35,189 nt of DNA from a virus. Both the position numbers and the translations under genes were made by a program. How positions within the stretch are numbered: position 1 is the first letter of the stretch; the number at the start of each line of letters is the position of its first letter. The stretch covers positions 1 through 35,189 of IMG/VR virus record IMGVR_UViG_3300032249_000589; one strand, 5' to 3'. Positions 1 to 35,189 of the stretch are shown here, one piece after another. The notes beneath the pieces were generated by a model. It saw only the letters and a list, made by a program, of their open reading frames with translations, was not told the DNA's origin and searched no databases.

Positions 1-123
1 TCAGGATCCTAATAGCTTTACCAAAGTTTACCAATTATTTTTAGAAAGTAGAAAATGAGAACATATATAGGAGTTGACCCAGCAATCAGGATAAACGGTA
101 TGGCAGCTTGTTTTATTAAACCA
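1..123. repeat. Left copy of the 123-bp terminal direct repeat
   Basis: These bases are identical to 35067-35189. The repeat splits two genes without any sequence break: 1-58 is the 3' end of the 83-aa gene that starts at 34873, and 55-123 is the start of the resolvase gene. The simplest reading is assembly overlap of a circular or circularly permuted genome of about 35,066 bp rather than a functional repeat. True short direct terminal repeats cannot be excluded from sequence alone. Confidence 0.95.
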
Positions 124-543
124 GACAAAGAGGTTATATTTAAAAAGTATAAAAGGTTTGTAGATTTTATAAAAGATGCTATGTTTTATCGTTTGCATAT
201 AAACCCTGTCGTTTTAGTAGAAGATAGTAGCCTTCAGAATGTAACCTTTAACTCTTCCATTAACCGCGCTATTCTTTCCCGTATGTCTCGCAACGTTGGC
301 ATGAACCAAGCGGCTTCAAGAATTGCTTACGAATGGATTAAGGAAAATGGATGCGAAGCCTACAATATTAGCCCCGAACAAAAGGGCAAAAAATGGGGTA
401 AGGAGGTTTTTATGAAAGTATTTAAAACCGAAGGCTATAAATTTGAACCAAATTTTAAACCAGCCAAAATAAGTCAAGACGAAATCGACTGTTTTACTCT
501 TGCTTTACAGGCTAAAAATTACCAAAAACATGAAAAGAAATAA
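55..543 (+). CDS. RuvC-like Holliday junction resolvase
   Basis: Predicted RNase H-fold endonuclease that would resolve branched DNA formed during phage recombination, replication or packaging. The 162 residues open with a beta strand ending in GVD (Asp8), followed by VLVED (Glu56, Asp57) and a late DEIDCF motif (Asp142, Glu143, Asp145). An early Asp, a mid Glu and a late D-x-x-D reproduce the four-acid pattern of RuvC, and the length is close to RuvC's. The start ATG overlaps the upstream gene's TGA (seen at 35121-35124), so it is translationally coupled to the end of the early operon. The assignment rests on motif spacing. Other RNase H-like phage nucleases share this layout, so the exact substrate is uncertain. 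Confidence 0.72.
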   Translation: MRTYIGVDPAIRINGMAACFIKPDKEVIFKKYKRFVDFIKDAMFYRLHINPVVLVEDSSLQNVTFNSSINRAILSRMSRNVGMNQAASRIAYEWIKENGCEAYNISPEQKGKKWGKEVFMKVFKTEGYKFEPNFKPAKISQDEIDCFTLALQAKNYQKHEKK

Positions 544-817
544 CGAAATAATAGATGGTATAAGCGTTGCTACATGGAAGGAGATTGAAAAAATTTCTAG
601 GCAATACCCAAAACCTATCAGATATGCTGAAGGTACAGTAGCGAGAATAACAATGCTTAAATTTTACATGGAGCCATTATTGAAAGATGAAAGAGCTCCA
701 ATGGAAACGATGGAATCAGGACGAATGATTACAATAGCGTACAAAATTTATAAAGAATCAAATGGAGATAATGTTAGAGAATTAGCATTAACTTTATTAA
801 AAAAATATATAAATTAG
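530..817 (+). CDS. Small protein of unknown function, last gene of the early arm
   Basis: I do not recognise this 95-residue protein. It is mixed charged, mostly helical in appearance, and has no membrane segment or metal-binding motif. The ATG at 530 overlaps the resolvase gene by 14 nt and follows an A-rich stretch. A TTG at 500 would add ten residues but lies deeper in the resolvase gene and is less likely. It is the last rightward gene before the terminator at 853-874, beyond which the late genes converge on it. Position suggests a role linked to the resolvase, but nothing in the sequence proves that. Confidence 0.6.
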   Translation: MKRNNEIIDGISVATWKEIEKISRQYPKPIRYAEGTVARITMLKFYMEPLLKDERAPMETMESGRMITIAYKIYKESNGDNVRELALTLLKKYIN

Positions 818-852
818 GTTGAGATTACATTTGTTGATTAGTGGTAATAAGA

Positions 853-874
853 GGGGTAACATTTGTGTTGCCCC
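853..874. terminator. Hairpin terminator between convergent arms
   Basis: Arms 853-860 (GGGGTAAC) and 867-874 (GTTGCCCC) form an 8-bp stem with one G-T wobble around the loop ATTTGT. A T-rich stretch follows on the plus strand. It lies in the 65-nt gap between the convergent genes ending at 817 and 883 and would stop early transcripts, possibly also late ones. Confidence 0.75.
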
Positions 875-882
875 TTTCCATT

Positions 883-1545
883 TTATAACATTATACCTAT
901 TTTTTCTGCATAACGAGATACAGCCCTAGCATGACACAAAGCTAATTTCTTTTGAAAGTCTAAATCAAACATTAATTTAGCATCATGAAAATTAGTAAAA
1001 AAACCGTTTTCAGATAAAACCGAAGGCATATCCGTCTGGGTTAAAACATAAAATCTATCCTCCTTATCATGATCCCCGTCGGTTAAATCAGGTCTAAAAA
1101 TCCAATTTGGAAAACTTTGGTTTACCTCCTTAAATAAAAGTTCTGCAAATATATCCGATTTAGTTTGTGTTGGGGATGTAAAAACCTCCCATCCTCTAGC
1201 ACTTTTGTTTTCAGCTGCATTTCCGTGAATGCTTAAATACAAAGATGCTTTATAATTCTTAGCTGCAAAGTTTGCTTTCGTTACTCTTTTGCTTAGTGAT
1301 ATGTCTAATATTTCATCATAAACCTTTATTGTGGTATATCCCCAATCTTTTAAATATTGTTCAATATATTGCACAACGGCCCGGTTAAACAAGCCCTCAA
1401 AAAACCATCCATAGGAATGAAAAGTGCCATTATTATGTTGTGCACACTTTGAGGGATAGGTAGTATAACCATTAGGTAATTTTACCTTAGGATTAATACC
1501 ACCATGACCAGCATCTAAAAAAATACAAAATTCGTTTTTATTCAT
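883..1545 (-). CDS. N-acetylmuramoyl-L-alanine amidase (endolysin)
   Basis: Zinc amidase of the Amidase_3 (AmiC/CwlM) type that cleaves the bond between muramic acid and the stem peptide to release progeny. The zinc and catalytic residues are visible: DAGHGG (His14), a mid Glu50, SIHGN (His107) and SENGFFTN (Glu179). The domain fills the whole 220 residues, with no separate wall-binding domain and no signal peptide, so it needs the holin for access to the wall, as expected for a phage of a Gram-negative host. Its ATG overlaps the metallophosphoesterase stop by 4 nt (1542-1545). It is the last gene of the leftward late arm. Confidence 0.9.
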   Translation of the reverse strand: MNKNEFCIFLDAGHGGINPKVKLPNGYTTYPSKCAQHNNGTFHSYGWFFEGLFNRAVVQYIEQYLKDWGYTTIKVYDEILDISLSKRVTKANFAAKNYKASLYLSIHGNAAENKSARGWEVFTSPTQTKSDIFAELLFKEVNQSFPNWIFRPDLTDGDHDKEDRFYVLTQTDMPSVLSENGFFTNFHDAKLMFDLDFQKKLALCHARAVSRYAEKIGIML

Positions 1546-2372
1546 TCTGCAAATTGAAAAGAGTAATTTAATTTAAGGTCAGAGCCTATCGTGTATTTCA
1601 TCCATATCCCAGCCCCTGATTTTGGTGCTAAACCTTTTTCAATAGCATATCCATTAAAATCTATTGGTGCGTTTTGATACGTTCCCGTTTTTATGTGCCA
1701 TTGTTGGTCTATGCTTTCACCGTATCTTGAAATGCGATTTCGTGTAATAGGAACTATCCAACGGTCATGAGTATGACCACTAATAACAACATTTGCATCT
1801 GGAAGATAAACGGCTTTTCTTGCCGTCTGAATCGTGTCGCGTGTGACTGGCCCACCTCCTCCATAACCGTGGTGATATCCAATAATTAAAGGTACTTTTG
1901 TACCTTCCTCCAAATAAGCGAAAAATCTGCAATAAATGTACCCCGAGTAATTACCCTGACTCATTTCTAACTGATAACAAATCTTGTCAACTATGCCATA
2001 TTCTATTCTTTTTTCTACACTTGTCTCATGGTTGCCAGGTGAATAGAATGCAAGTACAGATTTATAGGGAGTTAAAAATTCCACAACATCTTTAATAACT
2101 TCATCTATATATCTTGCGGTGTTATATTTTGGATTTAAATCTGCTTTATTAGAACGAGGATCATATTTGCCTTGCATTAAATCCAATAAATCACCAAATA
2201 TAAATACTTGTGCATTTCGTTCTAAAGCTAAATCAAGATGTTCTTTTAGCTTTACTCTATCACAATGAACACTATCTAAATGAACATCTGATATAAGTAA
2301 AAAATACCTATCTTTTTGATATACTTGGAAATCCAAAAATTCATAAGTATTGGGAAATATTTTCTTTAACAT
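1542..2372 (-). CDS. Calcineurin-like metallophosphoesterase
   Basis: Two-metal phosphoesterase of the calcineurin superfamily. All signature blocks are present in order: SDVHLD (Asp29, His31), FGDLLD (Asp61), PGNHE (Asn114, His115), YHHG (His167) and SGHTHD (His200, His202). The 276-residue length is normal for a single-domain enzyme. The substrate cannot be read from the sequence; family members act on nucleic acids, nucleotides, phosphoproteins or lipid precursors. It sits inside the lysis cassette, coupled by a 4-nt overlap to the amidase and downstream of a hairpin at 2391-2416 that could reduce its transcription relative to the holin. Confidence 0.9.
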   Translation of the reverse strand: MLKKIFPNTYEFLDFQVYQKDRYFLLISDVHLDSVHCDRVKLKEHLDLALERNAQVFIFGDLLDLMQGKYDPRSNKADLNPKYNTARYIDEVIKDVVEFLTPYKSVLAFYSPGNHETSVEKRIEYGIVDKICYQLEMSQGNYSGYIYCRFFAYLEEGTKVPLIIGYHHGYGGGGPVTRDTIQTARKAVYLPDANVVISGHTHDRWIVPITRNRISRYGESIDQQWHIKTGTYQNAPIDFNGYAIEKGLAPKSGAGIWMKYTIGSDLKLNYSFQFAE

Positions 2373-2384
2373 CGTTTTTTTTTT

Positions 2385-2416
2385 AAAAAAGGGGAATAGA
2401 AATTAATCTACTCCCC
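2385..2416 (-). terminator. Intercistronic hairpin followed by a U-tract
   Basis: On the minus strand, arms 2407-2416 and 2391-2400 form a 10-bp stem with one wobble around a 6-nt loop. Six T residues (2385-2390) follow. It sits 83 nt before the metallophosphoesterase start codon, so it looks like an intrinsic terminator or partial terminator separating holin and fibre transcripts from the metallophosphoesterase-amidase pair. Confidence 0.7.
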
Positions 2417-2454
2417 TCGGCTGCCTAAGGTAGCGATTCTTCTGCGCCTATAAT

Positions 2455-2808
2455 TTACTGCTGCTTAATAGATTGAAATCTTTTAGCAAGTTTAATCGTT
2501 GCAAAAACATGGTCTAAAACATCCTCAATAAGTAATTCAACTGCATCATTCTTTAAGTCAAATCTTTGTTTCAACTCGTTTACAAGTTCTTCTTGTTCTT
2601 CTGGTGTAAGGTCAGTCAACTCCTGTTTAACTAATTCAATGCCAGCAAATGCTTTTGCAGCTGAAAAAATAACAGGTACAAATCGAGGCGAATCAGTAAC
2701 GATAGAAAACTTTTTGTCTTCTAAAGATTTAATGATTGCCTCTAATAAATCGAAACCAAAGTTTAAAACTTCTTTTGTTTCTTTTACTCCTAAAACTTCG
2801 TTTGACAT
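2455..2808 (-). CDS. Unknown small acidic helical protein in the lysis cassette
   Basis: I do not recognise a named family. The 117-residue product is rich in Glu, Lys, Leu and Val and looks entirely helical, with a TPEEQEELVNEL segment near residue 70. No transmembrane helix or signal peptide is apparent. It lies directly after the holin gene (18-nt gap) and before the hairpin at 2385-2416. Small helical proteins of this kind often sit beside the holin in phages of Bacteroidota, so a lysis-accessory or virion-assembly role is possible, but this is guilt by association only. Confidence 0.6.
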   Translation of the reverse strand: MSNEVLGVKETKEVLNFGFDLLEAIIKSLEDKKFSIVTDSPRFVPVIFSAAKAFAGIELVKQELTDLTPEEQEELVNELKQRFDLKNDAVELLIEDVLDHVFATIKLAKRFQSIKQQ

Positions 2809-2825
2809 ATAAATTTATTTAATGG

Positions 2826-3230
2826 TTACTTGTTAAAAAATCTAACAATGGTTGTTGCTAAATTAACGCCAGTGATTACTTTTATGTTTTCAGAAATGCT
2901 ATAAAGCTCCGTGAATGCTATTAAGAAGCTAACTGAATAAACAATCTGAAAAGGCAACCCAAAAGTAATACTTGCACCGTGAAAAATCATGATGCCACAA
3001 AAATAAACTACAACCTTTTGTGAGGTTCGGTATAAACCTTTGCTTGTTATCTTTTCACCGCGTTTCTTTGCCGCAATGATTCCCGTTACCGTATCTGCAA
3101 AAACTACAAAAATCGTAAAAATCAGGAAATGTTTAATAGGAAGGAAAAACGAGAATAGCACTCCGCAACAAATGGAATATGCGATTCCGTCGTAGCCGAG
3201 TTTAAGAAGGTTGTAGATTACTGATTTCAT
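2826..3230 (-). CDS. Phage holin (Holin_4_1-like)
   Basis: Small inner-membrane protein expected to permeabilise the membrane and let the amidase reach the wall. The 134 residues contain about four hydrophobic segments (near 15-30, 33-53, 72-88 and 92-107). It shows the signatures I associate with the Holin_4_1 / toxin-secretion holin family: FADTVTG at 44-50 after the second helix, then a basic cytoplasmic loop with SKGLYR at 63-68, and a conserved-looking TELYSISENI at 107-116. It follows the fibre gene after 5 nt and precedes the two-enzyme lysis block, as expected for a lysis cassette. Confidence 0.82.
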   Translation of the reverse strand: MKSVIYNLLKLGYDGIAYSICCGVLFSFFLPIKHFLIFTIFVVFADTVTGIIAAKKRGEKITSKGLYRTSQKVVVYFCGIMIFHGASITFGLPFQIVYSVSFLIAFTELYSISENIKVITGVNLATTIVRFFNK

Positions 3231-3235
3231 AGTAT

Positions 3236-6157
3236 TTAGTTTCCAGTCATTTTAATCCAATTTGTTCCGTCACTTACAAGGGTTGTAAATTTACCACCTC
3301 CTGATAATAATATAATTGCATCAAGCGATGAACTATTTAATGGTTGAATATTATTTGCATTTGAATTAACCGCACCCGTTCCTCTATTTTTTATCGTAAT
3401 TGCCATACCATTATTTAAACTTGCGGTTGGTAAGGTGATTGAAACAGTAGAGCCTTGATTTATATTTAAATACAATTGTTCAACTAATCCATAATCAGTT
3501 ATTAATGTAATGCTTGTTGATGTTGATGCTAAATAACCATTAAAATTTTGTTGTGATATATTTAATGTACCACCTGATAAACTTAATCCACTTCCTAAAG
3601 TTAAATCAACTACTTGCCCCGTGCTACTTCTTCCTATGACACTTGTAGCCGTTCCCGATGCAGATGCTAAAGTAACTGTACCATTAAATGTTTTATTACC
3701 CCCAAAGGTTTGTGTAAGAGATGTCACTAATCCTGTTTGACTTGGCCCAGCAGCCTGTACACTTAAAACACCACTTCCTACACTCATTCCAGTACCAAGA
3801 CTTAATTCTCCTATTGCATTTGACGAGTTTATACCAAGAACACGAGTTAAACTTGATGTAGTTGCTAAAGTACCAACACTTGCCCCGCCTGTCAATGTAC
3901 TAAATCCTGTCATGGTTAATGCTGAATTACCATTTATATCTCCTAAAAATGTTTTAGCTCCACTAAATTGTTGAGTAGTAGCACTTACTACTCCTGTTAT
4001 CCCACTTGCAGCAAGTGCCATTGAAATAACTGGTGTAGTTGTACCTGTTGCAACTGTTAAGCCATTTGGATTAGTAGGGTTGATGCTTACGCTTGTTACT
4101 GTCCCATTTCCATCACCTGTGCCTGCACCAATAGCCGTTCTAAAGGTTGCAGCATCTAAAGCACTCACAGTATTATCAGCGTTAAATCTTGGAAATCTTA
4201 TAGCAGATGGATTTGTCAAAGTGAACATTGATTGCCCTATGGTTGTACCGCCTAAATCAGTCCTCATTCCATCCGCTGCTCTTTGGCTTACCGTGTTATC
4301 CGCATTGTAACGAAGAAATGAAATAGCACTTAAATCAGGTAGTATAAAAGTATTTGAACCCCTTACCGTTGCACCTAAAGCAGTCCTTGCAGCTGATTGA
4401 GTTGTTGCGCCCGTACCACCATTAGCAATGGGTAAAGTGCCCGTAACCTGTGATGATAATGAAACACCGGACAATGTACCACCAAGTGTAAGATTTCCGG
4501 AAGATGTAACCGTACCTGATAATGAAATACCGTTTACAGTGCCCGTACCACCGACCGAGGTAACAGTACCTGTGGGAATAGCCTGTGTAGAAAGTAAACC
4601 GCCAGAACCTGCTATAACCATTCGAGATCCTATTCCATCAAGATTAGACAAGGTTGTTGCGCCTGTTACGCCTAGTGTGCCGTTAACATCTAGTGTAAAT
4701 GACGGAGTTGTGTCTTTTATTCCTACATCACCCGAGGAATTTATAGATACAGCATCTATTTGTAAGTTAAAAGGATTTGAAGTATATAAACTTATAAAAC
4801 TATTTCTTGCATCTGACTCCCCCCATTTATGTCTTATACCACTTCCATAATTTGAAAAAGTAAAGTTTATAGGTCTATTTGGAAAATGTATTCTTGTTGG
4901 CTCATAATCTGAGTTTGGTGCTAAAATTATTTGATAACCTCTAAAAAGTGCTGAAATATTACTATTTAAATTATTTGTAAAATTACCATTTACGTCAAGT
5001 CCAGTACTTAAATTTAAATTTGTACCATTTAATGTACCGCTTAATGTTCCACCCGTTAAAGGTAAATAAGTATTAGCTGCTACACCATTACGCAGATAAT
5101 TAGTAAGCATAGAAGATGTGTCACTTACCAAAAGGGCTGCCGTTGTATCTCTCCATAATCCTTCACTACTTTTAAAATAAAGTGAGGCATTATTTATAGG
5201 ATTAGAAATTTGAACATCGTGAAGCTCGTCTAATTCCTGCTCATTTCTTATTTTTACAAATACTTCTCCGCTTCCTGCATTTGCTTTAACGCATACTCCA
5301 ATATATACACCATGAATAGGTGCCTGTGGTTTAGTAGATGTAAGTGCGCCTGCTGTGATTCCTGATAAATATACCGCGCTATCTTGCGTTAATGCAGATG
5401 TATTTATATTTGTTATTAATCCCTCTGTGATAATGTAACCGCTTGCATTGTTTAATATTTGTTCTGCAACAATACCAAAAGTATTAGCCGATGTCGGATC
5501 GCTTGTTGCAATGGCTTTCGCGACGGTTATTCTGTTTCCCTGACTTCCTGATAAATAAACAACATCGCCTTTATTAAGAGTTGCGCCTGTTCGATTGTTT
5601 ACCCGTTGATGTAATTGTTGACCGATAACATTAGTAACTAAACCACCTTTTAAGCCTTGTATTAAAGAGCCCTGTGTATCATTGTATTCCACTTCACCAA
5701 CTCCCACCGTGCCATCTTTTGCTGTGTTAAATGTGATGGAATCAAAAGGCATGGTAACACCTTGAATAATTACCGTATCGCTATTATTAAACTTCCATCC
5801 TCCTTTAGTTTTTATATAGCTAAATAAGACATTATTAAGCGTATCAAATAAATGGTAAGCATTATTTATAGTAAAAGGTTTTAAAGCCGTTGTGTCCGAA
5901 GCGCGACCCCTAAAAACCAAACCGTCGCCCGTAGTCTGATAACCTAACCGTTGTTTATTTCCTGTTGATGGGTATTGAGCAATGGCAAATGTAGAGGCTA
6001 AAATAATAAAAGCAAGAACAAGGCCTTGTCGTTTATTACCTGATTTGTTTATGAGTTTTTTCCCTACATTTAAAAGCAGTTCACGCACTAAAGTTAATGC
6101 TACTTCTCCCATGGTTTTTAAAAACTTTCTTTCTTTTTTTGGCTTAATTTCTTCCAT
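3236..6157 (-). CDS. Long tail fibre / receptor-binding protein with an N-terminal hydrophobic segment
   Basis: A 973-residue Gly/Thr/Ser-rich fibre. It carries repeated GTVTSV segments, the common fibre motif LPIANGGTGATT, and at least two tandem copies of a roughly 41-residue unit ending in NADNTVS. The C-terminal 90 residues form a compact beta domain resembling other phage fibre tips. I see no S74-type chaperone signature. The N terminus is odd: a basic, amphipathic stretch of about 44 residues leads into GLVLAFIILASTFAIA (45-60) and then QYPSTG, which reads like a Sec signal peptide with an A-x-A cleavage site. The start overlaps the preceding gene in TAATG. It probably sits at the tail tip and contacts the host surface. 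Confidence 0.82.
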   Translation of the reverse strand: MEEIKPKKERKFLKTMGEVALTLVRELLLNVGKKLINKSGNKRQGLVLAFIILASTFAIAQYPSTGNKQRLGYQTTGDGLVFRGRASDTTALKPFTINNAYHLFDTLNNVLFSYIKTKGGWKFNNSDTVIIQGVTMPFDSITFNTAKDGTVGVGEVEYNDTQGSLIQGLKGGLVTNVIGQQLHQRVNNRTGATLNKGDVVYLSGSQGNRITVAKAIATSDPTSANTFGIVAEQILNNASGYIITEGLITNINTSALTQDSAVYLSGITAGALTSTKPQAPIHGVYIGVCVKANAGSGEVFVKIRNEQELDELHDVQISNPINNASLYFKSSEGLWRDTTAALLVSDTSSMLTNYLRNGVAANTYLPLTGGTLSGTLNGTNLNLSTGLDVNGNFTNNLNSNISALFRGYQIILAPNSDYEPTRIHFPNRPINFTFSNYGSGIRHKWGESDARNSFISLYTSNPFNLQIDAVSINSSGDVGIKDTTPSFTLDVNGTLGVTGATTLSNLDGIGSRMVIAGSGGLLSTQAIPTGTVTSVGGTGTVNGISLSGTVTSSGNLTLGGTLSGVSLSSQVTGTLPIANGGTGATTQSAARTALGATVRGSNTFILPDLSAISFLRYNADNTVSQRAADGMRTDLGGTTIGQSMFTLTNPSAIRFPRFNADNTVSALDAATFRTAIGAGTGDGNGTVTSVSINPTNPNGLTVATGTTTPVISMALAASGITGVVSATTQQFSGAKTFLGDINGNSALTMTGFSTLTGGASVGTLATTSSLTRVLGINSSNAIGELSLGTGMSVGSGVLSVQAAGPSQTGLVTSLTQTFGGNKTFNGTVTLASASGTATSVIGRSSTGQVVDLTLGSGLSLSGGTLNISQQNFNGYLASTSTSITLITDYGLVEQLYLNINQGSTVSITLPTASLNNGMAITIKNRGTGAVNSNANNIQPLNSSSLDAIILLSGGGKFTTLVSDGTNWIKMTGN

Positions 6158-6528
6158 TAGTTTATGTTTATGGCAAATACAATGTAATTACTTCCATCGT
6201 AATGGCTGTTTGAATCTATGGTAATTGTCGCAGGTAATGTAATAGTATATTGGCTATCTATTAATTTTTGCCCATTCTGGTAAACGTGAATAGATGCGTT
6301 TAAATTAGTTGTAGGTAGTTTTCCGCTATTTTGTGTCCATGTCAAAACATTGGAAGTAGTATCAAGAAATTCTTGATTAAATATTGCGATGGCTGAACCT
6401 GTTACCGTGACGTTGTTTATTGTTTCAGTGACATTATTATTTACCACTCCGCCACTTCCGGCATTGTTTGCTACTTGATTATAGTCGCGAGGTTTGGATA
6501 ATACTGTCCGTTCTGTATAGTTAGGCAT
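6157..6528 (-). CDS. Small fibre- or tip-associated protein
   Basis: A 123-residue Asn/Thr-rich beta protein without a recognised family. The first 45 residues are low-complexity and polar (VVNNNVTETINNVTVTG), resembling a flexible or trimerising stalk. The rest alternates hydrophobic and polar residues and ends in a GSNYIVFAI strand, suggesting a small beta sandwich. It overlaps the tail-tip gene upstream by 8 nt and the fibre gene downstream by 1 nt. This position suggests a fibre connector or minor receptor-binding component. The role is inferred only from composition and location. Confidence 0.6.
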   Translation of the reverse strand: MPNYTERTVLSKPRDYNQVANNAGSGGVVNNNVTETINNVTVTGSAIAIFNQEFLDTTSNVLTWTQNSGKLPTTNLNASIHVYQNGQKLIDSQYTITLPATITIDSNSHYDGSNYIVFAININ

Positions 6529-8743
6529 CTAATTCTATTTTAAAGTAATCACCCTGCCAAATCTCTGTTTTCAAATCTAAACTGCCTCTTTCAAAAACGT
6601 AATATCCGGATGAATATTCTATAACTTTATGAGGCAAATAAGGATTATCGACTGATAAATTTTGGAATGGCATATCTACCATGCGGAGTTTTGGTGTGAG
6701 TTGTCCGCGAATAACTTCGTTTACTAATAACTGTGTGACGTTGTTAAATCCGGATCCGTTGCCTACATCCCAACTGCTACTATTTTCGTATGTACCAGAT
6801 TCAAGAACCTTTAATCCTCCATCCGTTGTCTTACTTGGCCCGTCACCAATGTATGTATCAAGGCTAAAAACTGTGGAAGATTTATCGTCATTGTCAGAAC
6901 CATATTCAAGAATATCGCTTTGACCAGATACGGCACCCGTAGGTAAAAATTCAAGGTAATTATTACTTAGTAAATAAGATACGGCAAAGTTTGAAATAAT
7001 ATTTGTACCTGCTTCGTTTCTCATTTCTTTTAATCTCATTTCCCAAATATACTCGGCTGTGTCCGGTATATCTAAAGTGTCAAATGTGATAGTTTTGTAC
7101 GCAACAAAAGCAGCATCCGCATTTATTGTTTCTGTATTAAATTCAAATTCACTAAACGAAGTCTCCCAGCTTGCAGCTTCTAATTGAAAGTTAAATCCAC
7201 TTGTATAATTTACACCTCTTTTTAAATACTTATTTTCCTGCTTTACCTGTAACGACTTTATTTTACCGGTAAACTTTGGAGTAGATACACTATCTAATTT
7301 TAAAGTATCTGTATTAGTGGACAAAATAACATAATCGTAATCTCCGCTTTCTGTAATTGTTTTCGTTACTCCTCCTAAACGCAATCTAAGGCTACCGCTA
7401 TTTTCTATATCAACTTTTATTTTGACATAATATTTCCTGCCGGATGTAACTGTAAATGTAGTATAAAATGCTTCCGTAGCTATTAAAGTACCTTCAAGTA
7501 TTTTATTGTCAATTATCCATCCGCTGCCTAATGTCCAATTAGCACTTTCAAAACCTTGCAATGGAAAGCTATTGATTATAGATACTACCTTAACGGCAAA
7601 TACAAATTGAAAAGGTTCAAAGTTTACAGGATTTAAAGCTTGTGCATAAAATCCAAGTATTCCAGTATAAGATAAACGAGCATCCGGATTAGAGGCATCT
7701 AATGTGGGAGTTGTGGTAATTACCGGAGTAGTATTTGTTGCGTAGTTGTATTCCACGCCTGCCAATAAATTCTGTTTAGCAAAATGATTGTAGCGTATTA
7801 ATACGTTTTTTAAAGCAGGATAATAAGTCCATTTACCACCACTCAATCTCATTAAGTCACTTCCAGGAAGATTAGTCTGAATATTAGAAAGCGTTAAATC
7901 TGCGGTAAATGTACCTGATTGCTGAATGCCAAAAGCATTGTATTTAAAGTATCTTTTAGTTGCAGGTGTTCTCGAATATTCATTTACCTGAATAAACCAA
8001 TATTGATTCCCACTAAATATCAATCTTGCGCCAAACGTTTGACAAATCTTTTTCAATACATCGTAGCAACTTTGATAGACATAATTGCTTTTTGTGTCTT
8101 TATGGTAAAATACCCGATGCTGAATAACTGTCAATAAAGAGTAATCAGATGCAGCATTGTATGCTATTGTGTTTTCATGCCAATTAAAAATAGTATGTAA
8201 TACAGGCAAACTATTTGCCACTAAGTTTTCCTGTACAAAATCCAGCTGATTAAGGCAGTTTAAAATATGTTGTACTACTGTGTCCTGTCCATTGTAAGGC
8301 CCAACCGCGCTTTTATAATCCAATGTTTTTAGCCATCCTAATCCATCTATTGCAGATATTTGAGCCTGATAACTTATCACTAATGGCACATCTTCAAACT
8401 CTACTAAATCTGTGACTATGTAACCATACCATTTAAATGATACGGTTGTATTATCATCCTCATAGGCTGTGAGCTCCATCGTAAATCTACCCTCAACTGC
8501 CAATCCAATATCAAGAAGTAGAGTTTGTAAATCTTCATTATTTATTAATAAAGACAATGAACAACGCGAACCAATGATAGGTGTAAATCTTTCCTGACCT
8601 TGCTGACTTTCGCTGTCGTATTGGATACCTAATGACAAAGTATCAAATGTTTTCACGGTACCAGAAAAGCTACTATCTTTAATAGATACAGTAATCTTTC
8701 TACTCTTTTCATTATATACTGTCGTTGAAAACCTTATAGCCAT
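6521..8743 (-). CDS. Tail-tip / baseplate hub-like protein with a carbohydrate-binding-like insert
   Basis: The 740-residue product occupies the slot after the tape measure where siphoviruses encode their distal tail and tip proteins. Residues 1-260 look like a tail hub (beta-rich, ending in ARLIFSGNQYWFIQVNEY). Residues about 390-500 have the pattern of a jelly-roll carbohydrate-binding module: FESANWTLGSGWIIDNKILE, then YTTFTVTSGRKYYVKIKV, then GSLRLRLGG. The C-terminal portion is beta-rich with no recognised motif. It overlaps the tape measure stop and the next gene. It probably closes the tail tube and contributes glycan binding. I assign no specific enzymatic activity. Confidence 0.7.
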   Translation of the reverse strand: MAIRFSTTVYNEKSRKITVSIKDSSFSGTVKTFDTLSLGIQYDSESQQGQERFTPIIGSRCSLSLLINNEDLQTLLLDIGLAVEGRFTMELTAYEDDNTTVSFKWYGYIVTDLVEFEDVPLVISYQAQISAIDGLGWLKTLDYKSAVGPYNGQDTVVQHILNCLNQLDFVQENLVANSLPVLHTIFNWHENTIAYNAASDYSLLTVIQHRVFYHKDTKSNYVYQSCYDVLKKICQTFGARLIFSGNQYWFIQVNEYSRTPATKRYFKYNAFGIQQSGTFTADLTLSNIQTNLPGSDLMRLSGGKWTYYPALKNVLIRYNHFAKQNLLAGVEYNYATNTTPVITTTPTLDASNPDARLSYTGILGFYAQALNPVNFEPFQFVFAVKVVSIINSFPLQGFESANWTLGSGWIIDNKILEGTLIATEAFYTTFTVTSGRKYYVKIKVDIENSGSLRLRLGGVTKTITESGDYDYVILSTNTDTLKLDSVSTPKFTGKIKSLQVKQENKYLKRGVNYTSGFNFQLEAASWETSFSEFEFNTETINADAAFVAYKTITFDTLDIPDTAEYIWEMRLKEMRNEAGTNIISNFAVSYLLSNNYLEFLPTGAVSGQSDILEYGSDNDDKSSTVFSLDTYIGDGPSKTTDGGLKVLESGTYENSSSWDVGNGSGFNNVTQLLVNEVIRGQLTPKLRMVDMPFQNLSVDNPYLPHKVIEYSSGYYVFERGSLDLKTEIWQGDYFKIELDA

Positions 8744-10797
8744 TATTGTATTCTACTTAATCCCTTTTGAGATCTGTTTAACAATATAATTAAATCATTT
8801 CCGCTTATCCTTGTTTCTAAACTGCCACCTACACCCATATCACCCATCATGCTTTTTAGTTTAGATAAAGGTGCAATTACTTCTGGGTCAACTCTTGCAT
8901 TCCTATTATCTCCAACAGTTGCCATTGTAGGCCCAAAAGCTAAACCGCCTTCAGCTAACTTAGGTGCGCCAATCTTCATTATTAATGACCTTGCTACACC
9001 TCCAGCAGCGGCAGCAATAGCAGGCGCAATAGCCACCATAAAAGGTGATAATGGTACGGATGCTAATGCTTTTGCTACATACATTCTAATAAAATTAGCA
9101 ATTATATCAGCAATACTTTTTCTTACAGCCGCAGCAAGTTCTTTCATGCTTTCAAATCCACTTGCTGCTAATTCGCCAAAACTTAATATACTATTAGCAA
9201 TTATTTTTTGACCATCACCTAACATATCATAAGCACTTTTTGCCGTAGGTGCAATATTATTAAATGATTTAGCTACATCTTCATTTGTTTGTTTTAATCT
9301 TTCGTTTGCGGCTGATATACTTTCTAATTTATCTGGAAGTAAATCTAAGGTAGGTAATAAGTTTACTGTATCTATTGGAGTATTTAAAGCCGCTCCAACG
9401 CCTTTACCTCCTCCCGTTCCACCTCCTGTCGGTGCGCCACCATCACCAAAAACTAATTCACCTGTTCCCTCTGTTCCACCTCCTCCCGTAGCTTTGCCCG
9501 GTGCAGCCATGAATAAGCTTTTAAACTTGCCTTTAAGACTGTCAACTGTTTCGCCTATTGTTTTAAACTCCGCTGCAACTACTTTCTGTTCTGCTTGATA
9601 TTTTGTCATGCCACTAACATCAAATAATTGGTAGCCCATTGCTTTTTGAAGCTTATCAATAGCCATCATAAAATCAGCTACTCCCTTGTTAGCACTGTTT
9701 TTTATGTTTATCCAAATGTTTGTAAATCTATCACTAAACGCTTTCCAGTTATCATAAACGTATAAAGCAATAGCACCCACTGCCGCAATAGCTAAAGTAA
9801 CGCCAAGTATAGCAGGATTAGCAAGTATTTTTGCAAAAGCACCGGATATAACTGTAGATAGGTCTTTTACCGTAGTCATAATTAAACGAGTAGTACCAAT
9901 CAACGCACTAAAGGTAGTAATCAATTTTCCTACTATAAATATTGCGGGCCCTAAAGCCGCAACTAATAAACCAGCCTTTACAATAAATCCCTGCGTTTCC
10001 GGATTAAGTGACTTAAATCCATCTACTAATTTTTGTAATCCTGCGCTTAATGCTGCGGCAACTGCCTCTAAATTTAATGTTTCATTTATTGCTTTACCTA
10101 ACTCTGCTAATGATGCGCCTACATTATCCCTTAAATTATCAAAGGTATTTGCTAAACCACCGTTTGCTCTTTCCAAATTACCTAAAGCATCAACCGACCT
10201 TTTTATAAATTCCTCACTGCTTATTCCAAGTTCCCTAATTCCTTCGGCAGTTACTACGCCAAATTCTTCTTTCATTACACGAGCAAATTCAGGAAGCCTT
10301 TCTTTAATTTGATTTAAGTCTTCCTGGGTAACTTTGCCAACTGCGCTTATCTGTGATAATGCCAATACTACTCCATCAAATTGTTCTGCGCCACCGCCTG
10401 CCCTTGCTACGGCATTACCAAATTGTGTGATAGTTTCACGAGCTGCATCGGCATTCATTCCTACACTTTGCAAAGAAGCTGATGCCTTCACAACTTCAGG
10501 AAGGGCAAGACCTGGATTTTCTGCAACTTTGCGGAGTTTTTCTAATTCAACTGCGGCTCCTTCACTACTTCCCATTATGGCTATTAATCCATTCTCCAAC
10601 TTTTCCATGTCGGCAAAGGATTTAAGAGCAGCCGCACCAACACCAATAATAGGTAATGTCAATGACTGGGTTAAGGTAGAGCCAAGATTGGACATATTTT
10701 GTCCAAACTTTGTCATAGATTTTTCTACCTTTCCTAATTCTTTGTCAAGATTAGTAGTATCAATGCCAAGTTTTAAAAGTAGTTTACCTATTGCCAT
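8743..10797 (-). CDS. Tail tape measure protein
   Basis: Sets tail length and is threaded through the tail tube. The 684 residues begin with the recognisable tape-measure domain: a coiled-coil start (LDKELGKVEKSMTKFG), LTLPIIGVGAAALKSFADME, and QISAVGKVTQEDLNQIKE with ERLPEF. Hydrophobic segments near 270-296 and 327-349 could become membrane-spanning during DNA ejection. A Gly-rich linker near 435-470 separates them from a C-terminal domain. At about 1.5 angstrom per residue the tail would be roughly 100 nm, a general rule applied here rather than a measurement. It follows the frameshifted chaperone genes, the standard siphovirus order. Confidence 0.92.
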   Translation of the reverse strand: MAIGKLLLKLGIDTTNLDKELGKVEKSMTKFGQNMSNLGSTLTQSLTLPIIGVGAAALKSFADMEKLENGLIAIMGSSEGAAVELEKLRKVAENPGLALPEVVKASASLQSVGMNADAARETITQFGNAVARAGGGAEQFDGVVLALSQISAVGKVTQEDLNQIKERLPEFARVMKEEFGVVTAEGIRELGISSEEFIKRSVDALGNLERANGGLANTFDNLRDNVGASLAELGKAINETLNLEAVAAALSAGLQKLVDGFKSLNPETQGFIVKAGLLVAALGPAIFIVGKLITTFSALIGTTRLIMTTVKDLSTVISGAFAKILANPAILGVTLAIAAVGAIALYVYDNWKAFSDRFTNIWINIKNSANKGVADFMMAIDKLQKAMGYQLFDVSGMTKYQAEQKVVAAEFKTIGETVDSLKGKFKSLFMAAPGKATGGGGTEGTGELVFGDGGAPTGGGTGGGKGVGAALNTPIDTVNLLPTLDLLPDKLESISAANERLKQTNEDVAKSFNNIAPTAKSAYDMLGDGQKIIANSILSFGELAASGFESMKELAAAVRKSIADIIANFIRMYVAKALASVPLSPFMVAIAPAIAAAAGGVARSLIMKIGAPKLAEGGLAFGPTMATVGDNRNARVDPEVIAPLSKLKSMMGDMGVGGSLETRISGNDLIILLNRSQKGLSRIQ

Positions 10798-11138
10798 TAT
10801 AGTTCTTTATCCCATTTGTCAAATATTGTTTTGTCAGTATTTGTCAAATTTCTTTTAGTTTCTTTTTTTGTAGGATTTTCCCATGGAAATTCAATCAAAT
10901 CTTTAGGCTTTAAACTTTTTCCTTTTGCTGTGTGAACATTTAGTAAAAGTGTTGTTTGCCATCTGATTCTTTCCCATTCTGTTTGTTCCTGTTGTTCAAA
11001 TTGGTTGTTATAACCTTGCATAGCTATAACAACTTCTTTGAAACTCATATCGTAATATTGCGAAGGAGGAAATCTTAAAACTCCGAAACAAAAGCGTTCG
11101 ATGTATTCAAGAGTGAGTTCTCCGCCTTCGCCACTACG
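10797..11138 (-). CDS. T segment of the tail assembly chaperone, made by -1 frameshifting from G
   Basis: From 11138 this frame runs without a stop through the RSGEGGELTLEYIERF region into an ATG-initiated stretch at 11048 and ends at 10797, adding 113 residues to the G protein. A -1 slip at A AAA AAC (11138-11144) joins it in frame to residue 102 of G, giving a fusion of about 215 residues. This is the classic G/GT arrangement, in which a minor GT product binds the tape measure and recruits tail tube subunits. The core (FGVLRFPPSQYYDMSFKEVV, and WERIRWQTTLLLNVH) reads as one continuous helical domain across the internal ATG. That supports synthesis by frameshift rather than independent initiation at 11048. 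Confidence 0.85.
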   Translation of the reverse strand, partial: RSGEGGELTLEYIERFCFGVLRFPPSQYYDMSFKEVVIAMQGYNNQFEQQEQTEWERIRWQTTLLLNVHTAKGKSLKPKDLIEFPWENPTKKETKRNLTNTDKTIFDKWDKEL

Positions 11139-11443
11139 TTTTTTTGGCTCTCATCTTCTGGAGGTGAAATCTCGTTTGAAATCATTTCCATGATGCGAGT
11201 TATACCTCCCATATCTGTATCTACCAAGTCGCAGAATGATTGTAAAGTATAAGGACATTTTTCGCCTTTAGCTTTATAACCATGCTCAACTCCCGTAAAG
11301 GCTAATTCAAGTGCTAAAAGGAGATCTTCTCCTAAAAGGGAAAGGTCACTTAATTTAAGTTTCCTCTCCCTTAGAAATGTACCTAACACATACATACCAA
11401 ATTTAATCGGTATGGATGTGTTGGCTATTGTTATTGTTTTCAT
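11075..11443 (-). CDS. Tail assembly chaperone G
   Basis: A 122-residue helical protein between the tail tube gene and the tape measure, the invariant position of the tail chaperone. Non-frameshifted translation ends at 11075 after a short variable tail (residues 103-122). Codons 100-102 (CAA AAA AAC) contain the slippery heptamer used to make GT. The sequence itself (ERKLKLSDLSLLGEDLLLAL) matches the helical, weakly conserved nature of G proteins. Position, length and the frameshift signal together make the assignment strong even without a family search. Confidence 0.85.
   Translation of the reverse strand: MKTITIANTSIPIKFGMYVLGTFLRERKLKLSDLSLLGEDLLLALELAFTGVEHGYKAKGEKCPYTLQSFCDLVDTDMGGITRIMEMISNEISPPEDESQKNVVAKAENSLLNTSNAFVSEF
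11138..11144 (-). promoter_or_regulatory. -1 programmed ribosomal frameshift site A AAA AAC
   Basis: In the G frame the codons read CAA AAA AAC at 11146-11138, so the heptamer fits X XXY YYZ exactly. Slipping back one base gives AAA AAA and continues CGT AGT GGC into the T frame with no stop for 113 codons. Such sites control the G:GT ratio in siphovirus tail assembly. Confidence 0.88.
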
Positions 11444-11459
11444 GTGTTAGGATTTTAAA

Positions 11460-11888
11460 TTATGCTTTAGTTGTCTTCACGATGGCTCCTGTAACTTCAA
11501 ATGATGCTGAATAGCTAACATTTTCTTCCACGCCTGCGTTAAGGTCTAATGATGTACAAATAGCACTCATTGTGTACACGTTATCACCTACAACGTCGGT
11601 AGTAAATTTAATAGTCAATGCCGTACCGGCTATTAGGTCGCTGAACAAGTCATCGAACAAATAATTAGTAGAAGCATCTCCAGGGCCCGCGTATAACGCC
11701 TCTGTAGAAAGTGTTCCCGAAAGTTGTCCTTTCTTTACCTCTCTCCATCCACCCGATGCGCTATCCTTTGTAAGAATTTCACGCATAGCAGATGAAATAT
11801 TCATTTGGCATGATGTAGCATAACCGATAGCAGTGCTATCTTTGTATAGGCGCATCAACGTACCATTAATAATGCCAGTAGTTGCCAT
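11460..11888 (-). CDS. Major tail tube protein
   Basis: A 142-residue beta-rich protein expected to polymerise into hexameric rings of the tail tube. It opens with MATTGIINGTLMRLYKDST and has SCQMNISSAMREIL near 26-39 and GQLSGTLSTEALY near 54-66. It ends in an ENVSYSASFEVTGAIV strand, the usual close of the tail tube fold in this type of phage. It is immediately upstream of the tail chaperones and downstream of the tail completion genes, as expected. Its stop is 17 nt before the G start codon. Confidence 0.85.
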   Translation of the reverse strand: MATTGIINGTLMRLYKDSTAIGYATSCQMNISSAMREILTKDSASGGWREVKKGQLSGTLSTEALYAGPGDASTNYLFDDLFSDLIAGTALTIKFTTDVVGDNVYTMSAICTSLDLNAGVEENVSYSASFEVTGAIVKTTKA

Positions 11889-11890
11889 GT

Positions 11891-12142
11891 TTATTTATTT
11901 TTTTGTTTAGTAATTTTTTCTTCATCTGCCTCGTCACTAAAATATGAGTTAGGCACTGGAATAGGAATATAAATTGGGTCTTGCTGAACTTGCTCTTTCT
12001 GTGGCATTTGTTCGACGACAAAAGATTCATCAAGTAGTTCTGCAATGCCATCTTTTATCATTTGCTCTCCATATTCAGAAAGAAAAACGCCTACTTTACC
12101 CGGCTCTTTTCCGTTCCATTCTTTTAAAAGTCTTAATTTCAT
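11891..12142 (-). CDS. Small phage protein between tail completion and tail tube genes
   Basis: An 83-residue acidic protein. Residues 1-40 (MKLRLLKEWNGKEPGKVGVF, then a stretch ending IKDGIAELL) resemble a small domain I have seen encoded among head-tail joining genes of many phages. There a basic strand and W-x-G-x-x-x-G turn are followed by a short helix ending in GIAE. The C-terminal half is disordered and rich in Gln, Pro and Glu. It overlaps the DUF3168-like gene upstream by 4 nt and ends 2 nt before the tail tube ATG, so it is coupled to tail assembly. The function is unknown. Confidence 0.65.
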   Translation of the reverse strand: MKLRLLKEWNGKEPGKVGVFLSEYGEQMIKDGIAELLDESFVVEQMPQKEQVQQDPIYIPIPVPNSYFSDEADEEKITKQKNK

Positions 12143-12528
12143 CTTTTCATTTTTACCATAAAATCAATACTTATCCAATATACGGATAATTCAGCGTTAA
12201 ACACTTGTGATGTAGCTGACATATATTTTATACTTTGCACCTCAACACCTTCAACTGTACCAACAAACCTGTCTAATCTATTTCTAATAAGGTTAGATAA
12301 TATTTGCGTATCGTCGTAATTTTGCGTATAAACATCTACTTGTAGTGTTATTTCCTCTAAATTACTTTGACCATCTTTAAAATCAACGGGAAGGCTATTT
12401 ACAATAGTGTATACAACAAATGGATATTGTACATTTTGAGGTACAATGTCAGGGTAAATCTTACTTCCAACATAAGCCAATATTTCACCATCGGTTGATA
12501 ATCTACTGTATATTAATTTACCTATCAT
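12139..12528 (-). CDS. Tail completion / terminator protein (DUF3168-like)
   Basis: A 129-residue protein with the layout of the gp17-like tail completion family (DUF3168). A short N-terminal helix with GEILAYVGSKIYPDIVPQ leads to YPFVVYTIVNS, then a beta strand EEITLQVDVYTQNYDD, a helix ILSNLIRNRLDRF, and a final strand pair. Such proteins cap the tail tube at the head-proximal end. It lies between an HK97-gp10-like gene (overlap 4 nt) and the tail tube gene, the normal order in HK97-like phages. Confidence 0.78.
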   Translation of the reverse strand: MIGKLIYSRLSTDGEILAYVGSKIYPDIVPQNVQYPFVVYTIVNSLPVDFKDGQSNLEEITLQVDVYTQNYDDTQILSNLIRNRLDRFVGTVEGVEVQSIKYMSATSQVFNAELSVYWISIDFMVKMKR

Positions 12529-13082
12529 ATTTCCCAGAATTTACGCGGATATTGTTTAGCCATAACCATAGCTTCAGATGACATTTTACTTATTACTGCC
12601 ATTTGTGCGGATCTTTCAGCTATATTTTTAACTCTTTTTATCCATGCTTTTGTACTTCCGTAAATCATGTGAGCATAGAAACCGTCTGTTTTTGAATCGC
12701 TATTTAATGTAACACCTTTACCAGCATCTTTATACAGTGGCCCAATAGCAGACGTTAAATATTTAAAGTTTTTTACATCACTTACAATCTGTATTGAACG
12801 ACGTAAATTACCCGGCATTATATTATACTTAACACCTTTGCCTTTAACGTAAAATTTATGCGGCTCTACGGATACTTCTACATGATTTTTATAAGCAGCT
12901 AATGCAATAGGCTCTGCGGCTTTTGTAATCTCATTTCTTTTTACAATGGTAATTTGTTGCATAATGTTATCAAGTTCAACAACAGATTCTGCAAAATTAG
13001 AAATAGCTAAAGGCTGACCTTTTTTATTAGTCTTACCTTGTAGTTTTCTTAACCTATTTAATTTTGCCTGCGATATAAACAT
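12525..13082 (-). CDS. HK97 gp10-like head-tail / tail completion protein
   Basis: A 185-residue protein in the slot of the HK97 gp10 family, between the head-tail connectors and the DUF3168-like protein. It is basic at the N terminus, with a central segment (EPIALAAYKNHVEVSV, then GNLRRSIQIV) and YAHMIYGSTKAW near residue 135. Those features match the pattern of a helix followed by a Leu-Arg-x-Ser-Ile strand and a late tyrosine/His/Gly segment in gp10-like proteins. It is longer than many members because of an N-terminal extension of about 30 residues. The assignment rests on motif pattern plus gene order. Confidence 0.72.
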   Translation of the reverse strand: MFISQAKLNRLRKLQGKTNKKGQPLAISNFAESVVELDNIMQQITIVKRNEITKAAEPIALAAYKNHVEVSVEPHKFYVKGKGVKYNIMPGNLRRSIQIVSDVKNFKYLTSAIGPLYKDAGKGVTLNSDSKTDGFYAHMIYGSTKAWIKRVKNIAERSAQMAVISKMSSEAMVMAKQYPRKFWEI

Positions 13083-13096
13083 GATAATTTTTTTAT

Positions 13097-13118
13097 CCTG
13101 CCCATATTTCAGGGCAGG
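13097..13118 (-). other. Intercistronic hairpin in the head-tail gene cluster
   Basis: Perfect 7-bp stem (CCTGCCC / GGGCAGG) around an 8-nt loop in the 43-nt gap between two late genes. On the minus strand the hairpin is followed by A residues, not a U-tract, so it is not a canonical terminator for the late transcript. It may be a processing or stability element. Confidence 0.5.
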
Positions 13119-13125
13119 AATGTTT

Positions 13126-13518
13126 TTAAGCTACTGTTAAGGTAAGCTGCAAAGCGTTAAACTTTACTTCATCACCAATGGCAATACTTTTAGATGCAGA
13201 TAAAGCACCGTAAAATAATAGATTACCACTTGTAGCGGCATCAAATACCGCAAAATGTGAAGCCGTTGCAGGACTTCCTGCACTTGACTGCATGGTTATT
13301 GCATTTGTGTTAGATAATGTTCCTGCGCCACCTGTTCCCCTTGTCCATCCACTCGCTGCGTAGGTTACACGCGTATACAATGCACCCGTAGCAGAACCTG
13401 CATCTGTAGGGTCTTGACTATACAATTGAACATAAGTATTTGTCGGAGCACTTGGAAAGGTTGTTCCATTTATCCAGGCTGTAATTGCATCCTCCATGTA
13501 ATTTGAAAAAGCTGCCAT
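13126..13518 (-). CDS. Virion protein of a widespread phage family
   Basis: A 130-residue beta-rich protein. It matches a family I recognise from many tailed phages: N-terminal helix, then NTYVQLYSQDPTDAG near 27-41, TRVTYAASGW, and SHFAVFDAATSGNLLFYGAL near 87-106. It closes with a basic strand (ASKSIAIGDEVKFNALQLTL). Homologues are usually annotated as hypothetical or tail-associated structural proteins, and I do not assign a finer role. It is flanked by head-tail joining genes and preceded by a perfect 16-bp palindrome (13528-13543) that may contribute to its regulation. Confidence 0.68.
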   Translation of the reverse strand: MAAFSNYMEDAITAWINGTTFPSAPTNTYVQLYSQDPTDAGSATGALYTRVTYAASGWTRGTGGAGTLSNTNAITMQSSAGSPATASHFAVFDAATSGNLLFYGALSASKSIAIGDEVKFNALQLTLTVA

Positions 13519-13527
13519 AATTTATAG

Positions 13528-13543
13528 TTTTTAACGTTAAAAA
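13528..13543. promoter_or_regulatory. Perfect 16-bp palindrome TTTTTAACGTTAAAAA
   Basis: Lies 10 nt upstream of the virion-protein start codon at 13518, in the 69-nt gap after the 82-aa gene. It is self-complementary over all 16 bases, so it could be a dimeric protein binding site or a weak RNA hairpin. I see no TAnnTTTG element next to it. Confidence 0.4.
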
Positions 13544-13587
13544 TTTATTTCTTTTAGTTGCCTGTTTCCTCATTCCATTGGTTTTAT

Positions 13588-13836
13588 TCATGGTAGTAGA
13601 TTCATTTCTGGCATTATAACTTCAAAATTTATCGGCTCACCTAAAACAGGGAGTAATGTTTCATCATAAACAATGTAAAAAAATTGAGGTTCGTTTAAAT
13701 TAGCAAATCTATAATCAACCCAATTTTTAGTTACGTCATTTACATTATTAGGAATGCCATAATATTCGTTACATTGTAACTTTGCCTCAATGGCTTGGTT
13801 TTCTATTGTGTATTTGTATCCGTTAATAGATGCCAT
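13588..13836 (-). CDS. Small protein of unknown function after the lectin-fused connector gene
   Basis: An 82-residue protein not matching any family I know. It begins MASINGYKYTIENQAIEAKL and is rich in Tyr, Asn and Pro, suggesting a compact beta or alpha/beta fold without membrane segments. It overlaps the end of the 695-residue connector fusion by 14 nt, so it is likely translated together with it. Possible roles are a chaperone or partner of the fused lectin region, or a small virion component. The overlap and the late position are the only support. Confidence 0.55.
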   Translation of the reverse strand: MASINGYKYTIENQAIEAKLQCNEYYGIPNNVNDVTKNWVDYRFANLNEPQFFYIVYDETLLPVLGEPINFEVIMPEMNLLP

Positions 13837-15910
13837 AATATGTATTTATATTTGCGTTTATATTACCTACATTTGTTTGTTGGTCAGATAAATATAAAAT
13901 CATCTCTGGAACATCGCACTTTGAATATTCATTTTGAGTAACCCTTGCATTTATTGAATTAAAATTACCTGTTCCTAAATCAGGATTATTAGTATAACCA
14001 CTTTGTAAGACATTATTAATATATATCTTTCCAGTCGTAGAATTACCATAGGCTATACCACCTAATAATAAATAATTTACACTATTAAAAGTAATACGAT
14101 CAGCTCTACTATTACTACCAACATAAGTTCCAGCAGTTCCATAAATTATTGGGGAATAAGGAGTTTGGCCAGAATCGCCAGAAGTAAACCATGTGCCTAA
14201 ACTTGTTGTATCAAATTTTTTGGTAGGATGGAAACTTGTAAATGGTCCAACACCGCTAAGATTTGTAAATCTTAAATGGTCGTTAGTACCGTCAAATCTT
14301 AAAATAGGTCTTGCGCTTCCAATACCTGTTAATTTTAATACTGTTCCGGAACTTACTATTTGAGGTTGATTTGCAGCCGTGGACATAGTAGCATTATTCC
14401 CGTTTGTACTTTGGTCAAACCAAGTAACAACAAAGCCATTGTTTGCTCCAACAAAAGTTGTTAACGCGCTTTCGTCTAAATTACCATTAGCATCAAATCC
14501 AATGTTTTGTTCAGTATTATCTGAACTTCTTCTTACCCTAATTGCAGACCCTGAATAACCTCTTCTTAATTTTCGAATAGAATAAGCGACAGAGGCATTT
14601 GGATATAAATCAAGTAATAATAATGGTTCAGATGTTAATGACGCACTTGTCACCGTTGCCGCTCCTGTAACACTTGCCGCCACATTGTCAACCGTGGTAA
14701 GTGTTGCAGTAGTTGTGCTTTGACTTGTTACACTTGCCGCCAATGTTGCGGCTCTTGCTATAGTTGCATTTGTAACCGTTGCAGTGCCATTAACACTTGC
14801 TACAAAAGTAACACCAAATGAAGCCTCAGCAGAACTTTCAGCCATTGCCGTAGCTTCAGCAGATATGATTCTTACAATTTGTGCATCCGCACTTGTTAAA
14901 GCCGTAGCATCAGCAGAGGCATTGACCGTATATGTTAATTGAGCTGTTGCAGATGTTTCAGCCGTTGCCGTTGCCGAAGCGTTAACGGGTATGGTAATTT
15001 GTGCGGCTGCGTTAGTTTCAGCCGAAGCCGTTGCACTTGCTTCTAAAACTTTTGTAAGAATAGCCGTTGCACTTGTTTCAGCTGCGGTTGTTGGACTACT
15101 TGCTAAAGTTACTATTCTTGATACATTTGCCGTAGTTTCACCTGTTGCAGTTACAGAAGCATCAACCAATACAATACCCTGAGTAACAACATCCAAAATA
15201 CTTGTTGCCGTAGCATTAGCATTTACCGAAGCAGAAAGTAATTTAATAAGTTGAACATCGCCTGTACTTGTGGCTGTAGCATCAACATTGGAAGCTATGT
15301 TCTTTGAAATAGTTAAAGGTGCGCTAACATTTGCCGTAGCATCAACCGCGCTATCAATATTTATAACCTTTGTAAGATTTGCCGTAGATGTACCTAAAGC
15401 ATTAACCGAAGCAGCAACATCAACAGTGCCTTGTTGGAAAACTGTAAGGTCGGCAAAAGATGAAGCAATAGCATTAGCCTGCCCAATGACAGACATTATT
15501 AATTTTAGATTTGCCGAAGTTGTAGCGATACCATTAACCGAAGCTGCGACGTTAACGCCCGTAAGGATATATGAATCGTAAAACACTCCAGTAAATGAAA
15601 TAAACCTTCTATCGTGACTAACCTTTAAATTCTTAACTTGATATAGCTTATCACCCCAAACTACGCGAGATTCCTCGGTGATGGATGAATTATAACGTAT
15701 GGTAAAATCACAAATATTCTTTGCCGTATTTTTACCTTCTATAATTGTCTCGTTTGATCCAGGCAACTTGCTTTCTGCAAATGCCCAAATAGTAGCAACA
15801 TCTGCCCAACTTTCCGAAGCAAAACCAGTTAAACTCCGTGACCGGTTAACATTTTGAAGGATAATCCGATCCCTCATTTTGCCCGTAACTTCGTTTTTGT
15901 TGTACTTCAT
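13823..15910 (-). CDS. Head-closure protein fused to a long repeat stalk and a lectin-like domain
   Basis: Residues 1-116 match the head-tail joining (SPP1 gp16 / Phage_H_T_join) family: MRDRIILQNVNRS near 12-24, a WADVATIWAFAE strand near 35-46, and GDKLYQVKNLKVSHDRRFI near 86-104. That protein normally ends here. This one continues into about fifteen degenerate 20-24-residue repeats rich in Ala, Thr, Ser and Val (117-428, for example VNASATATAETSATAQLTYT). It then has a C-terminal domain (430-695) whose AIRVRRSSDNTEQNIGF and VVTWFDQSTNGNNAT motifs resemble the concanavalin-like fold of arabinofuranosidase-B catalytic domains. The product may form a spike or whisker at the neck that binds glycans. 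It overlaps the gp6-like gene in TAATG and the 82-aa gene by 14 nt. Confidence 0.8.
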   Translation of the reverse strand: MKYNKNEVTGKMRDRIILQNVNRSRSLTGFASESWADVATIWAFAESKLPGSNETIIEGKNTAKNICDFTIRYNSSITEESRVVWGDKLYQVKNLKVSHDRRFISFTGVFYDSYILTGVNVAASVNGIATTSANLKLIMSVIGQANAIASSFADLTVFQQGTVDVAASVNALGTSTANLTKVINIDSAVDATANVSAPLTISKNIASNVDATATSTGDVQLIKLLSASVNANATATSILDVVTQGIVLVDASVTATGETTANVSRIVTLASSPTTAAETSATAILTKVLEASATASAETNAAAQITIPVNASATATAETSATAQLTYTVNASADATALTSADAQIVRIISAEATAMAESSAEASFGVTFVASVNGTATVTNATIARAATLAASVTSQSTTTATLTTVDNVAASVTGAATVTSASLTSEPLLLLDLYPNASVAYSIRKLRRGYSGSAIRVRRSSDNTEQNIGFDANGNLDESALTTFVGANNGFVVTWFDQSTNGNNATMSTAANQPQIVSSGTVLKLTGIGSARPILRFDGTNDHLRFTNLSGVGPFTSFHPTKKFDTTSLGTWFTSGDSGQTPYSPIIYGTAGTYVGSNSRADRITFNSVNYLLLGGIAYGNSTTGKIYINNVLQSGYTNNPDLGTGNFNSINARVTQNEYSKCDVPEMILYLSDQQTNVGNINANINTYYGIY
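14627..15562 (-). repeat. Degenerate coding repeats of about 60-72 bp
   Basis: This segment encodes residues 117-428 of the connector fusion. About fifteen units of 20-24 residues share a V-x-A-S-x-x-A-T-A core followed by a hydrophobic Q-I/L-T strand. The most regular run is near residues 289-368. The array is an internal protein repeat, presumably an extended beta structure, and not a mobile or CRISPR element. Confidence 0.75.
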
Positions 15911-16476
15911 TAGAAAAGTTGTACGCGATATTGGTCTAATAAATATTCAGATGCTGTAGGTAATTTCTTGACATAGTCTTGCCTATTATCATACGCGTCT
16001 GTAATCATTAATAAAATAGCTTGCTTTATTTGCCCTGGAACTGATGAAGCATCAGAACCATATCCAGCCGTATAAGTAATGGTAACATCATTTATATTAC
16101 CGTACAATGTGGGCCATGTTTTACCGTAGGCTAATGATAGCCTTGCGGGTTTTTCAAAAATATCTACAATGTAGTTTGAACTATTAAATGTTTGTGTAGT
16201 ATTTTGGCTATCTGCGTATTGAAAAGAAGTAACAGATATTACCGGAGATACAGATAAGTAAATAGTACTTAGTTGAAGCCTATCTAATTTCTCTGTGATT
16301 GTTTGAGTTATTAACGCCTGATTCAAATACCGTTCGGCTGCCTGTCTAGCACTTTGCAACAAAGTAGTAATAAGAGTATCCTCCGTTGTGTCATCAACTT
16401 TAAGATAATCCTTTACTTCTTGTAGTGTAAAAATTTCGTTTGCAGGTTGCGCAGTTATTTTCCAAGCCATGTTCAA
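15910..16476 (-). CDS. Head-tail connector protein (gp6-like, Phage_connect_1)
   Basis: A 188-residue member of the gp6-like connector family that forms the ring below the portal. The signature N-terminal helices are clear: FTLQEVKDYLKVDDTTEDTL (16-35), then LLQSARQAAERYLNQALITQ. A beta region with YLSVSPVISVTSF follows, then the typical TYTAGYGSD turn and a C-terminal helix PGQIKQAILLMITDAYDNR. It is the first gene after the major capsid and is preceded by a GCAA-capped hairpin at 16488-16511. An upstream alternative start two codons later (the second Met) is possible. Confidence 0.9.
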   Translation of the reverse strand: MNMAWKITAQPANEIFTLQEVKDYLKVDDTTEDTLITTLLQSARQAAERYLNQALITQTITEKLDRLQLSTIYLSVSPVISVTSFQYADSQNTTQTFNSSNYIVDIFEKPARLSLAYGKTWPTLYGNINDVTITYTAGYGSDASSVPGQIKQAILLMITDAYDNRQDYVKKLPTASEYLLDQYRVQLF

Positions 16477-16487
16477 ATTTTTAAATA

Positions 16488-16511
16488 GGAGTGAGTATTG
16501 CTACCCACTCC
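16488..16511 (-). terminator. GNRA-capped hairpin between capsid and connector genes
   Basis: In the minus-strand RNA a 10-bp stem with one G-U wobble (arms 16502-16511 and 16488-16497) is closed by the tetraloop GCAA. The following sequence is T/A-rich but not a clean U-tract. It lies right after the major capsid gene. It may attenuate downstream transcription or protect the capsid mRNA. Confidence 0.6.
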
Positions 16512-16522
16512 ATTTTTATTTA

Positions 16523-17755
16523 TTAGGTCAACTTATTAGCTAAGTGCTTAATAGCAGCAGCCTGCAATAGTTTACCGTCATATCTAGCATATAATAAGAA
16601 CCCTAGTTCCATTTCATCCATAAACCTTTCACGCAATGGCACTAAGACATTGTTTGAAACTTGACGAATGATGTATTTAGACCAATCACCAAAATAAACA
16701 ATTTTTGCAGCAGTTGCCTGCGTAGATGGAAGATCGTTATTGATGAAGAAATTGTAACCCAATAATCTATCCGGAATACCGTCTCTTAATGATGGTTGAA
16801 ATAAGGTTGTGTTACTATTATCTAAGTTTAGTTTTCTAACCGCGCTTAAAATAGTGTCGTTCATCATAAATGCAGCCGATGGAGCATTCCTATAAGCAAC
16901 ATCTACAGAGTGAATAAGGTCAACTAAGTTAGAAGCAGTGAAAGCCGTTTGAGATGCAGAAACGGCACCCTGCGTAGTGTTAGCGGAGAAACCTGTAGGT
17001 TTACCAGAACCATCACCCGAAGTGAATGCTGCGTTCAAACCTCTACCCAAACGCTCACCTAACATAATAGGCAATTCTGTGTTCAATAGACCAAATTCAT
17101 CATTTGCCCATTCTACAGATACTTTTACCAATGTGTTAATCACGTGTGCAGCAAATGTTTCACGAGTGAACGTCATATCTTGTACGGTAACTGCACCACC
17201 TTCCGTATGCCATGAACCAGTTGTGCCAGTATCATTCACTTTAGGGTAGTACAAAGTACTTGCCTGTGGAGTAGAGATAATACGAGCAACCTGTAACATA
17301 GGGCCATAATAAGCCATTGTTTTTTCGAGCTCATTTGAGAATTGGTAAGGAATAACATAACCACCAGCCAAACCACTTTCAGAAGTGGTAATAGTTGCGG
17401 TACCTCTCATTTCCGTTAACAAAGCCCTATCTTTGCTAGATAGCTCTCTTTTGGCAATGGCTTTAATAAATGCTGCCTGATATTCTGGAGACTTTACAAT
17501 CTCTCTTTTATCAGTTGGCAAAGCTGCAATAGTTTGCTCTGCTGCAGAATTACTTCTTTCTTCGGAATCAATAGCACTCCATCTTTCGAGGCGTGAAATT
17601 TGTTCCGTATAATTTTTAAAGTTAGCGTCTGCAGCGTCCCATTGTGCCAATTCCTCGGCATTCATTAAACGACCCTCGGCAGATGCTCTCTTTTGCAAAT
17701 CTTCCATTATAGCATAATCGGAAGCCCGCTTTTCTCTCAATAATTTCGAGTTCAT
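16523..17755 (-). CDS. Major capsid protein, HK97 fold
   Basis: A 410-residue HK97-type capsid protein. Residues 1 to about 115 form a charged helical delta (scaffold) domain (EEERSNSAAEQ region), expected to be removed by the adjacent protease. The mature part begins near SGLAGGYVIPYQFSNEL. Capsid hallmarks follow: an E-loop-like SWHTEGGAVTVQDMTF segment, the spine helix region VSVEWANDEF with LGRGLNAAFTSGDGSGKPTG, and a C-terminal segment ending in AIKHL. The order portal, protease, capsid is canonical. The start ATG overlaps the protease stop by 1 nt. Confidence 0.95.
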   Translation of the reverse strand: MNSKLLREKRASDYAIMEDLQKRASAEGRLMNAEELAQWDAADANFKNYTEQISRLERWSAIDSEERSNSAAEQTIAALPTDKREIVKSPEYQAAFIKAIAKRELSSKDRALLTEMRGTATITTSESGLAGGYVIPYQFSNELEKTMAYYGPMLQVARIISTPQASTLYYPKVNDTGTTGSWHTEGGAVTVQDMTFTRETFAAHVINTLVKVSVEWANDEFGLLNTELPIMLGERLGRGLNAAFTSGDGSGKPTGFSANTTQGAVSASQTAFTASNLVDLIHSVDVAYRNAPSAAFMMNDTILSAVRKLNLDNSNTTLFQPSLRDGIPDRLLGYNFFINNDLPSTQATAAKIVYFGDWSKYIIRQVSNNVLVPLRERFMDEMELGFLLYARYDGKLLQAAAIKHLANKLT

Positions 17756-18354
17756 TATTTTGTTTTTAAATTAAGTAAGTGCAGGGCATTCCTGCGTAAT
17801 TCGTTTTGAACATTAATCTCTGATTTAACAGATATATCAATTACTTTTAGCAAATCTTTGTCTATTTCCTTTGTAGCATCATAACTTCTTTTAGCTACCA
17901 TTGTATCTGGATTAGCTGGATAAGTTACCGGTGAAACATCGTATACTTTTTTAATAGAGCGGATAACCCTTTTAGGTTTACTACCCATTCTTTCTTGCCA
18001 ATCCTCAGCCTCTACGGTAAATGCAAAACTACTTTGATAAACGTCACCACGCTTAACCATTTCTAACAAGTCATTACCTAAAGTAGTGTTTGGAGCCTCA
18101 AATTCGTATTCCATCGCATCGCTTGTAATATTTAGCTTTAATGTTCCGGATGATGTTCTTGCTAAAACCATATTCATATCATGGTTAAATAAAGCTACGA
18201 CATCTTTCAAATCAGAATCTTTTAAAGCTTCGGACGACATTTCTTCATCGTACCAACCCATGTCATAAGAGGAATTAAACACAGTGGCAGTACCAAAAAT
18301 AGTACGGCTTTCCGGTTTAGCCCTTAGTTCAAAATTTATACTTCTCTTTTCCAT
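17755..18354 (-). CDS. HK97-family prohead protease (S78)
   Basis: Maturation protease that removes the capsid delta domain inside the prohead. The catalytic His is in ALFNHDMNMVLAR (His58), and the nucleophile is Ser108 or Ser109 in VYQSSFAFTV. The opening RTIFGTATVFNSSYD and the late KVYDVSPVTYPANP are typical of peptidase family S78. At 199 residues it is of normal length, with a C-terminal helical tail that could contact the capsid protein. It sits between portal and capsid, with a 5-nt gap to the portal stop. Confidence 0.93.
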   Translation of the reverse strand: MEKRSINFELRAKPESRTIFGTATVFNSSYDMGWYDEEMSSEALKDSDLKDVVALFNHDMNMVLARTSSGTLKLNITSDAMEYEFEAPNTTLGNDLLEMVKRGDVYQSSFAFTVEAEDWQERMGSKPKRVIRSIKKVYDVSPVTYPANPDTMVAKRSYDATKEIDKDLLKVIDISVKSEINVQNELRRNALHLLNLKTK

Positions 18355-18359
18355 ATATT

Positions 18360-19652
18360 TTAATCGTTACTATCGTTAGTATCGTTACTATCGTCGTTTA
18401 TATCAATCCCTTCTTCTTCTTTCTCATGCGCCATTCCTTCTTTAGATGGTTCTATTTTTATATTAGATGCTAATGGTAACTCATAGCTATCACCACCATC
18501 GTAAGGATTCATATTTTCTTTTATGCGAATTTCGTTTGGTGACATTGCCAAAACATTTCTCATAGTAGTGTAATAAGAAGATCTTGCAGCTATATCGCCA
18601 CGAAGCAAGCCATCAAGATTAAATCGCGTTGTAAACTTTTCCTTTTCTACTTCAAAAAATATCTTCTTATTAAATTCCGCCTCTATGGTTTCACATAATG
18701 GCATAATTGTATAATTCACAAACATTTGGCTCAACTGTTCCATGTTGCCAAAAGTTGCTTTATCCATATCTTCCAAAAGAACACCCGGAACACCAGTAAT
18801 CCTTGCTATATCTGAAATAGTAGCTTTTTTCGTTTCGTTAAATGCAGCATCGGTAGGGTTTAAGCCTACTTTTTGGAAATCCATTCCTTCCTCTAAAATA
18901 GCAGTACCACCAGCATTTTGACTTCCACCAAAAGCACGGTTAAAGCTACTTTTTAGTCTGTCGTATGCTTCGTTTGTTAATCTCCCAGGATGTTTTAAAA
19001 CACCGTTAAGGTGCGCACCGTTTTTGTAAAAGTTAGCTCCGTAGTTTCTGTTTGCTAAAGCTAACCCAAAATTGTCACGGTGAACGTCTGGCACTAACAA
19101 CGCCTTAACGCCATCCCATGCAAAATTGGGAATGTAGATAATATTCTCCCCTCTGTATGTTTTATTATTTTCTTTATTTTTAAATACAAGTTCATTCCTA
19201 CTATTGTATCCTATCTCCATTTTGGTAGGATTAAGAATAGTAAGGCTGTTTATTCTTGTAGTTATGCTATTTCTATTAATAGCCGCATAAAATGCACCAT
19301 GCGCCAAATAATGTAGCACCATTGTTTTGTAAAACGTATGCGAAGTGTATAGCTCCGAAGGCTCTCGCGATACTACTTTGTAGTTTGGGTGATCCTTTGC
19401 TATTCTTATCCCTCCATTATCTTGTTTCTCAATAATATCAAAAGGAATAGAGGCAATAACACCTCCGAGTATTTGAGTGGCACGATAAAAAGCAGGAAGG
19501 CCTATAATTGCGTATTCATCTACCGCAACACCAGCAGCACTACCACGCTGAAATAATGCACCTAAAGTGTCTCCGTTTATAGGTGTAGATGGATTCTCTA
19601 ACGAACCTCGCTTGTTAGAAAAAAAAGACCGCATGGTATCAAATATTGCCAT
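18360..19652 (-). CDS. Portal protein (HK97 family)
   Basis: The dodecameric portal through which DNA is packaged. The 430 residues show portal family features: LPAFYRATQILGGVIASIPF (52-71), an extended beta region with KTYRGENIIYIPNF, the wing/clip helices (YDRLKSSFNRAFGG) and ITGVPGVLLEDMDKATFGNM near 280. The C-terminal tail is very acidic and ends in near-repeats of SND encoded by a 9-bp tandem repeat (18363-18395). The start codon lies inside the 5' arm of a terminator-like hairpin (19619-19657). Met7 is an alternative start, giving a protein six residues shorter. Confidence 0.93.
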   Translation of the reverse strand: MAIFDTMRSFFSNKRGSLENPSTPINGDTLGALFQRGSAAGVAVDEYAIIGLPAFYRATQILGGVIASIPFDIIEKQDNGGIRIAKDHPNYKVVSREPSELYTSHTFYKTMVLHYLAHGAFYAAINRNSITTRINSLTILNPTKMEIGYNSRNELVFKNKENNKTYRGENIIYIPNFAWDGVKALLVPDVHRDNFGLALANRNYGANFYKNGAHLNGVLKHPGRLTNEAYDRLKSSFNRAFGGSQNAGGTAILEEGMDFQKVGLNPTDAAFNETKKATISDIARITGVPGVLLEDMDKATFGNMEQLSQMFVNYTIMPLCETIEAEFNKKIFFEVEKEKFTTRFNLDGLLRGDIAARSSYYTTMRNVLAMSPNEIRIKENMNPYDGGDSYELPLASNIKIEPSKEGMAHEKEEEGIDINDDSNDTNDSND

Positions 19653-19657
19653 GCGGT
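19619..19657 (-). promoter_or_regulatory. Terminator-like hairpin covering the portal start codon
   Basis: On the minus strand arms 19649-19657 (ACCGCATGG) and 19628-19636 (CCATGCGGT) form a perfect 9-bp stem around a 12-nt loop. One C and eight T residues (19619-19626) follow. This is an intrinsic terminator shape, but it lies inside the first codons of the portal gene. The ATG at 19652 is in the 5' arm and the alternative ATG (Met7) is in the 3' arm. It could attenuate transcription of the head genes or occlude the portal start. Confidence 0.75.
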
Positions 19658-19703
19658 AAAAATAAACAAAATCAGTATGAAAAAAAAAACTTACAGTAAC
19701 ACG

Positions 19704-19967
19704 TTAAACAAACCTAATGTCCATGTATGCCTTTTTAGCTCTTCTAAAACTATTGTAGGTGCTATATTTTTCATCAAGTCCTAACTCTCCTCTTTCCTCT
19801 TCTAACTTTTGCCATGCTTCTTCATGTTTAGAGCATTCGCCAACAAGTTGATAAAATCTATTAAAATAACCATCATTAGAATTAATCTGCCTTACTTGTT
19901 GGGCATAATCTTGTTTTCTCATTAATATCTCCATAATTGACATTTTTAACTTTTCAATTAGGTACAT
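19704..19967 (-). CDS. Small charged protein between large terminase and portal
   Basis: An 87-residue helical protein with a Gln/Arg/Glu-rich middle (MRKQDYAQQVRQINSND, HEEAWQKLEEERGEL) and no recognised family. It may be an accessory to packaging or portal assembly, given its place between those genes. The first ATG (19967) is 2 nt after the terminase stop. An internal Met9 preceded by an A-rich stretch (AAGTTAAAA) is an equally plausible start and gives 79 residues. It is followed by a 51-nt gap before the portal start. Confidence 0.6.
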   Translation of the reverse strand: MYLIEKLKMSIMEILMRKQDYAQQVRQINSNDGYFNRFYQLVGECSKHEEAWQKLEEERGELGLDEKYSTYNSFRRAKKAYMDIRFV

Positions 19968-19969
19968 TT

Positions 19970-21637
19970 CTATAACATCAATAGACCTTTTTCGCGTTCA
20001 CCAGATGCGTATATGGTTGGTCTATCCTCTACCATTATTTGAGCATAAGCCATAACCATCGCAACGGGCCCATCTACCTTTTCTGTTGACTTCGCTTTAT
20101 CTATTTTTATATTTCCAGCTGGGTCAAATCTAAGCATTACATTTGTCATCATCCACTCCATTACTGGATTCCCATCATGCGTTATTTCATTAGATAAAAA
20201 CATCTTTTCAATCTCTTTTGTTGGTGCAGACATCGAAATAAAACCCTGACCAAATGGTTTCATGTTGGCTCCATCATTTGTAAGCTGTATAACCAACTGT
20301 GAAGCGTTCCATCTATCAAACGCTATACACTCTATTTTATACTTTGCCGTTAGCTCAATAACTTTAGCTTTTATAAAATCGTAATCGGTTACGTTACCAT
20401 CTGTCATGATAATATCGCCATCCTGTGCCCATTGAATATAAGGAACTCCATCTGAAAGAGATCTTTCCCTAACGTTATCCTCTGGACAAAAGAAATAGGA
20501 TTTTATATGTGGTTTATCAAGTCCTTGTTGCACAGGGAAACAAAGTACTAAAGCTGCAATGTCACGCGTAGAGGCTAAATCTAATCCAGCAAAGCATTTT
20601 TTATTATAAAGTAAATCATCATCTACTTTTAGCCTTGTTTGCTCAATGTAATTATTGGAAATCCAAACGCTGGAGGTAGTTGTCCAAACGTTTAGATTCT
20701 TTGTCATAAATTGTATTTGTTTAGCGGCTCCTTCGTTCAATGCCTTTTGGAATTGGTCATCCATGTAGCTTATGTAAGGAGTAACGCCAAGATTAGGGTT
20801 AGATTTCGTCCAGTTCTTTTTGTCCTGCCAATCGTCGCCTTCATCTAAGCAAAATAACAAAGGAAATACCGATTCATCCACTTTTCTTTTTTCAAGAATA
20901 TCAACCATTACTTTTCGGAATTGGTAGCAAGGTGATTCACGATTAAAGCCAGCCGTAGTGGTAATAAGGAGTAAGGGCTGTGACCGCGAACCCATGCCCG
21001 TTTCCATTACCTCTAAAACATCACTTGTTTTGTGCGAGTGATATTCATCTATTCCAGCATAGTGCGGATTTAAACCGTCTAAGGTATCTGCCTCCGATGC
21101 AACTGCTTCAAATTTACTATTTGTAGATGGTACGTTGCAATTATACTTTAATACATTAACCAACTTGTTAAAAGTGCGTGAATCTGCCTTTAATGACTTT
21201 AGCATCACCTTTGCCGTATCAAATGCAATGCGAGCCTGATCGCGCGTAGTTGCAGCGGTATAAACTTCCGCACCCGTTTCATTGTCACAAAGAAAACAAT
21301 ATACCGCAATGGCAGCCGCTAACTCTGTTTTACCGTTCTTTCTTGCTATTTCAAGGTAAGCTTTTCGAAATCTTCTGCCACCTTCTTTTCGTTGCCATCC
21401 AAACAGGACTTTAATAAAAAACTCTTGAAATGGTTGGATATTAAAACGTTGCCCAGCAAATTCGCCTTTAGTGTGTCGTAAAGCGGATATAAAACCAAAA
21501 GCCCTATTTGCGTGAGCTTCGGAATAAACATATTCCCATTTCTTATTTTTTAAATCATTCAGATGCCGTTCAACTGCTAGCCTTGCGTAACTGCCTATTA
21601 ATAATTTCCCCGAAACAACATCCTCAATAAATTTCAT
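19970..21637 (-). CDS. terL: Terminase large subunit
   Basis: ATP-driven DNA packaging motor and headful/cos nuclease. The ATPase domain has a Walker A-like ARKNGKT (98-104), Walker B HYAGIDEYH with Asp197-Glu198, and the coupling motif LLITTTAGF (223-231). The C-terminal RNase H-like nuclease shows GLDLASTRD (Asp353), ECIAFDRW (Asp441) and KVDGPVAMVMA (Asp523). The 555-residue length and order fit the Terminase_1 family found with P27-type small subunits. It overlaps the small membrane-protein gene by 4 nt. Confidence 0.95.
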   Translation of the reverse strand: MKFIEDVVSGKLLIGSYARLAVERHLNDLKNKKWEYVYSEAHANRAFGFISALRHTKGEFAGQRFNIQPFQEFFIKVLFGWQRKEGGRRFRKAYLEIARKNGKTELAAAIAVYCFLCDNETGAEVYTAATTRDQARIAFDTAKVMLKSLKADSRTFNKLVNVLKYNCNVPSTNSKFEAVASEADTLDGLNPHYAGIDEYHSHKTSDVLEVMETGMGSRSQPLLLITTTAGFNRESPCYQFRKVMVDILEKRKVDESVFPLLFCLDEGDDWQDKKNWTKSNPNLGVTPYISYMDDQFQKALNEGAAKQIQFMTKNLNVWTTTSSVWISNNYIEQTRLKVDDDLLYNKKCFAGLDLASTRDIAALVLCFPVQQGLDKPHIKSYFFCPEDNVRERSLSDGVPYIQWAQDGDIIMTDGNVTDYDFIKAKVIELTAKYKIECIAFDRWNASQLVIQLTNDGANMKPFGQGFISMSAPTKEIEKMFLSNEITHDGNPVMEWMMTNVMLRFDPAGNIKIDKAKSTEKVDGPVAMVMAYAQIMVEDRPTIYASGEREKGLLML

Positions 21638-21849
21638 TTATCTTTTTTACTTTTTACTGTTAAGCCAAAAATACTATTTAGCAAAACCGCAAATGCCATT
21701 AGTCCCCATGCTTCAATATAATCAATGTATGGGAGATTAAATATATTTGGTATTAGCCAATTCCACATAAAATAAACTGGAACCGAAATAAATGCCAGTG
21801 CGAAGGCAGATGCTAAAATAGAAATGGCAATTTCTTTAATTTCTTCCAT
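21634..21849 (-). CDS. Small membrane protein between the terminase subunits
   Basis: A 71-residue protein with two predicted transmembrane helices (about 8-29 and 46-65) separated by a WNWLIPNIFNLPYIDYIEAW loop, and a basic C-terminal tail. I have seen this VP-x-x-x-x-WNWL-x-P-x-x-FxLP motif in small membrane proteins of Bacteroidota and their phages, but no function is established to my knowledge. The gene is wedged between the terminase small and large subunits (3 nt and 4-nt overlap), so it is co-expressed with the packaging genes. Confidence 0.7.
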   Translation of the reverse strand: MEEIKEIAISILASAFALAFISVPVYFMWNWLIPNIFNLPYIDYIEAWGLMAFAVLLNSIFGLTVKSKKDK

Positions 21850-21852
21850 AAT

Positions 21853-22302
21853 TTAGTTCATTTTAAGAAGTTTGGCAATTTCATCCTCTTCATCACCGTT
21901 ACCATCTTGAAAATATTCTAAGGTAAGTCTAGATTTAGGATCCAGCCCTAAAGTCTTAGATAATTCAAGAAATAACTCAAAACCCTGCTTAAATGCAGTC
22001 CATTCGGCACTTACCTGCCTTGCACCGTTAGGATGAACCATAACTGCGCCGTCTTTGCTCAATATATCCGCATTATGCAATAAATGACCAATAGCACGCG
22101 CTGCAACTGAAAGGTAAATTTCATCAACTTGCTTTCCTGCTTTGTGAATGTGTAAGTGTTCGCGGATCCTGTTATAAATTCTTTTTTCGCCTTCATCCAA
22201 TTTAAACATTGGTTCTCCGATTTCGCCCGGAGTAAATGTTTTAACTCTGGATTTTTCCAAGGTACCCTGAAGTAGTTTTGTTTTTATGCTCTTTTGTGCC
22301 AT
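21853..22302 (-). CDS. terS: Terminase small subunit (P27 family)
   Basis: DNA-recognition subunit of the packaging machine, 149 residues. It has the P27/Terminase_4 layout: a basic start (MAQKSIKTKLLQGTLEKSRV), a helical core EGEKRIYNRIREHLHIHK, QVDEIYLSVAARAIGHLLHNADIL, the telltale NGARQVSAEWTAFKQGFELFLELSKTLGLDPKSR segment and an acidic C terminus. It precedes the large terminase in the late arm. A GC-rich gap with heptamer repeats (22418-22460) lies just upstream, between it and the HNH gene, and could be its binding site. Confidence 0.88.
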   Translation of the reverse strand: MAQKSIKTKLLQGTLEKSRVKTFTPGEIGEPMFKLDEGEKRIYNRIREHLHIHKAGKQVDEIYLSVAARAIGHLLHNADILSKDGAVMVHPNGARQVSAEWTAFKQGFELFLELSKTLGLDPKSRLTLEYFQDGNGDEEDEIAKLLKMN

Positions 22303-22417
22303 TTTACGACTGTTTTATGATTTTGAATTAAACCCCCCTTTAGAGGTTGCGTTGATGTGAGATAAGTTTGGGCTATCGATTATCCGATTTTTGCTAAAAA
22401 TTTCCCTCCTCCCCCGT

Positions 22418-22460
22418 CTCGACCGACCTCGACCCTGTTCGGGAGGCTTCGACCTCGACC
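22418..22460. repeat. GC-rich YTCGACC iterons, candidate packaging site
   Basis: Four copies of YTCGACC lie at 22418-22424, 22428-22434, 22448-22454 and 22454-22460, and an 11-bp direct repeat (CGACCTCGACC) is present at 22424-22434 and 22450-22460. The first two copies are 10 bp apart, one helical turn. The segment is GC-rich within an AT-rich genome and sits between the HNH gene and the terminase small subunit, the usual location of a cos or pac site in HNH-containing phages. The last copy overlaps the HNH stop codon. Confidence 0.5.
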
Positions 22461-22873
22461 TAGATCATCTTCCGCACCTTGTCGGCTAACCATGCCACTA
22501 CTTGCGACTTATTCGCAGGTACATACTTCCCATCGCTATCAATGTGCAAGGTAACAGGTGCTATCGATGTCTTCTCATTGACTGACTTAGTATCATGACA
22601 TGACTTACACAGTGCTAAAAGATTGTTTAAGTTATACATTGAACCACCACGCGTGATAGGTATCATGTGGTCAACACATCCTTTGTAATCACCTGGAGTT
22701 ATGTCTGTCATTATACCTAACACTATGCAGCATTCACACAATGGATTAGCACGACGATACGCCTTAGACATCTTATGCCATGCGTTGTTATAGCTACCTT
22801 GTTCACCCGATGGTGTTCGGTGCATCTTTGCCTTATGTATAGTGCTACCTATTCCCTTGCTTATATATGGCAT
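22460..22873 (-). CDS. HNH endonuclease, packaging-associated
   Basis: Zinc-containing HNH nuclease of 137 residues. The zinc ligands are visible in CECC (Cys46, Cys49) and CKSC (Cys89, Cys92). The catalytic core is CVDHMIP (Asp68-His69), with NLNNLLALCKSCHDTK supplying Asn84 and His93. HNH proteins next to the small terminase in P27/HK97-like phages act as partners of terminase in cos cleavage, and this gene is the first of the late arm, directly upstream of the small terminase. A long basic N terminus (residues 1-40) may bind DNA. I treat it as a terminase cofactor rather than a homing enzyme because it stands alone and is not inserted in another gene. Confidence 0.88.
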   Translation of the reverse strand: MPYISKGIGSTIHKAKMHRTPSGEQGSYNNAWHKMSKAYRRANPLCECCIVLGIMTDITPGDYKGCVDHMIPITRGGSMYNLNNLLALCKSCHDTKSVNEKTSIAPVTLHIDSDGKYVPANKSQVVAWLADKVRKMI

Positions 22874-22912
22874 ATATACCTATTGTTTAACATTCCAATA
22901 AATAAATATACA

Positions 22913-23074
22913 TCAACTTTCCTTATGATTGGCAATATGCAGATTAATAAGGTGAGCTATCACCTTTTCCATCGTTAGCAATGTTCCAGTGTTCTTATAT
23001 ATTCTCATCCTTACTTCCATAAGGGCACAATGGACATCGTCTGTCATCATTACATTTTTCTTTCTAATCGTCAT
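22913..23074 (-). CDS. Ribbon-helix-helix-like small DNA-binding protein
   Basis: A 53-residue ORF (ATG 23074, TGA 22913-22915), opening MTIRKKNVMMTDDVHCALME. The pattern is a short basic N-terminal strand (IRKKNVMMT), then a helix (DDVHCALMEVRMRIY), a turn (KNTGTLLT), and a second helix (MEKVIAHLINLHIAN). That is the strand-helix-helix plan of Arc/MetJ-type dimeric repressors. It is encoded in the divergent region between the early and late arms, ahead of HNH. A TATATTTG promoter element and an inverted repeat (23076-23083 / 23094-23101) lie immediately upstream. It is a good candidate for the transcriptional regulator of this phage. The fold assignment is by pattern only. Confidence 0.6.
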   Translation of the reverse strand: MTIRKKNVMMTDDVHCALMEVRMRIYKNTGTLLTMEKVIAHLINLHIANHKES

Positions 23075-23075
23075 G

Positions 23076-23101
23076 TGTATATTATTTTGCACAAATATAC
23101 A
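23076..23101. promoter_or_regulatory. Operator-like inverted repeat over the leftward promoter
   Basis: Perfect 8-bp arms TGTATATT (23076-23083) and AATATACA (23094-23101), separated by 10 bp. The right arm overlaps the minus-strand -7 element TATATTTG (23092-23099), and the left arm lies in the leader next to the RHH-like start codon. Binding here would block that promoter. Confidence 0.6.
23092..23099 (-). promoter_or_regulatory. Leftward Bacteroidota-type promoter, -7 element
   Basis: TATATTTG on the minus strand matches TAnnTTTG and lies 17 nt upstream of the RHH-like start codon, so the leader would be short. No good TTTG -33 element is visible at the expected distance, which suggests a weak or activated promoter. 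It could start the late transcript or only the regulator. Confidence 0.55.
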
Positions 23102-23122
23102 TTTTATTTTATTAAAAAGTAT

Positions 23123-23149
23123 TTTGTTTAATTATTTTATGTAATTTTG
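23123..23149 (+). promoter_or_regulatory. Rightward early promoter upstream of SSB
   Basis: TTTG at 23123-23126 and TAATTTTG (matches TAnnTTTG) at 23142-23149, separated by 15 bp, slightly shorter than the usual spacing. The -7 element ends 32 nt before the SSB start codon. The surrounding sequence is almost pure A/T. Confidence 0.55.
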
Positions 23150-23181
23150 CTTATCAATATTATTTCACAAAAACCAATCAA

Positions 23182-23613
23182 ATGATTAAGCTAATAGTAA
23201 GCGGCCGAGTAGGTAATGATGCAGAACTAAAGACAGTAGGCGATACAACTGTATGTTCTTTTAGTGTAGCACATACGGAAAAGGTATATGGCCCAACACC
23301 ATCGGAGAAAGTAATATGGATAACATGTAGTATTTGGGGTGAACGTGGTGTTAAATTAGCACCACACATTTTAAAGGGAACTTTTGTAGTCGTAGAAGGA
23401 TCGGGAGGCATTAACGCTTACATAAACAAAAACACTGGAGCAGCCGAAGCAGTTATTCGTTGCATGGTAAATAGTTTAGAATTTGGTGGTAAGCCTAATG
23501 GTAGTAACGAAAGCAATCCTGCAACATTAACAGGTTATACCAATCCTCTAAATAATATATCGGTACAGGAATTAAAAACTAAATTAAATCTTGAAGAAGA
23601 ACTACCATTTTAA
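23182..23613 (+). CDS. ssb: Single-stranded DNA-binding protein
   Basis: OB-fold SSB of 143 residues that coats single-stranded DNA during replication and recombination. The N-terminal 100 residues carry the classic fold: MIKLIVSGRVGNDAELK, CSFSVAHTEK, the VIWITCSIWGERG strand-loop, and KGTFVVVEGSGGINAYIN. A flexible Asn/Gly-rich linker follows (about 105-130). The C terminus is EEELPF, the acidic tip used to recruit partner proteins. It is the first gene of the rightward early arm. The RecT-like protein encoded further downstream is a natural partner. Confidence 0.93.
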   Translation: MIKLIVSGRVGNDAELKTVGDTTVCSFSVAHTEKVYGPTPSEKVIWITCSIWGERGVKLAPHILKGTFVVVEGSGGINAYINKNTGAAEAVIRCMVNSLEFGGKPNGSNESNPATLTGYTNPLNNISVQELKTKLNLEEELPF

Positions 23614-23614
23614 T

Positions 23615-23839
23615 ATGAACGCTGAAAGAAAGAAAGAATACAGAAAGCTGATGTCTGCCTACCAAATAGCTAAAATGTTGGAGTACCAAAGAAAGAGATA
23701 CGCTGCTTTAAGCCCAGAAAAGAAAGCTGAAAAGATTGCAAAAGTTAAGAGACGTTATGAAGAAAATAAAGAGCGGTTAAGAGAGTACTCTAAAGATAGA
23801 TACCATAGAATCAAATCCGAAAAGAACTTATCTATTTGA
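23615..23839 (+). CDS. Very basic helical small protein of unknown function
   Basis: 74 residues, dominated by Lys, Arg, Glu and Tyr (QRKRYAALSPEKKAEKIAKV, RRYEENKERLREYSKDRYHR), so almost certainly one long charged helix. No recognised domain. It may bind nucleic acid, given its charge. I prefer the ATG at 23615, 1 nt after the SSB stop, over a TTG at 23591 inside the SSB gene. A terminator follows at 23864-23894, so SSB and this gene may form a two-gene unit. Confidence 0.6.
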   Translation: MNAERKKEYRKLMSAYQIAKMLEYQRKRYAALSPEKKAEKIAKVKRRYEENKERLREYSKDRYHRIKSEKNLSI

Positions 23840-23863
23840 GTGTATTAGTTTACAGTGTTGTAT

Positions 23864-23894
23864 GTAGTAAGGGTTAAAATCCTTACTACTTTTT
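23864..23894 (+). terminator. Intrinsic terminator after the SSB unit
   Basis: GTAGTAAGG (23864-23872) and CCTTACTAC (23881-23889) form a perfect 9-bp stem with an 8-nt loop, followed by five T residues. It separates SSB and its basic partner from the small genes starting at 23917. Confidence 0.85.
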
Positions 23895-23916
23895 AAAAAA
23901 ACAAAAACCAAAAAAT

Positions 23917-24222
23917 ATGAACGATTACAAAAATTATTTTATTGAGCATGAGAAATTAAGAAATAGAATCATTAATATATGTATGCTATTTCATTCTAAC
24001 GACCCAGAGTTATATCCTGACATTTGCATTGAGGATATTTTATTTATTTACGACAATGAAACTACATTGACTGTAAGTAATATAAATTCTATTTATCAAG
24101 ACGTTTACTGTTATATTGATATTCAATGGCTTGATAAAGACAATGAAACAATAATTAGAGATATATTAGAGCAAAAAAATAAGCGCGAAGATTACGAACT
24201 ATTTAGGTCTAATAAAAAGTAA
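23917..24222 (+). CDS. Small unknown protein, paralogue of the next gene
   Basis: A 101-residue acidic protein, not assignable to a known family. It resembles the protein encoded at 24227 in order of features: an N-terminal helix with NRII, a YPDI/YGKI turn near residue 30-37, a Tyr-rich middle and a WLDKDNETIIRDILEQK tail that parallels WLSEKDDEITKIILSEK. This looks like tandem duplication of a small accessory gene. The start is preceded by an A-rich leader only. It has no membrane segment and no catalytic motif that I can see. Confidence 0.6.
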   Translation: MNDYKNYFIEHEKLRNRIINICMLFHSNDPELYPDICIEDILFIYDNETTLTVSNINSIYQDVYCYIDIQWLDKDNETIIRDILEQKNKREDYELFRSNKK

Positions 24223-24226
24223 GCTA

Positions 24227-24496
24227 ATGGAGGAAAATAATAGGGTGGTTGTTTGTATAGATTACAAAGTTTGGATAAATCGGATTATTGAAATATTAGA
24301 GCTCTATCAAAAATACTACCCTGAAAAGTACGGTAAGATTGATACTGATAAGACTAAATCCTATGTGAGCAAAGATAAAATAATTGTAGCTTATCAAGAT
24401 GATAATTGGGAAACACCTATTTGCATATTTCCTACTATTTGGCTAAGCGAAAAAGACGATGAAATTACAAAGATTATTTTAAGCGAAAAAGAGTAA
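24227..24496 (+). CDS. Small unknown protein, paralogue of the previous gene
   Basis: 89 residues. The layout matches the preceding gene (NRII helix, YPEKYGKID turn, then IWLSEKDDEITKIILSEK at the end), but overall identity is low, so divergence was long ago or fast. It begins 4 nt after the previous stop. Function unknown; early-operon position and duplication suggest a host-interaction or counter-defence gene, which is speculation. Confidence 0.6.
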   Translation: MEENNRVVVCIDYKVWINRIIEILELYQKYYPEKYGKIDTDKTKSYVSKDKIIVAYQDDNWETPICIFPTIWLSEKDDEITKIILSEKE

Positions 24497-24497
24497 T

Positions 24498-24704
24498 ATG
24501 CCATTTGTAAAAGTAACAACAATCGATAATGAACCAGCGGCATTTTGGACTGTAAATGTTAAAAAAGCATATTACAATCTTAAAAGAAAATGCGTTATTA
24601 TTATTTTTACCGATGGCACATATTGGGAGGTAAAAGGTACTATAGATGAAATAGTGGAATTAATTAATCATGATAATATTCATGATTTTTATCATTATAA
24701 TTAA
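24498..24704 (+). CDS. Small unknown protein with a strand-helix C terminus
   Basis: 68 residues starting 1 nt after the previous stop. The middle (KKAYYNLKRKCVIIIFTDGTYWEV) is two beta strands around a turn, followed by KGTIDEIVELINHD, a helix opening with T-x-x-E-I. Short phage and bacterial proteins of this shape, including FlbD-like ones, are known, but the match is only structural impression. No metal or catalytic residues. Confidence 0.5.
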   Translation: MPFVKVTTIDNEPAAFWTVNVKKAYYNLKRKCVIIIFTDGTYWEVKGTIDEIVELINHDNIHDFYHYN

Positions 24705-24736
24705 TTGTATAAAGAATAAAAAATAGGTTATATTTG
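24705..24736 (+). promoter_or_regulatory. Bacteroidota-type promoter upstream of the methyltransferase leader
   Basis: TTG at 24705-24707 and TATATTTG (TAnnTTTG) at 24729-24736 are separated by 21 bp, close to the canonical Bacteroidota spacing. Transcription would begin near 24742, at the base of the first hairpin of the leader RNA. Confidence 0.7.
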
Positions 24737-24741
24737 TATAT

Positions 24742-24839
24742 CCTTTTGAATGGTGTAGCAGGTATTCAAAAGGAAATGAAGCAACACAATATTGTTTCAA
24801 CCTATGCCAACAGACTGCTACCTGTTGGCATTTTTTTTT
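24742..24839 (+). ncRNA. Structured leader or small RNA with complementary hairpin loops, ending in a terminator
   Basis: Hairpin 1 has perfect 10-bp arms (24742-24751 and 24764-24773) around a 12-nt loop. Hairpin 2 has perfect 9-bp arms TGCCAACAG (24805-24813) and CTGTTGGCA (24822-24830), followed by nine T residues. Loop 1 contains GTAGCAG (24755-24761) and loop 2 contains CTGCTAC (24815-24821), which are exact complements and could form a 7-bp kissing interaction. A short palindrome ACAATATTGT lies between them. It begins just after a promoter and terminates 7 nt before the methyltransferase start, so it is either a stand-alone small RNA or an attenuator for that gene. Confidence 0.65.
24805..24839 (+). 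terminator. Strong intrinsic terminator upstream of the methyltransferase
   Basis: Perfect 9-bp stem with an 8-nt loop and a run of nine T residues at 24831-24839. It lies between the promoter at 24705-24736 and the gene start at 24846, so transcription of the gene needs read-through. Confidence 0.9.
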
Positions 24840-24845
24840 CTAATT

Positions 24846-26099
24846 ATGAAAATATTACAGGAACTTGAAAGCCTTATTCCCCCTTTATCAAACGAGGAAT
24901 TTAAGCAGCTTGAACGAAACATTCTTGAAGAAGGAATACGCGAACCATTAATTACATGGAACGGTATTTTAATCGACGGACACAACCGATACAGGATTGC
25001 ACGGGAACACGATATAAATTATGAAACACTTGAAAAGGAGTTTGATAATATTAATCGTGTTAAGGAATGGATGATTCATAATCAGTTTGGGCGAAGGAAT
25101 TTATCTAATTATCAAAGAAGCGTTTTAGCCTTGCAGCTTGAAGATGTGTTTCGGGAAAAGGCAAAGGAAAAAGAACAATTTAGAAAGACTACTAGTCAGA
25201 TATCTGACGAGTCATTACCAGAAATATCTACAAAAAAAGAACTTGCCAAAATTGCCAATGTTTCACACGACACAATAGCCAAGGTAAAAAAGATTGAAGC
25301 CAACGCCACTCCTGAAGTTAAAGCAAGGTTGAACACTGGAACAATGTCAATCAATGAGGCATACAAGGAAATAAAGAAGGAGGAGAAAATTGAAGAAATA
25401 AGAAAAGAAAAGAATGAAATAATTAAACAGGTTGAAGGAATTGAAATATCAAATGTATTTAACGGTGATTCTATAAATTTTATTGATAAAATAGATTTTA
25501 AAGTTAAATGTGTCATAACCGATCCTCCGTATGGAATGAATTATATATCAAATAGAAGAACTGCTTCCGAAAAAGACAAGGGTATTTCTAATGATGAAAA
25601 TTTAGATTTAGCCATAATAACGGTTAATAATATATTTAGTAAACTTTATAATAAGATGGATGAAAACTCCGCTTTGTTTTGTTTTATAGGTTGGAAGCAA
25701 GAAAAATACTTTATTGAATTAATTGAGGATATTGGTTTTGAGGTTAAAAATGTATTGATATGGAATAAAAATAATCATGGTACTGGGGATTTGATTTATT
25801 CTTTTTCACCTAAGCATGAAAGAATAATTTATGCAACAAAAGGAAAAGTAAAATTAAATTACAGGCATCCAGATGTTTTAGAAGGTTCTGATATAAGAAC
25901 AAATCACCCAACCTCAAAGCCAATTGATTTAATAAAAAAATTGATTGAAAGTACAACTTTACAGAACGATATAGTGGTTGACCCTTTTGCTGGGCATGGT
26001 AGCACAGGAATAGCGGCTAAAGAATTAAATAGAAATTACTGGTTATGTGAATTGGATTACGAAAATTATTGCATGATTAAAAATAATATAAATGAGTAA
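24846..26099 (+). CDS. ParB-like domain fused to a beta-class DNA adenine/cytosine-N4 methyltransferase
   Basis: A 417-residue fusion. Residues 1-90 are a ParB/Srx-like domain (LIPPLSNEEF, then GILIDGHNRYRIAREH with the G-x-x-DGH-x-R core). A helix-turn-helix follows (KKELAKIANVSHDTIAKVKK, roughly 130-150). The C-terminal half is an amino-methyltransferase with DPPYG (Asp226-Tyr229) preceding DPFAGHGSTG (379-388), the motif order of the beta class. It should methylate adenine N6 or cytosine N4. Phage orphan methyltransferases usually protect DNA from restriction or regulate transcription. I start at the ATG 24846 after the terminator. A TTG at 24792 would run through that hairpin. It overlaps the nuclease-like gene by 8 nt. 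Confidence 0.9.
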   Translation: MKILQELESLIPPLSNEEFKQLERNILEEGIREPLITWNGILIDGHNRYRIAREHDINYETLEKEFDNINRVKEWMIHNQFGRRNLSNYQRSVLALQLEDVFREKAKEKEQFRKTTSQISDESLPEISTKKELAKIANVSHDTIAKVKKIEANATPEVKARLNTGTMSINEAYKEIKKEEKIEEIRKEKNEIIKQVEGIEISNVFNGDSINFIDKIDFKVKCVITDPPYGMNYISNRRTASEKDKGISNDENLDLAIITVNNIFSKLYNKMDENSALFCFIGWKQEKYFIELIEDIGFEVKNVLIWNKNNHGTGDLIYSFSPKHERIIYATKGKVKLNYRHPDVLEGSDIRTNHPTSKPIDLIKKLIESTTLQNDIVVDPFAGHGSTGIAAKELNRNYWLCELDYENYCMIKNNINE

Positions 26100-26577
26100 C
26101 ACATCTTTTGAATTAGATAAATTAATAGGGGATAAATCGGAGTATTTAGTTCTTAATTTTTTTAAGAATAATAAATTTATTTACGAGGATAAAAGAAATA
26201 ATGCGGATTATAGAAAGATTGATGTTGATTTTATTTGGCTTGTAAATGGAATGAGGTACAGGGTTGAAGTAAAAACTATTAAGAATTTTAATTATATTAA
26301 TATTGAAACTGTATTTGATATTGAAAGAAGGCATTTATTAAATGACTGGTTAAATTGTTGTCAAGCTACATTTATATTTTTTGTTTGTCCTGAACAAAAT
26401 AAATTTATTAGTTTAGATTATCAAAAATTTAAAAACTGGTTTTTGCCTATTAAAAGCAAGTTTAAAGAAAAAGTTAATAAGACTACAATAAACGGAACAA
26501 AGAAACATACCTCTGCTTATGTAAAACTTAACATTAACAAAATTCCAAAAGAATTATTTCAAATTATAGAATTATGA
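26092..26577 (+). CDS. PD-(D/E)XK nuclease-like protein coupled to the methyltransferase
   Basis: 161 residues. The pattern KIDVDFIWLVNGMRYRVEVK gives Asp44/Asp46 and Glu59-Val-Lys61, the D...ExK core of the PD-(D/E)XK nuclease superfamily, with an N-terminal helix carrying Glu17. It overlaps the methyltransferase by 8 nt, so the two are translated together. The pair could be a compact restriction-modification-like unit, or the protein could be a structure- or modification-dependent nuclease of the phage. I see no second domain. The Asn/Lys-rich composition and a basic tail resemble the surrounding AT-rich genes, so there is no sign of recent transfer. Confidence 0.65.
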   Translation: MSNTSFELDKLIGDKSEYLVLNFFKNNKFIYEDKRNNADYRKIDVDFIWLVNGMRYRVEVKTIKNFNYINIETVFDIERRHLLNDWLNCCQATFIFFVCPEQNKFISLDYQKFKNWFLPIKSKFKEKVNKTTINGTKKHTSAYVKLNINKIPKELFQIIEL

Positions 26578-27545
26578 AAAACTTATTAATACAATTAAAC
26601 CAACGCCCAATAGCGGTTTACCCTATTTACATTAAGATAACTGGAAGCGTAAACGCTGGATTATTGTTATCTCAATTAATGTATTGGTATGGAGCAGTAA
26701 ATGGAAGGATATTTTATAAAAGTGATATAGAAATTATGGAAGAAACCTGTCTTTCTGAAAGCGAATTAAGAACGGCTAAAAATAAATTAAAATCAATGCC
26801 ATTTATAGAAATTAAAGCTAAAGGAGTTCCAGCAAAAACCCATTATTCAATAAATGCTGAAAACTTGATTAGCGAAATTCACGTTTTCAGTTCCGCTAAA
26901 TCAACGAAACTGAAAAAGCGAAATCAACAAAACTGTAATGGTGAAATTAACGAAACTATTACAGAGAATACTACAGAGAATACTACAGAGAATACTTCAT
27001 ATATTCTTTCTGAAAATTCAAAAGAATTTTCCCCCATTGAAATAAATAAAATTGAAATTAAGGAAAAAAAGAATGGCAAAGTGAATCCTTTTCAACTTAT
27101 ATCTGAATTACAAAAAGAAGAAGAAAAAGAAAAATTTGCGCCAAAAGAAAAAGAAGAAAGGAAGCCGAACCCAACCTACGAAGCATTTATAGTTTTCTGC
27201 CAAACCTTTGAAAGATTATCAGGTGCGAATTATCCAAAAGATAAAAACGGCAATTACCTAATGAGTAAAAAAGATGCTGGAGGTATGGTGTACTTAATGC
27301 GAAATGTCGAGCAAGTCGATAGAAATGGAAATAGCATCGAAGCCCTTAAAGTGTTTGTAACGGCTGCATGGAATTTAAACGACAAATGGATAAGGGCTAA
27401 TTTTACGCCAAATACTTTGTACGGTCAATTTTCAAAGATATTTACTGGATACCAAACCAGTAGCCCAGAAATGATTGAAAAGAAAAAGAATGATCGGATA
27501 GCCGAACTTCTTGCTGAAAAAATGAAACAATACGAAAACTATTAA
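26574..27545 (+). CDS. Replication initiator / replisome organizer
   Basis: 323 residues in two domains with a polar linker. The N-terminal ITGSVNAGLLLSQLMYWYG with FYKSDIEIMEET, then SESELRTAKNKLKSMPFIEI, is the winged-helix start common in phage replication initiators. The linker (about 105-200) is Ser/Glu/Lys/Thr-rich and includes TENTTENTTENT. The C-terminal domain (YEAFIVFCQTFERLSGANYP, then WIRANFTPNTLYGQFSKIF) resembles replisome-organizer C-terminal domains. The DNA encoding the linker holds an origin-like iteron array (26875-27031), the layout known from lambda O. It overlaps the previous gene by 4 nt. Confidence 0.75.
   Translation: MKNLLIQLNQRPIAVYPIYIKITGSVNAGLLLSQLMYWYGAVNGRIFYKSDIEIMEETCLSESELRTAKNKLKSMPFIEIKAKGVPAKTHYSINAENLISEIHVFSSAKSTKLKKRNQQNCNGEINETITENTTENTTENTSYILSENSKEFSPIEINKIEIKEKKNGKVNPFQLISELQKEEEKEKFAPKEKEERKPNPTYEAFIVFCQTFERLSGANYPKDKNGNYLMSKKDAGGMVYLMRNVEQVDRNGNSIEALKVFVTAAWNLNDKWIRANFTPNTLYGQFSKIFTGYQTSSPEMIEKKKNDRIAELLAEKMKQYENY
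26875..27031 (+). other. Origin of replication candidate inside the initiator gene
   Basis: Three copies of AAATYAACRAAACT start at 26898, 26921 and 26944, exactly 23 bp apart, with a degenerate fourth at 26875 in the same phase. They are followed by three perfect tandem copies of ACAGAGAATACT (26961-26996). An AT-rich stretch then contains an inverted repeat, GAAAATTC / GAATTTTC (27012-27019 and 27024-27031). A further 12-bp inverted repeat (26884-26895 / 26905-26916) overlaps the iterons. Iterons, tandem repeats and an easily melted region inside an initiator gene are the hallmarks of phage origins. Confidence 0.7.
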
Positions 27546-27557
27546 AACCAATAAATT

Positions 27558-28295
27558 ATGGACAACTTACCAATGATTGCAAATCGGGTTGATGAGAAAA
27601 TACAAGACGTGCAGATTGTTATCCAGAACCGCGAACTAAGGATTTTCAAGACTGGAACAAAGGAAGCTATACCAAAAATTACACACGTTTTAAATCAGTT
27701 GTTACCGGTATATGGTATTGAGGTCAAACCAGACCAGTTGATGGAGCTTATTGATTTTGTAGCATCTTATAAATTGATTTCAGTTGATGAAATAAAACTG
27801 GCATTTGAAAAGTTTGCAAAACAAGAGTTAGATTTAAATGACCATAAATTATATGGCAAAGTTGATCTTCATGCGATAGGTAAAATACTATCCTCATACA
27901 TTACATGGAGGCAAAAAATCTATTATGCCATTGACAGCGATATAATGGCAAAGAAGGAAGAAGAGGATAGGATTAAAAGATTAGGAAAAGTAGCCGAAGA
28001 TTACGACAAAGATTTTGATAATAAATTAGCTAATTTTCAAAAGACTTTAGATGAAATACCTATTTTTTGGTACGATGAATGCGTGAAAAGAGGATATATA
28101 AATGAATGGCGCGAAGGTGAAAAAGAAGCATTGTGGGCAGAAGCGCAAGAAATGGCACTGAACGAAAAGCCCACCTCGGATAATTTAATAGATAGAAAGA
28201 ATCATTTACGCAAAATAGAAGATGGAAATATGCCTAGAGCCCGGGCACTGGCGTATAAATTAGCCGTATGGCGTAAAGTATTATTAAGAGATTAA
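27558..28295 (+). CDS. Unknown protein following the replication initiator, possible helicase loader
   Basis: 245 residues, helical and charged, with no Walker motif or clear catalytic site. The N-terminal 100 residues look like a compact helical domain (PKITHVLNQLLPVYGIEV, then ELIDFVASYKLISVDEIKLA). A basic helical middle and an acidic tail follow. The gene comes directly after the initiator, where many phages encode a helicase-loader-type partner. This is an inference from position only; without an ATPase motif a DnaC-like loader is not supported. It is followed by a terminator at 28330-28359. Confidence 0.6.
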   Translation: MDNLPMIANRVDEKIQDVQIVIQNRELRIFKTGTKEAIPKITHVLNQLLPVYGIEVKPDQLMELIDFVASYKLISVDEIKLAFEKFAKQELDLNDHKLYGKVDLHAIGKILSSYITWRQKIYYAIDSDIMAKKEEEDRIKRLGKVAEDYDKDFDNKLANFQKTLDEIPIFWYDECVKRGYINEWREGEKEALWAEAQEMALNEKPTSDNLIDRKNHLRKIEDGNMPRARALAYKLAVWRKVLLRD

Positions 28296-28329
28296 TCGTT
28301 TGTTTTTTTGTCATAAGTTGGTTTTTTGG

Positions 28330-28359
28330 GTGAGGCATATTTTGTGTCTCACTTTTTTT
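28330..28359 (+). terminator. Terminator after the replication genes
   Basis: GTGAGGCA (28330-28337) and TGTCTCAC (28345-28352) form an 8-bp stem with one wobble, followed by seven T residues. It ends the initiator operon before the promoter at 28403-28410. Confidence 0.82.
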
Positions 28360-28402
28360 ATTTTTTTTATACAAAATACATACAAGTGATATAATTTATT
28401 TG

Positions 28403-28410
28403 TATCTTTG
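28403..28410 (+). promoter_or_regulatory. Bacteroidota-type -7 element TATCTTTG
   Basis: TATCTTTG matches TAnnTTTG and lies 48 nt upstream of the ATG at 28459 and downstream of the terminator at 28330-28359, so a new transcription unit probably begins here. I could not find a convincing TTTG -33 box. Confidence 0.6.
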
Positions 28411-28458
28411 AAAGGTCAAAAGGACATAACGATTAATTACCACTTTAAAAACAAAATC

Positions 28459-28644
28459 ATGACAGCTTCAAAGAAAACAGCTTTACAAATTAGAAACCTA
28501 TTACGCATTACAAAAAAGTACGCGGTTATTGGAGAAAACGAATTTCGTAGTAATGCTGCAAGAAAATATCTTCATGCTAACTATTATGATGATAGCACTT
28601 TAAATATTATTGATAATGGTTCTCATTATCTTATTTGGAATTGA
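28459..28644 (+). CDS. Small basic protein of unknown function
   Basis: 61 residues starting MTASKKTALQIRNLLRITKK. It is basic and mostly helical with an aromatic C-terminal tail (DNGSHYLIWN). I chose the ATG at 28459 because it follows the leader AAAACAAAATC that also precedes the next gene. A TTG at 28408 lies in the promoter. A DNA- or RNA-binding role is possible given the charge, but nothing specific is visible. Confidence 0.6.
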   Translation: MTASKKTALQIRNLLRITKKYAVIGENEFRSNAARKYLHANYYDDSTLNIIDNGSHYLIWN

Positions 28645-28668
28645 TTTTACGCTTAATAATTGTTTCAC

Positions 28669-28694
28669 AGGGCAGTCCCCCAGCTGCCCTATTT
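28669..28694 (+). terminator. Hairpin with a short T-tract between small genes
   Basis: AGGGCAG (28669-28675) and CTGCCCT (28684-28690) make a perfect 7-bp GC-rich stem around an 8-nt loop, followed by ATTTT. It lies in the leader of the next small gene and may partly terminate transcripts of the 61-aa gene. Confidence 0.6.
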
Positions 28695-28708
28695 TAAAAA
28701 CCAAAATC

Positions 28709-28957
28709 ATGACACAAGAAGAAAGAGATCAGGCAATTATTGAGGCATTTTATCGAATGTCAATATACGCAATGGTAACACACACACATTCACGCGATGG
28801 AATGCCACGCCTTGAATACATGATGAAAATAATAGATGAAATACCTGTCGTTGGAGATTTAAATAATCAAAATTTTAATCACAGGTTTTTTAAAGACTTA
28901 CTGGAAAATGCGATTAATCAAAATAAAGAGTTTAATAAATTATTTGAAAGACCATGA
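28709..28957 (+). CDS. Small unknown protein
   Basis: 82 residues starting MTQEERDQAIIEAFYRMSIY. Helical, with two His-rich spots (THTHSRDG and NHRFFKDLL), but I cannot relate them to a metal site of a known family. The ATG at 28709 follows the same leader pattern as the previous gene. An alternative upstream start inside the hairpin would give a hydrophobic N terminus that looks like non-coding translation. It overlaps the next gene by 4 nt. Confidence 0.6.
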   Translation: MTQEERDQAIIEAFYRMSIYAMVTHTHSRDGMPRLEYMMKIIDEIPVVGDLNNQNFNHRFFKDLLENAINQNKEFNKLFERP

Positions 28958-29184
28958 ACGATATAAATATAATGGTAATAAACTATTTAAATGATGTTTA
29001 TCACATAAAAGACACTAGTGTTGAAGGGGTAGAAAAGGCAATAGACGATATTTTTAATTTTGAAAATATTTTGCCTCAATATAAATCGCTTTTTAACAGC
29101 CTAATGGTTGAATCAATTAATTTTGATTATGTGAGCGAAAGATTAACTTTTATTAAACTTAGAGATAAATTAGATGCAGAATAA
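28954..29184 (+). CDS. Small acidic unknown protein upstream of recT
   Basis: 76 residues, acidic and helical (VEGVEKAIDDIFNFENILPQ). No recognised motif. It starts inside the stop of the previous gene (ATGA) and ends close to the RecT-like start, so it belongs to the recombination operon. Early accessory proteins in this position are often host-directed, but I see nothing that shows it. Confidence 0.58.
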   Translation: MNDINIMVINYLNDVYHIKDTSVEGVEKAIDDIFNFENILPQYKSLFNSLMVESINFDYVSERLTFIKLRDKLDAE

Positions 29185-29185
29185 T

Positions 29186-29947
29186 ATGGAAGTAGCGAAA
29201 ATTGGGATAACACCAGCACAAATTGAAACTTTAGCACAGGCGGGAGTAATTCCTGCAGGAACACCAGCCGCACAGGTTGAAGTCTTTGCCGAAAGTTGCC
29301 GTCAACACGGTTTATCTCCTTTTAAAAAGGAGATTTATTTAGTCGCTTATAACAGCCGCGACGGTATGAAATACCATACGATTGTTGGAATTGATGGTTT
29401 ACAACAAAAAGCCGCAAGAACTGGAAGGTTTGCAGGTATTGATGAAGAGCAATATAACAGGATGTCAGACGGCACTTATCAAACATCTAGCGAACTAAAG
29501 GATGCTAAAGAAATGCCTATTTCTTGCACAGTAACCGTTTGGGCTATTGTTGGAGGGATCCGCTGCCCGTTTACCGCGACGGTTTTATTTGCCGAATATT
29601 ATCCTGCTGTATCTTCCGGAAAAGATAGCTATTCAAAAGCCGCTACAATGCCATTTAACATGATTGCCAAATGTGCCAGGGCTAAAGCTTTAAAAATTGC
29701 TTTTAGCGATGAACTTTCAGGACTACATATTGAAGAAGAAAAAGCCGCTTTTGAGGATACAACCATACAAGCTGCAGAAACAAAACCATGGCCAGCCGTA
29801 AATGTAGAAGATTTACAGAATAGGATACTTATTTGTACTACTTTAGAGGAGTTAACTGTTTTATACAAATCAAATTTAGCCCACAAAGAACACGCTGCCT
29901 TATTTACCGAAATGGCTAACGCTATAAAAAACAAGCCAAATGAATGA
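29186..29947 (+). CDS. RecT/Bet-family single-strand annealing protein
   Basis: Anneals complementary single strands and works with a 5' exonuclease in phage recombination. The 253-residue core shows the Bet family signature: VFAESCRQHGLSPFKKEIYL, then KYHTIVGIDGLQQKAARTGRF, and MPFNMIAKCARAKALKIAF. The C-terminal third is variable. I begin at the ATG 29186, 1 nt after the previous stop. An ATG at 29174 overlaps the previous gene by 11 nt and would add four residues (MQNN). The gene overlaps the RecE-like gene by 8 nt, a canonical recT-recE pairing, and the SSB encoded at 23182 is a plausible partner. Confidence 0.9.
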   Translation: MEVAKIGITPAQIETLAQAGVIPAGTPAAQVEVFAESCRQHGLSPFKKEIYLVAYNSRDGMKYHTIVGIDGLQQKAARTGRFAGIDEEQYNRMSDGTYQTSSELKDAKEMPISCTVTVWAIVGGIRCPFTATVLFAEYYPAVSSGKDSYSKAATMPFNMIAKCARAKALKIAFSDELSGLHIEEEKAAFEDTTIQAAETKPWPAVNVEDLQNRILICTTLEELTVLYKSNLAHKEHAALFTEMANAIKNKPNE

Positions 29948-30743
29948 AATAACCCATCTTAGTTTTTCAAGATTAAAAGCTTTATCTCATTCTCCTTTGT
30001 GCCTTAAAAGATACATTGAGCAGACTAGAACATCCACTAAAGCAATGGATGAAGGTACGCTACTTGATTGCCTTTTGTTTGAGGCAGAAACATTTCACGA
30101 TAGGTTTTTTATTATGCCCGAGGGTGTAAAGAAGCCTACAATCTCACAAATTAACGCTAAAAAACCATCGCCAGACACATTGGAACAAATAGCCGTATGG
30201 GAAGAAATCCAATCAAGAATAGGTAAAAGAATTGTTATTACTCAGGAACAATACGACGATAGCGAATATATAGCTGAATGCGTACGAAATAATAGTACGG
30301 TTGTATTTCATGGCTTACTTCATCCTAATAACTTTAAATTTCAAGTAACCACCGATTTTTTTTATAAAGGATTTAAACACAAAGGTATTAAAGATGCCGA
30401 AGGATTAGATAGAAATGGTAAGCATGTTATTTGGGATTTAAAAAGAATGGGAGCGAGATCTGGCGAACAACTTGTAAGAAGCCAAATAAGACACAACCAA
30501 TATGACTTACAGGCAGCGATTTATTGCCATAAATACGACATTGAAAATATAGCAGTTGACTACTTTATTATTGCAGTTGATAATGAGGGATATGTTACTC
30601 CTTTTAAAATTTCCCGCGATGCAAGGGAAAAGGCCCGATGGCAATGGCATAGATTAATCGCAGCCGCTCACCGAGTAAACATGGAAGGGATGGATATGGG
30701 CCCAGAGTTTTGGGGAGATAGTGAAGGATTTTTTGATTTTTAA
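29940..30743 (+). CDS. RecE/lambda-exonuclease-like PD-(D/E)XK nuclease
   Basis: 267 residues that should degrade 5' strands of double-stranded DNA for the annealing protein. The N-terminal LSFSRLKALSHSP, then EGTLLDCLLFE near 38-48, resembles exodeoxyribonuclease VIII / PDDEXK_1 proteins. The active site reads KGIKDAEGLDRNGKHVIWDLK, giving Asp152, Asp166 and Lys168. NQYDLQAAIY (186-195) provides the conserved Gln-Tyr helix. It is adjacent to and overlaps the RecT gene. Together they make a two-component recombination system. Confidence 0.88.
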   Translation: MNEITHLSFSRLKALSHSPLCLKRYIEQTRTSTKAMDEGTLLDCLLFEAETFHDRFFIMPEGVKKPTISQINAKKPSPDTLEQIAVWEEIQSRIGKRIVITQEQYDDSEYIAECVRNNSTVVFHGLLHPNNFKFQVTTDFFYKGFKHKGIKDAEGLDRNGKHVIWDLKRMGARSGEQLVRSQIRHNQYDLQAAIYCHKYDIENIAVDYFIIAVDNEGYVTPFKISRDAREKARWQWHRLIAAAHRVNMEGMDMGPEFWGDSEGFFDF

Positions 30744-30752
30744 AAAAATATC

Positions 30753-31163
30753 ATGAAAGAGTATAATAGTAAGATGTTAGAAATTAAGGCTTTTTGTGAG
30801 GAGGTTAACGCTTGGATTAGCACAGCCCCATCGGCTGAAATGCTAGACGAATGCGATGAGTACCTCCGACAATTATCTGCTTATTACTCTCGATACACGG
30901 TTATTAGTGGCATGAATGAAAGCATCTATTCTTATCTTATGATGAGTTGTATTCGTGATATGCCAGAGGAGGAGTATAAAAGAGTTAAGCACTCCTCCAC
31001 ATTAACCGATTTTTACGTTAAAGGGAAATATCCAAAAGCTACAGCAATATTTGAGCAATGTAGAGCCGTTCAAAAGTTATTATTAGTAACTTCGGATAAT
31101 TATAGAACTTTGCTTAGTAGCTTTAGGCAGGAAAGAATATTAGTCGGTCACATGACTACATAA
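30753..31163 (+). CDS. Unknown protein after the recombination pair
   Basis: 136 residues, helical, moderately charged, with no membrane segment and no recognised catalytic motif. Tyr and Cys residues cluster in the first 60 residues (LDECDEYLRQLSAYYSRYTV). It starts 9 nt after the RecE-like stop and is probably the last gene of that operon. A structured noncoding gap follows before the nucleotide-metabolism genes. I suggest no function. Confidence 0.58.
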   Translation: MKEYNSKMLEIKAFCEEVNAWISTAPSAEMLDECDEYLRQLSAYYSRYTVISGMNESIYSYLMMSCIRDMPEEEYKRVKHSSTLTDFYVKGKYPKATAIFEQCRAVQKLLLVTSDNYRTLLSSFRQERILVGHMTT

Positions 31164-31173
31164 GATATTTGCA

Positions 31174-31383
31174 GACCTCGGGTTTAGGTGTTATGTTATT
31201 TTCCCCAGATTAAACATTTCTTTCACACCTATTCGCGTCAGAGGATGAATTGGCAGCCTGGAAATAGACAGGCAAATAGCAAGGTGGTAAAAATTAATCT
31301 GCGTTTTTTCCTCACGAGGGTTTAGCTGCTTTAAGTAAAAACTATTTAATTTTTGCCCCTTGTTATAAATTTTAAACCATACC
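31174..31383 (+). ncRNA. Structured noncoding region with a 21-bp helix, upstream of the nucleotide-metabolism genes
   Basis: In the 235-nt gap between genes ending at 31163 and starting near 31399, the RNA can form several nested hairpins. A 7-bp stem (31185-31191 / 31225-31231) with an inner 5-bp stem is the first. A 5-bp stem GCCTG / CAGGC (31256-31260 / 31269-31273) is the second. The third is a long helix, 31276-31297 with 31346-31366, of 21 pairs with one bulged U and two wobbles, closing a 48-nt loop that holds a CCTC / GAGG hairpin. The only ORF I see in this gap on the plus strand is 26 codons. It may be a cis-acting RNA or a small RNA. The class is unknown to me. Confidence 0.62.
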
Positions 31384-31395
31384 GTTGACGTCAAC
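31384..31395. promoter_or_regulatory. Perfect 12-bp palindrome GTTGACGTCAAC
   Basis: Self-complementary over 12 bases and placed 3 nt before the first possible ATG (31399) of the nucleotide-metabolism gene. It could be a protein operator at the end of the structured leader. Its centre GACGTC recurs once at 32159-32164, probably by chance. Confidence 0.5.
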
Positions 31396-31398
31396 AAA

Positions 31399-31803
31399 AT
31401 GATTATTATGAATGAAATTGAAAAATTAGAAACAAAAACAAACAAAGAATGGGTTAAGGAGTTAATGATAGCTTCTGGAAGGAATCCTTGCATTGAAGAA
31501 TATGGTGCATATAGGACAAATGAAAATAAGCTAAGATATGACCTTTGCCCAGCCATTGCACAAAGGGAATATGCTAAAGTGTGGACTCAAGGACTTGAAA
31601 AATACGATGCTGGCAACTGGGAGAAAGGCTTTCCCTTTTCTGTTGTAATCGCCTCCGCAATGCGTCACCTCGAGGCAATGCGACTTGGTGAAATGATAGA
31701 CGCTGAAAGTGGGCTTTTGCACTCCGCACACTTAATGTGCAATGCCGCAATGTTAACAGAATTTCATTTTACTCACCCAGAACTAAATGATTTAAAGAAA
31801 TGA
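31399..31803 (+). CDS. dATP/dGTP diphosphohydrolase-like protein (MazZ family)
   Basis: A 134-residue nucleotide pyrophosphohydrolase-like protein. It shows the motif set I associate with PF18909: LRYDLCP (45-51), KYDAGNWEKG (68-77), and AMRHLEAMRLGEMID with ESGLLHSAH, supplying His90, Glu92, Glu98, Asp101, Glu103, His108 and His111. MazZ proteins of Z-genome phages hydrolyse dATP/dGTP, but no PurZ-like synthetase is visible here. It may therefore remodel host dNTP pools instead. Met4 at 31408 is an alternative start. It overlaps the next gene by 4 nt and is followed by dCTP deaminase. Confidence 0.75.
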   Translation: MIIMNEIEKLETKTNKEWVKELMIASGRNPCIEEYGAYRTNENKLRYDLCPAIAQREYAKVWTQGLEKYDAGNWEKGFPFSVVIASAMRHLEAMRLGEMIDAESGLLHSAHLMCNAAMLTEFHFTHPELNDLKK

Positions 31804-32018
31804 GCAAACAAACTGCGGTTGAATGGTTACAAGAAAGATTATTGCTTTCTTTATCAGATGAATTAAAAAGTTTAAATGGATTTTTTGTTATTGCTAAAGA
31901 AATGGAAAAGGAGCAGATAATACATGCATTTAAAGAAGGAAATTTATATCATGGATGGGCATTGAAACATGAACCTGAACAATATTACAACGAAACTTAT
32001 AAAAACGAAAACAAATGA
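31800..32018 (+). CDS. Small phage protein between nucleotide-metabolism genes
   Basis: 72 residues (MSKQTAVEWLQERLLLSLSD). An opening helix T-A-V-E-W-L followed by an AKEMEKEQIIHAFKEG helix resembles small hypothetical proteins I have seen encoded in many phages of Bacteroidota. No catalytic motif. It overlaps both neighbours by 4 nt and so is coupled to the diphosphohydrolase and the deaminase. Role unknown. Confidence 0.62.
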   Translation: MSKQTAVEWLQERLLLSLSDELKSLNGFFVIAKEMEKEQIIHAFKEGNLYHGWALKHEPEQYYNETYKNENK

Positions 32019-32548
32019 TTTTAACAGACAAGACAATTATTGACGAAATAGCATCTGGCAACATTGTTATCGAGCCACTAATCGAGACAAACATTGGCAC
32101 TAACAGTGTGGACTTAACTCTATCTAACACTTTACTAATGTACACCGATCACGTTCTTGACGTCAGGAAAAAGCCTCAAACGGCAGAAATTACTATTCCC
32201 GATGAAGGTATAATTTTGCAACCAGGTATTTTATACCTCGCCTCAACTGTCGAATATACGGAGACACTTCGGCACGTTCCAATTATTCAAGGCAAATCGA
32301 GCCTCGGCAGATTAGGGTTATTTGTTCACATTACCGCAGGTTTTGGTGATGTAAATTTTAAAGGACATTGGACTCTGGAGCTCGCTTGCATCCAACCAGT
32401 CAAGATTTACCCTGGAATGAAAATAGCGCAAATTTGCTATCATGATATTTCAGAAATGCCGTACACCGACTATGCAAGCAAGGCAGATGCAAAATATAAA
32501 GACCAGGGCAAAGATCCTGTAGCCTCAAAAAATTATTTAAACAGATAA
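32015..32548 (+). CDS. dcd: dCTP deaminase
   Basis: Trimeric enzyme of the dCTP deaminase/dUTPase fold that converts dCTP to dUTP, feeding dTTP synthesis. The 177 residues contain GTNSVDLTLSN (28-38), GKSSLGRLGLFVHITAG (93-109), and GDVNFKGHWTLEL with the catalytic Glu122, then YPGMKIAQICYHDI (132-145). All are classic for Dcd. With the dATP/dGTP diphosphohydrolase-like gene upstream it forms a small dNTP-remodelling operon. The overlap with the 72-aa gene is 4 nt. A deaminase-only versus bifunctional deaminase-triphosphatase activity cannot be decided by reading. Confidence 0.88.
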   Translation: MILTDKTIIDEIASGNIVIEPLIETNIGTNSVDLTLSNTLLMYTDHVLDVRKKPQTAEITIPDEGIILQPGILYLASTVEYTETLRHVPIIQGKSSLGRLGLFVHITAGFGDVNFKGHWTLELACIQPVKIYPGMKIAQICYHDISEMPYTDYASKADAKYKDQGKDPVASKNYLNR

Positions 32549-32550
32549 TC

Positions 32551-32679
32551 ATGCTAACAGAACAAGAAAAACAGAAATTAGGCAAAGAGATTGCGCTCGT
32601 CATTGTATTGATTGGAGGTATCTTGACTTTATCTTATGCTATTTACTTTATTGTTGACACTTTAAAAAAATGGTACTAA
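32551..32679 (+). CDS. Small single-pass membrane protein
   Basis: 42 residues with a polar start (MLTEQEKQKLGKEIALVIVL) and a hydrophobic helix from about 14 to 35, then a basic end (TLKKWY). It lies in the early operon, 2 nt after the dCTP deaminase stop and overlapping the next gene by 1 nt (TAATG). The coding evidence is the clean ATG-TAA frame and the tight coupling. Function unknown; it could be a membrane-acting early protein. Confidence 0.55.
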   Translation: MLTEQEKQKLGKEIALVIVLIGGILTLSYAIYFIVDTLKKWY

Positions 32680-32816
32680 TGAAATATGAAATAAAATGGA
32701 AGTCAGGTAAGGTGATTACCGAAGCTTTGACGGTTGAAGAAGCCATTAAAAAATTTAAAGAAATGAAAATTGAGGTGACAGATAAAGAAATTACGATAAG
32801 TAAGTTTGGTAAATAG
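32679..32816 (+). CDS. Very small unknown protein
   Basis: 45 residues (MKYEIKWKSGKVITEALTVE). The pattern strand-strand-helix-strand (VEEAIKKFKEMK then ITISKF) looks like a tiny alpha/beta fold rather than noise. It starts within the TAATG of the previous membrane-protein gene and is followed 21 nt later by a terminator. I infer it is real from coupling and from the amphipathic pattern. Confidence 0.55.
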   Translation: MKYEIKWKSGKVITEALTVEEAIKKFKEMKIEVTDKEITISKFGK

Positions 32817-32837
32817 TGTAAATTTAAGTTTTTTTTA

Positions 32838-32869
32838 ATCCCATATCATTCGGTATGGGATTTTTTTTT
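32838..32869 (+). terminator. Intrinsic terminator after the nucleotide-metabolism operon
   Basis: ATCCCATA (32838-32845) and TATGGGAT (32854-32861) pair perfectly over 8 bp with an 8-nt loop, followed by nine T residues. The following AT-rich gap to 32965 carries no clear TAnnTTTG element, so a promoter for the next genes is not obvious. Confidence 0.88.
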
Positions 32870-32965
32870 AAATAAACACACAAATATTTTTTTATATAAC
32901 TATTTATATATATTTTTACAAAAGAAACAAAAAAACATTTTTATTACTACTAAAAAACAAACAAA

Positions 32966-33232
32966 ATGGAAAAGAACATTTACGCAGTGATGTACTTTGG
33001 TAACGCTACAATCTATCAAGATTTATGTGAAGAAGTAGCTGCCTATTCTAAGCGCCACGCTGTTGAAAAGGTTTACGCAAAAATGAGAAATGAAGATTAC
33101 TGTCCAGAAGAAGATTTTACTTGGGGAGGTCTTGTAAAGGATTGCGACGGCAATGTGATTGCAGATGCCAATGACGAAACGATTGAGTATGATGGCGGAT
33201 ATTTTTATGCTGAACAATTAACAACGGTATAA
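32966..33232 (+). CDS. Small acidic unknown protein
   Basis: 88 residues beginning MEKNIYAVMYFGNATIYQDL. It is acidic with an aromatic-rich strand pattern and a DGGYFYAEQL end. It has no family I recognise. Its stop overlaps the glucosaminidase start in TAATG, suggesting translational coupling to that membrane-anchored enzyme, so an inhibitor, adaptor or regulator for it is conceivable but unproven. Confidence 0.58.
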   Translation: MEKNIYAVMYFGNATIYQDLCEEVAAYSKRHAVEKVYAKMRNEDYCPEEDFTWGGLVKDCDGNVIADANDETIEYDGGYFYAEQLTTV

Positions 33233-34077
33233 TGAAAGAGCCAATTATAGAAACATACGTTCCACAAAACAAGCGCCTTCCTTTCCAGATTGCTGGAGGG
33301 GTTGGCGTTGCCTTCGTGGTTGGATTGATTTATTCCCCAATAAACACAAATTACCAATATACTTCATTTATTCCCATTATTGAACGTGACACCATTTACG
33401 TTCACAAAATAACGTCGCTTACCATCCAGGGCAAAGAGGAAAAGAAGGAAGTTGATGAAAGCGCATACGGATCTCGTTCTTACGGATGGGAGGTTAGAAA
33501 GCTATCAGGCGAACAACTTAGGCAAACACTTGAAGGTCGAGGCTTTCGTAACCTTGCAAAAGTTGACCGTTCAAAGCTTCGTAGAATTTACCTTGCTTAC
33601 TGTTATGAATCAATGTTGATGAATGTTCATGTTCTTACCGATTTCCCAGTATCAATGATTTATTCATTTTTTATTATTGAGGCAACCAGTCAGGGAGTTG
33701 AAACGGAACTGTGGCGTAAGCATGCCAACGCTGGAGGGGTAAAGGCCCTTAAAGGTCATGGCACTGTAACCTACAAAACACGTGAAGTTATTAGAGGTAA
33801 AAATAAGTACATAAGGGCTAAATTTATGAGTGCCGAAACCACCGAAGAAGGTATGAAGCTTTGGGCTGGTGTATTAAATTCTGGAAGATACTCGGCTTGC
33901 AAGAAGGCAAATTACAGGATGAAAGGTATCAAGTTATATGAATCTATTTGTAAGTGTGTTTACAAATCAGGATACCACACGGACACCGATTACAAGTTTA
34001 GAGCGTCATTAATGGCTGAATACTGGCAGATAAAAAGGGATAATTTCCCTTTGAAGAAAGAATACAATCAATTTTAA
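33232..34077 (+). CDS. Membrane-anchored glucosaminidase-like peptidoglycan hydrolase
   Basis: 281 residues. An N-terminal hydrophobic stretch (about 19-36, IAGGVGVAFVVGLIYSPI) acts as a signal anchor, followed by a periplasm-like linker (40-85). The catalytic domain matches the glucosaminidase (FlgJ/LytG-like) family: SMIYSFFIIEATSQGVETEL (141-160) carrying Glu150 in the position of the family's acid, followed by WRKHANAGGVKAL, then LWAGVLNSGRY (210-220). It should cut the glycan backbone. It is in the early arm, away from the late lysis cassette, so it could act in DNA entry, superinfection or a second lysis route. Cys residues near 235-250 are unexplained. Confidence 0.75.
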   Translation: MKEPIIETYVPQNKRLPFQIAGGVGVAFVVGLIYSPINTNYQYTSFIPIIERDTIYVHKITSLTIQGKEEKKEVDESAYGSRSYGWEVRKLSGEQLRQTLEGRGFRNLAKVDRSKLRRIYLAYCYESMLMNVHVLTDFPVSMIYSFFIIEATSQGVETELWRKHANAGGVKALKGHGTVTYKTREVIRGKNKYIRAKFMSAETTEEGMKLWAGVLNSGRYSACKKANYRMKGIKLYESICKCVYKSGYHTDTDYKFRASLMAEYWQIKRDNFPLKKEYNQF

Positions 34078-34095
34078 ATTTAAAAACCAACTAAA

Positions 34096-34329
34096 ATGAC
34101 AGAAAGTCAAGCAGAATTTATTAGTTCAATTTCTATAAATATTAAAGAGAAAGAATTGATAATAAAATCTTTAATACAAACTAATGATGATGTTGTTGTA
34201 TTTTCTCAACACACAGAAAAGAAAGTAATAATATATGATGATAATTTTATAAGGCTACTAAAAGAATTTACAATTAACCACTACACGCAACAATTAGATT
34301 ATTTAAAAAAACAACTTGAAAACTTATAA
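34096..34329 (+). CDS. Small helical unknown protein
   Basis: 77 residues, acidic N terminus and a C-terminal coiled-coil-like helix (TQQLDYLKKQLENL). No recognised domain. It follows the glucosaminidase gene after 18 nt and ends 4 nt before the four-helix membrane-protein start. It may act with either neighbour. Confidence 0.58.
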   Translation: MTESQAEFISSISINIKEKELIIKSLIQTNDDVVVFSQHTEKKVIIYDDNFIRLLKEFTINHYTQQLDYLKKQLENL

Positions 34330-34333
34330 ACAA

Positions 34334-34870
34334 ATGGAAAAGAATTTCACTAACACTCAATTTAGGTGGACGTTTGAAAGCATATCGGATAACATTCCTA
34401 CTATTATGCTGGTAACTATCCTTTTGACCTATGGCATAAATGCCTACCTGACTGCCATATTTTTACCAATTGATTTTTGGCTTGCAATCATCGCAGCCAG
34501 CATCTTACAATTAGGACGTTTTGCGGTCGTTTTTATGGACTTTCTAAATCCAACTAAAGGAAGAAGTACTTACCCACCTAAAATAGCATTAGGCGCGACT
34601 ATAGTGGCTTTAATAGAAATATTTTTCGGATTGCAAGAACATTATGAAGGTGGGGAATATATAACTATGTTTTTATTCGTTGGAACTATTATAGTTTTTG
34701 GCTATCTTTTGGAAATAAACTTTGTTGATAAAGGAGTAGAAGCCTACGGTATTAATGATACAAAAATTATAAAACGAAGAAGACGTAAAATTATTGTCAA
34801 GAATGCCAATGAAGAAGTACCTAAGAATTTTAAAAAAAATATTACCTCATTCCAATTATCAATGTTTTAA
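34334..34870 (+). CDS. Four-helix membrane protein of unknown function
   Basis: 178 residues with four hydrophobic helices near 21-44, 48-70, 83-100 and 109-127, and a basic cytoplasmic tail from about 144 (KIIKRRRRKIIVKN). I started at the ATG 34334, not the TTG at 34316, because it follows the A-rich CAAA leader and leaves the previous gene untouched. Phage membrane proteins in early operons sometimes block superinfection or alter the host envelope, but this sequence shows no diagnostic motif. Confidence 0.62.
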   Translation: MEKNFTNTQFRWTFESISDNIPTIMLVTILLTYGINAYLTAIFLPIDFWLAIIAASILQLGRFAVVFMDFLNPTKGRSTYPPKIALGATIVALIEIFFGLQEHYEGGEYITMFLFVGTIIVFGYLLEINFVDKGVEAYGINDTKIIKRRRRKIIVKNANEEVPKNFKKNITSFQLSMF

Positions 34871-34872
34871 TC

Positions 34873-35124
34873 ATGAAAAAAAATAAAAGTAAAACGGGCA
34901 TTGAATACCTAAGAGGTATTTACGATAAAGAAAATAAATGTCCATTAGTTTTCGAAGCCGCCGAAATGTTACAAATGGAAATTATGGGCGAATTTGGCAA
35001 ATGGCTTTCAGATAAATGTTGGCAAATGTCTGATTATGGATGCGATTGGTATAATGAAAATATCAATCAGGATCCTAATAGCTTTACCAAAGTTTACCAA
35101 TTATTTTTAGAAAGTAGAAAATGA
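34873..35124 (+). CDS. Small unknown protein at the circle junction
   Basis: 83 residues (MKKNKSKTGIEYLRGIYDKE). The second half is rich in Trp, Asp, Tyr and Gln (FGKWLSDKCWQMSDYGCDWY). No family recognised. It begins 2 nt after the membrane-protein stop. Its stop overlaps the ATG of the RuvC-like gene (ATGA at 35121-35124), identical to the arrangement at the left end of the window, where its last 58 bases reappear. It is therefore translated in a unit with the resolvase across the junction. Confidence 0.65.
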   Translation: MKKNKSKTGIEYLRGIYDKENKCPLVFEAAEMLQMEIMGEFGKWLSDKCWQMSDYGCDWYNENINQDPNSFTKVYQLFLESRK

Positions 35125-35189
35125 GAACATATATAGGAGTTGACCCAGCAATCAGGATAAACGGTATGGCAGCTTGTTTTATTAAACCA
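35067..35189. repeat. Right copy of the 123-bp terminal direct repeat
   Basis: Identical to positions 1-123, so the window carries one duplicated end. Removing one copy gives a 35,066-bp circle in which the 34873 gene and the resolvase gene are both intact and overlap in ATGA. Confidence 0.95.
35121..35189 (+). CDS. Partial second copy of the resolvase gene start
   Basis: The first 69 bases of the gene at 55-543, repeated because of the terminal overlap. It encodes the N-terminal 23 residues only and is not a separate gene. Confidence 0.9.
   Translation, partial: MRTYIGVDPAIRINGMAACFIKP

Follow-up and report, generated by a model that had tools for sequence, protein, structure and literature searches.

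A phage intergenic gap that looks like a modular RNA island, with an exchangeable cassette slot ahead of dNTP genes

The intergenic gap that precedes a set of dNTP-metabolism genes in an uncultivated phage looks, by comparison of related loci, like an undescribed modular phage RNA and not like a riboswitch. That the gap encodes structured RNA is clear from the pairing preserved among its relatives. The comparison reveals a conserved 5' domain, a slot behind it, inserts that share their ends and are exchanged between loci, and a small hairpin whose spread and orientation extend well beyond this phage. From the same comparison, we give about an even chance to the fuller proposal that the gap encodes a modular noncoding island, which host tRNA-maturation enzymes would process.

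The window, that is the whole stretch of DNA analyzed here, is a linear virus record of 35,189 bases. Matches in PHROG to portal, major head, protease, terminase and tape-measure proteins identify a tailed phage, and the nearest named phages are distant (the dGTPase-like protein is at best 41-46% identical, the terminase 43%). A RecT gene, a DUF3799 nuclease-like (PDDEXK) gene and a 136-amino-acid ORF precede the gap; genes for a dATP/dGTP diphosphohydrolase-like protein and for dCTP deaminase (DCD) follow it. The first-pass annotation of the window had described the gap (235 nt, 31164-31398) as holding no convincing ORF. Indeed, stops close all three forward frames, and the lengths of the gap in relatives differ by non-multiples of three, which led us to reject a coding gap. 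The features discussed below are the following:

30753-31163, + strand: 136-amino-acid upstream ORF, present in nearly all loci; its stop codon adjoins the RNA domain
31162-31274, + strand: conserved domain of structured RNA, some 103-113 nt long in relatives (alignments A1 and A2)
31176-31179 with 31241-31244, + strand: helix 1, CCTC with GAGG, absent from the first-pass list
31182-31189 with 31227-31234, + strand: helix 2, in the region of a previously listed 7-bp stem; 94% paired
31250-31274, + strand: hairpin UUGGCA-GCCUG-GAAAUAGA-CAGGC-A, the local version of a phage-wide form, which ends the 5' domain
31275-31369, + strand: cassette slot, defined by locus comparison; empty, tRNA-like or, in the window, holding a long helix
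31278-31365, + strand: acceptor-framed helix cassette without D- or T-arm, with the same ends as the tRNA-like cassettes
31278-31284, + strand: 5' part of that helix, AGCAAGG, followed by bulged U31285 at the U8 position and 12 further pairs
31358-31364, + strand: 3' part of that helix, CCUUGUU, followed by A31365 at the discriminator (A73) position
31368-31400, + strand: gene-start element with a GTTG/CAAC dyad (31384-31395) before the ATG; the conserved 3' boundary of the slot
31399-31803, + strand: dATP/dGTP diphosphohydrolase-like gene (Pfam PF18909, E 1.6e-25; phrog_801)

The conserved 5' domain

Homologous loci, metagenomic contigs throughout, were collected from IMG/VR with the dGTPase-like protein (80 loci) and with the RNA pattern alone, two conserved blocks on either side of a spacer of variable length, so that loci would not be picked through their downstream gene (79 stretches). 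Pooled with earlier loci, these gave 67 distinct sites bearing the RNA pattern; a third search, by the gene for the 136-amino-acid protein, yielded 80 copies of it. The domain was found in 67-68 distinct phage loci, and domain and slot are limited, as far as searched, to one phage lineage, so part of the domain's conservation reflects shared descent.

The first-pass annotation had suggested looking for covariation in homologues, and 9-10 of the 16 base pairs of the domain do change on both sides. In alignment A1 (44 sequences), 96.9% of cells are paired over three helices, as opposed to 28-42% once the 3' strand is slid, and both-side changes occur in 86 cells, against a shuffled mean of 30.5, affecting nine of the 16 pairs. 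In the more diverse alignment A2 (26 sequences) 97.3% are paired and ten of the 16 pairs carry both-side changes; none of 500 shuffles reached any of these measures, and the slid-partner control over both alignments gave 28-44%. All of these counts are relative to slid and shuffled controls, without correction for phylogeny.

The three helices contribute unequally. Helix 2 bears most of the covariation signal, with both-side changes in six of seven pairs. Here the first-pass annotation had placed a 7-bp stem with an inner stem (31185-31231): the outer stem stands, with compensatory changes in relatives, whereas the inner one is present in the window but not conserved, since many relatives have an alignment gap there. 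The 5-bp hairpin it had drawn at 31256-31273 also holds up (z = -3.1), with compensatory changes in relatives and both-side changes in three of the five pairs. Helix 1 is invariant in A1 except for one C-G to U-G change, and its compensatory change is a single case (L356, CCGC/GCGG); from the alignments, it appears the weakest supported of the three. The unpaired segments around the covarying stem are highly conserved.

A check of folding energy proposed earlier gave -58.9 kcal/mol for 31160-31400 (RNAfold, z = -2.8), which three of 200 shuffles equaled. Folded alone, the 5' domain has ordinary stability (z = -0.55), and support for it is comparative; the long helix alone folds far better than shuffles (z = -3.6, 0 of 200 as good). 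The impression that the RNA belongs to no known riboswitch class was borne out: no curated Rfam model matched the domain at its gathering score, and the best hit (E 0.48), to a CRISPR repeat on the opposite strand, is at chance level. A search of 198 genomes of one phylum found no domain, which, as the search had no positive control, shows little.

Some loci have lost the domain, leaving a short remnant (L341) or nothing (L375), and in seven others a different tRNA-like element replaces it (L354, L355, L358, L360, L361, L370 and L371), preceded in some by a small extra ORF. In three loci (L023, at 2509-2543 and 2864-2967; L090; L016) we noticed a partial start of the domain followed by an extra ORF and, behind it, a full domain, as if recombination inside the domain had inserted a gene. 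The upstream 136-amino-acid protein is 85-100% conserved within the lineage and matches nothing in Pfam or PHROG. Its AlphaFold model consists entirely of helices (mean pLDDT 68), and the sole informative viral match in a structure search was an uncharacterised homologue.

The cassette slot and its contents

Upon comparing the leaders, we found that about 113 nt at the 5' end and about 33 nt at the 3' end are conserved and that the part between them is exchanged. Among 68 distinct loci the slot is empty in 18, holds only tRNA-like material in 36 and other material in 10; three contain only the long helix and one the helix together with a tRNA-like cassette. The first-pass annotation had treated the region as one RNA that includes its 21-bp helix. 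With the helix in only four of the 68 loci, we rejected a single continuous structured RNA, and because the slot is otherwise empty or tRNA-like, the helix cannot be the switch.

The tRNA-like cassettes begin with AGCAAGG-UG followed by a D-arm and end with a T-arm followed by CCUUGCU-A. As in phage tRNA clusters (RF00005), acceptor stem, U8, D-arm and T-arm are kept; by contrast, the anticodon domain is expanded or replaced by varied structure, and two stereotyped acceptor stems recur. Eight loci reach the Rfam tRNA gathering score (L074, L009, L015, L081, L080, L010, L037 and L279; 34.5-44.9 bits), with long inserts between D- and T-arms, and the cassettes of other relatives fall below this cut-off. 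ARAGORN, used to detect a canonical anticodon arm with its 7-nt loop in the relatives' cassettes, gave no match in 29 of 31 loci. It left 69 of 120 tRNA-like genes undetected, mostly genes of 94-180 nt with an expanded middle, and AGTCAGG/CCTGACT and AGCAAGG/CCTTGCT dominate among their acceptor stems. Such cassettes escape standard tRNA annotation, so the noncoding content of phages is probably undercounted.

Some of the missed genes have an 8-nt T-loop (TATCRAAT); the loci that carry missed genes include L008, L012, L018, L024, L040, L074, L081 and L104. One cassette interior recurs in L002, L080, L081, L147 and L251 with seeming covariation (TGAGG/CCTCA versus TCAGG/CCTGA, and CGCA/TGCG versus CGCG/CGCG), and is possibly an RNA family of its own. 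A group I intron within a tRNA was considered and dropped, as no Rfam intron matched among the loci scanned.

In the window, the slot holds the 21-pair helix, which forms exactly as first drawn (31276-31297 with 31346-31366), including the bulged U at 31285 and the two wobbles (31279.31363 and 31288.31355). Its strands begin AGCAAGG-U-GG and finish CC-CCUUGUU-A, so that the first seven pairs correspond to an acceptor stem (AGCAAGG/CCUUGUU, one G.U) and A31365 to the discriminator base; across copies, the ends read AGCAAGG-U ... CCTTGYT-A. Helix and tRNA-like cassettes share identical slot boundaries. Unlike the cassettes of phage tRNA clusters, the window's cassette lacks D- and T-arms: a continuous helix stands in their place, with no T-loop motif, and Rfam and ARAGORN scans of the window gave no tRNA match. 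As it lacks a T-arm, its recognition by RNase P or the CCA enzyme is no more than plausible. An inverted tRNA-like cassette as the source of the helix was rejected for want of a significant match on either strand.

Five distinct copies of the helix are known, 97-100% alike; the interior is almost free of compensatory variation, and one pair is broken in L038 and L045. In L038, L054 and L065 the neighbor of the helix is another allele of the 5' domain, and on the same contigs (L114, L113 and L112) the helix precedes ThyX, not the dGTPase-like gene. That one helix combines with different domain alleles and with different genes behind it is direct evidence for exchange. Within the helix interior, 17 nt (31333-31349, AAGTAAAAACTATTTAA) recur without a mismatch at the 3' end of the DCD gene of many related phages; this may be chance in AT-rich sequence (E 0.035).

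The 3' boundary of the slot is formed by the gene-start element, a block of about 33 nt (ACCATATCGTTGACNNCAACAAAATGAT) that in relatives also stands ahead of ThyX and of a small ORF and that occurs twice in one locus in, for example, L024, L025, L040, L046 and L062. The 12-bp palindrome noted earlier at 31384-31395 is perfect in the window, whereas relatives mostly keep only GTTG/CAAC and vary its center. On this comparison, the palindrome is part of a start element repeated before several genes.

A proposed order of events and its rivals

The arrangement of the parts suggests how such an island could work. Along the transcript, the order would be the 5' domain, a punctuation hairpin, an exchangeable cassette, the gene-start element and then the ThyX, dGTPase-like or DCD genes. 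Cassettes may be swapped by short-homology recombination, perhaps with the neighboring RecT and PDDEXK nuclease, and would be transcribed along with the operon as one unit. Host tRNA end-processing would then free the tRNA-framed cassettes as stable small RNAs, while domain and hairpin would act in cis as punctuation, keeping the RNA segments and the downstream mRNA apart or shielding them.

Control of the dNTP genes, as the first-pass annotation had it, is the most immediate alternative. On this account, the gap is a cis-regulatory leader whose 113-nt domain senses a nucleotide, folate or a phage protein and acts on the ThyX, dGTPase-like and DCD genes, the cassettes being passengers. In keeping with it, ThyX (41), a dGTP-diphosphohydrolase-like gene (21) or dCTP deaminase (two) is the next recognized gene in 64 of 67 loci (none in the remaining three), a consistent position 5' of functionally related genes, although one within a single lineage, where shared synteny accounts for the association. 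The conserved unpaired segments flanking the covarying stem are likewise aptamer-like, and a conserved structured 5' domain before dTMP/dNTP genes recalls known riboswitches and nucleotide-gene leaders. Yet the link to the upstream gene is equally tight or tighter: 71 of 80 copies of that gene have the domain next, a few nt away except in loci such as L323 and L357, where an extra ORF lies between. The domain also precedes other genes in L143, L251 and L254, DCD occurs without the domain in L375, and the variable insert, often hundreds of nt of tRNA-like RNA, means that other RNA of up to about 500 nt can part the domain from the dNTP genes. Unlike known leaders, it matches no Rfam class, and no expression platform was seen, a scan of 30700-31500 for terminator-like sites having found none. 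We therefore regard cis-regulation, or a dNTP riboswitch, as possible but not favored, and the leader model as unlikely.

The contents of the slot invite two further explanations. The cassettes could act in trans as tRNA mimics, for example as decoys for host tRNA-cutting defenses or tRNA-binding enzymes, an idea that we consider improbable, as we do its corollary that the window's helix is a stripped-down mimic of an acceptor end. The dominance of two stereotyped acceptor stems among the 69 missed genes, the varied structures in place of anticodon domains and the fast turnover of slot content among relatives, as an arms race would predict, all fit this idea; however, nothing ties it directly to a defense system, the slot is often empty (18 of 68), and the window's helix lacks the arms that most tRNA nucleases need. 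Alternatively, the helix could be a remnant at the DNA level (a recombination inverted repeat or small mobile element) with no function as RNA, lying beside a conserved domain that does function, a reading that we think has little chance of being right. Its near-identical five copies, the lack of compensatory changes and ends that are inverted repeats all speak for a remnant, but in acceptor stem, U8 and A73 those same ends agree with the tRNA-like cassettes, whose slot the helix shares, and the helix folds far better than shuffles. A processed modular island remains the reading we prefer, and with a new covarying RNA domain, a compact hairpin and a cassette slot that has tRNA-type ends, an orphan leader becomes a testable system.

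The small hairpin in other phages

The hairpin that ends the 5' domain belongs to a wider form, U-GRCA-stem-GAAAGA-stem-A, shared by numerous unrelated phages. A related 21-mer, TTGACAGCACGGAAAGACGGC, has exact matches in 29 viral stretches, and six MAG contigs of varied phyla contain its last 20 bases. The pattern TTGACAGCNTGGAAAGACANGC matched at least 120 viral stretches in IMG/VR, as opposed to none for an equally specific control pattern with a mismatched stem. Among 83 non-redundant contexts the stems covary, the loop is GAAAGA in 80 and A follows in 67, although conservation of the T's, stem and loop is partly built in because the pattern fixes two T's before GACA and much of stem and loop; the variants in stem and loop were obtained from loci collected by other routes. 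G is nearly absent at three positions past that of the conserved A in these contexts.

The copies are intergenic and face the downstream gene: an ORF starts on the same strand within 120 nt downstream in 55, compared with eight in the mirror control, with a peak near 28 nt. Of the 83 contexts, 24 have a tRNA T-arm no more than 160 nt upstream, compared with 3.9% of random positions. In L139, L178 and L180 the same hairpin stands between ordinary tRNAs; these are large phage tRNA arrays, two of which (L139 and L180) also contain a tmRNA gene. Further examples include L083, L099, L110, L121, L387, L388, L389 (400-1935), L390 and many more.

Several identities for the hairpin were discarded. It is not an intrinsic terminator (at least six T in the next 9 nt in just 24 of 134 copies; none in the scan of the window region), nor a host repeat such as REP, being absent from 296 sampled genomes of one bacterial phylum. 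A constant stem just upstream of UGRCA gave no signal (4.73 versus 4.56 in shuffles). The boxB element of lambda nut, which lies between genes in phage transcripts, has a short GC stem capped by a purine-rich loop of the GAA type. The likeness of the phage-wide hairpin to it is one of general shape and intergenic position; the hairpin differs in its hexaloop GAAAGA, in its conserved 5' UGRCA and 3' A, and in occurring in phages of very different hosts. The put RNA of HK022 is about 70 nt long with two stem-loops (PMC9378689). A cis-acting phage RNA of this kind, which works without a phage protein, would suit the hairpin's wide spread, but homology to put was rejected: a scan of HK022 for GAAAGA hairpins found none at the early put sites, and the sole convincing one lies at 39862, past the lysis genes.

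Related copies are found in crAss-like phages, cyanophages and ssRNA phages, so that dsDNA and ssRNA phages have the hairpin in common. Should the hairpin work by recruiting a host factor, the factor would have to be one with broad conservation, which makes the target findable. We tentatively entertain, at well under even chances, the broader notion that phages of very different hosts share the punctuation hairpin and build with it hypervariable small-RNA arrays of tRNA-framed cassettes; such arrays would be cut out by host tRNA enzymes, and the window would represent a minimal case with one degenerate cassette. A search of the open-access literature found no report of the hairpin motif or of cassette arrays.

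Single copies occur near tRNA-Cys in Pseudanabaena phage Pan5 and after the replicase gene in ssRNA phage Esthiorhiza.2_44. In crAss-like phage cr272_1, four hairpins stand in a row, about 115 nt apart (L389:1140-1520), inside a 1.5-kb unannotated gap. Between these copies lie hairpins with CTCTC loops that could pair with downstream GAGAG, pairings that, judged by eye, are possible pseudoknots.
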